This document shows, piece after piece, positions 1-64,000 of a DNA stretch of 64,000 nucleotides. The stretch is taken from NCBI GenBank assembly GCA_018266835.1, contig JAFDZP010000002.1, positions 967,302 through 1,031,301 of the forward strand, in the 5' to 3' direction. Source of the DNA: Bacteroidota bacterium (GTDB taxonomy: Bacteria; Bacteroidota; Ignavibacteria; Tepidaquicellales; Tepidaquicellaceae). Made by a program: the position numbers and the translations under genes. The notes beneath the pieces were generated by a model. The model was given only the letters and a program-made list of their open reading frames with translations, made no database searches and had not been told where the DNA came from. The stretch's first letter is position 1. The number at the start of each line of letters is the position of its first letter.

Positions 1-1882
1 CAGGCCGCGAAAAATATGAACGTATGCTTGTTGCAGTTCCTTCATCAATAACACCTTCCATCATATCCTGCATTATGTATGCAACATCTTCACTTAAAAC
101 TTCTTTCGAATCAGGTTTTATTTCTTCTATGATGTTTCCGTTTCTATCGCAGATTTTTGTAATGGCAACAGGCTCAACCCATATCCCTTCGTTTGCAATT
201 GTTCCGAATGCATTCGTCATTTCAAGCGGAGTCACTTCTCCCGCGCCAAGTACCAATGAAAGAACATTCGGTAATTCAGACCTTACACCCATATCATGGG
301 CAAGCTGAATTACTTTATCAAGCGGAGCAATTTCCATAGCAGTCCTTACAGCAATAACGTTAATTGATTTTGCAATAGCATCTCTGAGCGAAACACTTCC
401 GCCTGTACCGCCGCCTTTTGGCGACCATATCTTTCCACCGACGTTTACATTAACAGGGTCGTTGGAAATCATGTATCCCGGGCTGTAGCCGTTTTGAATC
501 GCTTCAGTATAAACAAAAACTTTGAATGTTGAACCCGGCTGTCTTTTTATCTGGGTAACGTGGTTCAAACCGTATTTGAACTGATTGTTAGGATTAGAGC
601 CAACCATAGCTTTTATTTCACCGCTCTTTGGATTCATACAAACAAATCCCAACTGAACAGTTGTCTCAATAGCTTTTACAGAATCTACAAAGCTAGTACT
701 CTTTCGGAGCTTCTCGGCAATCTTATTTCTTTCAGCGTCAGTCTTTCCTTTTTTATATTCTTCCGATTGTTTTATCTGTCTTTCAACAGCGTCGTTCAAT
801 ACATCTTTATTATTCTTCCAGTTCCAGTAACCGTTAAATTCCTTCTGGAAAGTTTTCAGCTGTTCAGTTGCAGCATCCATTGCATGCTTCTGGAATCTAG
901 TATCGAGTGTCGTGTAAATCTGCAAGCCGTCTCTGTATAAATCATATCCGTATTTTTCTGCTTTCTGTTCCAGCTGTTGCCTCACCATTTCAGTAAACTG
1001 AGGAGCCGGGGAATTAAATGTAGCAAAGTTTTTTTGCAGTGTAACTCTTATCGGGTCATCGGAAACTGTTCTGTATATTTCAGCATTGATATATCCTGCC
1101 TCAAGCATAGAGTTCAGAACAATATTTCTTCTCTTCTTGGATTCTTCGGGATTATCAACAGGGTCATACTTAGTCGGATTTTTCAATACACCAACCAGTA
1201 TTGCGCATTCATCAATTCCCAGATCTTTAGCGCTTTTATTAAAGTATGTCTGCGCAGCTGCCTCAACTCCGTATGCGCCTTTACCGAAATAAACTGTGTT
1301 TAAGTAATAAGCTAAAATTTCCTGCTTAGTATAAGTTCTTTCTATCTGAATCGAAGTCATTGCTTCGCGAAGCTTTCTGTTAATAGAAACTTCACGGCCG
1401 ATATCAGGATATAAATTTCTTGCAAGCTGCTGTGTGATTGTACTTGCACCTTCCTTTGTTCTGAAAGCAATAATATTCTTTACCAGCGCTTTTATAGTTC
1501 TATCTAAATCAAATCCCCAGTGATCGAAAAATTTTCTGTCCTCAGTTGCAACCAAAGCATTTATCATATCCTTAGGGATATTTTCAATGGTAACTTTAGT
1601 TCTGTTCTTTAAGAAAAATTTGTCTATTAACTCTCCGTCAGCGGAATAAACTTTAGTTGCTTCTTCCAGCTTAGGATTTTCTAATTCGGCAAGTGAGGGA
1701 AGCCCCTGTGAAAGGTAAACAAGATATCCTGCAAAGCAGATTATTCCTATTAAAATAAAAACTACTGCCGTACCCAGTACGTTATTTGCTTTCCTGTTTT
1801 TCTTGGATACGTTTTTTCTGTATTCCTTATCGTTAAGATATTTATCGAGTTCTTCTTCTTTATATTTATCTTTTTTAGCCAA
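1..1882 (-). CDS. class A penicillin-binding protein (PBP1), C-terminus cut by window edge
   Basis: Bifunctional peptidoglycan glycosyltransferase/transpeptidase anchored in the inner membrane. The reading frame runs off the left edge, so only about 627 residues are present. In order: short Lys-rich cytoplasmic tail; one membrane helix at about residues 33-57; GT51 domain with ATEDRKFFDHWG, GASTITQQLARNLY and RKLREAMTSIQIERTYTKQE; transpeptidase domain with RQPGSTFK (SxxK nucleophile) and AKSIN (SxN). The sequence stops just before the expected KTG box, so the break is the window edge and not a mutation. The start is most likely TTG at 1882, overlapping the end of lpxH by 8 nt, with AGGAG about 13 nt upstream; the next residues AKKDKYKEEE fit a cytoplasmic tail. 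The overlap suggests translational coupling to lpxH. Confidence 0.93.
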   Translation of the reverse strand, partial: MAKKDKYKEEELDKYLNDKEYRKNVSKKNRKANNVLGTAVVFILIGIICFAGYLVYLSQGLPSLAELENPKLEEATKVYSADGELIDKFFLKNRTKVTIENIPKDMINALVATEDRKFFDHWGFDLDRTIKALVKNIIAFRTKEGASTITQQLARNLYPDIGREVSINRKLREAMTSIQIERTYTKQEILAYYLNTVYFGKGAYGVEAAAQTYFNKSAKDLGIDECAILVGVLKNPTKYDPVDNPEESKKRRNIVLNSMLEAGYINAEIYRTVSDDPIRVTLQKNFATFNSPAPQFTEMVRQQLEQKAEKYGYDLYRDGLQIYTTLDTRFQKHAMDAATEQLKTFQKEFNGYWNWKNNKDVLNDAVERQIKQSEEYKKGKTDAERNKIAEKLRKSTSFVDSVKAIETTVQLGFVCMNPKSGEIKAMVGSNPNNQFKYGLNHVTQIKRQPGSTFKVFVYTEAIQNGYSPGYMISNDPVNVNVGGKIWSPKGGGTGGSVSLRDAIAKSINVIAVRTAMEIAPLDKVIQLAHDMGVRSELPNVLSLVLGAGEVTPLEMTNAFGTIANEGIWVEPVAITKICDRNGNIIEEIKPDSKEVLSEDVAYIMQDMMEGVIDEGTATSIRSYFSRP

Positions 1883-2648
1883 CCGCTTTTATTGTCTCCT
1901 GTTTATACTTATTTTCTTTTTTGTTATAGTAACTTATCAGTTCTATTTTTTTATCTTTATAAACTACATATGTAAAATTGTCAATCCAGTCCCCTGTATT
2001 GATGTATGTGCCTGAATCATAATCTACTCTTAAAGGACGGTGCCTGTGCCCCATTATAACTACATCAAATCCCTCTTTTATTTTCATCTCGCCGAAATCC
2101 CTGAGTCCGTCGTGCTTCGTATAATCTTTTTGTCCCGTATGCATTCGTGAAGAGTGCGAGCTTTTTTTCGCAAGCCCCAGTCCCCAGTCAGGGTGTAGTT
2201 TTGCATACATGAACTGCGCAAATCTGTTGCGCATTATTTTTTTTAATATCTTGTAACCTGTATCTTTGTAAGCCATTCCGTCGCCGTGATGAATGAAGAA
2301 TTTCTTCCCGTCAATCTCACGGATTATCTCATCGAATACAATATCTATATCAAACTCTTCTTTGAAGTACGTTCCTCTCCAGAAATCATGGTTGCCTGCA
2401 AGGTAATTTATTTTTATTCCTTCGGAAACAAGCTCAGATATTTTTGCAAACAGTCTGTAATATCCTTTCGGAACTACGTGCTTGTATTCCATCCAGTAAT
2501 CGAACAGATCACCTACGATGAATAATTCCTTAGCATCTGCTTTAATATAATCGAGGAAATGTAAAAGAACGTTTTCCTTTAATACGTTATCGTCTTTAGG
2601 TCCATAACCTAAATGAACATCTGAAATAAAATAGTATGCATTTTTCAT
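1875..2648 (-). CDS. lpxH: UDP-2,3-diacylglucosamine diphosphatase, LpxH family
   Basis: Calcineurin-like metallophosphoesterase that would hydrolyse UDP-2,3-diacylglucosamine to lipid X in lipid A synthesis, at the inner face of the inner membrane. Metal-binding motifs appear in order: SDVHLG (residues 9-14), GDLFDYW, GNHDFW, HHGDG and the C-terminal GHRHRP. At 257 aa it is close to the family's usual length. LpxH and the related LpxH2/LpxG-type enzymes are hard to separate by eye, so the exact subfamily is inferred. It precedes and overlaps the PBP1 gene, pairing outer-membrane lipid and cell-wall synthesis. Confidence 0.85.
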   Translation of the reverse strand: MKNAYYFISDVHLGYGPKDDNVLKENVLLHFLDYIKADAKELFIVGDLFDYWMEYKHVVPKGYYRLFAKISELVSEGIKINYLAGNHDFWRGTYFKEEFDIDIVFDEIIREIDGKKFFIHHGDGMAYKDTGYKILKKIMRNRFAQFMYAKLHPDWGLGLAKKSSHSSRMHTGQKDYTKHDGLRDFGEMKIKEGFDVVIMGHRHRPLRVDYDSGTYINTGDWIDNFTYVVYKDKKIELISYYNKKENKYKQETIKAVG

Positions 2649-2713
2649 TTTATATAGATGTCCTGATTTCTTTTAAAAACTTTTATAACCTTACTGATAT
2701 TTATTAACTTTTA

Positions 2714-3151
2714 TTATTTTACTTTGATCTTCGCCGTAAAATTCTTTGTTCCGATTTTACAAACACCGTCAGCCGAGTTGCAATATCCGAATTTTACTTT
2801 TCCTTTGATAGTAATCGTCGTTCCGCTTGCTGCGCCTGAAGGCACTGTGAAATTATATTTCACTGAAGCAGGGCTTGATAAATAATCATCTGAACCGCCT
2901 GCATAATCCTGCAAGCTTCCGGCATCAACTCCGTCTGTAATAGTTACTTCAATTTCGGGATCTTTAGGAATTTTAACATGGTCCCCTGTCTTGAATTTCA
3001 AAGTCAGTACGCCGCTTTCACCGGGTGAAAATGATTTTTTGTTTGTAGTAGCTGATACACTCGGAGCTTCCACTGCCATTGCGGAGGAAAAGCCCATTAA
3101 GCAAAATGAAGCGAACACAAAAAGTGCTAATAATGATTTAATTTTGGTCAT
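2714..3151 (-). CDS. small periplasmic protein resembling the DsbD N-terminal domain
   Basis: 145-residue exported protein with a clear signal peptide (about residues 1-26, ending SSAMA). The rest is beta-rich: a hydrophobic/polar alternating core, then VKFGYCNSADGVCKIG with two cysteines (C124 and C131). The arrangement, an immunoglobulin-like beta domain with a late Cys pair in the form YC-x6-C before the last strand, recalls the N-terminal domain of the thiol:disulfide interchange protein DsbD (DsbD_N/DsbC family). No transmembrane DsbD core or thioredoxin domain follows, so it would be a stand-alone domain. The assignment is inferred from pattern only; a periplasmic redox role is possible but unproven. 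It sits between folE2 and lpxH and appears monocistronic. Confidence 0.6.
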   Translation of the reverse strand: MTKIKSLLALFVFASFCLMGFSSAMAVEAPSVSATTNKKSFSPGESGVLTLKFKTGDHVKIPKDPEIEVTITDGVDAGSLQDYAGGSDDYLSSPASVKYNFTVPSGAASGTTITIKGKVKFGYCNSADGVCKIGTKNFTAKIKVK

Positions 3152-3294
3152 TTTTTAAAGAATTTTTGGTGAATTATAAAAATATGCATTTTAAAATTTT
3201 ATACAAAGACAAATAAAATATGCTAATTTTTCAACGAATTAAAACCTTTTTTGTTCCGCTGAACTTATAGAAGACAGAGAGATTTGAAAATAAA

Positions 3295-3325
3295 TGAGCA
3301 GAGTTTTTCACACCCTGCTCAATAT
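3295..3325 (-). terminator. weak terminator-like hairpin after folE2
   Basis: Arms TGAGCAG (3295-3301) and CTGCTCA (3315-3321) pair perfectly. On the minus strand the stem is followed by a U-rich ATTTATTTT run. It sits just downstream of the folE2 stop. Confidence 0.4.
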
Positions 3326-3329
3326 TTTT

Positions 3330-4163
3330 TTAATATCGGGAAATAATATATCCGTTAAGGGATTTATGGGATTCAATCAATGCGTATGCATTATGATTGT
3401 GAATGCTTTCGAAATTTTCCGCTTCAACACTATACCAGGTAATGTGAGGCATTTCTTTTAACTTCAGTACAACGTTTCTTACTAGGTCTTCAACGAATAC
3501 AGGATTTTCATAAGCTCTCTCCGTTACAAATTTTTCGTCTTCTCTTTTTAATAAAGAATATAATTCAGAGCTTGCGCTTTGCTCAACAAGAGTAATTATA
3601 TCTTCTATCCATACCATATCATTGAACCTTACTGAAACAGTCACCTCACCTCTTTGATTATGCGCGCCGTGTATTGAAATACTTTTTGAGCACGGACATA
3701 ATGTTGTTACAGGTACAATAACTGTAAGAACAAAATCTTTCTGCTCATTATTTCTTGCTGCGTGAAACTTAGCTCTGTAATCCAGCAATGACTCCTTCTG
3801 TGTTACAGGCGCTTTTTTTGTTCTGAAGAAAGGAAACTCCATTTCAATATGTGAAGCTGTTGCATTGAGTTTCTTCTGCATCTCTTCCAGTACTTTATCA
3901 ACTGCATCTACATGCATTTCTCTTTCTTTGCATTGCAAAATTTCTACAAACCTGCTCATGTGAGTTCCTTTAAATTCTTTCGGCAGATCAACTGTCATAG
4001 AAATTGTTGCCACTGTGTGCTGTATTGAATTCTCTTTATCTTTTACTATTATTGGGTACTTTACGTTCTTTACACCGACTTTATCGATTGCAAGATTACG
4101 GGGGTCTTGTAAATTCTGGGTGTCCGGCAATACCGATTTACCTGGGGTAGATATCTCTGACAA
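3330..4163 (-). CDS. folE2: GTP cyclohydrolase I, type IB (FolE2)
   Basis: Converts GTP to 7,8-dihydroneopterin triphosphate, the entry to folate and to 7-deazaguanine (queuosine) synthesis. FolE2 enzymes are unrelated in fold detail to FolE and can use metals other than zinc. The protein (277 aa) carries the typical N-terminus with LPDTQN, then TISMTVDLP, GTHMSRFVE, the cysteine-rich TTLCPCSKSIS followed by HGAHNQRGEV, and VERAYENPVFVEDLVR-like text near the C-terminus. It lies 61 nt after the Nudix gene. queA, which acts in queuosine synthesis, lies 5 kb away in the same direction, but a link is only suggestive. Confidence 0.93.
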   Translation of the reverse strand: MSEISTPGKSVLPDTQNLQDPRNLAIDKVGVKNVKYPIIVKDKENSIQHTVATISMTVDLPKEFKGTHMSRFVEILQCKEREMHVDAVDKVLEEMQKKLNATASHIEMEFPFFRTKKAPVTQKESLLDYRAKFHAARNNEQKDFVLTVIVPVTTLCPCSKSISIHGAHNQRGEVTVSVRFNDMVWIEDIITLVEQSASSELYSLLKREDEKFVTERAYENPVFVEDLVRNVVLKLKEMPHITWYSVEAENFESIHNHNAYALIESHKSLNGYIISRY

Positions 4164-4224
4164 CTTTAATCCTTTTTAATTTTTTGGAGTTACGTATAAT
4201 AACAACTGAATGTTTTAAAAAATT

Positions 4225-4701
4225 CTATTTTAAAATGATTTCGGGATAGTTTGTGCAGTCCATATTGAGGAAAAAAACCTCGTTTTTACCTGTTTTTTTA
4301 TTTTGCAGAATATTACTCCAGATGTACTTCTTATCAGTTTCCGGAATATTCGATGACATCAGGTCTGATTCAGGCACAAAGTGAAATTTACCTTCGTGAA
4401 ATTCAGGCGGAACATCGTTAATTCTTTTTTTGAACTCGAAAAGAAAAACCATAATGTTTCCGATGTGAGGAAATTCCTTTTCCGTCATTATTCCAATGAG
4501 CTTCCAGTCTTCATTTTTTGATTCAATGCCGCACTCTTCATGCGCTTCGCGGACGGCGCACTCTATGGGAGATTCTGCAAGATGAACATCTAATTTTCCG
4601 CCGGGAGGAGAGAATAAACCCTTATTAGGATTTTTAATACGTTCTAACAAAAGATAATCACCGTTATCATTTTTTATGTACAGCAGTGTTGCAAGTTTCA
4701 T
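4225..4701 (-). CDS. Nudix hydrolase
   Basis: Small (158 aa) Nudix-fold pyrophosphohydrolase. The Nudix box lies at about residues 34-59: PPGGKLDVHLAES, then REAHEECGI. Seven residues separate the Gly from the first Glu, where the textbook box has five; the same two-residue expansion is familiar from GGKLDxxxGES-type members. The REx2EExG core with the metal-binding glutamates is intact. The substrate cannot be read from the sequence; an 8-oxo-dGTP or nucleoside-diphosphate role is possible. It begins 19 nt after the degenerate amidohydrolase gene and 61 nt before folE2, so is probably co-transcribed with both. Confidence 0.85.
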   Translation of the reverse strand: MKLATLLYIKNDNGDYLLLERIKNPNKGLFSPPGGKLDVHLAESPIECAVREAHEECGIESKNEDWKLIGIMTEKEFPHIGNIMVFLFEFKKRINDVPPEFHEGKFHFVPESDLMSSNIPETDKKYIWSNILQNKKTGKNEVFFLNMDCTNYPEIILK

Positions 4702-4720
4702 TTAATTGTTATCTGTTTAT

Positions 4721-6508
4721 CTATTTATCGTCACTGAATCCGAAACGAAGTTTTACTTTTTTAAACTGCGGCTCTTTAGGTTTTTGTGTTTCTTCATGTG
4801 AATCTGTATTTCTTATCACAGGTTTTTCTCTGACCGGTTCTTTCGGATTCTCATCTCTTCTTTCTTTTGTTTCAGCAGCAAGAGTTTCTTCTTCATCAAA
4901 AGAAATTTTCTTTGGAGAAAATTTCACACCTTCTTTTGTTAAAGGATGGGGAGTTATTTGTTCTTCTTCAATTGTTAAGAAATTAAAATCTGAATCATAC
5001 GAATCTATATAGGATAACGAATTGACCGAACCCGGTAAAAATGAATTATCTATCGGCTGCAGTACATCATCGCTTTCTTTTTTTACTACTCTGAACTCTT
5101 CTCCGAATTCGACTAATAATTCTTTCTGTGTCTCTTCAAGTCCACCGCTTACATAGGGATTATCAAATATTTCTTCGTTAATATTTTCGTGTCTCTTAAA
5201 ATGTTTCTGCTTCTCGGCATACTCGTGGTAATTACCTGCTTTATAAATCTCATTGCTGATCTCTGATGCAGTCTTTAACGGATTGAAATCTAATTTTAAT
5301 TCTACATTATAATCTTTTACTTCGAAGTTTCCGTTAATAATTACGTCAGATATATTTTCAGAATTTAAATTCTCAATTATATACTCTGAAATTTTTTCCG
5401 AATCAATTTCAGGGAATGCAGCAAAGGAATTAAATTTATTTAAATCGAAAAATACAAAATTGGCCAGCTTATTCTTTTCAATTGAGCCTGTGAGATTAGA
5501 TATACCCTGCGCATAAGCACCGTTAAGAGAAATCATTTTCAAAAGAGGCTCATAGTTTCTGATGTTCTTTGAGCATAGGGAAGAAATTAACTTTATCTCT
5601 GAGAATACATTTTTCCCTGTGAATCCCGTACCAATGCTTACATTTAAATCTGAATAAATAAAATTTCTGAAATCAAAATTCCTCGGGTAAAAATTCACAA
5701 TATCAGATGGAGAGAGCACAACGTTCGTAGATGTTGAATTTAAAACATCGAACTCATTCTTACTCAGATAAATAGGATTGGAAAGTATAGTTGACTGTGT
5801 TAAAAGATTATAATCTTTCAGCACATATATCAGAGATTTTCTGAATAAATCCTTTATCTCAGTTAAATCTTTTTCACTCTGATAAACTTCTAAAAACAAT
5901 TTTACATCGGCTGAGTTAGTCAGGTTCTTCAGATTATTTACCAGATACATATTAATTTGCTCATCTCCTCTTACTCCCGAAAAACTTTTTGCATCTATGG
6001 GGGCATTTGCTGATTTGTTGTTTTCATAATCAACAAGATTCACCGTCATGTTTGAACCGTTCAACGCGTCATCTAACTGTTCGTGATTTATATCACCTGA
6101 TGATTCAATTACATTTACCTCTCCTGCGCAAATCGATTTTAAATAATTGACCTTAAAAATATTTTTTCTTTTCGGAACGTTTTCAACGAGATACAAATAC
6201 TTATCAATCGTCTGCAAAGCAGGATTTTCTTTTAAACTTTCAAACGTACACTTCTTAAAAAATAATTTATTAAGTGAAAATGTTGAGTAGCAATTGGAGT
6301 TTATAAATCCGGGCACAATAATTTTATTCTGCGCATCTATAAGCTTAGTCTGCGGATACCTGTCAATAAATTTCCCTATTTCAAATCTGTTATCAAAATC
6401 AATCTCAACAATCTTATTATTTTTTATAACAATCGTATGTATGCCTGCTCTTCCCTGCCTGTCAAGAGTCAGCACTATTCCGTTCTTAATTATTATAAAG
6501 CTATCCAT
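4721..6508 (-). CDS. catalytically degenerate amidohydrolase-like protein with charged C-terminal tail
   Basis: 595-residue cytoplasmic protein with the scaffold of the amidohydrolase/chlorohydrolase family (MtaD/SsnA type): N-terminal beta-sandwich strand IIIKNGIVLTLD, then VPGFIN at the usual place, and a C-terminal NGAYAQGI...GSIEKNKLANFVFFDL segment that matches the end of the barrel. The catalytic residues I could align are gone. The HxH after PGFIN is N72-C-Y74, the downstream Lx(H)xxxL region has no His, and the GTDG aspartate motif is SIGTGFTG. Residues from about 445 to 595 form an extra tail rich in Glu, Lys and Pro that is not part of the family. The frame is uninterrupted, so this looks like a maintained pseudoenzyme rather than a decaying gene. 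It follows the asparaginase by 9 nt and precedes the Nudix gene by 19 nt. Confidence 0.75.
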   Translation of the reverse strand: MDSFIIIKNGIVLTLDRQGRAGIHTIVIKNNKIVEIDFDNRFEIGKFIDRYPQTKLIDAQNKIIVPGFINSNCYSTFSLNKLFFKKCTFESLKENPALQTIDKYLYLVENVPKRKNIFKVNYLKSICAGEVNVIESSGDINHEQLDDALNGSNMTVNLVDYENNKSANAPIDAKSFSGVRGDEQINMYLVNNLKNLTNSADVKLFLEVYQSEKDLTEIKDLFRKSLIYVLKDYNLLTQSTILSNPIYLSKNEFDVLNSTSTNVVLSPSDIVNFYPRNFDFRNFIYSDLNVSIGTGFTGKNVFSEIKLISSLCSKNIRNYEPLLKMISLNGAYAQGISNLTGSIEKNKLANFVFFDLNKFNSFAAFPEIDSEKISEYIIENLNSENISDVIINGNFEVKDYNVELKLDFNPLKTASEISNEIYKAGNYHEYAEKQKHFKRHENINEEIFDNPYVSGGLEETQKELLVEFGEEFRVVKKESDDVLQPIDNSFLPGSVNSLSYIDSYDSDFNFLTIEEEQITPHPLTKEGVKFSPKKISFDEEETLAAETKERRDENPKEPVREKPVIRNTDSHEETQKPKEPQFKKVKLRFGFSDDK

Positions 6509-6517
6509 ACTGTAAAA

Positions 6518-7477
6518 TTATAAATCTTCTATTGTAAAATCTTCATCAAGATAATTTTGCGCCTGTATAAGCTGGTTACCTTTCTGATTATATACTGCAT
6601 ATTCAAATCCTTTTCTCACACTGTATGCGCCGTACTCGCCTTTTACGTTCAACGCAACAAATCCCACCTGAAAAATGTGGTCGCGGTTTTTACTCGAAAG
6701 CAAATTCAACTTCACAACTCTTTCGCATGCAATTTTGCACGCTTCCATAGGAGAAATTCCTAATCGCATATACTCCACAATTAAAAAAGAACCGCATGCC
6801 CTTATACATTCTTCCCCTCTGCCTGTTGATGCTGCCCCGCCAACTTCGCCGTCAACATAAAGTCCGCTTCCGGGAATAGGACTATCACCGACTCTGCCAT
6901 GTAATTTCCACGCCATACCTGAAGTTGTGCATGATGCCGATATATGTCCGTCTTTATCAATTGCAACCATTCCGATTGTATCATGATTGCCGTCTTCATT
7001 TATCGAATCAGCTTTTCTTTTCAGTATGGAAAAATCATCGGTATGAATTTCTTCTGCGTTTTCACCACCCGATGCCTTCCATTCGTTAAATCTTCTTAAT
7101 GAATTTTCCGTCAGAAGATTTTCAGCCTCATAACCGTTTTTTAAGGCAAACTCAAATGCGCCGTCTCCGGCTAAAATTGTATGCTCAGTATCTTCTAGAA
7201 CTTTTCTTGCCAGTGAGATCGGATTCTTAATATTCTCTACACAAATCACTGCGCCTATGCGCGCTTTCCAATCCATAATAGCAGCATCAAGAGTCACTCT
7301 TCCCGCTGCATCGGGCAATCCGCCATAGCCGACGCTCAAAACAGTCGGGTCGTTTTCAGAAACTTTTACTCCTTCTTCAACTGCATCGAGAGAATTTCCT
7401 CCGTTCTTTAAAACCTGATAAGCGGCATCATTCGCTGCTAATCCGTGTTTCCATGTTGATATTACAAGTGGCTTCAA
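6518..7477 (-). CDS. N4-(beta-N-acetylglucosaminyl)-L-asparaginase / isoaspartyl peptidase family Ntn-hydrolase
   Basis: Ntn-hydrolase of the glycosylasparaginase family, which self-cleaves to expose an N-terminal threonine and hydrolyses Asn-linked GlcNAc or beta-aspartyl bonds. The autoprocessing site is GNHDTIGM, with T167 as predicted nucleophile; the beta subunit then carries SGMAWKLHGRVGDSPIPGSG and a STGRGE glycine-rich turn. The N-terminus (MKPLVISTWKHGLAAND) is that of the mature enzyme, with no signal peptide, so it is predicted cytoplasmic. At 319 aa it is normal for the family. It is 26 nt after the esterase and 9 nt before the amidohydrolase-like gene, suggesting an operon. True substrate (glycoasparagine or isoaspartyl dipeptide) is undecided. 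Confidence 0.88.
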   Translation of the reverse strand: MKPLVISTWKHGLAANDAAYQVLKNGGNSLDAVEEGVKVSENDPTVLSVGYGGLPDAAGRVTLDAAIMDWKARIGAVICVENIKNPISLARKVLEDTEHTILAGDGAFEFALKNGYEAENLLTENSLRRFNEWKASGGENAEEIHTDDFSILKRKADSINEDGNHDTIGMVAIDKDGHISASCTTSGMAWKLHGRVGDSPIPGSGLYVDGEVGGAASTGRGEECIRACGSFLIVEYMRLGISPMEACKIACERVVKLNLLSSKNRDHIFQVGFVALNVKGEYGAYSVRKGFEYAVYNQKGNQLIQAQNYLDEDFTIEDL

Positions 7478-7503
7478 ATTAATAAACTTTGTTTTAACTT
7501 TTC

Positions 7504-8538
7504 TTATGAATTTTTTATATGCTTGGAAATCATTTCAAATGTTCTGTCATATCTGAACTGAACATTAAAATGTCCTCCGTTAAATTCTTCGTGGTAATGT
7601 TTAATTCCATTCTTTGTTAATCGCTGCGAGAAAATCCTTGCGCCGACATTCAATGCAAACTCATCCGATTTTCCGGCATCAATGAATATTAACTTTAATT
7701 TTTTCAAATTAGTTTTATACTTACCGACTAAATTCACAGGGTCGTGCTTCAGCCATTTCTTAAAAATATCCTGCCTCACTTCTCCCGTGGTTAAGTCCAT
7801 TGGCAAATCAAAGTTATAGCCTTTCGTTTTCATGTTAGCAGGATTAGGAGAGTAACAGCTTGCCATGCCTATCGTATTAATAATATTATGAAATGATTTT
7901 GGCTTAGGCTGTTTAAAATTAATTTCATTCTTTATAAAATTCGCAACGCCTTTATCGCCCTTGCCGTAACGTTCAATATCATTTATAAAAAATCCGAATT
8001 CATTTTTGTAGCAATACTCAAAGTACGCATCACCCGCAGTTGTGCACATAAGCCCGAAGACATTGGGATTTCTCATTGCAAGAATCATTGCACCGTATCC
8101 TCCTGAAGATTTCCCGCAGATAGCTCTTGAATGAGCATGCGGAATTGTTCTGAAATTATTATCTATAAACGGAACGAGTTCTTTCGTTATGTAATCTTCA
8201 TATCGACCGGTTGCAGTAGAGTTTATATACTGGCTTCCGCCGTACTTCGTAATGCAGTCAGGCATTACAACAATCATTTCCTTCATCTTTCCTTCTTTGA
8301 TAAGACGGTCTAATCTCTGCTGAATATTTTCATTGAGGAAACTGAAGTTCACATTGCTGAAACCAGTACCTGTAAATCCTGCAATTAAAAATACAACGGG
8401 ATATTTTTTATCTGAAGTTTCATAGGAAGGCGGGAAATAAATAGGAAACTCCCTTTCATAAGGGTCACCCAATGGATTACCTTTTAAAACTTTGCTGACG
8501 TGGGAGTATATGTATAACTGACCTTTACTGTTTTTCAT
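7504..8538 (-). CDS. alpha/beta-hydrolase esterase (Esterase D/Fes family)
   Basis: 344-residue alpha/beta hydrolase of the putative esterase family that includes S-formylglutathione hydrolase, antigen 85 and enterochelin esterase. Visible are the oxyanion segment VVFLIAGFTGTG, the nucleophile elbow GKSSGGYGA (G-x-S144-x-G), a late acidic IDAGKSDEFAL segment and the C-terminal FNGGHFNVQFRY with the catalytic His. No signal peptide is seen, so it is probably cytoplasmic. It is the first gene of a run of closely spaced minus-strand genes (gaps 26, 9, 19 and 61 nt) ending at folE2. Substrate unknown. Confidence 0.8.
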   Translation of the reverse strand: MKNSKGQLYIYSHVSKVLKGNPLGDPYEREFPIYFPPSYETSDKKYPVVFLIAGFTGTGFSNVNFSFLNENIQQRLDRLIKEGKMKEMIVVMPDCITKYGGSQYINSTATGRYEDYITKELVPFIDNNFRTIPHAHSRAICGKSSGGYGAMILAMRNPNVFGLMCTTAGDAYFEYCYKNEFGFFINDIERYGKGDKGVANFIKNEINFKQPKPKSFHNIINTIGMASCYSPNPANMKTKGYNFDLPMDLTTGEVRQDIFKKWLKHDPVNLVGKYKTNLKKLKLIFIDAGKSDEFALNVGARIFSQRLTKNGIKHYHEEFNGGHFNVQFRYDRTFEMISKHIKNS

Positions 8539-8595
8539 TAAAGCAAAAGTAATGATAAAAATTGTTAAAAATAATTGAGTTATTACAGGATTTTT

Positions 8596-8707
8596 TAACC
8601 ACAGATTACACAGAGTTTTTCACAGAGAACGCAGAGCAATACTAAAATTTATTTATATTAATTTTCTCTGTGACCTTTGTGAGCATAATCTAAGTTCTCA
8701 GTGGTTA
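8596..8707. repeat. imperfect inverted repeat of the ACCACAGAG-type dispersed element
   Basis: The spacer between ispD and the esterase gene begins TAACCACAGATTACACAGAG and ends in the reverse complement of TAACCACTGAGAAC, with CACAGAGAA and TTCTCTGTG inside. The two halves can fold into a long interrupted stem. Similar ACCACAGAG/CTCAGTGGT spacer elements are recalled from many environmental bacterial genomes; only one copy is in this window. Confidence 0.6.
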
Positions 8708-8710
8708 CTT

Positions 8711-9376
8711 TTATAAGAACTTCATGTCCTCTTTAACCGTGATTTTGATATTAGTCTTTTCGCCCGGGATAATTTTCACGGGATACCCTGCAAATTCTAC
8801 AACCGCTGCCTCATCCGTTCCGACAAAATTTTTCGCTACTGCCTTTGCCAAAGAATTTTTTATTATATCGCATCTGAATACCTGCGGAGTCTGAACTGTC
8901 CACAAATTTTCCCTCGAAAGAGTTTTTTGAATGAACTGCTTTTCATCCGTTCGCTTTACCGTATCGCTTATTTTTATACCGGGTATAACTCCGCCTGATT
9001 TATGACATTCATCTATCAAACTCACAATCAGCTTCTTTGATAAAAACGGCCTCACTGCATCATGAACCATAATTATATCATTCTTTTCACATTCGATAAC
9101 ATTCAGCGCATTAAACACCGACGCCTGTCTTGTCTCGCCCCCTTCAACAATGCTTTTTACTTTAGTAAAATTATTTTTTGAAATAATTTTTTTCAGCTTA
9201 TCAAAGTTATCAGCCTGAGCAGCAATATATATCTCATCAATAATTTTTAACGAATGAAACCGCTCAATGGTATGAGCAATGATTTCTTTGCCGTCAATTT
9301 TTAAAAATTGTTTTGGGATTTTTGAGCCGAAGCGGATGCCCGAACCCGATGCCGGAATGATTAGGATATGTTTCAT
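8711..9376 (-). CDS. ispD: 2-C-methyl-D-erythritol 4-phosphate cytidylyltransferase
   Basis: Transfers CMP from CTP to MEP in the non-mevalonate isoprenoid pathway (cytoplasm). The N-terminus ILIIPASGSGIRFGSKIPKQF is the nucleotide-binding signature, with Gly-rich loop, Arg and Lys. Later come IIMVHDAVRPFLS and the TDEAAVVE segment that closes the active site. At 221 aa it is a monofunctional IspD; no IspF is fused or adjacent. The gene follows queA after a terminator-like hairpin and precedes a 172-nt spacer holding a dispersed repeat, so it may be expressed on its own. Confidence 0.95.
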   Translation of the reverse strand: MKHILIIPASGSGIRFGSKIPKQFLKIDGKEIIAHTIERFHSLKIIDEIYIAAQADNFDKLKKIISKNNFTKVKSIVEGGETRQASVFNALNVIECEKNDIIMVHDAVRPFLSKKLIVSLIDECHKSGGVIPGIKISDTVKRTDEKQFIQKTLSRENLWTVQTPQVFRCDIIKNSLAKAVAKNFVGTDEAAVVEFAGYPVKIIPGEKTNIKITVKEDMKFL

Positions 9377-9394
9377 TTCAAAAATGAAAATAAA

Positions 9395-9426
9395 AAGGCG
9401 AAGTCTTACAATAAAACTCCGCCCTT
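9395..9426 (-). terminator. intrinsic terminator after queA
   Basis: Arms AAGGCG-A-AGT (9395-9404) and ACTCCGCCCTT (9416-9426) pair with one bulge. On the minus strand the stem is followed by a TTTTTATTTTC run. It lies between the queA stop and the ispD start. Confidence 0.6.
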
Positions 9427-9437
9427 AAAAAAAATTA

Positions 9438-10472
9438 TTATACGATTAACATTGCATCGCCGTAAGCATAAAATCTGTATTTCTCTTTTATCGCTCTCTT
9501 ATATGCCTTCATAATAAAATCTCTTCCTGCAAATGAACATACAAGCATAAGTAATGTGCTCTGCGGAAGCTGGAAATTTGTAATAAGCTTATCAACAACT
9601 CTTAATGTGTGCGGCGGATGAATAAATTTATCTGTCCAGCCTTTTCCGTATCTGATAGTTTTAGTCGTAACAATGTTTGCTTCAAGAACTCTAGCAACAG
9701 ATGTTCCGACTGCAATCAGTTTTCCTTTTTTGGAAACTGCATTATTAATTATATCGGCATTCTCTTTCGTGATTTCAAAATATTCCGAGTCCATTCTGTG
9801 CTTCGATAAATCTTCTACCTCTACTAATCTGAATGTACCAAGACCCACGTGCAAAGTAATATATGCAAGCTTAACACCTTTATCTTTTAGTTTCTTTAAA
9901 AGCTCAGGTGTAAAATGAAGACCTGATGCCGGCGCAGCAACTGAACCTACGTTCTTTGCAAACACTGTCTGGTAATCAGCTTTATCTTTTTCAGTCGGCT
10001 CTCTTTTTATGTACGGAGGCAGCGGAGTCTTGCCCAGCTTATCAATCACTTTAGAAAAATCTTCAGTAACATTAAATCTTACAATTCTTCCTCTGGAAGT
10101 TGTATTATCGATAACTTCACAATAAAGATTTTTATTGAAAAATATTCTGTTCCCTATTCTTACCTTTCTTGCAGGGTCAACAACAACGTCCCATATATTT
10201 TCTTCTGCATTCAATTGTCTTAATAAAAAAACTTCAATCTTCGCTCTTGTTTTTTCCTTTGTTCCGAACATTCTCGCAGGGAAAACCTTAGAGTCGTTCA
10301 TAACAATCACGTCACCTTCGTTAACGTAATCAACAATGCTTTTGAATTTTGAAGTAAGGATTGATTCATCTTCTCTGTTCAATACCATCATCTTAGCCAT
10401 ATCGCGTGGAGCTTTAGGGGCTTTTGCTATCAGGTTCTTTGGAATGGGGTACTTAAATTGTGAAAGTTTCAT
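9438..10472 (-). CDS. queA: S-adenosylmethionine:tRNA ribosyltransferase-isomerase
   Basis: Adds the epoxycyclopentanediol group from SAM to preQ1 at the wobble base of certain tRNAs, the penultimate step of queuosine synthesis. The full-length protein (344 aa) opens with FKYPIPKNLIAKAPKAPRD and contains the conserved blocks VIVMNDSKVFPARMFG, TPLPPYIKR, SVAAPASGLHFTPELL, ITLHVGLGTFRLV, and FQLPQSTLLMLVCSFAG. No domain is missing. It lies 77 nt after eno, with a terminator-like hairpin between them. Confidence 0.96.
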   Translation of the reverse strand: MKLSQFKYPIPKNLIAKAPKAPRDMAKMMVLNREDESILTSKFKSIVDYVNEGDVIVMNDSKVFPARMFGTKEKTRAKIEVFLLRQLNAEENIWDVVVDPARKVRIGNRIFFNKNLYCEVIDNTTSRGRIVRFNVTEDFSKVIDKLGKTPLPPYIKREPTEKDKADYQTVFAKNVGSVAAPASGLHFTPELLKKLKDKGVKLAYITLHVGLGTFRLVEVEDLSKHRMDSEYFEITKENADIINNAVSKKGKLIAVGTSVARVLEANIVTTKTIRYGKGWTDKFIHPPHTLRVVDKLITNFQLPQSTLLMLVCSFAGRDFIMKAYKRAIKEKYRFYAYGDAMLIV

Positions 10473-10497
10473 TTTGTATAATATATTTTAAAATATA

Positions 10498-10527
10498 AAC
10501 GTCTCTCATAGTTGTATGAAAGACGTT
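10498..10527 (-). terminator. terminator-like hairpin after eno
   Basis: AACGTCT (10498-10504) pairs with AGACGTT (10521-10527), extended inside by TCAT/ATGA. On the minus strand the stem ends in a TTATATTTT run just after the eno stop. Confidence 0.5.
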
Positions 10528-10549
10528 TTCGTTAATTTCTTTTTATAAT

Positions 10550-11878
<1,329 letters not shown>

Positions 11879-11997
11879 CTAATAATCAAGGGAAATCAAT
11901 TCATAAAGAATGGTATAAATTCGAGTTAAACACTGCAATTACAGCATTTAATAGAATTTGAATTGTTATTTTGCAGATAAATTTTGAGGGCGAAAAC

Positions 11998-13647
11998 TTA
12001 GTAAATTCCGCCCTGTCCGCCGTCAGAATACGAGGCTGATTCCGACTTCGCGGCCGTCTCTTTTACCATTATCTGAACCGATGTCTTCTTAAAATTTTCA
12101 TCTTCGTATTCAACGGGAATTGAAAGATTATCGGACATCATAACTGTTCTTCCCGGCTCAGTCGTGAACTTAGAATACACAAACTTAATTCTTCCGAACA
12201 AACTTTTCTTCAATACTCCAAGATTTAATGAATACATATACGAAACATTGTACGATGAAAATGCGCTGAGGCAGATATCCTGCTCATCTCTATTATCAAT
12301 TACCAGCGTGAAGCATTTTTTCTTCATTATCATTATCACAAAAAAGACAAGAATAAGAACGACGAGCGTTATTAATCCGATAAGAACAAATAACCTCCAC
12401 GGACCGTACTTCATCTTTATCTCAAGCGGAATAGTCGTAACAATTTTTTTATCTTTTAAAGAAGGTTGAAAAATTTCAGGAATAGATTGTAGCGCGAATA
12501 AATCCTTAAAGCTGTTAATATAATTCTGGTCAAGCGCAATATCAGTCTGCGTTACCTCAAGCACAAGATTTCCCCCTATGGAAAAATCCTCTTTGAAAAT
12601 TGTATTGAACGAAAAAGTCGGAGTTATTTCCGGAAGATTAAAAATTAAATTAAATCCCGTTACTTCTCCCTCGGGCGAAACATTGCTTACCGTAGAAGGC
12701 GTTATCTGCTGCGTTCCCAAAGATTTCACCGAGTAATCCGATGACTTAAAATCATCCAGATGAACATTCAGGTTAGCGCTCTTTATTATATATGGATATA
12801 AATTTGATTTCAGAGATAAGTCGTTGAACGTCTCTCTGACTTTCTCCCCTTCTTCAAATCCGAATCCCCTTAACGTCTTTCCGTCAAAAAATAATTTCCC
12901 TTCGGTAATTCTTCCTGTTGCTACACGCGGCTGTAGAACTATCGTTCCTATATCCTGCGGCTTTAATGTAATTGCTTTTTGTTTGATGCCTACATCTCTT
13001 ATCTGCTTATCGAAGACTTCAAAATGCAGCTGAGTAAAATTTTCTTTTGAGTAAACTATTGCATAGGCAACATATCCCAGCGAAGAGTAACCTGCCTCTG
13101 TAACTTTTTCAGGGATAGGATACAACATGATTTTTTTTATGTTAGCATCGCTTCGCAGTCTTTGATAAAATGCCAGTGTGTTCTGATAAGACGAGTCGCC
13201 GCTTCCGCTGTTATCGTTTATGTTATCGGTAATGAGCCAGATAATCCCCGTATTACCGTCAAGACTTGCAATTCCCTTATCAAGCGCTTCTATTAAATCC
13301 GTTGTTCCGAAGTCACCGTCCTTACCGCGCATAAGATTAAAATCTTTTATCACTGCATCAGCATTAAATCCCGCCGAAGGTCCGCTGAACAAAACTTTCG
13401 GTGATTCTATTTTTCTTGAAGCGTCGGATTTCGTGAATAACATAACCGAAGCATTATCTCCGGGCTTTAAGGAATTTTTAATCAGCGCTTTTGCAAAGAG
13501 CTTGAATGCGCTGTTTGATTCTCTGTAATAACCTGACATGCTTCCCGAGTTATCGAACATGAACACAAAATTTCCGCCGTCCTTTGCAGATGCAGTCAGT
13601 GCACATAAAGCAAATATTACTATAAAAAACTTTTTCATTTTATTCAT
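11998..13647 (-). CDS. exported VWA-domain protein with one transmembrane helix
   Basis: 549 aa. A signal peptide (about residues 1-21) leads into a von Willebrand factor A domain with an intact MIDAS start, FDNSGSMSG (D32, S34, S36), and LITDN further on. Residues about 220-410 form a beta-rich region without recognised motifs. A membrane helix (about 418-441, WRLFVLIGLITLVVLILVFF) is followed by KKK and a roughly 110-aa C-terminal domain that would be cytoplasmic, ending GGQGGIY. The predicted topology is type I: sensor or adhesive domain outside, tail inside. It follows a propeller gene by 3 nt, which itself follows sua5 by 3 nt, so all three are surely co-transcribed. Function unknown; not recognised as BatA/BatB. 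Confidence 0.75.
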   Translation of the reverse strand: MNKMKKFFIVIFALCALTASAKDGGNFVFMFDNSGSMSGYYRESNSAFKLFAKALIKNSLKPGDNASVMLFTKSDASRKIESPKVLFSGPSAGFNADAVIKDFNLMRGKDGDFGTTDLIEALDKGIASLDGNTGIIWLITDNINDNSGSGDSSYQNTLAFYQRLRSDANIKKIMLYPIPEKVTEAGYSSLGYVAYAIVYSKENFTQLHFEVFDKQIRDVGIKQKAITLKPQDIGTIVLQPRVATGRITEGKLFFDGKTLRGFGFEEGEKVRETFNDLSLKSNLYPYIIKSANLNVHLDDFKSSDYSVKSLGTQQITPSTVSNVSPEGEVTGFNLIFNLPEITPTFSFNTIFKEDFSIGGNLVLEVTQTDIALDQNYINSFKDLFALQSIPEIFQPSLKDKKIVTTIPLEIKMKYGPWRLFVLIGLITLVVLILVFFVIMIMKKKCFTLVIDNRDEQDICLSAFSSYNVSYMYSLNLGVLKKSLFGRIKFVYSKFTTEPGRTVMMSDNLSIPVEYEDENFKKTSVQIMVKETAAKSESASYSDGGQGGIY

Positions 13648-13650
13648 TTA

Positions 13651-14913
13651 TTAGATATGAATATTAAGATTATCATCGGCGTAAAGCTCGATGACTCCGT
13701 CCTTTGTAAGTACAATTAAATTATTAAAACTTATTATCACCGAAACTATATCATCGCATTCATCTCTGCCTGCCGAAGAAACAGTTCTGCTCTCCGCCTC
13801 CTGAAATCTGTTAAGATTATGTATCACAAATTTATTTTTCTTAACAATCACAACAAGATTTTCATTGCAGCATTCGACTTTATTTTCATACTCGTCATCG
13901 AACGAATATACCATCAATCCGTTATTCTTGTAGCATTTCCATCCGTCAATTGTTCCTATAAAAAGATTCTCACCGTATCCCGCAATCGAGTTAATATAAT
14001 TTAACTTTATTCCACTGTATTTGTATGCGCTTTCTTTAGAGGATGAGCTAACGTAGAAAAGTTCCTGCAAATCTTTTGCAAAGTATAATTTGTAATTCTG
14101 AAAAAGAAAATGTGATGTTGAAAATCCCGGAGTATCAACTTTTATCTCTCTGAAATCCATTGTCATCAGGTCGCATATTAAAATCTTATCATCGTTGAGA
14201 ATATATGCCATGCCTTCACCAATGCAGATGCTATCTGAGAGAAAATCATTGGAAACAAATTCAAACTCAGTAATCGAAAAATGATTTGCCGTATCTATGA
14301 TTTTCAACAAAGCTTTTTTTGACTCTGGATTGTATTCAAGAAATAAAATTAAATACTTATAACGGTTCAGATTACTCCATATAAAAAAATCCCGCTCGCT
14401 GGAGTAAATGGCGTCATAAAAAACTTCGTTATCTGCGCCTCCTTCATCTTTAAACTCAAAAATATTTTTAACTGAGTTTACAAAAATTCTGTTATCAACA
14501 ACTAATCCTGTCTTTTCAAAAACGTTTTCCTCAATGAATATTTTATTTTTTACTGAGAAGTCAAACCTGTCTAAAAAATAAACATTGCCTGATGTTGAAG
14601 ATAAAATAAAATATTTATTGTTCTCTAAAACCGAGTTTAAAAAACTATCTTTTATTTCGAGATGATGTTTTCTTCTGAAGCTCTTATCAATTCCCTCGGG
14701 AAATTTTAATTCACTTTTGAAAAATCCGTTGAGGTTCGAGCTGCCTTTATAAAATGAGTTTACTTTGGAATCTAAAATATTTTTCCTGTTATTCTCTTCG
14801 TGATTAATTCTTGGTTCGATAGCTTGAATGGATATTTCATCGTTAATATCTATCTCAAGTCTGTCACTCTTCTCACTATCCTCGGGAAATTCTATTATAA
14901 TTCTTTCAGGCAT
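13651..14913 (-). CDS. predicted cytoplasmic beta-propeller protein, unknown function
   Basis: 420 aa, no signal peptide. The first 70 or so residues are acidic and polar (MPERIIIEFPEDSEKSDRLE). From about residue 90 the protein repeats a pattern of paired hydrophobic strands around short turns (NKYFILSSTSGNVYFLDR, NLVVIVKKNKFVIHNL, NNLIVLTKDGVIELY), as in PQQ/WD-like beta-propellers; about six blades can be guessed. I do not recognise a named family. The 3-nt gaps on both sides, to sua5 upstream and the VWA-transmembrane gene downstream, suggest it works with the VWA protein, possibly by binding its cytoplasmic tail; that is inference. Confidence 0.6.
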   Translation of the reverse strand: MPERIIIEFPEDSEKSDRLEIDINDEISIQAIEPRINHEENNRKNILDSKVNSFYKGSSNLNGFFKSELKFPEGIDKSFRRKHHLEIKDSFLNSVLENNKYFILSSTSGNVYFLDRFDFSVKNKIFIEENVFEKTGLVVDNRIFVNSVKNIFEFKDEGGADNEVFYDAIYSSERDFFIWSNLNRYKYLILFLEYNPESKKALLKIIDTANHFSITEFEFVSNDFLSDSICIGEGMAYILNDDKILICDLMTMDFREIKVDTPGFSTSHFLFQNYKLYFAKDLQELFYVSSSSKESAYKYSGIKLNYINSIAGYGENLFIGTIDGWKCYKNNGLMVYSFDDEYENKVECCNENLVVIVKKNKFVIHNLNRFQEAESRTVSSAGRDECDDIVSVIISFNNLIVLTKDGVIELYADDNLNIHI

Positions 14914-14916
14914 CTT

Positions 14917-15837
14917 TTAATTTTTAAAACGTGCTTTTTCGAGTCTGTCGTTTATTGCAATACCGATTCCTTCATCTTTCACTTTCGCAGCGAGTATCAT
15001 TTCAAATCCTTTTTCGTCAAGTCTTCTTAAATCAGAAAACAAATGTTTCGCAGCTTCTTTCAGATCTGAATATTTATTCAAGTCCAGTATTCCGTAATTC
15101 TTCCCTTCAAATCTGTCCAGGTCACTTAAGTGTTCAACAATTACCAATGGAGTATGCGGGGCGTAGTGATTCAAAAGCATTCCCGGTGAATTTATTTTCT
15201 CAGATATTCTCTGTCCGGTTTTTCCAATCACACTTTCAATTTCTTCTTCGCTGATATACCCGTGTCTTAATACTATAGGTAACTCAGCTGACAAGTCTAC
15301 AACAGTTGATTCTATTCCCACGTCAGAGCTTCCGCCCTCCAGAACATACTTCAGCTTTCCATCCATTTCTTTCACAACATCTTCTGCGCTGGTGGGAGAA
15401 ATTCTTCCGAAACGGTTTGCAGATGGCGCGGCAATCGGGACCTTCACAATTTCCAGCAGTTCTCTGAATACTTTATGTGACGGAAATCTTACAGCAACAG
15501 TTTCATTTCCCGCAGTTACAATATCTGAAATTAGTTTTTTCTTTTTTAAAACGTATGTTATCGGTCCCGGAGAAAATTTTACATACAATTTCAAAAAACT
15601 CTCCGGAATTTCTTCAACAAATTCATCAAGATTATCTTTATTTAATAGATGCACTATTAACGGATTGAATCTCGGTCTTTCCTTCGCCTCAAAAATTTTT
15701 ATTACTGCATCGGTATCAAGCGCATTTGCGCCGAGACCATAAACGGTTTCGGTTGGAATGCCTACAATATTCCCTTTGAGAATATCAGCAGCAACTAAAT
15801 TTATATCAGTGATTATTTGAGTTCTTTTCTGAGTCAT
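14917..15837 (-). CDS. L-threonylcarbamoyladenylate synthase (Sua5 type)
   Basis: Makes threonylcarbamoyl-AMP from Thr, bicarbonate and ATP for the t6A37 modification of ANN-decoding tRNAs. The YrdC domain (about residues 10-200) shows GIPTETVYGLGANA, KERPRFNPLIVHL, SPGPITYVLKKK, VAVRFPSHK and APSANRFGRISPTSA. After STVVDLS a linker leads to a C-terminal Sua5 domain starting SPGMLLNHYAPHTPL. At 306 aa it is the long Sua5 form rather than the short TsaC form. It is the first gene of the trio with the propeller and VWA genes; such pairing is not part of the known t6A pathway. Confidence 0.93.
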   Translation of the reverse strand: MTQKRTQIITDINLVAADILKGNIVGIPTETVYGLGANALDTDAVIKIFEAKERPRFNPLIVHLLNKDNLDEFVEEIPESFLKLYVKFSPGPITYVLKKKKLISDIVTAGNETVAVRFPSHKVFRELLEIVKVPIAAPSANRFGRISPTSAEDVVKEMDGKLKYVLEGGSSDVGIESTVVDLSAELPIVLRHGYISEEEIESVIGKTGQRISEKINSPGMLLNHYAPHTPLVIVEHLSDLDRFEGKNYGILDLNKYSDLKEAAKHLFSDLRRLDEKGFEMILAAKVKDEGIGIAINDRLEKARFKN

Positions 15838-16371
15838 TTCAGATATAAAAATACCTTTATTGGGTAAATTTTGATAGTGATAAATTTTTTAAAAAAATAT
15901 TTCCCTATTAGTAGATATAGGGTGAAACATTTTCCGATTAAAAAATATTTTTAGTATTTTAGTTGTGGTGTTTTCATTCGGAGATATAGTAAGGTTAAGT
16001 TGAAACTCGTAATTTGTAACTTCTAACTGACACAAGAATCCGACTTTTTCCCGACATTTTTGCAATTAACAATTAGTAATTAACAATGAACATAAAATCC
16101 GACTTTTTCCCGACTAATTCTAAAATTAATAATGAATAGTGAAAACTCGTAATTCGTAATTTGGAATTCGTAACTGAAAAAAAATCCGACTTTTATTCGA
16201 CTATTTTCAGATTATAAAATTTTCAGTATTGTAAAAACAATAACAGTTGAATCAAAACCCGACAAAAATCCGACATTTTTTAAAATTTAAAGAACGCTCT
16301 ATCTATATAAAGTCCGTATAAATCCCAAATAATGGGCTTAAAGTTAACCTAATTTATGATGAAATTTACCT
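15838..16371. other. 534-nt intergenic region between divergent genes sua5 and the P-type ATPase
   Basis: No gene is supported here. It holds a duplicated AT-rich phrase (AAACTCGTAATT...GTAACT...GA at about 16003 and 16142) and four pairs of CCGAC boxes listed separately. Both divergent promoters must lie here. The stretch 16275-16371, between the last box pair and the ATPase start, shows no certain promoter by eye. Confidence 0.6.
16040..16274 (+). promoter_or_regulatory. four pairs of CCGAC direct repeats, each 11 bp apart
   Basis: The pairs start at 16040/16051, 16099/16110, 16186/16197 (second box TCGAC) and 16259/16270. In all four the two boxes begin exactly 11 bp apart with a T/A-rich hexamer between. 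Three pairs share AATCCGAC-TTTT at the front. One-turn direct repeats are the usual binding mode of OmpR/PhoB-type response regulators, so operator function for the metal ATPase 98 nt downstream is plausible; a decayed spacer repeat is the alternative. Confidence 0.5.
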
Positions 16372-18741
16372 ATGGCAAAAGATACAGAAGAAAATAAAGT
16401 TCATACCTGCGCAGAAATAATTGATAACGTCACTTCAAAAGAGCCCGGAATTTTACGCTCAAAATTTGATTATGTAAATGACAAACTAACGCTTGATTAC
16501 GATCCCGAAAAACTCCACAACAATGATGTAAAAAAAATTGCGCAGGACTTATCCGATAAGCTGGTCACACATTATCAGACCTGCAATCTGCACCTTAACG
16601 GACGTGCATGTGAAGCATGCGGTATTGCTCTTGAAAAAAAGGCGCTGGCTATTGAAGGTGTTAAAAAAGCGAATGCAAGTTTCCTTACAAAATCTTTTAT
16701 AGTAACTTTTGATAATCAGATAATTTCTCCTGAAGAATTAATTGCAAATTTTAAACGTGAAGGTCTGCGTGTTGAAGCTGCACATAATGAAGAAGCAAAA
16801 GATGACCGCTCATTCTTTACAAGATTTTTAGATTCGCCGAGAGTCGAGCTTATATTTACCATCGTAACTTTCATCTCAATGATGACTGCGTTTATTCTTG
16901 ATAAGTTCGGAGCCGATAAAACTATTTGCAACTCTATTTACTTAATTGCATATCTTGCCGGAGGAACGTACGGAGTCCGGGCCGGAATTCAGTCCGTTAA
17001 AGAGCTTACTATCAATGTAGATATTTTAATGATACTCGCTGCGCTTGGCGCTGCTTACATTGGCGCTCCGTTTGAAGGAGCAATGCTACTATTCTTATTC
17101 TCTCTTTCCAATATGCTTCAGGCTTATGCCATCGGTAGAACACGTAAGGCAATTGATTCTCTTATGAAGCTCCGTCCTAAAGAAGCGTTGGTAAGAATAA
17201 AGAACGAGACTAAGATTCTCCCCATTGAAAACATTATAATTAATGATATTGTAATAATGCGCCCCGGCGAAAGAGTTCCGCTTGACGGAGTTATTATAGA
17301 GGGACATTCTTCATTAGATGAATCTTCTTTAACAGGAGAATCATTTCCTGTCTCAAAAAAATTCGGCGATAAAGTATTTGCAGGAACGATAAATCAATCG
17401 GGCGGACTTGAAATAAAAGTCACACGCCTTGCAGAAGATTCCACCATTGCAAAAATTATAAAGATGGTTGAAGAGGCACAGAATCAGAAAGCAAAAACTC
17501 AGCGCTTCCTCGATAAAGCCGAGCAGTATTATGCAATGGGAGTTATATTATTCACACTCTTAATGATTTTTATTCCATACTTTGTTTTCCACGGGAACTT
17601 CGATACTGTGTTTTATAAAGCGATGACATTAATGGTAGTTGCATCGCCCTGCGCTTTGATTATCAGCACTCCCGCTTCAATTCTTTCCGCAATCGGCAAC
17701 GGTGCAAAGAAAGGTATTCTATATAAAGGCGGGGCATACCTTGAGCAGACTGCCGATATAAAAGTTGTTGCCTTCGATAAAACAGGTACGCTTACTTTCG
17801 GCAAGCCTGAAGTTACTGATGTAAAAGTTATTCCGCTTCCTGTTTCTGAATATGTTATATGGAGCGGTGAAGAGAACGAACTGCTATCAATAGCAGCAGC
17901 AGTTGAATCAAAATCTGAACATCCTCTTGCGCAGGCAATTGTAAAATCCGCCATAGCAAGAAAGATAGAAATACCTGAAGTGAAAAATTTCCAGTCAGTA
18001 ACAGGTAAAGGTGTTATTGCCGATTTGAAAGATAACTCTGTATGTGTAGGAAGCTTGAACTTCTTCGACGATTATGATACACATCATCTTGACTCCGCAT
18101 ATAAAGTTGTTGAGCAGCATCAGAACGAAGGAAAGACTTCTGTACTGGTAGCAGTTATCAATGGAAGGAAAGCATTTATCATAGGTATAATTGCTATAGC
18201 TGATGTTATAAGACCTGATGCAGCAGATGTAATAAAGGAATTAAGAAAGGTCGGTGTGCAGAGAATTATTATGCTTACAGGTGATAATAAAAGAGTTGCA
18301 AAAGCCATTGCTACAAATCTGGGACTCGATGACTTTTATGCTGAGCTTCTTCCAGAAGATAAAGTTAAGATTGTAAAGGAGAATAAAAAGTTCGGAGTGA
18401 TTGCTATGGTTGGCGACGGCGTTAACGATGCTCCTGCACTCTCCACAGCCGATATCGGTATTGCTATGGGAGGCGGCGGAACTGACGTTGCACTGGAAAC
18501 AGCCGACGTTGTTCTTATGTCGGACGACTTAACAAAAATCCCTTATGCTATTGCATTAAGCAGACAGGCAAAGAAAGTTGTATATCAGAATCTTATCTTC
18601 TCACTTGCTGTTATTATTGTGCTTATAATTTCCGTATTAGGAATTCAGCTTCCGCTTCCACTCGGAGTTGTTGGTCACGAAGGAAGCACAGTGTTGGTAT
18701 GTTTGAACGGATTGAGGTTACTTAATTTCAGACGTAAATAG
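16372..18741 (+). CDS. heavy-metal translocating P1B-type ATPase with SPC motif and two N-terminal HMA-like domains
   Basis: 789-aa inner-membrane metal pump. The N-terminus holds a degenerate HMA-like domain (about 5-65; HTC but no CxxC) and a second one (about 70-140) with GRACEACG (C80, C83). Eight membrane helices are apparent: two before the actuator pair, the TM6 motif VVASPCALIISTPAS (SPC, not CPC), and a last pair carrying GHEGSTVLVCLNGLRLL. Catalytic landmarks are intact: TGES, phosphorylation site DKTGTLT (D469), SEHPLA and VGDGVNDAPAL. SPC in TM6 plus HEG-T in TM8 is typical of the P1B-4 class (Co/Zn/Fe export), though that class usually lacks N-terminal metal domains. Substrate is therefore uncertain: zinc, cobalt, iron or cadmium. 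Likely regulated through the CCGAC box array upstream. Confidence 0.93.
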   Translation: MAKDTEENKVHTCAEIIDNVTSKEPGILRSKFDYVNDKLTLDYDPEKLHNNDVKKIAQDLSDKLVTHYQTCNLHLNGRACEACGIALEKKALAIEGVKKANASFLTKSFIVTFDNQIISPEELIANFKREGLRVEAAHNEEAKDDRSFFTRFLDSPRVELIFTIVTFISMMTAFILDKFGADKTICNSIYLIAYLAGGTYGVRAGIQSVKELTINVDILMILAALGAAYIGAPFEGAMLLFLFSLSNMLQAYAIGRTRKAIDSLMKLRPKEALVRIKNETKILPIENIIINDIVIMRPGERVPLDGVIIEGHSSLDESSLTGESFPVSKKFGDKVFAGTINQSGGLEIKVTRLAEDSTIAKIIKMVEEAQNQKAKTQRFLDKAEQYYAMGVILFTLLMIFIPYFVFHGNFDTVFYKAMTLMVVASPCALIISTPASILSAIGNGAKKGILYKGGAYLEQTADIKVVAFDKTGTLTFGKPEVTDVKVIPLPVSEYVIWSGEENELLSIAAAVESKSEHPLAQAIVKSAIARKIEIPEVKNFQSVTGKGVIADLKDNSVCVGSLNFFDDYDTHHLDSAYKVVEQHQNEGKTSVLVAVINGRKAFIIGIIAIADVIRPDAADVIKELRKVGVQRIIMLTGDNKRVAKAIATNLGLDDFYAELLPEDKVKIVKENKKFGVIAMVGDGVNDAPALSTADIGIAMGGGGTDVALETADVVLMSDDLTKIPYAIALSRQAKKVVYQNLIFSLAVIIVLIISVLGIQLPLPLGVVGHEGSTVLVCLNGLRLLNFRRK

Positions 18742-18782
18742 AACATTAATTTAAGTAAAGTTTATATATACTTGCAATATTT

Positions 18783-18815
18783 ATTACGATTTCGTAATTT
18801 TTATTATCGTAATAA
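18783..18815. promoter_or_regulatory. two adjacent palindromes, likely MarR operator for the dinB-marR pair
   Basis: ATTACGA-TT-TCGTAAT (18783-18798) is followed by TTATTA-TCG-TAATAA (18801-18815). The outer halves TTATTACGAT and ATCGTAATAA are also exact inverted copies. They end 17 nt before the DinB start. Palindromes of this size are typical MarR-family operators, and the second gene of the pair encodes a MarR protein. Confidence 0.6.
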
Positions 18816-18831
18816 ATTAAAAAATCAAAAT

Positions 18832-19326
18832 ATGAAAACTGAATATTTAACTCTGCTTTCAATGGCAAATTTTACATTGAGCAGAAATCTTGAAAACATA
18901 ACAAACGAAGAAAGTCTTAACCGGATCGGAGAAAATGGAAATTGCATTAACTGGCTGGCAGGACATATTTTATCGGTAAGAGATGCAGTATTTTCGAATT
19001 TTGGAATGGTAAAATTTCTTTCTGAAGAAGAGTGTAAACGTTATGAAAGAGGTTCAGCACCAATAGATGCATCAGAGAATCCGGTCAGCTTTCAAAAAAT
19101 TAAGGAGGGACTTGCAACTACTTATTCACGCTGGACAGATATAATTAAATCAAAAGATGAAGATTTTTTTGATACTCCAATTCCTGCCGAAGGCTTACCG
19201 CTTCCTATTCCTGAACCCACAATCGGTAAACTATTATTTATATTAGCATATCATGAAGGTTATCATACAGGACAAATCGGGCTTGCTCAAAGAGCAATGG
19301 GAAAGGAATTCAGCCTTAAATTATGA
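18832..19326 (+). CDS. DinB-family (DinB_2) putative metal-dependent protein
   Basis: About 164 aa from the ATG at 18832, four-helix DinB/YfiT-like fold. Conserved features are GENGNCINWLAGHILSVRD with the first His, and AYHEGYHTGQIGLAQRAMG near the C-terminus with the two later His residues; together they make the usual three-His metal site. DinB relatives include mycothiol- or bacillithiol-dependent transferases; here the thiol and substrate are unknown. A longer frame opens at 18772, but that start would lie inside the palindromic operator, so the internal ATG before KTEYLTLLSMANF is preferred. The TGA stop overlaps the next ATG by 4 nt, so translation is coupled to marR. Confidence 0.8.
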   Translation: MKTEYLTLLSMANFTLSRNLENITNEESLNRIGENGNCINWLAGHILSVRDAVFSNFGMVKFLSEEECKRYERGSAPIDASENPVSFQKIKEGLATTYSRWTDIIKSKDEDFFDTPIPAEGLPLPIPEPTIGKLLFILAYHEGYHTGQIGLAQRAMGKEFSLKL

Positions 19327-19745
19327 ATCCGAAACCTTTTTTAGTTTTATCTCCGATTCACAGGTCTATTAGAGCAATAGACAGATATCTTTCACGGATT
19401 TTTCAACCGAAAGGTTTTTCTGTAAAAGAAGCCCACTTGCTGGGATATCTTTTGTATTATTCTCCTTGTACTGTGAACAATTTAATAAATGTACTTGGAG
19501 TAAAGAACTCCACACTTACATCAATGATTACCAGATTAGAAGATAAAGAACTGCTGAAAAGGAAAATAAATTCAGAGGATAAAAGAAGTTTTGAGATAAT
19601 ACTTACTGCAAAAGGAAAAAGAGTTTCTGCCGATTTTCATAAATACGTGAGAGAATTGGAAGAGAAAATCCTAAAAAAATTATCAAATGAAGATGTAAAC
19701 AGCCTGAAAAAAATTGTTGTAGAAATAGAAGAAGTATGCAAATAA
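19323..19745 (+). CDS. MarR-family transcriptional regulator
   Basis: 140-aa winged-helix repressor. A dimerisation helix (residues about 8-30) is followed by the DNA-binding domain: GVKNSTLTSMITRLEDKELLKRKINSEDKRSFEIILTAKG in pieces, with the helix TSMITRLEDK for the major groove and the DKR wing. It overlaps the DinB gene by 4 nt and probably represses its own operon via the palindromes at 18783-18815. Ligand unknown; the partner DinB protein hints at an electrophile or thiol-stress signal. Confidence 0.9.
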   Translation: MNPKPFLVLSPIHRSIRAIDRYLSRIFQPKGFSVKEAHLLGYLLYYSPCTVNNLINVLGVKNSTLTSMITRLEDKELLKRKINSEDKRSFEIILTAKGKRVSADFHKYVRELEEKILKKLSNEDVNSLKKIVVEIEEVCK

Positions 19746-19747
19746 AA

Positions 19748-19779
19748 AATCCGTTCCGGTTTTTAAACCGAAACGGATT
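19748..19779 (-). terminator. intrinsic terminator for the MFS gene
   Basis: Two 15-nt arms with a 2-nt loop and one mismatch, which becomes a G-U wobble on the minus strand. There the stem is followed by ATTTTTTATTTG, so it mainly ends the minus-strand MFS transcript. It also overlaps the end of the plus-strand marR transcript. Confidence 0.75.
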
Positions 19780-19806
19780 GTATAAATATAAAATTGAGTT
19801 TGTTGT

Positions 19807-21063
19807 TTACATCTCTGCCATTACATGTACTTCTTCAGTCATAACTTTCTGGCCATCCGGAGTGACTTTAACTTCCTGTGATACAGGCTTTATTCCTCTT
19901 ACAATTAGTATAGCTGCAAGAGTAAATGCCACTGCTCCGAAGCCTACTAAATTGTAGTGCTGTATTTCTCCTGCAGGAGATTGAGTTATAACAAGTCCCG
20001 ATAAGAACGATGCAACACCTGAACCAAGCTGAAGCGCAGATGAGTTAACACTCATAAAGCTTCCTCTGTGCTGAGGAGTTACTGCAGATGTTATCAATGC
20101 CATAGAAGGAACCATTCTGCCGCTGATAAAAACAAAGAACAATGTACTGAAAGTTAAAACCACCCATACCGGAGCATGAGGCATATTTGTCGTTGTAAGC
20201 AATGGTATGATTGATAGCAATGCCATGATTGTAAATATCTTCGGCTTGCCGTATTTATCTGCAAGTCTTCCGATTAAAGGAGATGTAAAAATTGTTGCCG
20301 CTCCCCCAAGCAAATACATGTACGTTAAGTTCGATTCAGGAAATCCTACGTTAGCAACTAAGTAAGGACTTATATAGGGAATCACAGAGAACTGACCTAG
20401 CACAAGAACAAACATAAACATCAATGCGCGGACCTGCATAGTGCTGCCGAAGACATTTTTCAAAACTTGTATAGGAGAAGGTTTTTCTTTAGTCAAATGT
20501 GATTTAACACTCGGAACAATTTTATAAATTATACCGCTAACTATTAATCCCATAAAACCTATGAAGAAAAACGGCATGTGCCATCCGGCCCAGTTAGCAA
20601 GAAATAATCCGAACGGTACTCCGAAAATAGAAGCGACAGAGAACGATGCCATAACAATACCCATTGCAGTAGCTCTTCTGAACTCGGGGATAACATCGCC
20701 GACGATTGACATAACAAGCGCGCCCATAACTCCGCCGAATAAGCCCGTTACAATTCTTGCTGTAACTAAAAGTTCGTAGCTGGGAGCTAATGCGCAAAGG
20801 ATTGTTCCTATAGAAAAGCCAATGTAGTTATAGAAGAGCGCAGTCTTTCTATCGAACCTGTCGATAAAAAAAGCGCCGACTATTCCTGTAAATCCGGCAG
20901 CGAAAGTATATGATGAAACGATAATACCGAACTGTGAAGGATTTACTTCAAATATTCTCATAAGCTGAGGACCAAGCGGCATCATAATCATAAAATCCAT
21001 TATGACAGTAAACTGTATTGTCGCCAGTGTGTACAGCAAAAGTTTTTCTTTTCGTAGTGTCAT
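19807..21063 (-). CDS. MFS transporter (drug/sugar efflux type)
   Basis: 418-aa inner-membrane carrier with twelve predicted helices. The family loop 2-3 motif reads FFIDRFDRKTALF (GxxxDRxxRR type), and loop 8-9 reads GRLADKYGKPK. Motif C-like Gly-rich TM5 appears as FSVASIFGVPFGLFLANWAGW, typical of drug:H+ antiporters (arabinose-efflux/YdhP-like). The C-terminal 30 residues (VKVTPDGQKVMTEEVHVMAEM, in part) form a short soluble tail. It is convergent with dinB-marR, sharing the hairpin at 19748-19779, and stands alone. Substrate not predictable. Confidence 0.88.
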   Translation of the reverse strand: MTLRKEKLLLYTLATIQFTVIMDFMIMMPLGPQLMRIFEVNPSQFGIIVSSYTFAAGFTGIVGAFFIDRFDRKTALFYNYIGFSIGTILCALAPSYELLVTARIVTGLFGGVMGALVMSIVGDVIPEFRRATAMGIVMASFSVASIFGVPFGLFLANWAGWHMPFFFIGFMGLIVSGIIYKIVPSVKSHLTKEKPSPIQVLKNVFGSTMQVRALMFMFVLVLGQFSVIPYISPYLVANVGFPESNLTYMYLLGGAATIFTSPLIGRLADKYGKPKIFTIMALLSIIPLLTTTNMPHAPVWVVLTFSTLFFVFISGRMVPSMALITSAVTPQHRGSFMSVNSSALQLGSGVASFLSGLVITQSPAGEIQHYNLVGFGAVAFTLAAILIVRGIKPVSQEVKVTPDGQKVMTEEVHVMAEM

Positions 21064-21141
21064 GTATTAAATAATTTATCCTGTTTATCCAATTATTATT
21101 TAATAGAAATAAAAATAGGAACAAAGTTTATAAAATAAAAA

Positions 21142-21168
21142 CGTTACGATGCAGTTTGCTTCGTAACG
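21142..21168. repeat. CGTTACGA hairpin, copy of a dispersed spacer repeat
   Basis: CGTTACGA (21142-21149) and TCGTAACG (21161-21168) are exact inverted arms, with GCA/TGC pairing further in. The same arm sequence builds the longer hairpin at 38509-38534. Confidence 0.6.
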
Positions 21169-21250
21169 GGGAATTTGAAAATATCTTAAAGAAATAACTA
21201 ATACGATTTATTAATATTTCTCTTGATTAGTACAACCAAATAAAATCAAA

Positions 21251-21303
21251 AAACCTCCCCGACTCGTTCTGCATTTTTCGTGCGAGAAAAAATGAGGAGG
21301 TTT
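21251..21303 (-). terminator. intrinsic terminator after the NmrA-like gene
   Basis: Outer arms AAACCTCC (21251-21258) and GGAGGTTT (21296-21303) with an inner pair CATTTTT/AAAAATG. On the minus strand the stem runs into GGAGGTTTTTTGATTTTA, a good U-tract. It closes the VOC / FMN-reductase / NmrA transcript. Confidence 0.7.
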
Positions 21304-21360
21304 GAAAACACTGTTACTTTTCTTACGGAATAAAGTGAGAAAAGTTATATAAAATCAGGC

Positions 21361-22233
21361 TTATTTCAGCGCATGAATCATTACTTCATCAAAGAATTGT
21401 TTAAAGCTTCTCGCTTTATGACCTGTAACTGTTTCTACATCATCGTTAACAAAGTTACCCCAGTTATCAGCATATGCAATTGAGTATTGTTTCATAAGTC
21501 TTGCAGTGAAATCATCGGCTCCCATTCCTTTTAATGAATCGTATACTGCATCGGGAGTAACCTGTACATAATTGACCTGTTTACCTAAACCGTCTGAAAT
21601 GATTTTTGCCATATCTGTGAATGTGATTGACTCCGGACCGGTGGGAGTATAGATCTTATTTTCATGGCCGCCGTTTACAAGAACTTCAGCATAGCTGTCA
21701 GCAAGATCGCGGACGTCAACAAGTCCTAATTTTCCGTCGCCCATTCCCCAGTACATGTTTCCCTGTTCTTTTATAGTCTGTATTGCAAAAAACAAATTCT
21801 GCATAAAGAAGTGCGGGCGGAAAATTGTGTATGTAAGTCCTGATGCTTTGATATCTTCATCTGTTGCAAAGTGTAATTTACCGTTTTCTGTCGGAGCATC
21901 TGCTGCTGCGCCAATTGCAGAGTTTCTTACAATGTGTTTTACACCTGCGTGTTTAGCTGCCTTAGTTATTGCAATCCCCTGCTTATCTGCATTTGGATTT
22001 GCAATTGTAAGAGAGAACACTGCATCCATTCCTTCGGCGGCTTTATTGAGCGCATCCTGATTTTCAAAATCACCCTGTACTAATTCAATACCTAAGTCTT
22101 TCAAATTAGATGCTTTCTCAGGATTTCTTACATATGCTCTTAAACTTACATCTGCTTTTTTAGCAAGGATACTTTGTATTGTTAATCCTGCAACTGAACC
22201 GGTTGCTCCGGTTATTAATATTTTTTTTGACAT
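21361..22233 (-). CDS. NmrA-like NAD(P)-binding oxidoreductase
   Basis: 290-aa atypical short-chain dehydrogenase of the NmrA/QOR2 type. The dinucleotide site is ILITGATGSVAG (GxxGxxG form) near residue 5, followed by YVRNPEKASNL and QGDFEN. Relatives such as E. coli QorB reduce quinones with NADPH, while NmrA proper is a redox sensor that has lost catalysis; which applies is open. It is the last gene after the FMN reductase (47-nt gap) and VOC genes and is closed by the hairpin at 21251-21303. Its neighbours make a role in quinone or electrophile handling likely. Confidence 0.87.
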   Translation of the reverse strand: MSKKILITGATGSVAGLTIQSILAKKADVSLRAYVRNPEKASNLKDLGIELVQGDFENQDALNKAAEGMDAVFSLTIANPNADKQGIAITKAAKHAGVKHIVRNSAIGAAADAPTENGKLHFATDEDIKASGLTYTIFRPHFFMQNLFFAIQTIKEQGNMYWGMGDGKLGLVDVRDLADSYAEVLVNGGHENKIYTPTGPESITFTDMAKIISDGLGKQVNYVQVTPDAVYDSLKGMGADDFTARLMKQYSIAYADNWGNFVNDDVETVTGHKARSFKQFFDEVMIHALK

Positions 22234-22280
22234 GATAATTCTAAATATTTTGTTAAAATGTGTTAGTAGTTATTCTATAA

Positions 22281-22856
22281 TTAAGCTGCTTTGCAGTCTA
22301 AATTTTTACCTCTGGTGATTGTATTAGCAAACCATAAATATTCATCAAGAAATACTTCGGCGCCTTTTGCGACATCATCTTTTAATACATTGAACTCATT
22401 ATCAAATGCTTCGTGCACAGATGAAACAAGAAATTTCTTCGGCATTGGATAGGAGCCGATTGCGAGTATCAGCTTTTGTATTTCGTGCGAAGCATTTATT
22501 CCCCCAAACTTGCCGCCTGAGGTTGTTACAACTCCGATTGGTTTACGGGTAATTTCCTGTGTGTAATAATCAAGAAAATTTTTCAATACACCTGACATTC
22601 CGCCATGATATTCCGGAGATACTAGTATAATTGCATCTGCAGAATCTAAAATTGCGGCTGCTTCTTTTACTGCAGCGGGAGGATTATCGGTTCTGCCTAA
22701 TCTTTCCTGAAGAATCGGTATTTCATATTTAATTAAGTCTATTACGTTTACGCTTACATCTTTTCTTTCATTTAATTTCTTTTCAAGAAAGTATGCTGCT
22801 TTGTGAGACTGTCTTCCGGTCCTTACGGAACCAATTACTATTGCTATGTTTAACAT
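22281..22856 (-). CDS. NADPH-dependent FMN reductase family protein
   Basis: 191-aa flavodoxin-like reductase of the NADPH_FMN_red/AzoR-like family. The FMN phosphate loop is GSVRTGRQSHKAA near residues 9-21, and the isoalloxazine contact is SPEYHGGMSGVLKNFLDYY around residue 100; TTSGGKFGG follows. Enzymes of this family reduce quinones, azo dyes, chromate or free FMN. It lies 29 nt after the VOC gene and 47 nt before the NmrA-like gene. The arrangement parallels Bacillus quinone-stress operons in which a reductase sits with a glyoxalase-fold dioxygenase under MarR-type control. Confidence 0.9.
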   Translation of the reverse strand: MLNIAIVIGSVRTGRQSHKAAYFLEKKLNERKDVSVNVIDLIKYEIPILQERLGRTDNPPAAVKEAAAILDSADAIILVSPEYHGGMSGVLKNFLDYYTQEITRKPIGVVTTSGGKFGGINASHEIQKLILAIGSYPMPKKFLVSSVHEAFDNEFNVLKDDVAKGAEVFLDEYLWFANTITRGKNLDCKAA

Positions 22857-22885
22857 TTATGTGCGAGATAAATTTTAATTTCTGT

Positions 22886-23416
22886 TTAATTTTTATTTAA
22901 TTCACTTAGTAAATCATCAAGGTCTAATGGCTCTGTTACCATTACAATCGAACCGTCAGAATTGCGCGGCCATTGTTCTTCAGGTTTATCCCAGTATAAT
23001 TCAACTCCGTTTTCATCAGGGTCATTTAAGTAGATTGCTTCAGATACTCCGTGGTCACTTGCGCCTCTTAACGGATAACCTGCCTGTATCAGTCTGTCTA
23101 AAATCACTGCAAGGTCTTTTCTTGTAGGATATAATATTGCAGTATGGTATAAGCCTGCAGCGATTACAGGAGCAGGACCCATTCCTTTACTGTGCCATGT
23201 GTTCAAACCGATGTGATGATGATATCCTCCTGCAGAAATAAAAGCAGCCTGGCTGCCGTACATAGTAACGAGTTCAAATCCCAGCAAATCACGATAGAAC
23301 TTTAATGAGCGCTCAAGGTCTGAAACCTTCAAGTGCACGTGTCCTATTCTTGTTTGCGCAGGAACAACATATTTTTCTGTAAGTATTTCTATTTTATTTT
23401 CTAAAACCTTTTCCAT
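22886..23416 (-). CDS. VOC-family (glyoxalase/extradiol dioxygenase fold) protein, CatE-like
   Basis: 176-aa vicinal-oxygen-chelate protein. A pair of beta-alpha-beta-beta-beta modules is visible: IGHVHLKVSDLERSLKFYRD with the first metal His, YHHHIGLNTWHSKG, LYHTAILYPTRKDL, then GVSEAIYLNDPDENGVELYWD with the metal Glu. The text is close to catechol-2,3-dioxygenase-like CatE/MhqO proteins of Gram-positive quinone-stress regulons. His and Glu ligands are kept, so it may be active. It is the first gene after a 246-nt spacer with a strong branched hairpin and U-tract, and is probably controlled by it. Confidence 0.88.
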   Translation of the reverse strand: MEKVLENKIEILTEKYVVPAQTRIGHVHLKVSDLERSLKFYRDLLGFELVTMYGSQAAFISAGGYHHHIGLNTWHSKGMGPAPVIAAGLYHTAILYPTRKDLAVILDRLIQAGYPLRGASDHGVSEAIYLNDPDENGVELYWDKPEEQWPRNSDGSIVMVTEPLDLDDLLSELNKN

Positions 23417-23441
23417 AGTTGTATTCTTAAAATATAATTTT

Positions 23442-23515
23442 AAAAAATCCTTCCCAATAGCTAATCAGGTTTATAAGCCTGACTCTTAGAGTTTGTACTG
23501 AGAAGGATGAGAAGG
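23442..23515 (-). promoter_or_regulatory. branched leader hairpin with U-tract before the VOC gene (attenuator or terminator)
   Basis: On the minus strand a 9-bp stem (23500-23508 with 23447-23455, one G-U) encloses two small hairpins: ACTC/GAGT (82-92 of 23400s) and TCAGG/CCTGA (23465-23482). The closing strand runs straight into six U residues. Just 5' lies a second copy of the outer strand (TGAGAAGG occurs at 23499-23506 and 23508-23515 on the plus strand), which could form a competing pair. It could be the terminator of the pirin transcript or an attenuator for the VOC operon; no known riboswitch class was recognised. Confidence 0.5.
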
Positions 23516-23662
23516 GAAATCCGTATCGGCCGGACTTCCGTATTACCCCCGACACTTCTAAGTTGCAATTACTACCGGACATCTTTTGCTATTTAACCAA
23601 TCTTTTCCAAACTTTAAAAATGCCCGGAGTAATTTTTCCTCTTGTGCTAACTTATATATATA

Positions 23663-24373
23663 TTAATTCATAGGTACATCTATGATCAATATTTTTGAAT
23701 CTTTTGTAAATTTGAATTCCGCTGTATCTGTATCTGTTATTCCCATCGAATCTCTTCTTTCAAGTTTTTCACCGTTAACTTCAGCTTCACCTTCGATAAC
23801 AAAAATCCATAATCCGTTATTTTTCAGTTTTCTTTCATACTTTACCGTTGTGTCTTTATCAAAGTCACCTAAGTTAAAATACACATACTGATTCAGCCAT
23901 AAAGAGCCGTTATCTTTTTCAGGAGATGCGACTACCTGAAATTTATTTTTTCTTCCCTCTGCCGGAAATGCTTTCTGGTCGTATCTCGGCTCAATATCTC
24001 TTTCACGCGGGAATACCCATATCTGCATTAAGTTTACTTCCTTCTCTTTTGAGTGATTAAACTCGGAATGATAAAGCCCCGAACCGGCTGACATTACCTG
24101 TACTTCACCCTGTGTAATTACACCGTGATGCCCTTCGCTGTCTTTATGTTCAAGCTCGCCTTCAATCGGGATTGTCACAATTTCCATGTTGTCATGCGGA
24201 TGCATTCCGAATCCCATTCCCGGAGCAACGATATCATCGTTGAATACGCGGAGTAAACCGAAATGAACACGCTCGGGATTATAATATCCGGCAAAACTGA
24301 ACGTATGTTTTGCATTTAACCATCCGTGGTCGGCGCTTCCTCTTTCGTTTGCTTTTACAATAATGTTTGCCAT
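23663..24373 (-). CDS. pirin-family protein
   Basis: 236-aa bicupin. The N-terminal cupin has the pirin metal ligands at the positions expected from human pirin: H58 and H60 in GMHPHDNME, and H102 and E104 in GLYHSEFN. Other pirin signs are DHGWLNAKHTFSFAGYYNP and the later FNLGDFDKDT second-cupin text. Some bacterial pirins oxidise the flavonol quercetin (2,3-dioxygenase), others bind iron as redox sensors. It follows the thioredoxin-like gene by 21 nt at the end of the marR-yceI-trx-pirin run, consistent with a redox or electrophile stress role. Confidence 0.93.
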   Translation of the reverse strand: MANIIVKANERGSADHGWLNAKHTFSFAGYYNPERVHFGLLRVFNDDIVAPGMGFGMHPHDNMEIVTIPIEGELEHKDSEGHHGVITQGEVQVMSAGSGLYHSEFNHSKEKEVNLMQIWVFPRERDIEPRYDQKAFPAEGRKNKFQVVASPEKDNGSLWLNQYVYFNLGDFDKDTTVKYERKLKNNGLWIFVIEGEAEVNGEKLERRDSMGITDTDTAEFKFTKDSKILIIDVPMN

Positions 24374-24394
24374 ATAGTTATTTTTCCTTTTTGT

Positions 24395-25063
24395 TTACGC
24401 TGTTATATCGGCTTTACTTTTTATCTCTTCAACTGTATTTACAGAATTATTTAAAGATGAAAAAGCTGCCTGTTTTATTTTTTTCATAATTTCTAACTGA
24501 GTCGTGTTCGTTTTATCTTCTGCATACCAAAGCTGAACCTGTTTTTTCATTTCGTCAAAGCTTAATGCTTGGGTTTCTTTATTCTCGATTACCATAGCCT
24601 GGGCCGGTCTCGGTCTTGGTCCCCAGTGCCATTCTTCTTTAAAGTTTTTATTTAAAGAAATCAGAATCGGAATTGAACGTCCGCCGTTAGTTAAATATTT
24701 ATCCATCAGCTCAAGGTTCTCATCTCTTAATACAATCAGTAATTCGATGTTACTGTTTAGCTCTGCAAGTCTTCCGATTATTGGAACTATCTGAGCTGCG
24801 TCGCCGCACCATGCTTCAGTTATAAGTATCCAGTATTTTTTTTCATCGATTGACTGTATTGCTTCCTTCACATCATTTTTTATTACCATTGTCTTATCAA
24901 CTCTTGCCATTCTGAAGTAATTCAGCTTTGTATATTCAATCAGATTTTCACTTTGTGAAGGACCTGTTGTTCTTTGCTGCTCGACTAATTCTTCCGATAA
25001 GTTCTTATATTCTTCATAAGTATACCGGTTCTTAATCTTCGATATATCAATTATATTTTTCAT
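24395..25063 (-). CDS. thioredoxin-fold protein (Thioredoxin_9 type)
   Basis: 222-aa cytoplasmic thioredoxin-like protein. The active-site region reads ILITEAWCGDAAQIVPII: one catalytic Cys, with Asp-Ala in place of the second Cys of CxxC, so it cannot work as a normal dithiol reductase. The cis-Pro strand is GGRSIPILISLNKNF, and GPRPRPAQ follows. Such one-Cys members occur in Firmicutes and Bacteroidota in stress loci (YtpP/YbbN-unrelated). It is 32 nt after yceI and 21 nt before pirin. A monothiol or bacillithiol-type function is possible but inferred. Confidence 0.85.
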   Translation of the reverse strand: MKNIIDISKIKNRYTYEEYKNLSEELVEQQRTTGPSQSENLIEYTKLNYFRMARVDKTMVIKNDVKEAIQSIDEKKYWILITEAWCGDAAQIVPIIGRLAELNSNIELLIVLRDENLELMDKYLTNGGRSIPILISLNKNFKEEWHWGPRPRPAQAMVIENKETQALSFDEMKKQVQLWYAEDKTNTTQLEIMKKIKQAAFSSLNNSVNTVEEIKSKADITA

Positions 25064-25095
25064 TTTATCTTATGCTTCCTTTATATTTTTATAAT

Positions 25096-25773
25096 TTAGA
25101 TTCCTGCTGTTACATTAAACTTCATTGTGAAATTATCTTTAATCATCTTATCGCCTAAGCCTTCAAAAAATTTTCCTGAACCGTATTTTAAACCGAACTC
25201 TGTTCTGTCTATATCAAATGTTGATGTACCTGTAACTTTGCTGTCTGTAACTGTTAATGTTGCTGGAAATGTTATGCTTTTTGTAACGCCTCTTATTGTT
25301 AAGTTAGCTTTTACTGTGTAGTTCGGCTGACCTGCAGCTGCATTTTGTATTGGAGTTACTTCCGTGATTTCAAGCTTTGATGTCGGGAATTTTGCAACAT
25401 CAAAAAAATCTTCTGACTTTAAATGATTTACTAATTTTGTGTTTGATTCTGCATCTGTTAAATCTGTATTTGCAATTGTAGCTAAGTCTATATCAACTGT
25501 TCCGCCAACAATCTTTCCGTCTTTAACATTAATGACACCTTGTTTTACTTTTACTGTACCGTCATGTTTACCGACAACTTTTTCAGCATGCCATAAAACT
25601 TCACTTGCTGCAGCATCGACTTTTAATTCTTTTGAGCCGGCAACATTTTGTTTTGATGTTTCTGTAGTTGTAGTTTTTTCACCTGTTTTGGTGTTCGATT
25701 CTGTTTTTCCGCATCCTGCTATTATGAATGCTATCAATGGTAATACTAAAAGTGAAAGTGCGAGATTTTTCAT
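25096..25773 (-). CDS. YceI-family lipoprotein
   Basis: 225-aa exported lipoprotein. The signal ends in the lipobox FIIAGCGK with C21 as the lipid anchor, followed by a Thr/Ser/Lys linker. The YceI domain (about 45-225) begins LKVDAAASEVLWHAEK and contains SKLEITEVT, LTIRGVTKSITFPATLTV and FDIDRTEFGLKYGSGKFFEGLGDKMIKDN-like blocks of the lipocalin-like barrel that binds isoprenoid quinones or other polyisoprenoids. It is 80 nt after marR. Together with the pirin and reductase genes, it fits quinone traffic or protection at the envelope. Confidence 0.93.
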   Translation of the reverse strand: MKNLALSLLVLPLIAFIIAGCGKTESNTKTGEKTTTTETSKQNVAGSKELKVDAAASEVLWHAEKVVGKHDGTVKVKQGVINVKDGKIVGGTVDIDLATIANTDLTDAESNTKLVNHLKSEDFFDVAKFPTSKLEITEVTPIQNAAAGQPNYTVKANLTIRGVTKSITFPATLTVTDSKVTGTSTFDIDRTEFGLKYGSGKFFEGLGDKMIKDNFTMKFNVTAGI

Positions 25774-25853
25774 TTTGTTTATTATTTATTTTTTAATTTT
25801 TAAAAATTTTATAATTAATGTTTATTTATAATTGTCGGATGTTTAATGGTGAA

Positions 25854-26372
25854 TCAAACCACTCCCGTTACTTCTTTATTGCTTACTTTTATAACATCAT
25901 CAGTTATCTCTGCATCTGAATCTTTTTGTCTTAACTTATCCAGAATTTCATTAACCGCTTTCATTTCTTCATCTTCAAGTTTCTGAAGTCTTTCATCAAA
26001 ATGAAGAATTTCTTTATCAAGCTCTTTAAGGAGTGCGAGTCCTTTATCAGTTATTAATATATCAACTGCGCGTCTGTCGTTCGGACATTCGCGTCTATCG
26101 ACCAGGCCTTTTGCTTTTAACTTATCAACAAGTCTTGAAGCGTTAGAGCTTTTATCCAACATTCTTTCTGTGATGCTGTTTACAGTTGCGGGACATCCCT
26201 TCTGCCCTCTCAATATTCTAAGTACATTATATTGAGGAAGAGATAAATCATAATGCTTCAATGCCTGCGAAAACTTCAGGTTCAGCCAATTGGCAGTGAA
26301 TATTATATTAATGATTGTCTTTTGCATTGGTGAACTGAACTCCTTCTGTTGTATTTCATCTTCTATTTTCAT
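25854..26372 (-). CDS. MarR-family transcriptional regulator
   Basis: 172-aa winged-helix regulator. The DNA-binding part reads SITERMLDKSSNASRLVDKLKAKG then VDRRECPNDRRAVDILITDKG, with the usual DRR wing; helices at both ends make the dimer. One Cys (QKGCPATV) sits before the recognition helix and another in the wing, so a redox-sensing mode as in YodB/OhrR-like proteins is imaginable. A 19-bp palindrome lies 50 nt upstream of its start. It leads the run yceI, thioredoxin-like, pirin, and probably represses it together with itself. Confidence 0.92.
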   Translation of the reverse strand: MKIEDEIQQKEFSSPMQKTIINIIFTANWLNLKFSQALKHYDLSLPQYNVLRILRGQKGCPATVNSITERMLDKSSNASRLVDKLKAKGLVDRRECPNDRRAVDILITDKGLALLKELDKEILHFDERLQKLEDEEMKAVNEILDKLRQKDSDAEITDDVIKVSNKEVTGVV

Positions 26373-26422
26373 TCTTATTGTTCCTTTGAATGTTTAAACC
26401 AATGTTGTTTCTTAAAAGTTGC

Positions 26423-26441
26423 AGATACATTTAATGTATCT
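26423..26441. promoter_or_regulatory. 19-bp perfect palindrome, probable MarR operator
   Basis: AGATACAT-TTA-ATGTATCT occupies 26423-26441, about 50 nt before the marR start at 26372. Size, symmetry and place suit autoregulation by the MarR protein. A further TACATTTAAT half-site-like copy directly follows at 26441-26450. Confidence 0.65.
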
Positions 26442-26549
26442 ACATTTAATTTCTATACAAATATTGTAAAAGTATTTTATATTGTCAAGTCATCTGACTT
26501 AAATTACTAATTTAATAAATGATTAATTGGGTAGCTAAAATTTGAGTAC

Positions 26550-27836
26550 TCAAAAGAATTGAAAATAAAGAAGGGCAAAAGCGGAAATTGTCATTATTAT
26601 AAATGTTATAATTCCCAAGGTGTTAGAGAGTTTTGTGTTCGTATAATTCTTCATTACTTTTTTGTTGTTGCAGATGTGCAGGATTACACCAATCATAACC
26701 GGAGCTGAAACTCCGTACAAAATTGCTGTTAGTATCAATGCCTTTATCGGACTTATTCCTAAAAAATCCATCGATAAACCCAAAAGTAATGATACAATAA
26801 TTGTAATATAAAATCCTTTGGCTTCATGAAATTTTTTATCAAGCCCCTGTTCCCATCCGAATGTCTCAGCAAGAATATAAGAAAGCGTGCCGGCTAAAAC
26901 CGGGATTGCAAGAAATCCCGTACCTATTACTCCGACTGTAAAAATTACGTAAGCAAGCTTCCCCGCGATCGGTTCAAGCGCTTTTGCAGCCTGCTCAACA
27001 GTATCTATCTGAGTAATACCCGCGCTGAATAATACTGTACCTGTTGTAAGAATAATAAAAAACATTACAACATTAGATGATAACATTCCGAAGTCAACAT
27101 CAAACTTCATATCGTTAATTACTTTCTTGTTCACAACTAAATACTTTCCTTTCTTCGCTCTGTCTTCAACTTCCATTGAAGCCTGCCAGAAGAAAAGATA
27201 AGGAGAAATAGTAGTACCAAGTATTGCAGTGAGTATACTGAAAAATTCTTTATTAAGATGAATGGTCGGAATCACCGTGCTCTTTAATACTGCAAGCCAG
27301 TCAGTGTTAACTAAGAACGGAACGATGATATATAAGAACAAAGTTATGCAAAGCCATTTTAAAATTGCCGCAAGCTTTCTGTACGGGAATTTTATAATGC
27401 AAAACAAAATCACAGCTGTAATAATAATACTGAATGCAAACGTCGGCACTTTTGGAAGTAATAAATTTGCAACTGCACCCATGCCCTGTATATCTGCGCC
27501 TATGTTCAACACAATTGCAGGAAAGCTGAACACCATCATTAAATATAGAATCGGCTTTGGGTAATGCTTCTTAAGAGTGCCTGTCAATCCTTCGTTTGTT
27601 ACAATTCCTATCCGGGCGCACATTTCCTGTATCGCTGCCATTAGCGGGAAAGTTATCAATGCAGTCCAGAGAGTTGCAAGACCGAAGCCGGCTCCTGCCT
27701 GTGAATACGTTGCAATACCTGAAGGATCGTCGTCGCTTGCTCCTGTTATAAGTCCGGGACCAAGAACACTGAGAATTTTTTTCAATCCTTTAGGTTCATC
27801 TATATTTTTTTTATTTTTTTTAGCTCTTTTTTGCAC
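26550..27836 (-). CDS. Nramp-related divalent-metal transporter with altered metal-site motifs
   Basis: 428-aa membrane protein with about eleven helices. The N-terminal helix shows GPGLITGASDDDPSGIATY at the position of the Nramp GPG...DPGN motif: the Asp and Pro remain but G-N is S-G. In TM6 the canonical A-x-x-MPH is GTTISPYLFFWQASMEVED, so the metal-binding Met and its His are lost. The same changes are common in a large bacterial branch annotated as Nramp, and departures from these motifs are known in the magnesium-carrying NRMT branch. Metal specificity should therefore not be assumed to be Mn/Fe. It stands alone upstream of the marR operator. Confidence 0.87.
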   Translation of the reverse strand: MQKRAKKNKKNIDEPKGLKKILSVLGPGLITGASDDDPSGIATYSQAGAGFGLATLWTALITFPLMAAIQEMCARIGIVTNEGLTGTLKKHYPKPILYLMMVFSFPAIVLNIGADIQGMGAVANLLLPKVPTFAFSIIITAVILFCIIKFPYRKLAAILKWLCITLFLYIIVPFLVNTDWLAVLKSTVIPTIHLNKEFFSILTAILGTTISPYLFFWQASMEVEDRAKKGKYLVVNKKVINDMKFDVDFGMLSSNVVMFFIILTTGTVLFSAGITQIDTVEQAAKALEPIAGKLAYVIFTVGVIGTGFLAIPVLAGTLSYILAETFGWEQGLDKKFHEAKGFYITIIVSLLLGLSMDFLGISPIKALILTAILYGVSAPVMIGVILHICNNKKVMKNYTNTKLSNTLGIITFIIMTISAFALLYFQFF

Positions 27837-27880
27837 AAACTAAATTACGTTATCTGTTACTAAGATGTAATAGAAAATAT

Positions 27881-28429
27881 TTATTCAAACAAATCATAGT
27901 TTTCACTTTTGATTTTTGTGTAATCCAGTTTACCGTTCACAATATTTGCTGCGGATGTATATGGATGCTCCTGTAGTTTTTCAATACTCATTATATGCAT
28001 AACTTCCCATCCTCTGACTTTCAAATAATCTGAAACCAATGAACGATGGCAGCTCCACCAAACTGCTTCGGCACACATATAAGTAGTAACTTTCTTTTCC
28101 GCAATTTTTTGCAGAGCATCAATAGCCGATTTAAACTCTTTTGTTTCCATATAATCTGCATAACCTCTGAAAGTTTCACTTCGCCATGCAATATTCTTAG
28201 AATCCGGATTTGCCTTCCTTCTTCCCCCAAGCTCCTTAAAATGAACGTACTCAATATTATTTTTTGTAAGCGATAACTCAAGATTTTCTTTGTTAAAATG
28301 AGGATAGCGGCGTGAACCGGGAAAACTTCTTATATCGGCAAGAATTTCTACATCAAATGACTTCAGCATTAATATAAATTCATCTATTGAATGAGTTGAG
28401 TGGCCAATTGTATATATACGTTTTTCCAT
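27881..28429 (-). CDS. DUF488-family protein
   Basis: 182-aa cytoplasmic protein with the family's opening IYTIGHSTHSIDEFILMLK, then ILADIRSFPGSRRYPHFNK, FKELGGRRK and the Cys-containing YMCAEAVWWSCHRSLVSDYL. The conserved Cys/His/Arg set suggests a catalytic or nucleotide-binding pocket, but the family remains functionally open. A single gene, 44 nt downstream of the Nramp-related gene's start on the same strand and divergent from the zincin-like gene. Confidence 0.9.
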   Translation of the reverse strand: MEKRIYTIGHSTHSIDEFILMLKSFDVEILADIRSFPGSRRYPHFNKENLELSLTKNNIEYVHFKELGGRRKANPDSKNIAWRSETFRGYADYMETKEFKSAIDALQKIAEKKVTTYMCAEAVWWSCHRSLVSDYLKVRGWEVMHIMSIEKLQEHPYTSAANIVNGKLDYTKIKSENYDLFE

Positions 28430-28538
28430 CGGTTTTATAACGAAGAATTAAAAAAGTGAGTTCCTTATTGCTATAACAAAATCTTCATTTCTTCCGTATT
28501 CACATACATACAGAAAAATAACTTTCAATTCTTACCAA

Positions 28539-29621
28539 ATGAAAATAGTTTTAACATTAATTTTAATATCGATTTCCATGAACAGCTTTTCACAGGAAGT
28601 AAAGAAAAATAATCCCAAGTTTTTCCAATTTTATAATTATGCTTTGCAGGGAGATATTCCTAAAGCGCTAAGTACAGCTGAACAATTCCCTGATTCCGAG
28701 TTATCTGATGAACAGATTAAAATAAAACAAAAATTCGTTAACCGGTTCAAAAACTTTAATGATGAATTTACTTATAATACAAAAGAGCAGTCAGTTTTAG
28801 ATTTAATAGAAATATACCGAGGATACTGGAACGAAGTTTTGCTTAAACAAACTGAACCGGATACAGCAGAAAAAAAATTACAGAAAAAGGTTTCAGATTA
28901 CCTCTATAAAAATTACTTTGCAAACCTTAATGAAGATAAACAAAAAGTTCATGATGACTTCACTGATTATCTTCAAAAATTTCTGATGGACCACGGTATA
29001 AAATCAGCCTTAGGCAAAACTGCAGGCATTTACGATTTACTCCTATGGGCAAAAGAAGATCACAACGATTACAAAGTAACTCTGCCCGAAGGGAATGTTA
29101 CAGTTAAAGTCGTCTTTATGAACGACGTAGTTACAATGGGCTGGGAAGATTATGCAACGCTCGGCAGATACTATCCCGGCGGATGGGCAACCGATAAAGA
29201 ACTATTCTGTGTCGGTTCTGCTTACGATACTACCTCCGAAAATTTTAAGGTAAGCTATCTTCAGCATGAGGGACAGCATTTTTCAGACTACAAAACTTTC
29301 CCTAAACTCACAGGACCCGATTTAGAGTACCGCGCAAAACTTGTTGAGCTTACCTATGCGAAAGAATCAATCTACAATCTTATAAATTTCTTTATTCATA
29401 ATTCCAACAACGACAGGAGCAATCCGCATGCATTCGGAAATTTTTGTGTAGTAAGAGATATCTCCAATATACTTTTCGAAGGTAAAACCGAAAGTGATAT
29501 TGAGAAATGGAAAACTATACCCGCAGAAAAAATTAACAAGATTGCAAAAGAGTTATTAATTACCAATACAAAATTAATGAAAGAAGCTGGAGCAAACACC
29601 GTAAGTGAGTTTATGAAATAA
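28539..29621 (+). CDS. secreted zincin-like protein, unknown family
   Basis: 360-aa exported protein with an 18-residue signal peptide (MKIVLTLILISISMNSFS). Residues 20-170 are helical and charged. The region 195-275 contains MNDVVTMGWEDYATLGRYYPGGW and LQHEGQHFSDYKTF, an HExxH-like site (H243, E244, H247), with LEYRAKLVEL 20 residues later offering E263 or E270 as third ligand. That layout fits a gluzincin-type zinc peptidase, but I recognise no named family. No T9SS sorting domain is present, so it should stay in the periplasm. It stands alone and divergent from the DUF488 gene. Confidence 0.75.
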   Translation: MKIVLTLILISISMNSFSQEVKKNNPKFFQFYNYALQGDIPKALSTAEQFPDSELSDEQIKIKQKFVNRFKNFNDEFTYNTKEQSVLDLIEIYRGYWNEVLLKQTEPDTAEKKLQKKVSDYLYKNYFANLNEDKQKVHDDFTDYLQKFLMDHGIKSALGKTAGIYDLLLWAKEDHNDYKVTLPEGNVTVKVVFMNDVVTMGWEDYATLGRYYPGGWATDKELFCVGSAYDTTSENFKVSYLQHEGQHFSDYKTFPKLTGPDLEYRAKLVELTYAKESIYNLINFFIHNSNNDRSNPHAFGNFCVVRDISNILFEGKTESDIEKWKTIPAEKINKIAKELLITNTKLMKEAGANTVSEFMK

Positions 29622-29625
29622 CCTT

Positions 29626-30075
29626 TTACAAACTCTTTTCCATGCAAATGCTGTCAGTCATTCCTATATAAGGACCGTAGTTTTCTGTTAAAGTATAACC
29701 TGAATTTTGGTATAAACCGATTGCTTCTATCTGTGCAGTTCCTGTTTCTAAAATTGTTTTAGCATAACCGTTTTCCTTCGCCCAGTTTTCAAGCTCAGTT
29801 AATATCATTCTTGATATCCCCTTTCCTCTGTGTAAAGGAGCAACGTACATTCTTTTTACTTCAGCTGAAGTCTCATTAAATTTTTTAAAGCATCCGCAGG
29901 CGACTGCATTATCCGAATCATAAGCAATAACAACTGTCGGAAGACTTTCTATAATATTATGTTTATCATAATGTCCCTGATTAGAATAATTCATCTTCCA
30001 CAAATCCTTATCCAGCTCAGCAATTAATTTTCTAAAGTCAGGATTATCACTTGCAGTTCTTACAACTTTTATCAC
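29626..30075 (-). CDS. GNAT-family N-acetyltransferase
   Basis: 149-aa acyl-CoA-dependent acetyltransferase. The acetyl-CoA pyrophosphate loop is MYVAPLHRGKGISRMILTELE (R/QxxGxG/A form), preceded by VACGCFKKF and followed by LYQNSGYTLTENYGPY typical of the PanZ/YkkB-like small GNATs. The start appears to be GTG at 30075, since no ATG or TTG precedes it in frame. Substrate unknown. It is convergent with the zincin-like gene, 4 nt apart. Confidence 0.88.
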   Translation of the reverse strand: MIKVVRTASDNPDFRKLIAELDKDLWKMNYSNQGHYDKHNIIESLPTVVIAYDSDNAVACGCFKKFNETSAEVKRMYVAPLHRGKGISRMILTELENWAKENGYAKTILETGTAQIEAIGLYQNSGYTLTENYGPYIGMTDSICMEKSL

Positions 30076-30103
30076 GGCAAATATTTTTAATTGTGAATTG
30101 TAT

Positions 30104-31012
30104 TTATTTCACGAGGTTCATTTTTTTTACCTCTGAAAATCCTTCTGTCTCTATTCTATAATAATAAACTCCAGACGGTAAGTTCGTTCCGTCAAAAGTA
30201 ACTTCATAACTGCCGGTAGTCTGATTTTCATTCACAAGTTGTGATAATTCTTTACCCATAACGTCATAAACTTTTATTGAAACAAATCCTGCCGTTCTTA
30301 ACTCATAATTTATCTTTGTAACAGGATTAAAAGGGTTCGGATAATTTTGTTTCAATGAAAATCTATCCGGGACTTCAGTTGAAGTTTGTGTTACCGGAGT
30401 CATTACAACTCCGTCAATAACACAACTAATTAATTCTGACGAAGCTCCATCATCAAGACAATAATAATATCCTCCGTATCCAATTCCTTCAATGAGAGTG
30501 TATGAAATAATTGCAGGATAATGTGTAACATTATTAAATCTAACCATTCTTTGGGAGCCAAAAATCATTTGGCTTTGAAGAGCTCCGTATATACCCTGCT
30601 TCGCGGGAATCTCAAAGCGGCAAGATTTAAAAGTACTGTTAGTTGACCCCAACAGGCTATCAATAAGATATTCAGTTTGATTTGATGTTCTGTAGCCGTA
30701 CACATTCATTGTTGCCGAATCAATTCTCTGAAATTTCCAAAAAGTTATAAAAGTGGTATCGAAATAAGTATTGGAAAATTCAAAATATTTTTTTCCGTTT
30801 GGCATGACTGTTTCACCTGTTATCGTTATTTGAGATGTACCAGTATTTAACTCATAACATGCTAACATATATATTTTGTTCTTAAAAGTATAACTGTTCC
30901 CAACCTTCAAAGGATAATACTTTGCTGCTGTTGTATCCCAGGCAAAAACGGAACCTGGTACGAATTGTGAAACTACTAAAATCGCTAACAATATTAATAT
31001 TGTTTTTCTCAT
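30104..31012 (-). CDS. T9SS type A sorting-domain protein, unknown ectodomain
   Basis: 302 aa: signal peptide (about 1-24, ending VFA), a 190-residue beta-rich ectodomain starting WDTTAAKYYPLKVGNSY that I do not recognise, then the roughly 75-aa T9SS type A domain (NYPNPFNPVTKINYEL, FVSIKVYDVMGKELSQL, LPSGVYYYRIE, VKKMNLVK). The C-terminal domain directs outer-membrane translocation and surface attachment. The gene is divergent from the fused E1 gene with a 153-nt shared spacer. Confidence 0.88.
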   Translation of the reverse strand: MRKTILILLAILVVSQFVPGSVFAWDTTAAKYYPLKVGNSYTFKNKIYMLACYELNTGTSQITITGETVMPNGKKYFEFSNTYFDTTFITFWKFQRIDSATMNVYGYRTSNQTEYLIDSLLGSTNSTFKSCRFEIPAKQGIYGALQSQMIFGSQRMVRFNNVTHYPAIISYTLIEGIGYGGYYYCLDDGASSELISCVIDGVVMTPVTQTSTEVPDRFSLKQNYPNPFNPVTKINYELRTAGFVSIKVYDVMGKELSQLVNENQTTGSYEVTFDGTNLPSGVYYYRIETEGFSEVKKMNLVK

Positions 31013-31165
31013 AGCGGTAGTTTTATTTTCGGAAGTATATGAAAATTATAGGAAAATTTAATTTAAGTAAATGGATTTAGTGTATATAAACAAAATACTT
31101 CACAAATTTCCGCATATTTTAAGCCCTTCAAAATTGCTATTTTTGTACAACAAACAAAACTCACC

Positions 31166-33181
31166 TTGGAACAAATAGCAATCGATTATAAGACTTCAGA
31201 AATGAAGTTCGATAGAAAAAACTACGATAACGAAACACTTTTACAATTATATAAAGCAATCCTTCTGCCAAGACTTATAGAAGAAAAGATGCTCATCAAT
31301 CTGCGCCTCGGAAAAATCAGCAAATGGTTTTCCGGCATCGGGCAGGAAGCAATTTCTGTCGGAGTAACAGAGGCGCTTGATAAAGATGAATACATACTAC
31401 CCATGCACAGAAACCTCGGCGTATTCACTTCACGAGGTCTGCCTCTGGATAAACTATTCATGCAGCTTCAGGGAAAACCTGACGGCTTCTCAAATGCGCG
31501 CGAACGTTCCTTTCACTTCGGAACAAATGACTATCATATAGTCGGAATGATTTCGCATCTCGGACCGCAGCTTGGAATTGCAGATGGTATCGCTTTAGCA
31601 TGCAAACTTAATAAAGAACAAAAAGTCACAATAGCATTCTCCGGTGACGGAGGTACAAGCGAAGGCGATTTTCATGAATCGCTTAACGTTGCAGCAGTCT
31701 GGAATCTCCCTGTGATTTTCATAGTAGAAAATAACGGCTACGGACTTTCAACTCCAACCAACGAACAATACAAATGCAAACAGATTGCCGATAAGGCAAT
31801 CGGGTACGGAATGGAAGGCTATACAATTGACGGCAATAATATTTTAGAGGTCTATGATACAATCGTCAATTTAAAAAAATGTATAGCTGAAAATCCAAGA
31901 CCTGTACTCCTTGAATGCATGACTTTCAGAATGCGCGGCCATGAAGAAGCATCTGGTGTAAAATACGTACCTAAAGAACTATTTGAAGAATGGGCAAAGA
32001 AAGACCCTGTGCTTAACTATGAAAACTATCTGATAGAAGACGGAGTTCTTTCAGATGAAATGATTGAAGAAATAAGAACGGACTTCAAACAAAAAATTGA
32101 AGAAGCTCTTGAAGCCACATTCGCAGCACCGAGCGTTGTTCCCGTTACTGAGAAAGAAATGGAAGACGTTTACGCTCCCCATATTTTTAAGCAGACCTTC
32201 CCTGTATCAGAAAAGAAATCCAATAAGCGTTTAGTCGATGCAATCTCCGACGGACTTCGTCAGGGAATGGAAACTCATAAAGAACTCGTTATCATGGGTC
32301 AGGACGTTGCCGAGTACGGCGGCGTATTTAAAGTTACGCAGGGTTTCGTTGAGCAGTTCGGACACGACCGCGTGCGCAACACTCCCCTGTGTGAATCTGC
32401 AATCATCGGAGCGGGACTCGGACTCTCAATCAAAAAATATAAGTCAGTTGTTGAAATGCAGTTCGCAGATTTTGTTACCTGCGGCTTTAACCAAATAATA
32501 AACAACCTTGCAAAGATACATTACCGCTGGGGACAAAATGCTGATGTAGTTATCCGTATGCCCTGCGGTGCTGGTGTGGGAGCGGGACCGTTCCACTCAC
32601 AATCCAATGAAGCATGGTTCTTCCATACACCGGGACTGAAGGTGTATTATCCTTCGAATCCTTATGATGCAAAGGGAATGATACTCGCTGCTCTTGAAGA
32701 TCCTAACCCTGTAATGTTCTTCGAACACAAAGCTCTTTACAGAAGCATCGAGCAGGAAATACCGGATGACTATTATACAGTTGATGTTACCAAAGCAAGA
32801 CTTGTTCAGCCGGGCGATGACCTGACCGTTATCACATACGGCATGGGAGTTCACTGGGCAGATACCGTTATACGCAAGCATCCGAAAATCTCTGCTGAAG
32901 TTATTGACCTCAGAACACTTTTACCATGGGATAAGGAGACTGTCCTTGAATCAGTTAAGAAAACCGGCAAGTGTATCATCCTCCATGAAGATACAATCAC
33001 GGGAGGCATAGGCGCAGAGATAGCTGCTTATATAACAGAGAACGCTTTTCAGAATCTCGACGCTCCCGTTATGAGATGCGGCAGCTTAGATACGCCTGTT
33101 CCATTTGCAAGAGAGCTTGAAGAGAACTTCTTCCAGAAAGATGCTTTTGAGGCTAAATTGAAGGCTTTATATGAATACTAA
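31166..33181 (+). CDS. fused 2-oxoacid dehydrogenase E1 component (alpha and beta subunits)
   Basis: 671-aa thiamine-diphosphate enzyme that decarboxylates a 2-oxoacid and passes the acyl group to an E2 lipoyl protein. The alpha half (about 1-330) shows the start of the ThDP fold GDGGTSEGDFHESLNVA ending with VENNGYG near residue 188. The beta half (about 350-671) opens VDAISDGLRQGMETHKELVI and has MGQDVAEYGGVF, ESAIIGAGLG, MQFADFV and the C-terminal transketolase domain VIDLRTLLPWD. Fusion of the two subunits is usual in Bacteroidota-type branched-chain or acetoin-type complexes; the substrate cannot be fixed. The frame opens with TTG at 31166; an ATG at 31202 (before KFDRKNYDNETLLQLY) also fits the family. 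No E2 or E3 lies nearby. Confidence 0.93.
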   Translation: MEQIAIDYKTSEMKFDRKNYDNETLLQLYKAILLPRLIEEKMLINLRLGKISKWFSGIGQEAISVGVTEALDKDEYILPMHRNLGVFTSRGLPLDKLFMQLQGKPDGFSNARERSFHFGTNDYHIVGMISHLGPQLGIADGIALACKLNKEQKVTIAFSGDGGTSEGDFHESLNVAAVWNLPVIFIVENNGYGLSTPTNEQYKCKQIADKAIGYGMEGYTIDGNNILEVYDTIVNLKKCIAENPRPVLLECMTFRMRGHEEASGVKYVPKELFEEWAKKDPVLNYENYLIEDGVLSDEMIEEIRTDFKQKIEEALEATFAAPSVVPVTEKEMEDVYAPHIFKQTFPVSEKKSNKRLVDAISDGLRQGMETHKELVIMGQDVAEYGGVFKVTQGFVEQFGHDRVRNTPLCESAIIGAGLGLSIKKYKSVVEMQFADFVTCGFNQIINNLAKIHYRWGQNADVVIRMPCGAGVGAGPFHSQSNEAWFFHTPGLKVYYPSNPYDAKGMILAALEDPNPVMFFEHKALYRSIEQEIPDDYYTVDVTKARLVQPGDDLTVITYGMGVHWADTVIRKHPKISAEVIDLRTLLPWDKETVLESVKKTGKCIILHEDTITGGIGAEIAAYITENAFQNLDAPVMRCGSLDTPVPFARELEENFFQKDAFEAKLKALYEY

Positions 33182-33419
33182 TTTTAAAAACCCGATAAAC
33201 TATTGATTTTTAAGGGGCAAAACTTACGCCCCCTCGTAAGATTTCGTGTAATTTACTGTTTTTTCAATTTGTTAATTTGGGTTGCTGTGTGAGAGTATTG
33301 AAAAAATAGATATTTAAGTGATTTTACCCTATTAGTGGTCTATTTTGCTTATAAACAGAAAGATCGCAAAGGTTATAAGCAAGTCCGCAAAAAAATCTGC
33401 TTATTAATTATCTCTCTTT

Positions 33420-35477
33420 TTATTTCACCAGCATCATTTTTTTTGTCGATACAAAATCATTACTTCTGAGTACATAAAAATAAATTCCGCTTGATAAATT
33501 TTTTCCGTCGAAGTAAGCTTCATATTTTCCCGCAGCCTGATATTCATTTACAATCTCTGCTATCTCCTTACCGTTAATATTAAAAATTTTCACGGATACA
33601 TTTCCTGACTCCGGCAAGTCATAGGAAATTTTTGTGGAAGGATTGAAAGGATTCGGATAATTCTGATGCAGCAAATAGCTCCGTGGAATATCTGAACTGA
33701 TTAGCGTTACACCAATCAGATTTGCTACAGGTCTTTTTATAAGTCCGGAGTTTCCTATCGATACATAAAGATAATCGGAATTATTCCCCATGGTTTTAAC
33801 AGGCTTATTTGGACGAGCCGTATATAAAAGAATCCATATATTTCCGTTATCAACAGATGTATAAATATAATTTGATGAGCAGATAACAAGAATATTATTA
33901 ATATTCAGAATTTTAAAGAAAGCTGAATTATTAATTGTCTGAAAAACCCGTACCCAATTAATATTATTTTTATCAGACCTGTAAATTCCGTCAACGGCTG
34001 CGGCAAAAAGATTGTTTCCCATTAATGTAACATCGTAAATTTTATGAGCGGCAAGTCCGTTGTTAATTGTATCGTAGATAAAATTCTCAGGATCAACAGG
34101 GTCAGGTTTAAATCTTAGAATGCCGTTTGAATCGGAGCATGCAAGAAATCCGGATTCATAATTATAAGTTGAATGGACGGGGCTTCCGACACTATAAAAT
34201 TGAACATCAAAAGTATCCTGCGGATTAAATGTATAAAGTCCGGCACCTGAAAAGACAACATTGTTGCCTACAAATGAGAGGTTATATGTTTCAGCCTGAA
34301 GACTTATCCACGTTGGCCGCCCCCAGCTGACTCCGTTATTAGTTGAACGCAGGAAAGACTCTCCGTAATCTTTACCCATGTACAGAGTGGATGCATTTTT
34401 TCTTCCGATGCAATAAATTTGAGTATTGTAATAAATTGATTGCTGATAATAAAAAATATTCCATTGGTTATCAGAAGGATATGCTCTGTAGACCATAAGA
34501 TTATTTGTTACGCCGAATATTTCGTTCTGTGAGAAACTTAAATTCTGAAGAGTTAAATTACGAATACCATTATTCCTATAAGTCCAATTAATTGATTGTA
34601 ATGATGTATGCAATATTCCTTTATCAGTCGTTACATAAAGATTATTATCTTTAGAATAAACTGAAGCAGGTACAAATCCTGCTGAGGGAGTAAGAGATAA
34701 TATTACTGTTAAGGGTCCTCCGTTGTTTGCCTGATAAACTCTATTTTTTGTACAGACAAATATGTTATTTGAATCGGAACAAATATATGACGGATAGCTT
34801 CCCGATAGAGATAAATCATAATATCTTAGTGCCAAGCTGTCTACGTGTATCCGGTAAACACCCAGATTGCATACAGTATAAACGTAATTATCTTTTATGA
34901 TAATGGAAGTATAACTGTTTGTATTAGAAGGATAAGAAACCTGAATCCAGTTTAATCCGCTATTGGTAGATTTATAAAGATATTGGGAACCCAGCGCAAA
35001 AAAATAATTTCCATCAGAAGTTAAATTGTTCGCTAGATTGGAAATAAATGGCATTTCAGTCCATTGATTATTAATCAGCTGAAATATTCCATTCACTGTA
35101 ATTGCTGTAAGTATATTATTTAAGAGAGTAATTTTTGTAACAAATGGAGGAAGAAATCCTGAGTTTAAGTTAGTCCAGCTGACACCATAATCTGTAGATT
35201 TAAATACACCTCCCCCATAGGTTCCGCAATAAATATTATTTAAATCGGTTTCAACTGATTTAATCTGTAAATTTGTGATTCCGTTGTTACATTCTTCCCA
35301 GTTTAAACCGTTATCAGAGGAACGGTAAGTTCCTGCACCGTATGTGCCTGCAAACAAATAATTACCATATTTGCAAACTGCATTTACAGGTCCCCCATAG
35401 AGCCCCTCTACATTACTAAACTGTGAGTATAGATTGGATGAAATTAAAATTAAAAATATTATTAAAAGCTTTTTCAT
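33420..35477 (-). CDS. T9SS-exported BNR/Asp-box beta-propeller protein
   Basis: 685 aa: signal peptide (1-19), then propeller blades carrying Asp-box turns such as SSDNGLNWEE, STDYGVSWTN, STNSGLNWIQ, STNNGVSWGR and SVDNGNIWIL, and a T9SS type A domain (HQNYPNPFNPSTKISYDL to the C-terminus). Asp-box propellers of the VPS10/sialidase-like fold are often glycan-binding or hydrolase scaffolds; no catalytic residues are evident. It begins 10 nt after the adjacent T9SS gene, so the two form an operon. Surface or secreted protein of unknown role. Confidence 0.9.
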   Translation of the reverse strand: MKKLLIIFLILISSNLYSQFSNVEGLYGGPVNAVCKYGNYLFAGTYGAGTYRSSDNGLNWEECNNGITNLQIKSVETDLNNIYCGTYGGGVFKSTDYGVSWTNLNSGFLPPFVTKITLLNNILTAITVNGIFQLINNQWTEMPFISNLANNLTSDGNYFFALGSQYLYKSTNSGLNWIQVSYPSNTNSYTSIIIKDNYVYTVCNLGVYRIHVDSLALRYYDLSLSGSYPSYICSDSNNIFVCTKNRVYQANNGGPLTVILSLTPSAGFVPASVYSKDNNLYVTTDKGILHTSLQSINWTYRNNGIRNLTLQNLSFSQNEIFGVTNNLMVYRAYPSDNQWNIFYYQQSIYYNTQIYCIGRKNASTLYMGKDYGESFLRSTNNGVSWGRPTWISLQAETYNLSFVGNNVVFSGAGLYTFNPQDTFDVQFYSVGSPVHSTYNYESGFLACSDSNGILRFKPDPVDPENFIYDTINNGLAAHKIYDVTLMGNNLFAAAVDGIYRSDKNNINWVRVFQTINNSAFFKILNINNILVICSSNYIYTSVDNGNIWILLYTARPNKPVKTMGNNSDYLYVSIGNSGLIKRPVANLIGVTLISSDIPRSYLLHQNYPNPFNPSTKISYDLPESGNVSVKIFNINGKEIAEIVNEYQAAGKYEAYFDGKNLSSGIYFYVLRSNDFVSTKKMMLVK

Positions 35478-35487
35478 TTTTAAAATT

Positions 35488-37107
35488 TTATTTTAAGAGC
35501 ATCATTTTTTTTGTAACTGAATTTCCTTCTGTAATTAATGAATAAAAATATACTCCGCTTGCAAGTGCCGGCTCATTAAAATCATAGGAATACTCCCCTG
35601 CCTGAAGAAAGTTTTTGTAAAGTAATTTTATCAGCCTTCCGTTGATATCATATAAATTCAGAGTAACGTACTGTGATTTCGGCAAATCAAAAAATATTTT
35701 AGTAGAAGGATTGAACGGATTAGGATAATTCTGATGAAGACTAAATTCGGCAGGAACTTCAATACCTAACTGATTGACACCTATCGTATAATTATTATTA
35801 TAAAAATCTTTAAGGTATTGTGAGAATTGCTTCAGCTTTGTGACTGAGTTTCTATTGTTTGCTCCTCTTGACATAAGCTGGGCAAGAATGATTGAATTAG
35901 TTTCTCCCTTATGAAAATTATAATCATCCTGACCGAAAGACAAGTAATACGAATATATATATGCTATGGGCAGAGCACTTCCTGTATCCAATCCGCCGCA
36001 GTTTGTAATTCTTCCGTTGTAACAAGTCCATCCTTCAACCGTTTCCGGATTTCCGGGAAAACAAACTTTAGTGGGTTTGGGAGGAAAGTAAGTCGGGTCT
36101 AAATGGTTTGAACCGTCTCTTTTAACTCCGCGGAACATATTATATGTGGCAGCGGGAGTATTAGGATCATAATCACATACTGTGGGATATTTAAAATAAA
36201 CATTAAAATTATATTTCAAAGGAAAGTTTGACTGGTCAACCGGAGATTTTAATGTTAATAATCCATAAGCGGGAGGGTTGACACCGTATGAATTTCCCGA
36301 ACCGGTCCCGTCATTATTATCTGCATTATATCCGTATCCTAATCTTAATGTAGTATCGGTTCCGCAGTAATCATCATGGGGCTCGCCTAAATCTAAATCA
36401 GTAAAATATGAGAAGTAACATTTATTCCAGTCAGAATCATTTTTGTTAATAACGTCCCATTTAAAGAACTGAGCATCCTGAGTTTGTGTATAAGGATAAG
36501 TCCATGCCGTTAAGTGTATTTCAGCATTCATTGGCAAAGTGCCGCCGGGCAGTCCTTCGCTGTTAGTATGATTTCCCGGAAAGGCATCTGTCATACAAAT
36601 GAAAACCGTCTGCAAAGCATTTTTCACACCGGGTGTATCTATAAGAGGTTCATAAATTCCGTTATTGTTTACATCAATATATGGCGCGCCGTAAGGAACC
36701 ATTCTTCCCCAGTTCATCCAGTCATAATTGGTAAATGCATTATCACCTTTGATAATTTTATAATGACGGAATGTAGAATCGGTTCTAGGTTTAGGATGAC
36801 CCGCAGAATCAATTACATACCCGGGGCAGTATTCGCCGTTATAAGATGCGCAGGCAGTGCGGATATTTCCGTTAACTAAACCTGCAATAGAGAGTCCGCA
36901 GGTAAAATTTGCAAACTTGCCGGAGTTTAAGGGCCATTCAAAACCCGGGGTATTATTAACTCTCATATCCTGATCGAACACGCCTGTATTCCAAATCCAG
37001 CAACGGGCATTGGGTGACTCCAGAGATACTTGCTTTTTGATTACCTGTGAAAAAATCTGAGAGGAAAATACAGAGGAGATTAAAAGTATAAATAAAAAAG
37101 ATTTCAT
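35488..37107 (-). CDS. T9SS type A sorting-domain protein, large unknown ectodomain
   Basis: About 539 aa from the ATG at 37107. That start gives a proper signal peptide MKSFLFILLISSVFSSQIFSQ; the frame is open 66 nt further upstream, but those residues would hide it. The ectodomain (about 25-455) is rich in aromatic residues, Cys and Asp (YDANGIYEPLIDTPG-like segments including DVNNNGIYEPLIDTPG) and ends RNSVTKLKQFSQYLKDFYNN. A T9SS type A domain follows (HQNYPNPFNPSTKIFFDLP). Similar proteins are common in Ignavibacteria but have no known function. First gene of the pair with the Asp-box propeller. Confidence 0.86.
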   Translation of the reverse strand: MKSFLFILLISSVFSSQIFSQVIKKQVSLESPNARCWIWNTGVFDQDMRVNNTPGFEWPLNSGKFANFTCGLSIAGLVNGNIRTACASYNGEYCPGYVIDSAGHPKPRTDSTFRHYKIIKGDNAFTNYDWMNWGRMVPYGAPYIDVNNNGIYEPLIDTPGVKNALQTVFICMTDAFPGNHTNSEGLPGGTLPMNAEIHLTAWTYPYTQTQDAQFFKWDVINKNDSDWNKCYFSYFTDLDLGEPHDDYCGTDTTLRLGYGYNADNNDGTGSGNSYGVNPPAYGLLTLKSPVDQSNFPLKYNFNVYFKYPTVCDYDPNTPAATYNMFRGVKRDGSNHLDPTYFPPKPTKVCFPGNPETVEGWTCYNGRITNCGGLDTGSALPIAYIYSYYLSFGQDDYNFHKGETNSIILAQLMSRGANNRNSVTKLKQFSQYLKDFYNNNYTIGVNQLGIEVPAEFSLHQNYPNPFNPSTKIFFDLPKSQYVTLNLYDINGRLIKLLYKNFLQAGEYSYDFNEPALASGVYFYSLITEGNSVTKKMMLLK

Positions 37108-37303
37108 ATAGTTTAAATGTTTAACACAAACTACATGAAATTTAGTATGCAAAGCAAAGATTATTTTAGGCAAAAACTCAAAAAATAATCTATTGATAAT
37201 TATAAACTTATAAACATATTAGAAATAAAAACTGAGCTAAGGGTTTTCATAAAATTTTTATAATTATTAATTATTCATCATTAATTATTAATTATTAATT
37301 GAA

Positions 37304-38380
37304 TTAAGGCCAGCATTGTGTTCCGCTATTAGTATAAACTCCGGTTTTTATGATTCCCGTTTTAATAGCGTTGCAAAAATTTGCATTAGACAAAGTTGCG
37401 TAGCTCAAATTTGCATAACTCAAATTTGCATAACTCAAATTTGCATGATAAAAATACACATTTCTTAAATCTGCATAACTTAAATTTGCATAACTTAAAT
37501 TTGCATATTGGAAATTAGTCTCAGGTTGTTTATTTGTCAATGTTACGTAAGTCAAATTGGCATAACTCAAATTTGCATGACTGAAAATTGTATTAAATAA
37601 CGAAACACCTGTTAAATTTGCGCCTCTTATATTTGCATAACCAAACTTTGTAGAAAATAATTCTGCCAAACTCAAATTTGCAGTATCCAAATTAGCATAA
37701 CTCAAATCTGCATAACTCAAATCTGCATAATGCAAATTAGCTTTTTTCAAATTTGCATAACTCAAATTTGCATAACTCAAATTGCATGATACGCATGAAT
37801 TGGTTGTGAGCAAAGTATGTACAGCGTTGGTATCAACATCAACCTGTTGATTGCCGCCGCCTCTGTTGAACGTAGCGTTCCTATCCGGCTGAAAGAAAAT
37901 ATTCTGATGCGAATCCGAACCGCCGGTGTACTCAACAAGCGACCTTACTTTTATAATATAGTCTCCTGCAGGCAGAGTAACTGTTTGCGTATTATTTACA
38001 GGGTCTACTGAGGTTACAATATTTCCCGTCACTTTATCCTTAATGGTTAATGTAAAGCGGCACGAATCGCCCAGCTTTATCGTATGCTCAACAGTATTTG
38101 CTAGTCTTACACGGACTACATCTGTGCCTGATGAATCAGTATCGGGATGAAGCGGGTCAGCGGGTGAATTACGGTCTTCAAGATAAAGCATTACCACCGA
38201 GCCCGGCACTGCGTAAAAATTTGTATCGAGAAAATCTCGTTCTGTTAACGCAGGGTAGGTCTGGGGAGCAGTTCCAGTTCCCGTACTTGTAACTGAATTA
38301 CTGCAGCCTGTAAAGGTAAAGGTATATGCTATTACCGCTATTACAACAAATGAAAATAAAACTGAGCTAAGGGGTTTCAT
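37304..38380 (-). CDS. pentapeptide-repeat lipoprotein, copy 1
   Basis: 358-aa lipoprotein. The signal ends FTFTGC with C26 as anchor. Residues about 40-185 form a beta-sandwich-like domain (VVMLYLEDRNSPADPLHPD, CRFTLTIKDKVTG, PAGDYIIKVRSLVEYTGGSDS, FFQPDRNATFNRGGG). After TNSCVSCNLS, a CxxC cap, a long run of A(N/D)LSY pentapeptides builds a right-handed quadrilateral beta-helix up to about residue 335, capped by NFCNAIKTG and a final GTQCWP. It is a clear paralog of the gene at 38925-40145: same lipobox, same domain order, same caps. Outer-membrane or periplasmic location is inferred; function unknown. Confidence 0.9.
   Translation of the reverse strand: MKPLSSVLFSFVVIAVIAYTFTFTGCSNSVTSTGTGTAPQTYPALTERDFLDTNFYAVPGSVVMLYLEDRNSPADPLHPDTDSSGTDVVRVRLANTVEHTIKLGDSCRFTLTIKDKVTGNIVTSVDPVNNTQTVTLPAGDYIIKVRSLVEYTGGSDSHQNIFFQPDRNATFNRGGGNQQVDVDTNAVHTLLTTNSCVSCNLSYANLSYANLKKANLHYADLSYADLSYANLDTANLSLAELFSTKFGYANIRGANLTGVSLFNTIFSHANLSYANLTYVTLTNKQPETNFQYANLSYANLSYADLRNVYFYHANLSYANLSYANLSYATLSNANFCNAIKTGIIKTGVYTNSGTQCWP
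37390..37785. repeat. 15-bp DNA repeat array inside pentapeptide gene copy 1
   Basis: The plus strand repeats AAATTTGCATAACTC and close variants many times, coding on the minus strand for ELSYANL-type pentapeptides. Runs of identical units occur at about 37405-37440 and 37690-37780. The array is coding, not a CRISPR, but its near-identity invites changes in repeat number. Confidence 0.75.
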
Positions 38381-38508
38381 GCTAATAAGGTTTAGTTATA
38401 AACTGCCTGAAAATTACAGGCGAATAAATTATAGATAATTTTATTATAAAAAAAAAATTAAAAAATGAGAGGGATTTTCAGGGCTGTGTCCTAATTTGAA
38501 ATGGAACT

Positions 38509-38563
38509 CGTTACGAAGCTCCAGCTTCGTAACGTTTGTTTCCCAAACAAGGGTTTGGGAAAC
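38509..38563. repeat. two perfect hairpins in tandem (dispersed spacer repeat)
   Basis: CGTTACGAAGCT-CC-AGCTTCGTAACG (38509-38534) has 12-bp perfect arms. Four nt later GTTTCCCAAAC-AAGG-GTTTGGGAAAC (38538-38563) has 11-bp perfect arms. The first shares its outer arms with 21142-21168. No transcription unit needs two such strong hairpins here. Confidence 0.75.
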
Positions 38564-38872
38564 AGTAATAGATCAAATCAGGTCACTACTATTTTCAAGG
38601 CTGTTTTTCCTTTAATAAAAACGCTGTGCCCTTCTTTGGGGAGTTTCGTGATCATATTCCTTTACACGCAGCTCACCATCCCTCAACATCAGTAAATTAT
38701 AGATTGGCAGTTTGATTTACAAAAAGAAAATTTTTAAAAATCCCGTTTTTAAAGGAGAATTTTCACTTTATAACATTAATAAACAATAATTTACTGCGAA
38801 ATGGTCTATGGGATGAATTTTGCTTCGAAGGGGGTATTTTGGCTGAAGAAGAATGGGGCGGGAGTATACAAT

Positions 38873-38912
38873 TAGCAGTCAACAACGACAGAAACTTATT
38901 TGTTGACTGCTA
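38873..38912. terminator. perfect 13-bp hairpin, probable terminator after pentapeptide copy 2
   Basis: TAGCAGTCAACAA (38873-38885) and TTGTTGACTGCTA (38900-38912) pair perfectly around a 14-nt loop. It lies 12 nt past the end of the minus-strand gene at 38925. The U-tract is poor on either strand, so it may act as a transcript-end stabiliser. Confidence 0.5.
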
Positions 38913-38924
38913 TTTTAAATGATA

Positions 38925-40145
38925 TCACGGCCAGCATTGTGTTTGGCTATTCGAAACTGCATGAGTAATAATCCATCCCGTTTTAATAGTGCTGCAGAAA
39001 TTTGCATTTTTAACATTTGCATTACTCAAATCTGCATTACTCAAATTTGCTCCATACAAATTTGCATAACTCAAATTTGCATTACTCAAATTTGCATTAC
39101 TCAAATTTGCATAACCTAAACCTGCAAAACTCAGATTTGCAGAAGTTAATTTTGCATTACTCAAATTTGCATAACTCAAATTTGCCTGAAAAAATTGTGC
39201 ATTACTCAAAATTGAATTACTTAAATTTGCGGAATCCAAATTTGAACCAGAAAAATTTGTCCCTCCCAAAAATGAATTACTCAAATTTGCACCCGACAAA
39301 TTTGTATAACTAAAATATGGACTAAGTGAATTAACTAAAATAGCATGACTTAAATTTGTACCATATAAATTTGCACCCGACAAACCTGCAGTAGTCAAAT
39401 TTGTGTAACTAAAATTTGCATCAGTCAAATTTGCACCACTTAATGCTGCACCGGTCAAATTTGCATGACTAAAATCTGCACGACTAAAATTTGTATTAAA
39501 AAAAATACTTCCATTTAAAGTAGCATAATGATAAACTAAATCACTCAAATCACAGTAAGGACATGAATTGGTATGAAACAGTGTGCCAGTATCGTACGGA
39601 TCATAATCCACCTGCTTAGTGCCCCCGCCTCTGCTTAGCGCACTATCCCTATCAGGCTGAATGAATACATTCTGGTGCCTTACTGAATCACCTGTAAACT
39701 CCATGAGTGACCTGAGCACTATTAAATAATCTCCTGCAGGTATAGTATCTCTTATAAAATTATTCACCGGATTTAACTGGAACACAATAGTCCTTGTAGC
39801 TTTATTAATAAGTGTTATTTTAAAGTGAGAGGAATCGCCTATTCTATATGTATGCACTGCAGTTTCGGTAAATCTGTAGGGAATAATATCTATTCCCAAT
39901 GAATCTGTATCATGATGTGTCGGATCAATTGGTGCAGGAAGATGCTCAAGATGCACTAATACGACAGCCCGCGGGTCTGCAACAAGATTTGTATCGTCGG
40001 CAAATTCTGCTTCAGTTCTTGCCTGATGCCTTTCGGGAACCGTTCCCGTGCTTGTAACTGAATTACTGCATCCTGTAAATGTAACGGCATAAGCTATTAC
40101 AACAATTACCGTAAAAGATATTAAAACTGAGCTAAGGGTTTTCAT
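38925..40145 (-). CDS. pentapeptide-repeat lipoprotein, copy 2
   Basis: 406-aa paralog of the 37304-38380 gene. Lipobox FTGC with C26 as anchor; beta domain (VVLVHLEHLPAPIDPTHHD, PAGDYLIVLRSLMEFTGD, FIQPDRDSALSRGGG); TNSCPYCDLSD cap with the same CxxC; then a longer and more varied pentapeptide helix (ANLSN, TNLSG, ADFSH units) of over thirty coils' worth of pentapeptides, closed by NFCSTIKTG and TQCWP. The repeats are less uniform than in copy 1, suggesting copy 1 has expanded or homogenised more recently. It is transcribed divergently from the FG-GAP gene. Confidence 0.9.
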   Translation of the reverse strand: MKTLSSVLISFTVIVVIAYAVTFTGCSNSVTSTGTVPERHQARTEAEFADDTNLVADPRAVVLVHLEHLPAPIDPTHHDTDSLGIDIIPYRFTETAVHTYRIGDSSHFKITLINKATRTIVFQLNPVNNFIRDTIPAGDYLIVLRSLMEFTGDSVRHQNVFIQPDRDSALSRGGGTKQVDYDPYDTGTLFHTNSCPYCDLSDLVYHYATLNGSIFFNTNFSRADFSHANLTGAALSGANLTDANFSYTNLTTAGLSGANLYGTNLSHAILVNSLSPYFSYTNLSGANLSNSFLGGTNFSGSNLDSANLSNSILSNAQFFQANLSYANLSNAKLTSANLSFAGLGYANLSNANLSNANLSYANLYGANLSNADLSNANVKNANFCSTIKTGWIITHAVSNSQTQCWP

Positions 40146-40628
40146 TTCTAATAGGGTTTAGAGGTTTAAAAATTGTACTCAACACCTTACAAGAATAACT
40201 TATGCAGAAAGTATAATAAAATTTTTAACGGCAGAGATAAAACATAACAGATAAATTAGGACTGATAGATTAGAAATGTAAAAAATCGGCAGGAACAAGT
40301 TTATCCTACTTGACAAGTGGTCGTATTAGTTAAGTTAGATGTTTAAAAAATGAAAAGATATAGTTAAAGGGTACGGTTTAATTCTCACAAATTTTTTGGC
40401 AAGTACGGCTACAAAAAGTGGATAATTTGAATTTTTAAATTAAGGTTTATTTTTCAAGTATTTCTATCCCGTCATAAAACATTTATTATCAACAACTTCA
40501 TTTATTTTGTTACTATGGTATTCACATGATGTGAGGTATTTTTTAATATTTTATGTAAGCATAAACAAGCCTCCTTTTATATCTTACTCATGTAATTATT
40601 TATTAATACCCCGCATAAAATATCCCTA
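40146..40628. other. 483-nt divergent promoter region
   Basis: No gene is supported. It separates pentapeptide copy 2 (minus) from the FG-GAP gene (plus). It contains the short palindromes ACTTG-A-CAAGT near 40310 and TCACAT-G-ATGTGA at 40522-40534, the latter about 95 nt before the FG-GAP start. Otherwise AT-rich without clear features. Confidence 0.5.
40522..40534. promoter_or_regulatory. 13-bp perfect palindrome upstream of the FG-GAP gene
   Basis: TCACAT-G-ATGTGA. It is not a CRP box (that would be TGTGA-N6-TCACA). Position about 95 nt before the start allows a regulator site, but no regulator can be tied to it. Confidence 0.3.
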
Positions 40629-43538
40629 ATGAAAAAGTTTTTAAAATCGATTTTTGCTGTATTAATTTTCTTATCTTTTACAATTCCTGTAAGTATTTAT
40701 GCGCAGGCATATTTCCCTGTCAGAACAGATTTTGGAACGGGCGACGCTCCTTATGCTATTGCAACGGGAGATATAAATGGTGACGGTAAGCAGGATATGG
40801 TCTCTGCAAATTTTTCCGGAATATCCATTTCAGTTTTTCTGAATACAACAGCAACAGGCTCACTTACTCCGACATTTGCTGCCCGAACAGATTTTGAGAT
40901 AGGCGGCAATTCAATGTACTTAACTCTTGCCGATATAAACGGCGACGGAAAGCCTGATATAATAATTGCAAACTCCACGACGAGTAATGTATCTGTGATG
41001 ATAAATCTTACTGTGACGGGAAGCTCAACTCCGGCATTTACTACTATAGCAGATTTTACAACGGGCGGTAAGCCTGTTTCAGTCTGCGTTAAAGATTTTA
41101 ACTTAGACGGAAAACCGGATATTGCAGCAGGAGATCAGGACTCTGCCGTATGTATATTTATAAATAACACAATCACTGGAGATACTACTGCATCATTCTC
41201 TGCTCACTTTGATTTTAGCGGAGGGCTCGCAGTTTTTTTTGCGGCATCGGCGGATTTTAACGGAGACGGCGTACCGGATATCGTTACCGTAGATGGAAAT
41301 GATACTGCATCTGTATTTATAAACACAACCACACCGGGAGCATCAACTCCTGCATTTACTCCGCGCACAGCATTTGCCACCCGGGACTTGGCGTACGGTG
41401 TATCAACAGGCGATATAAATTTAGACGGCAAGCCGGATTTTGCAGTTGCCAATTACGATACGATGTCAGTCTTTCTGAATACAACAACTCTAGGTTCATT
41501 AACTCCGAGTTTTTCTTCACGCTTTGATTTCCCGGTTGAAGACGGAAGTCCTGCCGCTGTTTTAATTACGGATATTAATTGCGACGGAAAACCGGATGTA
41601 CTTACTGCTAACATTCAGACAAATACTCTTTCAGTTTTTATTAATACAACTACACCGGGAAGTTCAGTTCCTGTTTTTCTTAGCCGTTCAGATTTTACTA
41701 CTATGTCAGTCCCTCAAAATCTTGCAGTTGCAGATCTTAACGGAGACGGTAAACCCGATATGCTTGCAGCTAATACGGGCTCAGACTCAGTTTCTGTTTT
41801 TATAAACAGGACAGGTGTAGGTACTTCACCTGCATCTTTTACTTACACTGATTTTTCAATGCAGGCAGGCAGCTCGCCGAAATCAATTATCTTGCAGGAT
41901 TTTAACGGTGACGGCAAGCCCGACCTTGCATCAGGAGATTATAATAATAAGTCAGTATCGGTATTTATGAACACAACTTCTCCGGGTTCAACAACACCGG
42001 CATATTCTGCTCCGCAGAATTTTTCAACAGGCACAGGAAATCCTCCTGCGCTTGCCTCGGGTGATTTTAACTTAGACGGAAAATATGATTTGGCAGTTAT
42101 TAACTCAGAGCCGGGCGGCGGATACATTGCAATATTTTTAAACACAACTACACCGGGCGCTTCTTCAGCATCTTTTTCTACGCATACAGATTTTGCAATG
42201 GGAAACGGACCGAGAGTAGTTGAAATTGGCGATGTAAACGGAGACGGCAAGCCGGATTTAATTACAACTAACGGACTTGATAATATAGCATCAATATTTT
42301 TAAATACTACAACTCCGGGCGCATCTACTCCGAGTTTTTCAGCAAGAACAGACTTTGCAACAGGCAATGAGCCGCAGGAAATTTGCCTTGCGGATTTTAA
42401 CGGAGACGGAAAAATTGATTTTGCTACATCAAACGGAATATCAAATAACGTATCTGTATTTTTTAATACAACAGCCCCAGGCGCATCGGTTCCGACTTTT
42501 TCAGGACCGACGAATTTTGCGGGTATGGGAATCTGCTGGGCAATTACATCTGCGGATTTTAACGGAGACGGTAAACCCGATATTGCAGTTACATCGGTTG
42601 ATGCAGATTCAATTGCAGTGATGCTTAACTCTACAACACCTGGAGCATCTGCTCCGACATTTTATCCCCGTAAAAGATTTTCAACTGGAACGACTCCGTA
42701 TAAAGTTGCTTCAGGCGATGTGAACGGAGACGGCAAACCCGACCTGATAACGGCTAACTGGAATTCAAATAATTTATCTGTACTTTTAAATTCAACTACG
42801 CCGGGCACAACTATACCGGGCTTTTTGCCAAGGAGTGATTTTTCGGACGGCTTAACGAGCAAGCCTCTGGATGTTTTCATAGATGATTTAAATCTTGACG
42901 GCAAGCCTGACTTTGCGGCAGCGAACTCGGCAACGGATAATATTTCAGTGTTTATCAACAGAGCGGATTTTCCTTTGCCTGTAGAGCTGGTTTCGTTTAC
43001 ATCTTCTACTGATGGACCAAATGTAAAACTAAAATGGAGCACGGCAGAAGAGTTGAACAATAAAGGATTTGATATAGAGAGAAATTCATTCGGAGAAGGC
43101 TGGAAGAAAATAGGATTTGTACAAGGACATGGAACGGTGAACATCACAACTGAATATTCATTTACTGATAATGGATTGAATAAAGGAACTTACAGTTACA
43201 GACTAAAACAAATTGATTACAACGGAAATTATAATTACTACGCGCTTGCAAATGAAGTAGTGATAGGTGTGCCTGCAAAATTTAGTCTTGAGCAGAATTA
43301 TCCTAACCCTTTCAACCCCTCTACAATTATAAATTATCAGTTACCGGTTAACGGCTTTGTTACCTTAAAAATATTTGATATGAGCGGAAGAGAAGTGATG
43401 CAGCTTGTAAACAATGTACAGGATGTGGGATATTACTCAGTGCAGTTTAACGGAATGAATCTATCAAGCGGAATATATTTTTACAGACTTACTTCAGATA
43501 ACTTTACCGCTGTTAAAAAAATGGTTTTAGTAAAATAA
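40629..43538 (+). CDS. T9SS-exported FG-GAP/VCBS-repeat protein
   Basis: 969 aa: signal peptide (about 1-24, ending YAQ), then fourteen FG-GAP-type repeats of about 60 residues, each with a calcium-binding loop such as DINGDGKPDIIIANS, DFNLDGKPDIAAGD or DVNGDGKPDLITTNG, and a recurring FLNTTTPGASTPSFSART-like strand pair. A fibronectin-like segment (PVELVSFTSSTDGPNVKLKW, FDIERNS, YSYRLKQIDYNGNY) links to the T9SS type A domain (EQNYPNPFNPSTIINYQL). Such proteins fold as integrin-alpha-like propellers, here enough for two seven-bladed ones, and are usually surface adhesins or binding proteins. It is followed by a strong terminator. Confidence 0.95.
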   Translation: MKKFLKSIFAVLIFLSFTIPVSIYAQAYFPVRTDFGTGDAPYAIATGDINGDGKQDMVSANFSGISISVFLNTTATGSLTPTFAARTDFEIGGNSMYLTLADINGDGKPDIIIANSTTSNVSVMINLTVTGSSTPAFTTIADFTTGGKPVSVCVKDFNLDGKPDIAAGDQDSAVCIFINNTITGDTTASFSAHFDFSGGLAVFFAASADFNGDGVPDIVTVDGNDTASVFINTTTPGASTPAFTPRTAFATRDLAYGVSTGDINLDGKPDFAVANYDTMSVFLNTTTLGSLTPSFSSRFDFPVEDGSPAAVLITDINCDGKPDVLTANIQTNTLSVFINTTTPGSSVPVFLSRSDFTTMSVPQNLAVADLNGDGKPDMLAANTGSDSVSVFINRTGVGTSPASFTYTDFSMQAGSSPKSIILQDFNGDGKPDLASGDYNNKSVSVFMNTTSPGSTTPAYSAPQNFSTGTGNPPALASGDFNLDGKYDLAVINSEPGGGYIAIFLNTTTPGASSASFSTHTDFAMGNGPRVVEIGDVNGDGKPDLITTNGLDNIASIFLNTTTPGASTPSFSARTDFATGNEPQEICLADFNGDGKIDFATSNGISNNVSVFFNTTAPGASVPTFSGPTNFAGMGICWAITSADFNGDGKPDIAVTSVDADSIAVMLNSTTPGASAPTFYPRKRFSTGTTPYKVASGDVNGDGKPDLITANWNSNNLSVLLNSTTPGTTIPGFLPRSDFSDGLTSKPLDVFIDDLNLDGKPDFAAANSATDNISVFINRADFPLPVELVSFTSSTDGPNVKLKWSTAEELNNKGFDIERNSFGEGWKKIGFVQGHGTVNITTEYSFTDNGLNKGTYSYRLKQIDYNGNYNYYALANEVVIGVPAKFSLEQNYPNPFNPSTIINYQLPVNGFVTLKIFDMSGREVMQLVNNVQDVGYYSVQFNGMNLSSGIYFYRLTSDNFTAVKKMVLVK

Positions 43539-43566
43539 TTGTATTGTAACATATCTTCTTTCGGGC

Positions 43567-43610
43567 TCTCCTCTTAATTTTTTTATTTTATATTAAGAGG
43601 AGATTTTTTA
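43567..43610 (+). terminator. intrinsic terminator after the FG-GAP gene
   Basis: TCTCCTCTTAAT (43567-43578) and ATTAAGAGGAGA (43592-43603) pair over 12 bp without mismatch and are followed by TTTTTTATTT on the plus strand. The minus side has no U-tract. Confidence 0.85.
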
Positions 43611-44024
43611 TTTCTGCTCTCTTAGATTTGTCATTTCCCTGTTTCCGTTCTTATACCAGTACCAGCACTCGATTGACTTAGTCCCTTTAGGAGGAAAAGT
43701 CATTATTGCATTCCCTGCCGAATCAGTTGTTACAGGAGCATTAATTTTATTTATTAAATCAATCGGAAGTTCTGCATCATATATTTTGAACTTCAGCATG
43801 GTTAGATTTTTTTCTTTGTATTTATCTACGTAAGCAGTTACCAATGCTGAGGCAGTTGTCGTATCTAAAGATTTCATGTAGATAGAAAAATCCTGCGAGT
43901 TGTTTTCAAGATTGTATTCTTCCTTCAGAATTTTATTCTCCGGCATAGGCGGAGTTTTCTGCCCGCAGGAAGAGAGAGCAATTCCTAAGAGAATAAGAAT
44001 TATAGTCGTATAAATTTTTTGCAT
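43608..44024 (-). CDS. small lipoprotein, unknown function
   Basis: 138-aa lipoprotein with lipobox ALSSCGQ (C20). The mature part (KTPPMPENKILKEEYNLENN onward) is mixed alpha/beta with a late ECWYWYKNGNREM motif. I recognise no family. It ends 70 nt past the FG-GAP gene, convergent to it, and is preceded by a spacer with a C/G-rich hairpin repeat. Probably a real gene: clean lipoprotein signal and normal codon use. Confidence 0.7.
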   Translation of the reverse strand: MQKIYTTIILILLGIALSSCGQKTPPMPENKILKEEYNLENNSQDFSIYMKSLDTTTASALVTAYVDKYKEKNLTMLKFKIYDAELPIDLINKINAPVTTDSAGNAIMTFPPKGTKSIECWYWYKNGNREMTNLREQK

Positions 44025-44050
44025 AATATTTTATTGGCGACCACCCCCAA

Positions 44051-44073
44051 CCCCCTCCTTGATAAGGAGGGGG
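44051..44073. repeat. CCCCCTCCTT hairpin, dispersed spacer repeat
   Basis: CCCCCTCCTT-GAT-AAGGAGGGGG, 10-bp perfect arms, between the lipoprotein and kinase genes. This C-rich hairpin type is recalled from spacers in many environmental genomes. Its GC content stands far above the surroundings. Confidence 0.7.
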
Positions 44074-44126
44074 AAGTATGGCAAGTTTTGTCTTTTATTT
44101 AATACTTAATACTCACTACTAAATTC

Positions 44127-44990
44127 TCAAAACCTTTTGCTCTCCGGCATAAGCGGCACAACATTCTTAAAAATTCCCTCTTCAAATTTTCTTTTATTGG
44201 CTTCACGGTTTTTCTTAAGCTGCTCATCCGTCGGAACTTCTATGTTTTTCAACGTTTTTAATGCTGCTTCCAGATGATTATCTTTATTCATTAAAGAAAA
44301 TAATCTTGCCGCAAGTTCATCCTTTTTCATTTTGCTGCCTGCAATCCATTCATCAGGAAAAGTATGTACAATTTCTGTAATATCACCTTTGCTTAATGTC
44401 CTGAATTTTTCCAGAAGCATTTCTGCATTCACATCTTCAGTGTAAAAAATATTTCGTTTGAGAAGTTTTTGTATCTCTGGATTTTTGCAATATGAAATTC
44501 CGTCAAAAATTTCTTTTATTAAAAAACATGCGCCGAAATCGACTGCGTAAATATTATTCTTTGAGTTGAATACATTGGGATTATCTTTAGTTCTGTCAAT
44601 ATTCACAAAAAAGGAATCAAACAGAAAAATTAAATCTTTTACTTCCTTTTTAAAATCAGGATGAGGTTTTGAAGTATTATACAGCTGCGCATCAGGAAAA
44701 TATTTGAAGGCTAGATTTGCACCGTAGCTGCGTTTTACTAACTCAGATATCTCAGGATGCTTGTAATTTATAACAGTTGAGTCATCAATAATTATTATCT
44801 CCGGCTTCAGTATTGGAAGACCTATTCTATTTCCGATAGATGTAACAATCCAGTCAGCGATAAGTGAGGTCAGTCCGTCACCGGCTGCTTTTACTTTTAC
44901 AAAATAAGAATTTCCGTTTTCATCGGCGGCAATTATGGGTACTGATGAACCTTTGCGTATAACGTTTTCTATTCTTGCGGCTTTCAGCAT
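44127..44990 (-). CDS. HipA-like kinase-domain protein
   Basis: 287 aa, no signal peptide. The layout is that of small HipA-like kinases: an N-terminal strand pair with YFVKVKAAGDG (K32 or K34 as ATP lysine), a central helix LIADWIVTSIGNRIGLP, the catalytic loop FFVNIDRTKDNPNV (N130-x-D132-R...N137) and AVDFGACFL with a DFG-like metal aspartate (D151). It lacks the N-subdomain of true HipA toxins and no HipB-like antitoxin gene is adjacent. Toxin activity should not be assumed; the substrate is unknown. It starts directly after the stop of a 67-aa membrane protein gene, so the two are co-transcribed. Confidence 0.75.
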   Translation of the reverse strand: MLKAARIENVIRKGSSVPIIAADENGNSYFVKVKAAGDGLTSLIADWIVTSIGNRIGLPILKPEIIIIDDSTVINYKHPEISELVKRSYGANLAFKYFPDAQLYNTSKPHPDFKKEVKDLIFLFDSFFVNIDRTKDNPNVFNSKNNIYAVDFGACFLIKEIFDGISYCKNPEIQKLLKRNIFYTEDVNAEMLLEKFRTLSKGDITEIVHTFPDEWIAGSKMKKDELAARLFSLMNKDNHLEAALKTLKNIEVPTDEQLKKNREANKRKFEEGIFKNVVPLMPESKRF

Positions 44991-45194
44991 TTATAATTGA
45001 CCTCTGAAATATGCAATAAGATTTCGCAATAATATACCTATACCCATACCCATTACAAGAAGCGTAACAACGTGAATTGCTCTTATGTTCTCAGTTCCTG
45101 AAAGCCGGGAATAATTTATTAACGTTAAAAGAATTACAAATACCGGCAGTATAAACGATACGTAATTTTTTCTTTTTGTTTTAAGTGTGCTCAT
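44991..45194 (-). CDS. 67-aa membrane protein next to the HipA-like kinase
   Basis: Small protein with a Lys-rich start (MSTLKTKRKNY) and two predicted membrane helices (about 12-28, VSFILPVFVILLTLI; about 38-58, IHVVTLLVMGMGIGILL). Its stop abuts the kinase start with no gap. Not recognised. The tight junction and orientation support a real gene that works with, or only upstream of, the kinase. Confidence 0.6.
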   Translation of the reverse strand: MSTLKTKRKNYVSFILPVFVILLTLINYSRLSGTENIRAIHVVTLLVMGMGIGILLRNLIAYFRGQL

Positions 45195-45278
45195 AGTGTT
45201 TTTATTCGGATTGCACTATAATAATATTGGAAAAAAATATTTTACGAGCAAGAGCGATATTAAGCTGAAAGATTCTTA

Positions 45279-46616
45279 TTATACCGCTGCCATTTTTCTT
45301 TTCTGTCCTTCTATAATCTGTTCCTCTATTACCAGCTCTTCAGGAGTTGAGTTAATTTCCACTGTTTTATTCTCAAGAACCTTTTCTTCCTCTCTTCTTA
45401 TTTTATCTTTACGCAGATAAGGCAGAAAGAAAAACAAAATTACAAGAGCTGCAATACCTTCCGCTAAAATTGTATTTGGAGTTCCTATATATTGCGAAAC
45501 CGAACCTACTATCAGTGCACCTATAGGCTGCATTCCGAAAAATGCCATTACAAAATAACTCAATACACGTCCCCGCATTTCGGGAGCAACTCGTGTTTGT
45601 ATCAGAGTGTTACTGATAGTTGTCTGCGACATCATTCCGAATCCTGTTATAGCTGCAAAAAGCAACGCTAGAGGAAGATTTGTCATGTGAGAAAAAATTA
45701 TAAGTCCTGCCCCAAAGATGACGGTATTAGTAATAAGAATTTTCTTCAGGTTACTTCCTGATTTTTGCGAAGCAAGGTAGATTGCTCCGGATATTGCGCC
45801 CAGACCGATAAAGCTGTTTAAAAATCCGAATGTTGATGCGCTCCCTGCAAAAATTACTTTAGCATAAACGGGTAACAATGTTGTGAACGGAAGCACAAGC
45901 AGACTCATGAACGCAAGCATAAGTATTACTATTGCAATTGAGGGTGTTTGCTTTAAATATTTAAAACCTTCGTTAAGGTCACGTGATATTTTTTTAGGAT
46001 GTTCCTTTGCAACATACTTTGGAAGTCTCATCATTAATAAAGACACTATCACTGCAACAAAGCTAAATGCGTTTATACCGAAACAGAAACTCTCTCCGAA
46101 CTTTTCAAGAACGATACCTGCAACTGCGGGACCGAGTAACCTTGCAAGATTTACCATAGATGAATTCAATGCAAGTGCATTAGGCAAGTCCTGCTTTCGT
46201 TCTATCATTTCATACACAAGCGATTGTCTTGCAGGCACATCGAATGCATTTATAATTCCAAGTACTACACTTATTACAAGAATTAACCAGACTGATGAAG
46301 GGTCAACAATTATTAAAACTGTAAGCAGCACTGCCTGAATGAGCGATGCAATTTGTGTTGTGAGTAAAACTTTGTAGCGGTTGTAGCGGTCTGATACGAC
46401 TCCGCCCCAGAGTGATAATGCAAACGACGGAAACTGTGTTGCGAAGGCTGTAAGCCCGAGCATAAATGTTGAATGTGTCTGTGAGAATATTACCCAGTAA
46501 ACTGCCGTGCGCTGCATCCATGTTCCGATGAGTGAAATTGATTGCCCGGCAAAATATAATCTGTAGTTACGGCTCTGGAAAGCGCGGAATGTGTTTAAGT
46601 TTTTTAAAAAGTTCAT
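45279..46616 (-). CDS. MFS transporter of the EntS/MFS_3 type
   Basis: 445-aa inner-membrane exporter with about twelve helices. The N-terminus is characteristic: FQSRNYRLYFAGQSISLIGTWMQRTAVYWV, then loop SDRYNRYKVLL and FDVPARQSLVYEMIERKQDLPNALALNSS, as in enterobactin exporter EntS and many drug exporters. A 40-aa charged tail follows the last helix. It begins 39 nt after the marR gene upstream, so the pair forms a regulated efflux unit. Substrate unknown. Confidence 0.92.
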   Translation of the reverse strand: MNFLKNLNTFRAFQSRNYRLYFAGQSISLIGTWMQRTAVYWVIFSQTHSTFMLGLTAFATQFPSFALSLWGGVVSDRYNRYKVLLTTQIASLIQAVLLTVLIIVDPSSVWLILVISVVLGIINAFDVPARQSLVYEMIERKQDLPNALALNSSMVNLARLLGPAVAGIVLEKFGESFCFGINAFSFVAVIVSLLMMRLPKYVAKEHPKKISRDLNEGFKYLKQTPSIAIVILMLAFMSLLVLPFTTLLPVYAKVIFAGSASTFGFLNSFIGLGAISGAIYLASQKSGSNLKKILITNTVIFGAGLIIFSHMTNLPLALLFAAITGFGMMSQTTISNTLIQTRVAPEMRGRVLSYFVMAFFGMQPIGALIVGSVSQYIGTPNTILAEGIAALVILFFFLPYLRKDKIRREEEKVLENKTVEINSTPEELVIEEQIIEGQKRKMAAV

Positions 46617-46655
46617 AGCCCCTTAAATCCTTTTTATCCTTTCAATAAATTTCTT

Positions 46656-47090
46656 TTAATTTTCTACTAATTTTTGTAATACGTCAAGTGATTTAGCCAA
46701 TATTTCTTTTTCTTCAGTTGTGATTTTTACGTTGATAGAATTAGCCAGCCATTCTTCCCGTTCCTTCTTAATCCTCTCAACAATTTCTTTGCCCGCTGAA
46801 GTAAGAGTAACCAGAGTCTTTCTTTTATCCTGCTTTGAATCCGTCTTATTGATATAGCCAAGATTCAAAAGCTTGTTTATAATTTGCGACATTGACTGCG
46901 AAGTAACCTTCTCAATTGCGGCAAGTTCAGAAGGCAGAACGATAGTATTCTGATAGATAATAAACAGCGTGGAGCGCTCAGTTAAAGAGAGCCCTTCCTT
47001 GTTGGAAGTCTCTCTTCTGAGGACTTTATTAAGGCGGGAAATTACCGTCCTTAACTCCGATGCTATTTTAATATCGTCTAAATTATTCAT
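46656..47090 (-). CDS. MarR-family transcriptional regulator
   Basis: 144-aa winged-helix regulator: LTERSTLFIIYQNTIVLPSELA, recognition helix VTSQSMSQIINKLLNLGYI, wing KTDSKQDKRKTLVTLTSAG. It precedes the MFS exporter by 39 nt and probably controls it. In its 5' spacer TGTAAG and GTTTACA-type half-sites occur near 47115-47140 but form no clean palindrome. Confidence 0.9.
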   Translation of the reverse strand: MNNLDDIKIASELRTVISRLNKVLRRETSNKEGLSLTERSTLFIIYQNTIVLPSELAAIEKVTSQSMSQIINKLLNLGYINKTDSKQDKRKTLVTLTSAGKEIVERIKKEREEWLANSINVKITTEEKEILAKSLDVLQKLVEN

Positions 47091-47168
47091 AAAACGTATT
47101 TTTTAATAAAGATAACTTGTAAGTTTACTTTACTAGTTTACATAAATACACCAACACATAAAATACCA

Positions 47169-47200
47169 TAAAAAATCCCCATTCAGCTAAGAATGAGGAT
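47169..47200 (-). terminator. intrinsic terminator after the GH8 gene
   Basis: ATCCCCATTC (47175-47184) and GAATGAGGAT (47191-47200) pair with one G-U on the minus strand, where the stem runs into TTTTTTATGG. It separates the GH8 transcript from the marR promoter. Confidence 0.7.
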
Positions 47201-47238
47201 AATTATATGATAAATGATACGATTATATGATACTAAAG

Positions 47239-48954
47239 TTACTTTACTATTGCTAATTTCTTTGTTTGTGTGAAATCATCGGTTTTTAAGGTGTAATAAT
47301 ACACTCCGCTGGAAAGGTTTAGACCATTTAGCTTATAGGTATTGTATCCGGCTTCGGAATACCCGTTAAACAGGTTCATTACGAGCCTTCCGGAAATATC
47401 ATAAAGCGAGAGCTGAACAATGCCAGCCTGAGAAAGCTCAAATGAAATTGTGGTAGAAGGATTGAAGGGGTTAGGGAAATTTTGATTCAATCTTGATGTT
47501 GAAGGAACTCCGATTACCACATCTGTATTCAATTCATAATATCTGTAGTTACCGTTGAAGTCAATCTGCTTCAGTCTGTATTTATAAGCTCCCGAGTTTA
47601 GATTTTTATCAGTAAAAGAATATTGTTGAGAGTTGCCTGTAGTTCCGTGTCCCTGAACGAATCCGATTTTCTCCCAGCTGCTTTTATTCTTTCTTTCAAT
47701 ATCGAATCCTGAATTATTCTCTTCTGTATTAGTTGCCCAGCTCAGCTTCACTTCATTTTTATATACGGAAGAAACAAAGCTCAATAAATTTACAGGCAGC
47801 ACATACTGCTCCTTAATAAAATTACCCGTAGTCATTAAAAGCGTCAGCATCTTTAAGCTTGAGTTATAATAATTATAATGCGGCTCAAAGACAGACACAT
47901 TTTCTTTATAAATGCTGTCGCAGAAATTTTGCATCGTGATATCTGTAGCAAGTGAAGCAACACTGAACGGACCTATAAATGAATTACTGTGATAGCTTCC
48001 CGAAGGAGTTCCTGTAATGCTATACTCGTCCGTAATATTTGCAGCACCCTGGCTTTGCGCAAACATAGAAATTCTTTTACAATATAGATAAGCAAACGGC
48101 TCTCCGTTCCAGATGTAATCCATCGCAATTCTCATAGGAGTCCGGCAGGCATCATAGTAATAAGTGAATCTGCAGCTGTAAGGCGGAGGACATGGCGGCA
48201 TTGGGTCTCCGTTAGGAAGACACCAGTCGGGTACTAATCCTGTAACTGCATCAGCGCGGAAATTTAAAAAGGCATAACATGCATTTCGAACTAAAGTCCA
48301 GCCGGGATTTCCTGTTATATATTCAAAAGCTCTGTAGTAGGCAGGAGCGAAGTAAGAGCAATTAACTCTGTAAATCCCGCCAGGCTCATTACCTGATTTT
48401 ATTAAATGATAAGTTGAATCAATTTCATACTGATAAATTTTATTCACCTGTGTGACGGCTTCAGCCAGATAATTAATTGAACCCGAGCTTCCCCATTGGG
48501 CATTTGCAAGAATAAGAGCGTAAGCGGCATCCTGGTCGGCATCAGTTGCTCCGCCCGTTCCGATTGTAAATCCATTTATTACTAAAGGTCCGCCGGTAGA
48601 ATCAAGAATCCATATCATAAATCCGTCGCCGTCTTTATGCGCATCATAATAATGCCATAAGTCATCGAATAAAGCTTTATCGTTCATGTTCACGGAGATA
48701 AGCATTCCGTAAGCAATGCCTTCGGAAACGGTTGCGTTGAGTGTATCCCAGATAACTCTGCGATATCCTCCTGCGCCCTGCGAGGTTACATGTTTATTTT
48801 TCCAATTAGTGTATGCCGAATCGACATCAACGTGATTCCGATTGGAAGGCATAATACCATAATTGTAAGTTACATTTTGCGGGAAAGGAAAATTTTGTGA
48901 GAAGCATGTTCCAAATAATCCAAATATCGCCAATAAAAGCGTAATAATTTTCAT
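47239..48954 (-). CDS. T9SS-exported glycoside hydrolase family 8 enzyme
   Basis: 571 aa: signal peptide (1-19), GH8 (alpha/alpha)6 domain (about 25-385), linker with fibronectin-like PVNLLSFVSSVYKNEVKLSW, and T9SS type A domain (NQNFPNPFNPSTTISFEL). GH8 signatures are TVSEGIAYGML with the general acid E78, ATDADQDAAYALI, and YYYDACRTPMRIAMDYIW with the likely base D268. GH8 enzymes cut beta-1,4-glucan, xylan, chitosan or lichenan; the precise substrate is not readable. A surface or secreted polysaccharide hydrolase. It has a large palindrome about 57-82 nt upstream of the start and its own terminator. Confidence 0.92.
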   Translation of the reverse strand: MKIITLLLAIFGLFGTCFSQNFPFPQNVTYNYGIMPSNRNHVDVDSAYTNWKNKHVTSQGAGGYRRVIWDTLNATVSEGIAYGMLISVNMNDKALFDDLWHYYDAHKDGDGFMIWILDSTGGPLVINGFTIGTGGATDADQDAAYALILANAQWGSSGSINYLAEAVTQVNKIYQYEIDSTYHLIKSGNEPGGIYRVNCSYFAPAYYRAFEYITGNPGWTLVRNACYAFLNFRADAVTGLVPDWCLPNGDPMPPCPPPYSCRFTYYYDACRTPMRIAMDYIWNGEPFAYLYCKRISMFAQSQGAANITDEYSITGTPSGSYHSNSFIGPFSVASLATDITMQNFCDSIYKENVSVFEPHYNYYNSSLKMLTLLMTTGNFIKEQYVLPVNLLSFVSSVYKNEVKLSWATNTEENNSGFDIERKNKSSWEKIGFVQGHGTTGNSQQYSFTDKNLNSGAYKYRLKQIDFNGNYRYYELNTDVVIGVPSTSRLNQNFPNPFNPSTTISFELSQAGIVQLSLYDISGRLVMNLFNGYSEAGYNTYKLNGLNLSSGVYYYTLKTDDFTQTKKLAIVK

Positions 48955-49010
48955 TATAAATTGAGAAAGATTAAATTTTAAATTTATTTACAAATAAATA
49001 TTGGGGTGTA

Positions 49011-49036
49011 TTATTTTAATGATATCATTAAAATAA
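49011..49036. promoter_or_regulatory. 26-bp perfect AT-rich palindrome upstream of the GH8 gene
   Basis: Two 13-nt halves (TTATTTTAATGAT and its exact complement) with no spacer, ending 57 nt before the GH8 start at 48954. The absence of a loop argues against a terminator and for a dimer binding site. A second short palindrome, ATTTATT-TGT-AAATAAAT type, lies between it and the start. Confidence 0.55.
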
Positions 49037-49113
49037 CGTTTTTTTATATGGAATAGATTTTGGGAGTTGTACTTAATTACAGAAAAAGAGAATAATTAGT
49101 TCCAATGAAATTC

Positions 49114-49139
49114 AATCCCTTCCCTATGGGGAAGGGATT
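49114..49139. repeat. AATCCCTTCCC hairpin, dispersed spacer repeat
   Basis: AATCCCTTCCC (49114-49124), loop TATG, GGGAAGGGATT (49129-49139). Perfect 11-bp arms, 21 nt downstream of the next minus-strand gene; lacks a U-tract on the minus strand. Confidence 0.6.
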
Positions 49140-49159
49140 AGTTATACAAAATTATATAA

Positions 49160-50623
49160 TTATTTTATTAAAATCATTTTTTTTGTCTCAGTATAATTCG
49201 CGGTTTCAAGCTTATAGAAATATACTCCGCCTGAAAGATTTGAAGCATTAAAGTTAACTGAATAACTTCCTGCGCTTAGGTTTTCATTTACTAATAATTC
49301 AACTTCTTTACCGAGTGAATTATAAACTTTCAGCTTTACAAAAGTATTAGAAGGCACATTAAAATTAATTACAGTCGAGGGATTAAATGGATTCGGGTAA
49401 TTCTGTTCTAATGAAAAATCTTTAACAATCGTTTTCGTATTTTCAACTGAAGTTATTGTAACGGTTCCTCTCTTCAAAAATAAATCTGATTGTACATCTC
49501 CGTTTCTTGCAGCAGTGGGATCAAAAGTAATCGCAACTTCACCGTTGCCTTTTGCTGCAACTGATGATGAGCCTCTGCCAATATAACTGCCTGTGCTGTC
49601 TTCGAATACAAGGATAGGATTTACAAAAGTATTTCCTATGCCGTGAACAAGAAAGAATCCTTTAGGGGCAGGTGCAGTACTGTTCTGATATGTAACATAC
49701 AATCTTCCGTTAGCATCTGTGCTTATGCCGCGCCAGTAAGCAGGGTTACCGAGTCCCGATGGAGTAATTGCAAGCGGAGCATCAAAAGGATTTCCTGTTC
49801 CCGCAGTTCTTCTTAGAACATAAAGTCTATGGTCACTTGCAAAACGATAAACAATATTTACAACATTTGTATTTGAAATAGTAATATCGGGATACTCACC
49901 GTTAGCAGAAATGCCGGTATTAATTTCCGTAAGTGTGCCGCTTTCATTGGTGAAATACTTTAATGCGCCGCCATTAATGTTTACATTTGTACAGAACACT
50001 ATGTGGATTTTATTGTTGTTATCAACTGCGACTTCAATATCATTTTCACTTCCCGTGCTTCCTGCACCGAGTAATACCTCAGGTCCCAAAACTTTTGTAA
50101 TAAAATTATAACTTCTGTAATAAGCATTGTTATTGCCCGTTGCATAAGTATAATATACGAAGTGTGCAGTACTGTCTTTACCAACTGCCATGAACGGAGT
50201 TGCTTTATTAACGTTGCTTGTTGTGATCCATGTTGTATCAATGAAAGTACCGTTGCGGTTATTTGCATAAATCAGTTGAAAGTTATTTGATGCATCTCTT
50301 CGTTCCCAACCTATATGGACAAAGTTCTGAGCATCGAATCCTACAACAGCATAGTTATCATCAACGGAGTTATTTGTAATCTGAGTTGTTACAATATTTC
50401 CGGAAACATTAGTGCGGTAGAAAATTTCACGGGTTGCGCTGTTAGTGCTCAGTGAGCGCGTGTTCACCATGTGAATTTTCCCATTCGCATCATAACGGAC
50501 TATGTTTCGGTAATTGTAATAATTATCTTTAACAAGTGTATCTATAGGGAAGTTAAGATAAGACTGAGCGTTAAGGGAAACGAATGAGAATATAAAAAGA
50601 ATTGAAATAAGAATTTTATACAT
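49160..50623 (-). CDS. T9SS-exported sialidase-like beta-propeller protein
   Basis: 487 aa: signal peptide (1-19, ending NAQ), a repeat region of about 370 residues with recurring strand pairs of the form VRYDANGKIHMVNTR, VGFDAQNFVHIGWER, VAVDNNNKIHIVFCT and ISTDANGRLYVTYQN, as in BNR/sialidase-like six-bladed propellers, and a T9SS type A domain (EQNYPNPFNPSTVINFNV). No catalytic Arg triad or Asp-box was found, so a binding role is more likely than hydrolysis. It stands upstream of the GH8 gene in the same direction but is separated by 205 nt with hairpin and palindrome. Confidence 0.87.
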   Translation of the reverse strand: MYKILISILFIFSFVSLNAQSYLNFPIDTLVKDNYYNYRNIVRYDANGKIHMVNTRSLSTNSATREIFYRTNVSGNIVTTQITNNSVDDNYAVVGFDAQNFVHIGWERRDASNNFQLIYANNRNGTFIDTTWITTSNVNKATPFMAVGKDSTAHFVYYTYATGNNNAYYRSYNFITKVLGPEVLLGAGSTGSENDIEVAVDNNNKIHIVFCTNVNINGGALKYFTNESGTLTEINTGISANGEYPDITISNTNVVNIVYRFASDHRLYVLRRTAGTGNPFDAPLAITPSGLGNPAYWRGISTDANGRLYVTYQNSTAPAPKGFFLVHGIGNTFVNPILVFEDSTGSYIGRGSSSVAAKGNGEVAITFDPTAARNGDVQSDLFLKRGTVTITSVENTKTIVKDFSLEQNYPNPFNPSTVINFNVPSNTFVKLKVYNSLGKEVELLVNENLSAGSYSVNFNASNLSGGVYFYKLETANYTETKKMILIK

Positions 50624-50728
50624 AATATAATCGTCAATTTAATTATATAAAAATTCAGAAATCCCGGAAAAATAAAAATGCAAATTGATGGGAGAAGTAA
50701 TTAAGTGAATTATAATCTTCTATCTCGA

Positions 50729-51535
50729 TTAATTGTCTTCAATAAGATATTCAGAAGATATTATTTTAGTTGTAAGAATTTTTAACTTATCTAATGTATA
50801 ATGACTTTGTTTTATTTTAACAATTTCGTCGCTCATTTCAAGCCTCTCAGATTCTTTTTCAACCAATATATATTTAACATCATCTGGAGAAAAAAGTAAT
50901 TTTGATTCATTAATTCGCAAAGCTAACTTGTTTTCTTGCGATAACTTTTTCTTTTGGTAATCTTCTTCAGTATAAGACTCTATAAATTTGGGATCAGGTA
51001 CGAATCTCCATTCTCTTTCATCATAAAATCTAACTTTGCGGTCTCTCCTTTTTAGAAATCCTTCATAAGGCTTGACATAATTTAAAAAATAATAATAATT
51101 TTCAGTAGCAACTTTTATTTTTTCTAACTCCTTTGCGTTTTTTACTAAATCGCCAAAAATATTAATCATAGTTCTAACTGAGTTAGATTGTTTGTGCATA
51201 TAGATAACTGGAGTAATACCATTTTTCATCCCCCATTCTTTTGTTAATCCGATACCATAAAAACCATAATCATAAAGATGCTTTTTTATCTTATTCAGTG
51301 AAAGATCACAAAAAGAGACCATAGGTACATAAGTTTTCGTATTAAACTCAATTTCTGGATTTTTTTCTATTAAAGGTTCAAAATCCTCTTCACAGTAATA
51401 AGGACAAAAATTATTAGTTAAAATATCAATAACATTCTCCCTTTTACCAGTAAGATGAAAAAGTGTGTTAGAAATGAAAGAATCATAAGGATGTTCTTCT
51501 ATCGTTTTCTTTAAATCTATTACTTCTATATTCAT
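50729..51535 (-). CDS. AbiGi-like (abortive infection antitoxin family) protein, orphan
   Basis: 268 aa from the ATG at 51535; a longer frame opens at 51598 but would overlap the protease gene by 47 nt. The text fits the AbiGi family: SFISNTLFHLTGKRENVIDIL, then NNFCPYYCEEDFE, TYVPMVSFCDLSLNKIKKHLYDYGFYGIGLTKEWGMKNGITPVIYM in pieces, and REWRFVPD. In lactococci AbiGi is paired with AbiGii, a nucleotidyltransferase toxin, in an abortive-infection phage defence. No AbiGii-like gene is adjacent. It follows the M48 protease by 16 nt. Function as a solo gene unknown. Confidence 0.7.
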   Translation of the reverse strand: MNIEVIDLKKTIEEHPYDSFISNTLFHLTGKRENVIDILTNNFCPYYCEEDFEPLIEKNPEIEFNTKTYVPMVSFCDLSLNKIKKHLYDYGFYGIGLTKEWGMKNGITPVIYMHKQSNSVRTMINIFGDLVKNAKELEKIKVATENYYYFLNYVKPYEGFLKRRDRKVRFYDEREWRFVPDPKFIESYTEEDYQKKKLSQENKLALRINESKLLFSPDDVKYILVEKESERLEMSDEIVKIKQSHYTLDKLKILTTKIISSEYLIEDN

Positions 51536-51551
51536 ATCAGAATAATTTTTT

Positions 51552-52670
51552 TTACGACGAAAAATTATATCCCCTTGCAAACTCAATTCTCTTTTCAAGT
51601 GAAGGATGTGAGTGGAATAAAAATTCTATTATTTTATTCGGCTGCTTTTCGGCAAGGTTCTGGTCAGCAAGTTTTTCCATAGCAGAAATAAATGCGTCTT
51701 TATCTTTGGTGATTTCAAGCGCGTATGTATCGGCTTCCCACTCAAATTTGCGGGATAAAATATTTGTGATTGGTGAAGTAATAAGACTGTATAGGCTTAG
51801 CCATAGAAACAATAACGGCAGAGCCGCCAGCTGATACACTGATGTAAATCCGAACATTCCCATAGTAAGCGAATACAATTTGGCAGTAATAAATAAACCT
51901 AAAAATGTCAGAATAGTAGAAACAAATGTAAGCTTCAAAATATGCTTTCGTGTGTAGTGACCCATTTCGTGAGCGAATACAGTTTCTATTTCATTTTCAT
52001 TGAAGTTTTCAAGAAGTGTATCACCAAGAATAATTCTTTTTGATTTTCCCATTCCCGTAAAAGCGGCGTTAGCTTTTTTTGTATTCTTGCTCATGTTGAA
52101 AGCAAAAATTCCGTTGATAGTAACACCGGCTTTTTTCGCAAGGTTAAGAATTCTATCCTTCACGGCTTCATTTTCAAGAGGAGTGAACTTGTAAAATAAC
52201 GGCATTATCAGAGTAGGCGCTAATCTTCCCATGATAACTGAGAAAACAAAAAGGAAAATCCCAAGCACCAGCCACCAGTTATCTCCGAAATTTTTTAAGA
52301 TGTAGTAGAATGCGCAAAGCAGAGGACCGCCGAGGACAACTCCGAGAAGCAAACCTTTGAGCGACTCCATAAAGTATCCACTGATGGTCTGGTTGGATAA
52401 CTCATACTTATGCTCCATTATGTAACCGGAGTAAAAATCCAGCGGGAAGAATATAACAGAAATACCTCCGAACAATATTACAGCAAAAAGCAGCAAGGCA
52501 AGATACTCATTTGAAAAATAACTGTAAGAAATATTTTCAAGAGTTTTTGAAAATCCCGTTAATAAAACCAGAACTATTATTGCAAAAGAACCTATGCTTT
52601 GTGTAAGCGATAATATCTGTTTGGTCTTTGCATATTTTTTTGCCCGCTGCTCTTTGATTAGTGTATCCAT
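51552..52670 (-). CDS. M48-family membrane metalloprotease, Ste24/CaaX-protease-like
   Basis: 372-aa integral membrane zinc protease. The active site is VFAHEMGHYTRKH (H234, E235, H238), with a third ligand E312 in FEWEADTYAL, followed by the C-terminal HSHPSLEKRIEFA. About six membrane helices and the pre-catalytic FFPLDFYSGYIMEHKYELSNQT match Ste24p-type proteases more than HtpX. Bacterial members take part in membrane protein quality control or peptide processing. It follows the YIP1 gene by 21 nt. Confidence 0.9.
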   Translation of the reverse strand: MDTLIKEQRAKKYAKTKQILSLTQSIGSFAIIVLVLLTGFSKTLENISYSYFSNEYLALLLFAVILFGGISVIFFPLDFYSGYIMEHKYELSNQTISGYFMESLKGLLLGVVLGGPLLCAFYYILKNFGDNWWLVLGIFLFVFSVIMGRLAPTLIMPLFYKFTPLENEAVKDRILNLAKKAGVTINGIFAFNMSKNTKKANAAFTGMGKSKRIILGDTLLENFNENEIETVFAHEMGHYTRKHILKLTFVSTILTFLGLFITAKLYSLTMGMFGFTSVYQLAALPLLFLWLSLYSLITSPITNILSRKFEWEADTYALEITKDKDAFISAMEKLADQNLAEKQPNKIIEFLFHSHPSLEKRIEFARGYNFSS

Positions 52671-52691
52671 AATTATAAATTAAAACTCATT

Positions 52692-53468
52692 TTAAAAAAC
52701 AAAAATTGACAAAGCCATCCAGATAAACCAAAGTCCGAATACCAAACTATAAGATTGTCCCATAGAAATTTTTCCGACTTTCGAAAGTCCGATAGCAAAT
52801 ACTATATGTTCCCAGATAGCAAATACATCAAGTGATGTAGCGAGCTTGTACATTTTCTCTCCGACATTCTCTTCTTTTAATACTAAACCAAGACCGACAG
52901 AAACAAAGTGTCCCATTACAACTGAAAGTACCATAGCAAGGAGACCGCCGATTGAGCTGATAAGCAATCCAAGACCTACTACATTCATCGCGTCTCCGAA
53001 TCCCGCAGGTGACTTGAATATTTTAAGACCAACAAAGTACAGAAGAGAAACCAGAATAAAAATTATAACAATGCCCAGGGTTGCGCCGACATATGCCATC
53101 AGCTTAAAGAAAATTCCGTTTGGGTCCATGAATTTTTCAGAAGCTTCAATTTGCTTCTGCGCCTCTTCCTGAGATAGTTTTCCGGCTTTCACCTGCTCAT
53201 CCATCTTCTCGTGCATTTTCTTTTTTTGTTTATCCATCATATCTCCGAACAGCTGTTTATCTGTCTGTCCGATAAATGCTGATATGAGTCCAAGTACTAT
53301 ACAGATCAGGACCGGATAAAGCCAGTAATAAACATCTTTAGTTCTTCCTATTGCTTCATAGGTATTTCCGGGCTCCGTAAATACTCCAACCATTGCATCT
53401 GTTTTTGAGATTGGCTCTACTTCGGGAACCTGCATATCATTTTGATTTTGTAAATTTTCTTCTTCCAT
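52692..53468 (-). CDS. YIP1-family membrane protein
   Basis: 258 aa. A soluble polar N-terminus (1-45) leads to FTEPGNTYEAIGRTKD, the opening of the Yip1 domain, then a first helix, a charged helical loop full of Lys/Met/Glu (about 80-115), and four more helices. Yip1-domain proteins in bacteria are widespread but uncharacterised; some work with proteases or ABC transporters. Neighbouring M48 protease 21 nt downstream. Confidence 0.8.
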   Translation of the reverse strand: MEEENLQNQNDMQVPEVEPISKTDAMVGVFTEPGNTYEAIGRTKDVYYWLYPVLICIVLGLISAFIGQTDKQLFGDMMDKQKKKMHEKMDEQVKAGKLSQEEAQKQIEASEKFMDPNGIFFKLMAYVGATLGIVIIFILVSLLYFVGLKIFKSPAGFGDAMNVVGLGLLISSIGGLLAMVLSVVMGHFVSVGLGLVLKEENVGEKMYKLATSLDVFAIWEHIVFAIGLSKVGKISMGQSYSLVFGLWFIWMALSIFVF

Positions 53469-53526
53469 TAATTTTGAGAGTTAGATTGAATATATAAAAT
53501 TACTAAATTTATTCGTAAAAGTTGGG

Positions 53527-54120
53527 TTAAATTTTATAGAGATTATGAGTCCTGATATAGTCCTGAACGTCCTTATCTACGAGATATTTTATTGATTTGT
53601 TCTGGCTCATATATTCACGAATCATTGAAGAAGAAATTTCAAGCATCGGAACCGAAAGATACTTTACTCTTGCCGAAAAATCAGGATGAACATCCTGTAC
53701 ATATAAGTTAGGGCGGTTTAAAATTACTACTTCAGATAATAGGAATAATTTATTGGGGTCTTTCCATTTAGGAAATTCAATCAGAGTATCTATTCCAAGT
53801 ATAAGATATAACTTTACAAAATCGTTTTTATATTTTTCTTTTAGCTTTATAAGTGTATCAACCGTATAGGATTTTTCTTTCCGGTTTGATATTTCAATGT
53901 CACTTACTTCAAAGTGCTCGTCTTTTTCAAATGCAATCTTCGCCATGTTATAACGGTGCATGGGGTCAATAGTTTCAATATTGTTTTTTAATGCATGGTT
54001 GCCGGTTGGAATAAAAATAATTTTATCAAGGTGCATTTGTTCGCGCACATCATCTGCTAATATAGAGTGCGCAATATGGGGAGGATTGAATGAGCCGCCG
54101 AAAATTCCGTATCGTTTCAT
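53527..54120 (-). CDS. nadD: nicotinate-nucleotide adenylyltransferase
   Basis: Adenylates nicotinate mononucleotide to deamido-NAD in NAD synthesis. The 197-aa protein has the nucleotidyltransferase motif YGIFGGSFNPPHIAHSILA, FIPTGNHALKNN in the substrate loop, ILGIDTLIEFPKW and the C-terminal ISSSMIREYMSQ (SxxxR/ISSTxIR). It overlaps the GT9 gene upstream by 4 nt (ATGA), so is translated from the surface-polysaccharide transcript. Confidence 0.95.
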   Translation of the reverse strand: MKRYGIFGGSFNPPHIAHSILADDVREQMHLDKIIFIPTGNHALKNNIETIDPMHRYNMAKIAFEKDEHFEVSDIEISNRKEKSYTVDTLIKLKEKYKNDFVKLYLILGIDTLIEFPKWKDPNKLFLLSEVVILNRPNLYVQDVHPDFSARVKYLSVPMLEISSSMIREYMSQNKSIKYLVDKDVQDYIRTHNLYKI

Positions 54121-55199
54121 TTATTTAAATTTAATTTACTTATTGATGCAGTAACTTCTTCAATTGTTATTGTTTTCATGCATTCAAGTGTCCCTGTGTG
54201 GCAGCGGAATACACCATTCTGCCAGTACTTCGGATTATCTCTTTGCGCTGCTGTTACGGGATTATAGCACGGACTGCAATAAGGTTTCTTCCAGATCAAA
54301 ATATGTTCCGCGCTGCTGTTTACCGAAGTAAGCGGCTTAACAAAATCTGCATCGGACGGACCGAAGATAGCAACGGTTGAAATCCCGAATGCTGCAGCAA
54401 TGTGAAGAGGACCGGTATCTCCGCAGACGAATACATTACATATGGAAATCAAATCTATATCAATAGTTTTTTTGATAACGTTTGAAGTAAATTTGATATC
54501 AGGATTTATTTTTTCAGCTGAATCTCTTCCTTCAAAAACTATAACTAAATTATCGCTGCTTTCATTTGCGGAGTTATTAATTACTGTAACAAAATTATTA
54601 AAGTCCAAGCGTTTAATGTCCATATCCGTTCCGGGATTTATTCCGCCGAAAGGAAAAATTCCGATTATTTTTTTGTCCGAAGGAATCCCCTGCTCTTTTT
54701 TTATTTCTTCTTTTGTTTTAACTCTCTTAAGTGATGTCCCGTTATTTTTCATAGGTAAACCAAGCGGTTCCAACATGCTGATATTTTTATCGGTAGTGTG
54801 GGTGTATTTATCAAAATCAACGGAGTGTGTAAGATGCTTAGTTCCGTTAAATCCTAACCTAATTTTTATTCCGGAAAGCTTTGCAAAAAGTCCATAGAAA
54901 TTGTTTCTGTGACCAAGCACAGCTAAATCATATTTATTATTTCTTAAAGCAAAAATAGTTTTTATAGTATTGAAAACTTTTTTCAGTCCCGATGATTCAT
55001 AAGGTCCTTCATAATATATAACTTCATCTATGAATTTCAAATATGGTATTAACGGCTTCAGCCAGTTTGCTGCAAGAAGTGTGATTTTTGCACCGGGATA
55101 ATTAGTTCTCAGGTTTTCTATTACGGGTGTAAAGAAAACCACATCACCCAGACAGCAGAGCTTTATAATTAAAATATTTTTTATTTCCTGCTTAGGCAT
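54117..55199 (-). CDS. glycosyltransferase family 9 (heptosyltransferase-like), copy 1
   Basis: About 360 aa. GT-B enzyme: N-terminal half ILIIKLCCLGDVVFFTPVIENLR, C-terminal donor site FVCGDTGPLHIAAAFGISTVAIFGPSD. The tail has KPYCSPC and later CHTGTLECM, a Cys set seen in many environmental GT9 enzymes. GT9 proteins transfer ADP-heptose to LPS core or related sugars. The frame opens at 55208, but the ATG at 55199 has AAGGAG about 10 nt before it and gives less overlap with the ligase gene. Part of the polysaccharide cluster; exact sugar unknown. Confidence 0.88.
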   Translation of the reverse strand: MPKQEIKNILIIKLCCLGDVVFFTPVIENLRTNYPGAKITLLAANWLKPLIPYLKFIDEVIYYEGPYESSGLKKVFNTIKTIFALRNNKYDLAVLGHRNNFYGLFAKLSGIKIRLGFNGTKHLTHSVDFDKYTHTTDKNISMLEPLGLPMKNNGTSLKRVKTKEEIKKEQGIPSDKKIIGIFPFGGINPGTDMDIKRLDFNNFVTVINNSANESSDNLVIVFEGRDSAEKINPDIKFTSNVIKKTIDIDLISICNVFVCGDTGPLHIAAAFGISTVAIFGPSDADFVKPLTSVNSSAEHILIWKKPYCSPCYNPVTAAQRDNPKYWQNGVFRCHTGTLECMKTITIEEVTASISKLNLNK

Positions 55200-56487
55200 T
55201 AACTGCATTCTCCTTCAGCTGATAATTCTGCTTATCCAAACTATATATCACAAGACAGATTATTAAATAATATTTGAAGTAAGGAGCGTAGTTGGATAAC
55301 GACGAAACAATAAGAATACAAAGCAAAAAAATCAGGGATAAATATTTCTTTTGCCTGACAAAATAATTCAGAAGGAAAATAAGTAAAGATAAAAATATTA
55401 TTGCTCCTATAATACCCTGCTCAGAAAGGAAAACAAGAAATATATTGTGCGGATTGTATTGAGATTTTTCCAGCGTATCAAATTTTGCCTTATCCATAGT
55501 TCTGCTAATGTAATCTATACTCTTATTAAAAAAAACTCCGGGACCTAAGCCAATTACTTTATTCTCCTGAAACGCCAGCCATGCACCGCGCCATATCATT
55601 GACCTTCCGTAAGTTGCTTCTTCCTCCATTGCTTCTTTACTGAAAAACTGCTGAATCCTTGCAATCGTCTGCGGAGTAGCAAGCTGCACTACGAAAAATA
55701 CTATCACAATTTGCAGGATAGTTTTATAATTAACCTTCTTAAATATTATAAACAAAATTCCGCTCAATAAAATTATAATCTGCGCGCTTCTGGAGCTCAG
55801 CATTCCGAATGCAAACCCGGAGCAGAGAATAAATACCCATATTAATATTTTATTTTTAAACTTACTATAATTGAGAATTACTAATACCAGAGATACTGCT
55901 ATTGAGAATGCAGTGAGATTTGTATCACTTGTAAGTCCCGAAGGACGTAAAATCATCTCCCCATTCATTTTAAAAAATGAGTGTTTTAATTCATTGTGTC
56001 CGAAGTGATCAATGAGAAATTGATTGAACTGCTGAATATAAAAATCAAGAATGCAGCTAACTGCCAGTAAAAAATTTATTACAAGAAATGATTTTAAAAT
56101 GAAATTCCCAGCTTGATTGAACTGCTTCAAATGTTTAAGAGTAATAAGCAGACAAACAAAATATGACAGGTAATTAAAGAGAGTTTTAAATGCTTTTTCT
56201 TTTTCAGTGCTCATTACAGATGATAATAGAGCGGAGAGGAAAATAAGAATCACAAATAAAACGAATTTTTTATAAATCTTATCAAACGCATCTGAAAATT
56301 TATAATCAGTAATTAAAAAGAACACTCCAATATAGATAAGTAGAACAGTTTTAGGAGTCTCTATATTAATATGAAAGAAGCCGAAGTTAAGATTGGTGAA
56401 AAGCATAGTATCGCAAAGCGTACCCACGCACAAAAGTATAAACGAAATTTTAAACAGTAAATATTTTGTATCGTAATTCTTTATCAT
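55192..56487 (-). CDS. O-antigen ligase / Wzy-like membrane protein
   Basis: 431 aa with about eleven helices. The large periplasmic loop lies between helices near residues 290-350 and holds TYGRSMIWRGAWLAFQENKVIGLGPG and YNPHNIFLVFLSEQG; the R...GLG...H-N pattern is the Wzy_C signature of O-antigen ligases and polymerases. LSSRSAQIIILL supplies another usual Arg. Ligase (WaaL) or polymerase (Wzy) cannot be separated by eye. It sits between the two GT9 genes, 3 nt from the upstream one. Confidence 0.88.
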   Translation of the reverse strand: MIKNYDTKYLLFKISFILLCVGTLCDTMLFTNLNFGFFHINIETPKTVLLIYIGVFFLITDYKFSDAFDKIYKKFVLFVILIFLSALLSSVMSTEKEKAFKTLFNYLSYFVCLLITLKHLKQFNQAGNFILKSFLVINFLLAVSCILDFYIQQFNQFLIDHFGHNELKHSFFKMNGEMILRPSGLTSDTNLTAFSIAVSLVLVILNYSKFKNKILIWVFILCSGFAFGMLSSRSAQIIILLSGILFIIFKKVNYKTILQIVIVFFVVQLATPQTIARIQQFFSKEAMEEEATYGRSMIWRGAWLAFQENKVIGLGPGVFFNKSIDYISRTMDKAKFDTLEKSQYNPHNIFLVFLSEQGIIGAIIFLSLLIFLLNYFVRQKKYLSLIFLLCILIVSSLSNYAPYFKYYLIICLVIYSLDKQNYQLKENAVNA

Positions 56488-56490
56488 AAA

Positions 56491-57738
56491 TTACTTAATC
56501 AGACTTAATTTTTGTTTTACAGCTTCCGCTAATATTTCAGGAGTAATTGCAGCAAGACAGGGACGGGTTTCACACCCGACATCAAAACAAGGACTGCACC
56601 AGATTTTTTTGTAAATCACCTCATGCTTATACTCACCCTGACTTTGGATTATTCTTAAGTTGTTATCCCATTCTTTTACTAAACTGTAATCAGAAAATTC
56701 GTACGGCTTCCATAACTCCACTGCACCTGGTCCGAATATGACAAACGAAGGAATGTATTGGGAAAGAAAATGTGTCTGTCCCCCGTCATATGAAAGCATC
56801 AGTTTTGATTTCTGCACATCGGGAATAATTTCAGTTAAGCTTTTATAAATTTTAAACTGAATGTTTTCGTTGCCTTTAAAATATTCGCGTTCTTTTTTGA
56901 AGCTTTCGGTCTCATATGCATCAGTAATTATTAGTTTATAATCTTTAAGCGAATTTATTATTTCAATTTCTTTTTCTATCTCAAATTTTCTTATAGCGCC
57001 GGTTCCTAAATGAATAAAGATATCATTACTCTTCTCAGTAACCGTTTCGTTTTTAAAATAAGGCAGTTCTGTGTTTCTTAATTTAAATTTCAATCCCAGT
57101 GAATCTTCCAGTAAAAACCGAATCTTCCTGCTCATGAAATCGTTATCGCGGGGAGAGACCCAGTTTGTTTTCATATAATACGTATATAGCCACGAAAGAA
57201 AAAACAATCTGCTTCCCGCTGTAAACTTAGAAACCATTCTTCCCATAATCGCAATCCTTCTTCTGCCGATTAAATCAATGACTGCATCATAATTCTCATT
57301 CTTTAGACCGTCAATAAATTTTTTGAACTCCTCATCAAAGAAACGGGGGAACAAAAAATGAAATACAAACTGTAATGCTTTACCTGCAACAGGTAATTTA
57401 TAAATGGAAGATAAATTTCCTTCATCCCAGTTTGCGGGACTATACACAATTAACTTATCAATGAACGGCAATCCTTCGAACACAAATTTGTTTTTATCCG
57501 AACATATAAAATGAATTTGTAAATCGGGATAATTAAGTTTTAAATCTCTCAGCACAGGTAATGTACACACTGCATCGCCTATTCTATCGTTTCGAAAAAA
57601 CAAAATTTTCTTCGGAACACCGTTAAATCGTTTCGGCGGCTTAACAGCATTAATAACTTTATCAATAAAATAAAAAAAGTCCGAGTTTTTAAATCTGATT
57701 AATTTTAATTTCAGCGGTATTTTATGCCGTCTCTCCAA
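56491..57738 (-). CDS. glycosyltransferase family 9 (heptosyltransferase-like), copy 2
   Basis: 415-aa GT-B enzyme: ILFFRNDRIGDAVCTLPVLRDLK in the acceptor half, LMLSYDGGQTHFLSQYIPSFVIFGPG at the donor site, and a C-terminal WCSPCFDVGCETRPCLAAIT Cys-rich motif. It differs from copy 1 enough to suggest a different linkage rather than recent duplication. The start appears to be TTG at 57738, 17 nt inside the flippase gene; no ATG occurs until well into the conserved domain. Confidence 0.88.
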   Translation of the reverse strand: MERRHKIPLKLKLIRFKNSDFFYFIDKVINAVKPPKRFNGVPKKILFFRNDRIGDAVCTLPVLRDLKLNYPDLQIHFICSDKNKFVFEGLPFIDKLIVYSPANWDEGNLSSIYKLPVAGKALQFVFHFLFPRFFDEEFKKFIDGLKNENYDAVIDLIGRRRIAIMGRMVSKFTAGSRLFFLSWLYTYYMKTNWVSPRDNDFMSRKIRFLLEDSLGLKFKLRNTELPYFKNETVTEKSNDIFIHLGTGAIRKFEIEKEIEIINSLKDYKLIITDAYETESFKKEREYFKGNENIQFKIYKSLTEIIPDVQKSKLMLSYDGGQTHFLSQYIPSFVIFGPGAVELWKPYEFSDYSLVKEWDNNLRIIQSQGEYKHEVIYKKIWCSPCFDVGCETRPCLAAITPEILAEAVKQKLSLIK

Positions 57739-58957
57739 TGCGTGATTTGATTTCTTTGTTTATTAAAATAAAGCATGCTATAAAAATTACCCACTCGCAA
57801 ATACCCACCGATAACGCGCTGCCTTCAGCCCCATACTTCGGCACAATTAAAATTCCCAGAACAATATTCAAAACTAAAGCAGCAGATAACACAACTGCGT
57901 ATTTTGTATTTTTGTCCAATGCAATCAGTCCCTGAGTTAAAAGATAATTTGGGAAAATTGCGATAAGCGCGAAGGTCATGTATCGCAGCAAAATATATGA
58001 TTCTGAATAATCCTTACCAAGAAATTTAAAAACATATTCACCTCCGAACCAGCAGAACAATGAAGCGAGGACTCCAAGCCCGAATAAAATCGGCAGCACT
58101 TTCCTGAAATTATTTTTAAACGAAACAATATTTTCTTTTGATAGCTTCGCAAATCCCGGAAAGAGCACTATCATTAGTATGCCGGGGATATTGGTAAACA
58201 CTTCAATCAGTTTATATGATGCTCCGTAAACTCCCACAGCAGACACTCCGTGATAATTTTCAAGAATGATCTGCGTAACACGGAAATATATTATTGAGAA
58301 CACTTCAACAAGCGCGAGAGTAACAATATCTCTTACATAATCTTTAAGTACAATTTTATTTTCTTCTGCATCGACATATTTATTTTTTTCTTTCAGATAT
58401 ATCGCCTGAATGATAAGATATGACGCAACCATGCTTAATCCGAAAGCAGCCAATGCATTTGAAGCAAAGTTTCCGTAATTAAGGAGGAGAAAACACACTC
58501 CGATAAAAATAATTTTCTGGATAATTAAAACAACCGCTTCAAAGTTCATCCGTCTTACCCCTCTGAAAAAAGAAAAATAAAGGTTCATAAGAGAGCTGAA
58601 TGCAATCCCTATAAGCGCATAAATTATATTTATAAAATTGTCACTGTAAAGATTAAAGGAGAGCAGAACTATAACCGTTACAATTATAGCTGTGAATATA
58701 CTTATGAAACGGATATTAAGCGCATATTTAAAGCTCGAATAAAATCCGCGGGCAATGTGTTTGGTAAGAATCATGTTTCCGCCGAGCTCAAAAAACACTC
58801 CGACTAAATATCCTATAGAAAGCGAAAAATCATATCTGCCGTACTCAGCGCTTCCCAAAGTGCGCGCAAGATAAAAAGTAAAAATAAAAACCATTGCGCG
58901 CGGAATTATCTGCGCAGTTGTGGTGTAAATTATATTTTTATAATTCTCTTTTATCAA
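57722..58957 (-). CDS. polysaccharide flippase (Wzx/MOP family)
   Basis: 411-aa membrane protein with about twelve helices. N-terminal signature TTTAQIIPRAMVFIFTFYLARTLGSAEYGRYDF, later SLMNLYFSFFRGVRRM and VLNIVLGILIVPKYGAEGSALSV near the end. It would turn lipid-linked sugar units across the inner membrane. The start appears to be TTG at 58957: the first ATG would remove the conserved first 16 residues. It overlaps GT9 copy 2 by 17 nt. Confidence 0.92.
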   Translation of the reverse strand: MIKENYKNIIYTTTAQIIPRAMVFIFTFYLARTLGSAEYGRYDFSLSIGYLVGVFFELGGNMILTKHIARGFYSSFKYALNIRFISIFTAIIVTVIVLLSFNLYSDNFINIIYALIGIAFSSLMNLYFSFFRGVRRMNFEAVVLIIQKIIFIGVCFLLLNYGNFASNALAAFGLSMVASYLIIQAIYLKEKNKYVDAEENKIVLKDYVRDIVTLALVEVFSIIYFRVTQIILENYHGVSAVGVYGASYKLIEVFTNIPGILMIVLFPGFAKLSKENIVSFKNNFRKVLPILFGLGVLASLFCWFGGEYVFKFLGKDYSESYILLRYMTFALIAIFPNYLLTQGLIALDKNTKYAVVLSAALVLNIVLGILIVPKYGAEGSALSVGICEWVIFIACFILINKEIKSRIGETA

Positions 58958-58964
58958 TTGATGG

Positions 58965-59804
58965 TCAGTAAGGAAACAACACAGATTTTAACGAATGTCT
59001 GTTCTGCGGATTGAATGTTAACAACAACAAAATATATTTTACAATTAAAGCTGATCTTAAAAAAAATCTTGTTACAAATGAATTGTGCGACTTATAATAT
59101 CTTAATCTTGCTTTCAGATACACAGGCAGTTCGGATTCGTATAATCTTAAATCTACAAGCTTGCAGAACGGATAAAAATAATTAACAAACTTTTTTTGAA
59201 GTAGTCTTTTGCATAACTCAGCATCGTCATAGTATCCAAGCAGATATTCATTAAATCCACCTGCCTCAAGCAAATTTTTTTTATTAATGAACATAGCTTC
59301 GCTTGAAACTCTTCCCACTGAAGCTATATCATGGTATTTATTTTCAAGCTCAAGAGACTTATGTGTATTACCCTCAAATATTTTTTTATTTATGGCTGCT
59401 TCCTCAGTTTCTTCTGAAAGTCCGACTTCTTTCCAGAAATTTATTTTAAAATGGTTCTTATAATCGTAAAGCTTTAATGCAACGGCTCCGTAGTTTCTGT
59501 TCTTAAACTTTTCGAAAAAATAAGTGAAAGGATTCACTTTTATAACAACACCTGATTTAATAAAAAGCAGATTATCTGAACTTGTTTTTGAAACGGCAAA
59601 GTTTTTTACTTTTGCAAGATTGTCAGTATCCAAATAGTAAACTTTAAGCTTCGGTCTTGACTCGTCTTCTGTTTTTATTTTCGTGTTTACAATTATAATT
59701 TCATAATCAGTATCTGTGATTTTTTCCTCAATGGAAAGAACGGTTTCCTGCAGATACTTTACAGAATCCAGATTGTTTATAATAATAATTGATATCACAT
59801 TCAA
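58965..59804 (-). CDS. GT2-like glycosyltransferase with atypical DxD site
   Basis: 279 aa, GT-A fold. NVISIIIINNLDSVKYLQETVLSI at the N-terminus matches family 2, and GGFNEYLLGYYDDAELCKRLLQ matches the catalytic base/acceptor helix (usually GGFDE...EDxDL). But the DxD strand reads LLFIKSGVVI, so the usual aspartates are replaced by Lys and Gly. It may be inactive, use another residue, or be structurally shifted. The start is TTG at 59804 or GTG at 59798; it overlaps the DUF2142 gene by 4 nt. Between flippase and DUF2142 in the cluster. Confidence 0.78.
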   Translation of the reverse strand: MNVISIIIINNLDSVKYLQETVLSIEEKITDTDYEIIIVNTKIKTEDESRPKLKVYYLDTDNLAKVKNFAVSKTSSDNLLFIKSGVVIKVNPFTYFFEKFKNRNYGAVALKLYDYKNHFKINFWKEVGLSEETEEAAINKKIFEGNTHKSLELENKYHDIASVGRVSSEAMFINKKNLLEAGGFNEYLLGYYDDAELCKRLLQKKFVNYFYPFCKLVDLRLYESELPVYLKARLRYYKSHNSFVTRFFLRSALIVKYILLLLTFNPQNRHSLKSVLFPY

Positions 59805-61138
59805 AGATAATTATTTTGGATGTAATAAAATCTGTATATAACGTAGACTGAAATGAGGTTAATTATAATTAGGATTACATAAATTGCATGCAGAATTTTT
59901 CTGCTTAAGATGCTTTTTTTAAACAGATGGAAAAAATTTGACAGCCCGCCAATAATGCAGACAGATATTAACGATAGTACAGGAAACAAAAATCTTCCCT
60001 GATGCTGAGAGTATGAAAGATTGTAGTAAACTATTCCTGCAAGGCAGATTATCAGCGAACAAATTATAAATAATTTTACCGGAGTAATTTTAGTAAGTAG
60101 GAATTTTTTGGAAATACCTATTACTCCTGCCGCCGACAATATAAAGTAGAATACATATATGAAGAATGGAACTGCAAGATTCATCCAGCCGAATACTCCG
60201 AAGAAAGAACCGAACAATCCGGGGACAAAAGGATATATAAAATAAAACGAGAAAATTGATTTCGGGTCATAGTGCATTGGTACAGTAATTTTTTCAACAT
60301 CTGTGAGTAGCGTGTCATTATATAAATAATGATTTCTGAAATAAAACCAGCCTGCGACCAATACAGTAAAGATAAATAATGAAGCGCTAAGCTTTATAAA
60401 TATTTCTTTGGTAATTTTCCCTATGTGAAATGCGTAAGCGGTGGAAATAATGACTGAAGGAATGAGGAAAAACAAAGTCTTCTTGCACAACAGACACAAC
60501 GAAAACACCAGACTGAAAACAACTATTTTTTTAACTGAACTATCCTTCAAAAAAACTAAGAACAAATATATTGCTGCCGAAGCCAATAAATTTGAAAGGC
60601 TGTCATTCGTAATAGTTGAGGAAGAATAAATTACCTGAGGTATTGAAGCTGTAAAAAAAAGACAGAGATATGCTATTTTATAATCAGCGAAAAAAAGTTT
60701 TGCTATTTTATAAATGAAAAATAAATTTACAACTCCGAACAAAGTTGAAATTAGTCTGAGGAAATAAAATTTTGTTCTGCTTTCATTATCGGAAAACGGA
60801 TTATTGTTCACATGGTTGAAAACAGGAACCAGACTTTCCGGTCCTCCAGCCGAGAAATGTTTTTTATTATAAACTAAAGAAAAATTTACAGGTGAGTTTC
60901 CCCATATAAGCTTTACCATTGAAGCGCTTATCACATAATACAAAGGGAACTGATGCCCTTCGATATTAACTTTTTCTTTTTCGCTTAACTGGTTAGGTAA
61001 GGAAGAGTTTTTTACTACGAAATTTATATATTCCAGATGATTAGGTTCATCATTTGCCTCGAATGGGGGAATAAGAAAAACAAAAACAATACTGAACACA
61101 GTAAAATATGCCAGTATATAATAGTAAGTTTTCTTCAA
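59801..61138 (-). CDS. DUF2142-type membrane protein, GT-C glycosyltransferase-like
   Basis: 445-aa protein with about ten helices. The first periplasmic loop has IPPFEANDEPNHLEYINF, the DEPNH/DEPxH motif of DUF2142 and related GT-C transferases that use polyprenyl-phosphate sugars. A late loop has YSQHQGRFLFPVLS, the matching Q-x-R-Y/FLFP motif. The start appears to be TTG at 61138 with KKTYYYILAY next; the next ATG is far inside. It probably transfers a sugar on the periplasmic side to glycans of this cluster. Confidence 0.85.
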   Translation of the reverse strand: MKKTYYYILAYFTVFSIVFVFLIPPFEANDEPNHLEYINFVVKNSSLPNQLSEKEKVNIEGHQFPLYYVISASMVKLIWGNSPVNFSLVYNKKHFSAGGPESLVPVFNHVNNNPFSDNESRTKFYFLRLISTLFGVVNLFFIYKIAKLFFADYKIAYLCLFFTASIPQVIYSSSTITNDSLSNLLASAAIYLFLVFLKDSSVKKIVVFSLVFSLCLLCKKTLFFLIPSVIISTAYAFHIGKITKEIFIKLSASLFIFTVLVAGWFYFRNHYLYNDTLLTDVEKITVPMHYDPKSIFSFYFIYPFVPGLFGSFFGVFGWMNLAVPFFIYVFYFILSAAGVIGISKKFLLTKITPVKLFIICSLIICLAGIVYYNLSYSQHQGRFLFPVLSLISVCIIGGLSNFFHLFKKSILSRKILHAIYVILIIINLISVYVIYRFYYIQNNYL

Positions 61139-61141
61139 AGT

Positions 61142-62143
61142 TTACTGCTGCTGCTTTGAGTAATAATTTACCGAAGCATTATAGAACATCATTTGTATGT
61201 TATATCTCAGAAGCGCTACTTCTTTTTCGTAGTCGCTCTTTCTTAATCCTCTTGAATTTTTATACTGATCTTTTCTCACAGCAAGAGTTATTGCCGTCTT
61301 AACATAATCTCTTTGGTTTACCCCCTGCGGACACCAGCCGTATTTACTTCTTCTTGTTACAAATGGAAGATAATTCAGATGTTCTGCAGGTATGATTCCG
61401 TTCTGTGATTCTTCGTGAAGCTCTAATTTTATTTTTTTGCCTTCGTAGTAGACAGCAATCTGGAAGATTGCAAAGAAAGCAATGAAGTACATTATTAAAA
61501 ATAAAAATCCTAAAATAGAAGTTGATTCAAAGCTGACTGTTAAATTCCATGTAAAGTGAATGAATACCGCTGAAAGAAAACCTAAAGGTATGACTAATAA
61601 CTTAACAGGTACTGATTTGAATTTTGCGTAACCGATGAATGCTCCGAACGTTGCCTGAGATAAGCAGTGCAGCACTGCTGAGAAAAGAGTTCGGATAATT
61701 ACTAAGTATAACCATGATTCAGGTGTGTTGCCGTAATTAACGAAATATAAAAAGTTTTCCGTCATTCCGAATCCGAGACCGATTGCTCCGCCGTAAACAA
61801 CTCCATCCACAACTCCATCGAATCGTTTATTATACGACATCATAAAAAGAAAAATACCTTTGGTAAATTCCTCTACTAATGGAGCAGTAATAATTGCTCC
61901 CGATAAGTCCATTAACTGCGCAGGATTATCACTGCTGAATTCCTGAATTACCTGATTTAACGGTATTTGAAAAATCAGGCTGCCGATTATTCCCAGAAAG
62001 ATTGCCCCAGTTGCGCCCCAGAAAAAATTCAGGAAGACAAGCCAGAACGGTTCGCGGTCATTACGGTCGAGCCACCATATTAAAATTAAATAAGTGAACA
62101 TCGGAACAACTGCCGCAATTAAAGAAGCAAAAGCTAAAAACAT
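61142..62143 (-). CDS. PrsW-family intramembrane metalloprotease
   Basis: 333-aa protein with about nine helices. The PrsW active site is intact: APLVEEFTKG (E91, E92), MTENFLYF (E129, N130) and SAVLHCLSQ (H159). PrsW in Bacillus cleaves an anti-sigma factor; in Gram-negatives targets are mostly unknown. The C-terminal 90 residues are soluble (YGWCPQGVNQRDYVKTAITLA) and end YYSKQQQ. It precedes the DUF2142 gene by 3 nt and so belongs to the transcript of the polysaccharide cluster, though no anti-sigma gene is present. Confidence 0.92.
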   Translation of the reverse strand: MFLAFASLIAAVVPMFTYLILIWWLDRNDREPFWLVFLNFFWGATGAIFLGIIGSLIFQIPLNQVIQEFSSDNPAQLMDLSGAIITAPLVEEFTKGIFLFMMSYNKRFDGVVDGVVYGGAIGLGFGMTENFLYFVNYGNTPESWLYLVIIRTLFSAVLHCLSQATFGAFIGYAKFKSVPVKLLVIPLGFLSAVFIHFTWNLTVSFESTSILGFLFLIMYFIAFFAIFQIAVYYEGKKIKLELHEESQNGIIPAEHLNYLPFVTRRSKYGWCPQGVNQRDYVKTAITLAVRKDQYKNSRGLRKSDYEKEVALLRYNIQMMFYNASVNYYSKQQQ

Positions 62144-62191
62144 TTAGTGGTTATTACTTTAAATGAAGGTTAAATATAATAAATGTATCTA

Positions 62192-63268
62192 TCAAATAAT
62201 CTCAAATTTTTTATCTGCAAGTTTCCCGCCGTTAATGATTATTGAAAGAGTGTGGCTTCCTTTGAAGTGTTTTCTTACAGTAAGGTCTTTGAATGAATGT
62301 GACTTTTTAAATTCGTACATCTTTCCTTTTTCATAAACATTTTCAGTTATCTTGAAAATCTTTTTGCTGTTCTTTCCTGAGGAAGTTATAAAATCTATTA
62401 TATACTCTAATCTGATTTTTTGTTCCCTATCGGTTTTCATCTTAAAGCTGAATGTAATTTTTTCTCCGACTTTAATTTTATTCTTATCAAATTTTAAATC
62501 GGATATTTTAATTCCTTCTGCACCTGTAAATCCAAATAATTTTAATGCTTCTACATTTCCTTTTTTCAGAAGTCCGCGAAGTCCGTGCTTTATTATCCAA
62601 TCGGTCTTCGGACTTTTACCGAACCATTTCTTTGCAGTTTCAAATGCAATATCAGGATTATCTTTTGATATATCGTTAAGATTATTAGCAACGCTTTTTC
62701 TTACGTATTCAGATTCATCATTTTTTAAAATCTCAAGGATTTTTAAAACTTCAGAAGGATTTTTTTTAAACTCGGGCAGCCCCATTGCCCACGGAAGTCT
62801 GGGACGGCTTCCTTCACTCGCTAATCTTCGCACATGATAATTTTTATGTTTTGCCCATTTCAACATCTGAGGCATTAGTTTTTTAGAGTACCTTATTATG
62901 AACAGACGGATGGCAAACTCACTGCTGCCATACTGCGTAAATAATTCTAATGCAGATATAGAAGTATCATAATCTTCAAGACCGTAAACTTCTACATAGT
63001 CAGGAAAAGTCATTGCAAGAAAACCTCTGGAATGAACTACGGCTTTTCTTAATATATCAACGGATTTTTTATAATCGGAGGGAAGAACAGCGTGGAGGCA
63101 TACCGAAATATGCCTCATTCTCTGTTTTAATTCTTTGTTATCCCAGTCATTATCAAAAACAAGATTTAAAAATTTTGCTTTATCAAACTTCGGATAAATT
63201 TTTACAAATACATCAGCAAAGTTATTGAGATATTCTTTGCTGAACATATTCTTTAAAGGTTCTGCCAT
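62192..63268 (-). CDS. AlkC-like DNA alkylation repair protein
   Basis: 358 aa. Residues 1-250 form HEAT-like helices: MAEPLKNMFSKEYLNNFADV, RMRHISVCLHAVLP, HVRRLASEGSRPRLPWAM, SEYVRKSVANNLNDISKDNPD, TDWIIKHGLRGLLKKGN. Residues about 265-358 add an immunoglobulin-like beta domain. HEAT repeats plus Ig-like domain are the known layout of AlkC, a non-base-flipping glycosylase for 3-methyladenine and 3-methylcytosine. It is 14 nt after the biotin-carrier gene and 48 nt before prsW; the setting explains nothing about its role. Confidence 0.88.
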   Translation of the reverse strand: MAEPLKNMFSKEYLNNFADVFVKIYPKFDKAKFLNLVFDNDWDNKELKQRMRHISVCLHAVLPSDYKKSVDILRKAVVHSRGFLAMTFPDYVEVYGLEDYDTSISALELFTQYGSSEFAIRLFIIRYSKKLMPQMLKWAKHKNYHVRRLASEGSRPRLPWAMGLPEFKKNPSEVLKILEILKNDESEYVRKSVANNLNDISKDNPDIAFETAKKWFGKSPKTDWIIKHGLRGLLKKGNVEALKLFGFTGAEGIKISDLKFDKNKIKVGEKITFSFKMKTDREQKIRLEYIIDFITSSGKNSKKIFKITENVYEKGKMYEFKKSHSFKDLTVRKHFKGSHTLSIIINGGKLADKKFEII

Positions 63269-63282
63269 TAATCAGTTAAAAT

Positions 63283-63801
63283 TTACTCTAATACTACAAG
63301 TAATTCGTTTTTATTAACAGATTTCTTTTCTTCCACATTAATTTTTTTGATCTTGCAGTCCCTGATTGCTTTTATTTCGTTTTCCATTTTCATTGCTTCG
63401 AGTACAAGTATAACATCACCTTTCTTTACTTCATCGCCTTCTTTTACATTCATTTTCAAAATAACTCCGGGCATTGGAGAGATAATATCGTTCTTCTGCT
63501 TCTTATCTTTCTTTCCGCCGGCGATTTTATCAACAAGTATATCAAGTTCATTCTTGCAGACCATTGTAATTTTATGCGAGTCTATATTAAAAGTAAACTC
63601 ATTGTTCTCTCTTTCATCTTCATTCAGTTCGTATTCAACAATATAATTTTTATCGTTGATGCGGAGAAGCAGAATGCTTTTATCAAGTATTTTATATTCA
63701 AACGTATAATTCTTATCATTGAATAAAAATTCGTTATTGCCGTTAAGAATTATTCCGTTTGTATCAGTTTGACCTGTTATATTAGTTTGGTAGTTGCTCA
63801 T
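63283..63801 (-). CDS. biotin carboxyl carrier protein
   Basis: 172 aa. The C-terminal biotinyl domain (about 100-172) has ISPMPGVILKMNVKEGDEVKKGD and LEAMKMENE with K138 as the biotinylated lysine. The N-terminal 95 residues are beta-rich and variable, as in carrier subunits of acyl-CoA carboxylases. It follows the biotin carboxylase gene by 6 nt. The complex (acetyl-, propionyl- or methylcrotonyl-CoA carboxylase) is decided by the carboxyltransferase, which is not in view. Confidence 0.92.
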   Translation of the reverse strand: MSNYQTNITGQTDTNGIILNGNNEFLFNDKNYTFEYKILDKSILLLRINDKNYIVEYELNEDERENNEFTFNIDSHKITMVCKNELDILVDKIAGGKKDKKQKNDIISPMPGVILKMNVKEGDEVKKGDVILVLEAMKMENEIKAIRDCKIKKINVEEKKSVNKNELLVVLE

Positions 63802-63807
63802 AAAATT

Positions 63808-64000
63808 TTATCTAAAGTTATCGAATTTACGGATTGCCCACTTGCTCTCTGATGTGTTTTTCAGAATTGCTTTGTGATTTGAGTTTCCGTTTGTAGATTT
63901 CAAAATAGTTGATGCAAGCGATGCTGCAAGAATCATATCTTTTGTAGCAGCAGTATCTTTCATTTCTTTCATAAAGGTCTTTTCAATATATTGTGTGTGA
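63808..64000 (-). CDS. biotin carboxylase subunit, C-terminus only
   Basis: The last 63 codons of a reading frame that enters from the right edge. It reads HTQYIEKTFMKEM, the usual end of the biotin carboxylase C-domain (TxFIE), then a helical tail ending KWAIRKFDNFR. The 6-nt gap to the biotin carrier gene supports the assignment. It would carboxylate the carrier's biotin with ATP and bicarbonate. Confidence 0.75.
   Translation of the reverse strand, partial: HTQYIEKTFMKEMKDTAATKDMILAASLASTILKSTNGNSNHKAILKNTSESKWAIRKFDNFR

Follow-up and report, generated by a model that had tools for sequence, protein, structure and literature searches.

A predicted amidohydrolase pseudoenzyme of Ignavibacteria with fixed metal-ligand losses and a conserved C-terminal peptide

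Amidohydrolase pseudoenzymes are already known as a kind, and those described in the superfamily are single cases, the CRMP/DPYSL proteins of animals and the pseudo-dihydroorotase (pDHO) of Pseudomonas. The vertebrate CRMPs act by protein binding, and CRMP/DPYSL proteins carry a disordered C-terminal tail. They belong to the dihydropyrimidinase branch and have an amidohydrolase fold without the zinc-coordinating histidines, His69 and His248 of DHPase not being conserved in CRMP (PMC7325199). pDHO, a dihydroorotase relative, is an inactive chain of the Pseudomonas ATCase complex and is necessary for ATCase activity (PMC7053772). In the open-licence literature we found no description of such a pseudoenzyme from Ignavibacteria or in connection with an isoaspartyl peptidase. 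Here we analyze a gene from a 64,000-nucleotide stretch of Ignavibacteria DNA (the whole stretch is referred to as the window), whose product shares with the CRMPs the loss of the metal-binding histidines and, as a probably inactive chain whose gene is paired with that of an intact enzyme, parallels pDHO. It differs from the CRMPs, which are eukaryotic and have an unrelated tail, in that the C-terminal peptide of its family predates the ligand loss, and from pDHO in being an MtaD/SsnA-type protein beside an Ntn-hydrolase isoaspartyl peptidase, a pairing seen at the level of the genes. The family forms a separate bacterial MtaD/SsnA branch in which the C-terminal peptide is universal and ligands were lost repeatedly. 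Within a single bacterial class, the sites range from intact through partly lost to completely lost, the last several times independently, and the peptide is present throughout. Such a series allows a test of whether a non-catalytic second function preceded the changes in the active site and made them possible.

An ATG opens the gene, and gaps of 9 and 19 nt separate it from its upstream and downstream neighbors, respectively (Table 1), in agreement with the original prediction, made from the DNA letters, of an intact 595-codon frame between closely spaced genes. Its product matches Pfam Amidohydro_1 (E 2.4e-10), NCBIfam SsnA (E 5e-22) and, by sequence, PDB 3lnp (E 4e-07). Against the NCBIfam equivalogs for SsnA, MtaD and 5'-deoxyadenosine deaminase, the best score, 78 bits with the SsnA model, falls below the curated cut-off of 444. 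A monomer was modeled with AlphaFold2 from an alignment of 72 family members. Residues 1-440 form an N-terminal beta-sandwich and a TIM barrel, with pLDDT above 90 at most positions, and the best superposition of the model was on 4gbd_B (Z 43.9, rmsd 2.3 over 404 residues). The model thus has the two-domain fold of MtaD/SsnA-type amidohydrolases and superposes on adenosine-deaminase-type members, and the MtaD/SsnA-type scaffold that had been proposed is borne out. In comparison with the MtaD/SsnA/TRZ-ATZ-type enzymes (adenosine deaminase homologs, PDB 4gbd, 4dyk and 3lnp), the two-domain fold is common over residues 2-423 and the motifs follow in the same order. Unlike these enzymes, the window protein is devoid of the HxH, the beta-5 and beta-6 histidines, the beta-8 aspartate and the glutamate of HxxE, and has an additional disordered tail of 147 residues with a C-terminal peptide.

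Table 1 Coordinates of the features in the window, with the basis of each assignment.
Feature	Position	Strand	Basis or remark
Pseudo-amidohydrolase gene, 595 aa	4721..6508	(-)	ORF; Pfam/NCBIfam/PDB matches; AlphaFold2 model; 4gbd_B superposition
N72-C73-Y74 in place of the HxH metal site, drifting among orthologs	6287..6295	(-)	Alignment to intact homologs (HYH); conservation ranks
Former beta-5 His, now E207	5888..5890	(-)	Among 35 orthologs, E in 31, D in 3 and N in 1
N244 (34/35) in place of the beta-6 His, then invariant P245	5774..5779	(-)	Ortholog alignment
D269, invariant in ligand-less orthologs (35/35)	5702..5704	(-)	83% of intact homologs have Ser
Invariant G295 in place of the beta-8 Asp of GTD, and invariant G298 (GTGFTG)	5615..5626	(-)	Ortholog alignment
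Glu/Lys/Pro-rich tail of 147 aa (residues 449-595), predicted disordered	4724..5164	(-)	pLDDT, composition
Mid-tail motif EFRV (E471-V474)	5087..5098	(-)	F472 invariant in 35 orthologs
C-terminal peptide core KKVKLRFGFS (583-592)	4733..4762	(-)	Family conservation; pattern search of 119 genomes
NUDIX hydrolase gene	4225..4701	(-)	19 nt downstream of the pseudo-amidohydrolase gene; neighbor in part of the family only
AspG, Asparaginase_2 (isoaspartyl peptidase type) gene	6518..7477	(-)	Immediate upstream neighbor; HDTIG nucleophile motif retained; no Tat signal
AspG C-terminal nonapeptide DEDFTIEDL	6521..6547	(-)	Confined to the lineage whose AspG is paired with the ligand-less protein

Alignment to intact homologs placed N72, Y74, E207, N244 and G295 at the five metal-ligand positions, none of which is a ligand. 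The GTD of amidohydrolases corresponds to G293-T294-G295, and the N-C-Y in place of HxH, the missing barrel histidine and the GTGF in place of GTDG that had been read from the DNA are exact. The general-base glutamate of HxxE is also gone, position 210 being unconserved in the barrel columns of the ligand-less orthologs.

Members of the family were sought among 59 relatives and in 391 genomes of the class; nearly all genomes are metagenome-assembled. Trees were built by a quick maximum-likelihood method. Full-length members were found in five families of the class, f1 (to which the window belongs), f2, f4, f8 and f13; none turned up outside the class when 395 genomes of the phylum were searched, the best outside match being without the tail peptide. 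A tail-less full-length match from another class (L149) has no peptide and normal motifs and was rejected as a member. Ordinary SsnA-type matches in the 391 genomes reached at most 127 bits and were confined to the second half of the barrel. The window genome has one match at E <= 1e-20, which rules out a recent decaying duplicate beside an active paralog; its second protein match is a remote 419-residue hydrolase frame (E 2.7e-4).

In the related families f1 and f2, all 35 full-length orthologs retain 0 of the 5 ligands, and the beta-1 HxH is missing from every one. Identical losses in 35 genomes rule out chance or sequencing artefact, and the losses are old and fixed. The window protein has thus kept the fold of the amidohydrolases and lost the metal ligands, and this loss is conserved, which is how a pseudoenzyme of this superfamily is recognized. 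Such a fold would be unable to hold the catalytic zinc and hence to carry out metal-dependent hydrolysis, and we infer that the protein is metal-free and inactive. Annotations of these frames as amidohydrolase, SsnA or MtaD are accordingly to be read with care in the present genomes, as the products are probably not metal-dependent hydrolases.

The remaining families show the range of intermediate states. In f8, the beta-6 histidine is lost in 9/9 members and the aspartate in 6/9. Among the f4 and f13 homologs, 18 have all five ligands and others lack one; L109, L095 and L118 have lost three, four and five, respectively. The last two, both from f4 (L095:6283-7809 and L118:7054-8553), lost their ligands independently of the window lineage, and in their close relatives the ligands are mostly or fully retained. 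On a maximum-likelihood tree built without the ligand columns, which has long branches, the state of the site (intact or lost) changed at least four times, a count that does not depend on the root.

The 35 complete frames bear directly on whether the gene is a decaying relic that remains open by luck. Loss of all catalytic residues and the fast evolution of the middle of the tail would fit a relic, but the full-length frames are intact in 35 genomes, the former pocket has been re-fixed and the C-terminus is near-invariant (both described below), and dN/dS, taken over those pairs of ligand-less orthologs whose dS could be measured, is about 0.04-0.11 over the whole gene and 0.04-0.08 over the body (0.044 for L056/L064; 0.064 for L038/L039). 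For the window gene and that of its congener, dN was 0.128 (0.088 in the body) at a saturated dS; substitution of the AspG dS of the same pair, 1.18, gives ~0.11, to be read as a rough upper estimate. These ratios indicate that purifying selection is strong and that the gene is not decaying, and we regard a relic as highly improbable. The original prediction had itself raised the case of normal-site orthologs beside a relaxed copy; the homologs with a normal site belong to other families, and the window copy is not relaxed.

The former ligand positions have not all had the same fate. In f1 and f2, E207, N244, P245, D269, G295 and G298 take ranks between 6 and 28 in a conservation order of the 430 barrel columns. 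The two HxH positions, at ranks 247 and 253, have drifted. G295 occurs in 35/35 orthologs. The re-fixing of three ligand positions together with D269, P245 and G298 suggests a repurposed pocket, and because it occurred while HxH drifted, it argues for retained binding of a ligand or peptide and against a bare scaffold. Of the original proposal, a pseudoenzyme recruited for binding or scaffolding, the fixed losses and the low dN/dS support a pseudoenzyme under selection well, and the bare scaffold gives way. A separate observation concerns the former GTD loop, SIGTGFTGKN in the window (5603-5632) and GTGYLGKS in relatives, which is glycine-rich and resembles phosphate- or nucleotide-binding loops.

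The same columns raise the question of whether the protein is still an enzyme, with a carboxylate/amide site (E207, N244 and D269, with E135 retained) that uses Mg2+ or Ca2+ or no metal and catalyzes a different reaction. E207, N244 and D269 are nearly invariant in the 35 orthologs, the only exchanges at 207 and 244 being among E, D and N, which a metal or hydrogen-bonding site could tolerate, and D269 replaces the serine of intact homologs. However, the HxH positions have drifted freely, the general-base glutamate is lost and the beta-8 aspartate is an invariant glycine; no hybrid metal-site intermediate was recognized in the sampled genomes, and the conservation by itself also fits ligand binding. 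We therefore consider continued catalysis unlikely, and take the pocket of E207, N244-P245, D269, G295 and G298 as one that probably holds a small ligand or a peptide.

The C-terminal extension of roughly 150 Glu/Lys/Pro-rich residues that had been noted is confirmed: the tail has an E+K+P content of 33%, compared with 18% in the body, and it is predicted to be disordered, with pLDDT below 50 over most of residues 449-575. Its end is conserved. The window protein terminates in KKVKLRFGFSDDK, and so carries the KxxFGxDE peptide with the near-invariant Phe-Gly by which the subfamily is defined. The corresponding peptides are KKxKLRFGFSDD in f1, LPKNVKLKFGDD in f2, ELPKNIRKVFGEDEF in f8 and LPKxVRxxFGEDDx in f4 and f13; across the class, homologs including the 18 with all five ligands end in [LPKNIR]KVFGEDE or KKxKLRFGFxD. 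The phenylalanine and the glycine are each present in 71/72 members and, with a few barrel residues, are the best conserved positions of the family, above any metal ligand. The pattern [KR]x(1,2)FG was found near the C-terminus of 68/72 family members and of 3/736 neighboring proteins. When the coding pattern of the peptide was searched in 119 genomes of the class, it gave 13 matches, 10 in the family and 3 single ones (reversed control, 3). A general tag or degron is ruled out by this distribution, 10/13 of the matches falling in the amidohydrolase family, and the peptide is, by these counts, specific to the pseudo-amidohydrolase family.

Mean entropy in f1 was 0.81 bits over the last ten columns, 1.75 over the body and 2.54 over the rest of the tail. 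The terminal peptide is conserved, and the remainder of the tail varies fast. A fast-evolving tail with a conserved end would be a flexible linker carrying a docking motif; in the monomer model the peptide has a pLDDT of about 58, a weak confidence that is uninformative on docking. Homologs with an intact site have a shorter tail and the same terminal peptide, which indicates that the peptide arose before the active site was lost. Gain of the tail together with ligand loss, as first supposed, is ruled out by these intact homologs.

The gene directly upstream encodes AspG. This arrangement was found in 32/35 loci of f1 and f2, 5/9 of f8 and 0/28 of f4 and f13, where the usual upstream neighbor is cysteinyl-tRNA synthetase, and 4-nt overlaps between the two genes are common. 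Flanking genes differ among f1, f2 and f8 while the pair stays together, so AspG and the pseudo-amidohydrolase constitute a conserved unit. The NUDIX and FolE2 neighbors were rejected as functional partners, since no more than a part of the f1 loci have them next to the gene. The f1 and f2 AspGs form a single clade with the C-terminal consensus [DN]E[KE][FY]xIEDL and without a Tat signal, unlike the AspGs of f8 and most relatives. In the absence of this signal both proteins of the pair should be cytoplasmic in f1 and f2. The AspG of the window (6518-7477) and those of loci L171-L201 show an apparent shift from export to the cytoplasm.

These features could mean that the pseudo-amidohydrolase is a structural or regulatory subunit specific to AspG, the two C-terminal peptides forming a complex that controls AspG maturation or activity. 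The two genes stay adjacent in f1, f2 and some of f8 although their surroundings differ, often with 4-nt overlaps, AspG lost its Tat signal and gained a conserved C-terminal peptide in exactly the lineage in which all ligands are lost, and the inactive pDHO chain that ATCase needs for its activity offers a precedent (PMC7053772). Against a dedicated subunit, genus g16 keeps the pseudo-amidohydrolase without a neighboring AspG, the f8 AspGs have Tat signals where the adjacent amidohydrolase-fold protein has none, and the C-terminal peptide predates the pairing. Its presence in f4 and f13, which have no adjacent AspG, makes AspG unlikely as the original partner of the peptide. We regard a specific AspG subunit, a narrower form of the explanation preferred below, as a tentative proposal.

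Taken together, these data lead us to favor, with moderate confidence, a cytoplasmic pseudoenzyme that acts by binding, through the pocket and the docking peptide, possibly with AspG as a partner. The pocket would bind a ligand, and the KKxKLRFGFxDD peptide at the end of the disordered tail would dock to a protein partner. Docking would be older than the ligand loss and would have been retained through at least four losses of catalysis. In the window lineage the likeliest partner would be the putatively co-transcribed AspG, which the protein might serve as pseudo-dihydroorotase serves ATCase; a partnership with AspG is itself plausible at best. A bolder version, which we consider rather doubtful, is that KxxFGxDE docking is the ancestral and essential role of this class-restricted subfamily, that catalysis was dispensable and repeatedly shed, and that remodeling of the emptied pocket (E207/N244/D269/GTGxxG) created a new site, for binding or for catalysis, that controls the relocalized isoaspartyl peptidase.

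Two further observations concern the genomic setting. In genus g16, the three loci with the pseudoenzyme and no adjacent AspG are L041, L043 and L044, so AspG is not obligatory. A more distant AspG is encoded elsewhere in two of these genomes, and no AspG match was found in the third, G016. In f4, f8 and f13 (L061, L062 and L088-L123), the amidohydrolase gene lies in a conserved run that begins with recN and cysS, followed in part of f8 by AspG, and that continues past the amidohydrolase gene with genes for an outer-membrane-like protein, a PorV/FadL-like protein, penicillin acylase, Sir2 and pyruvate kinase.
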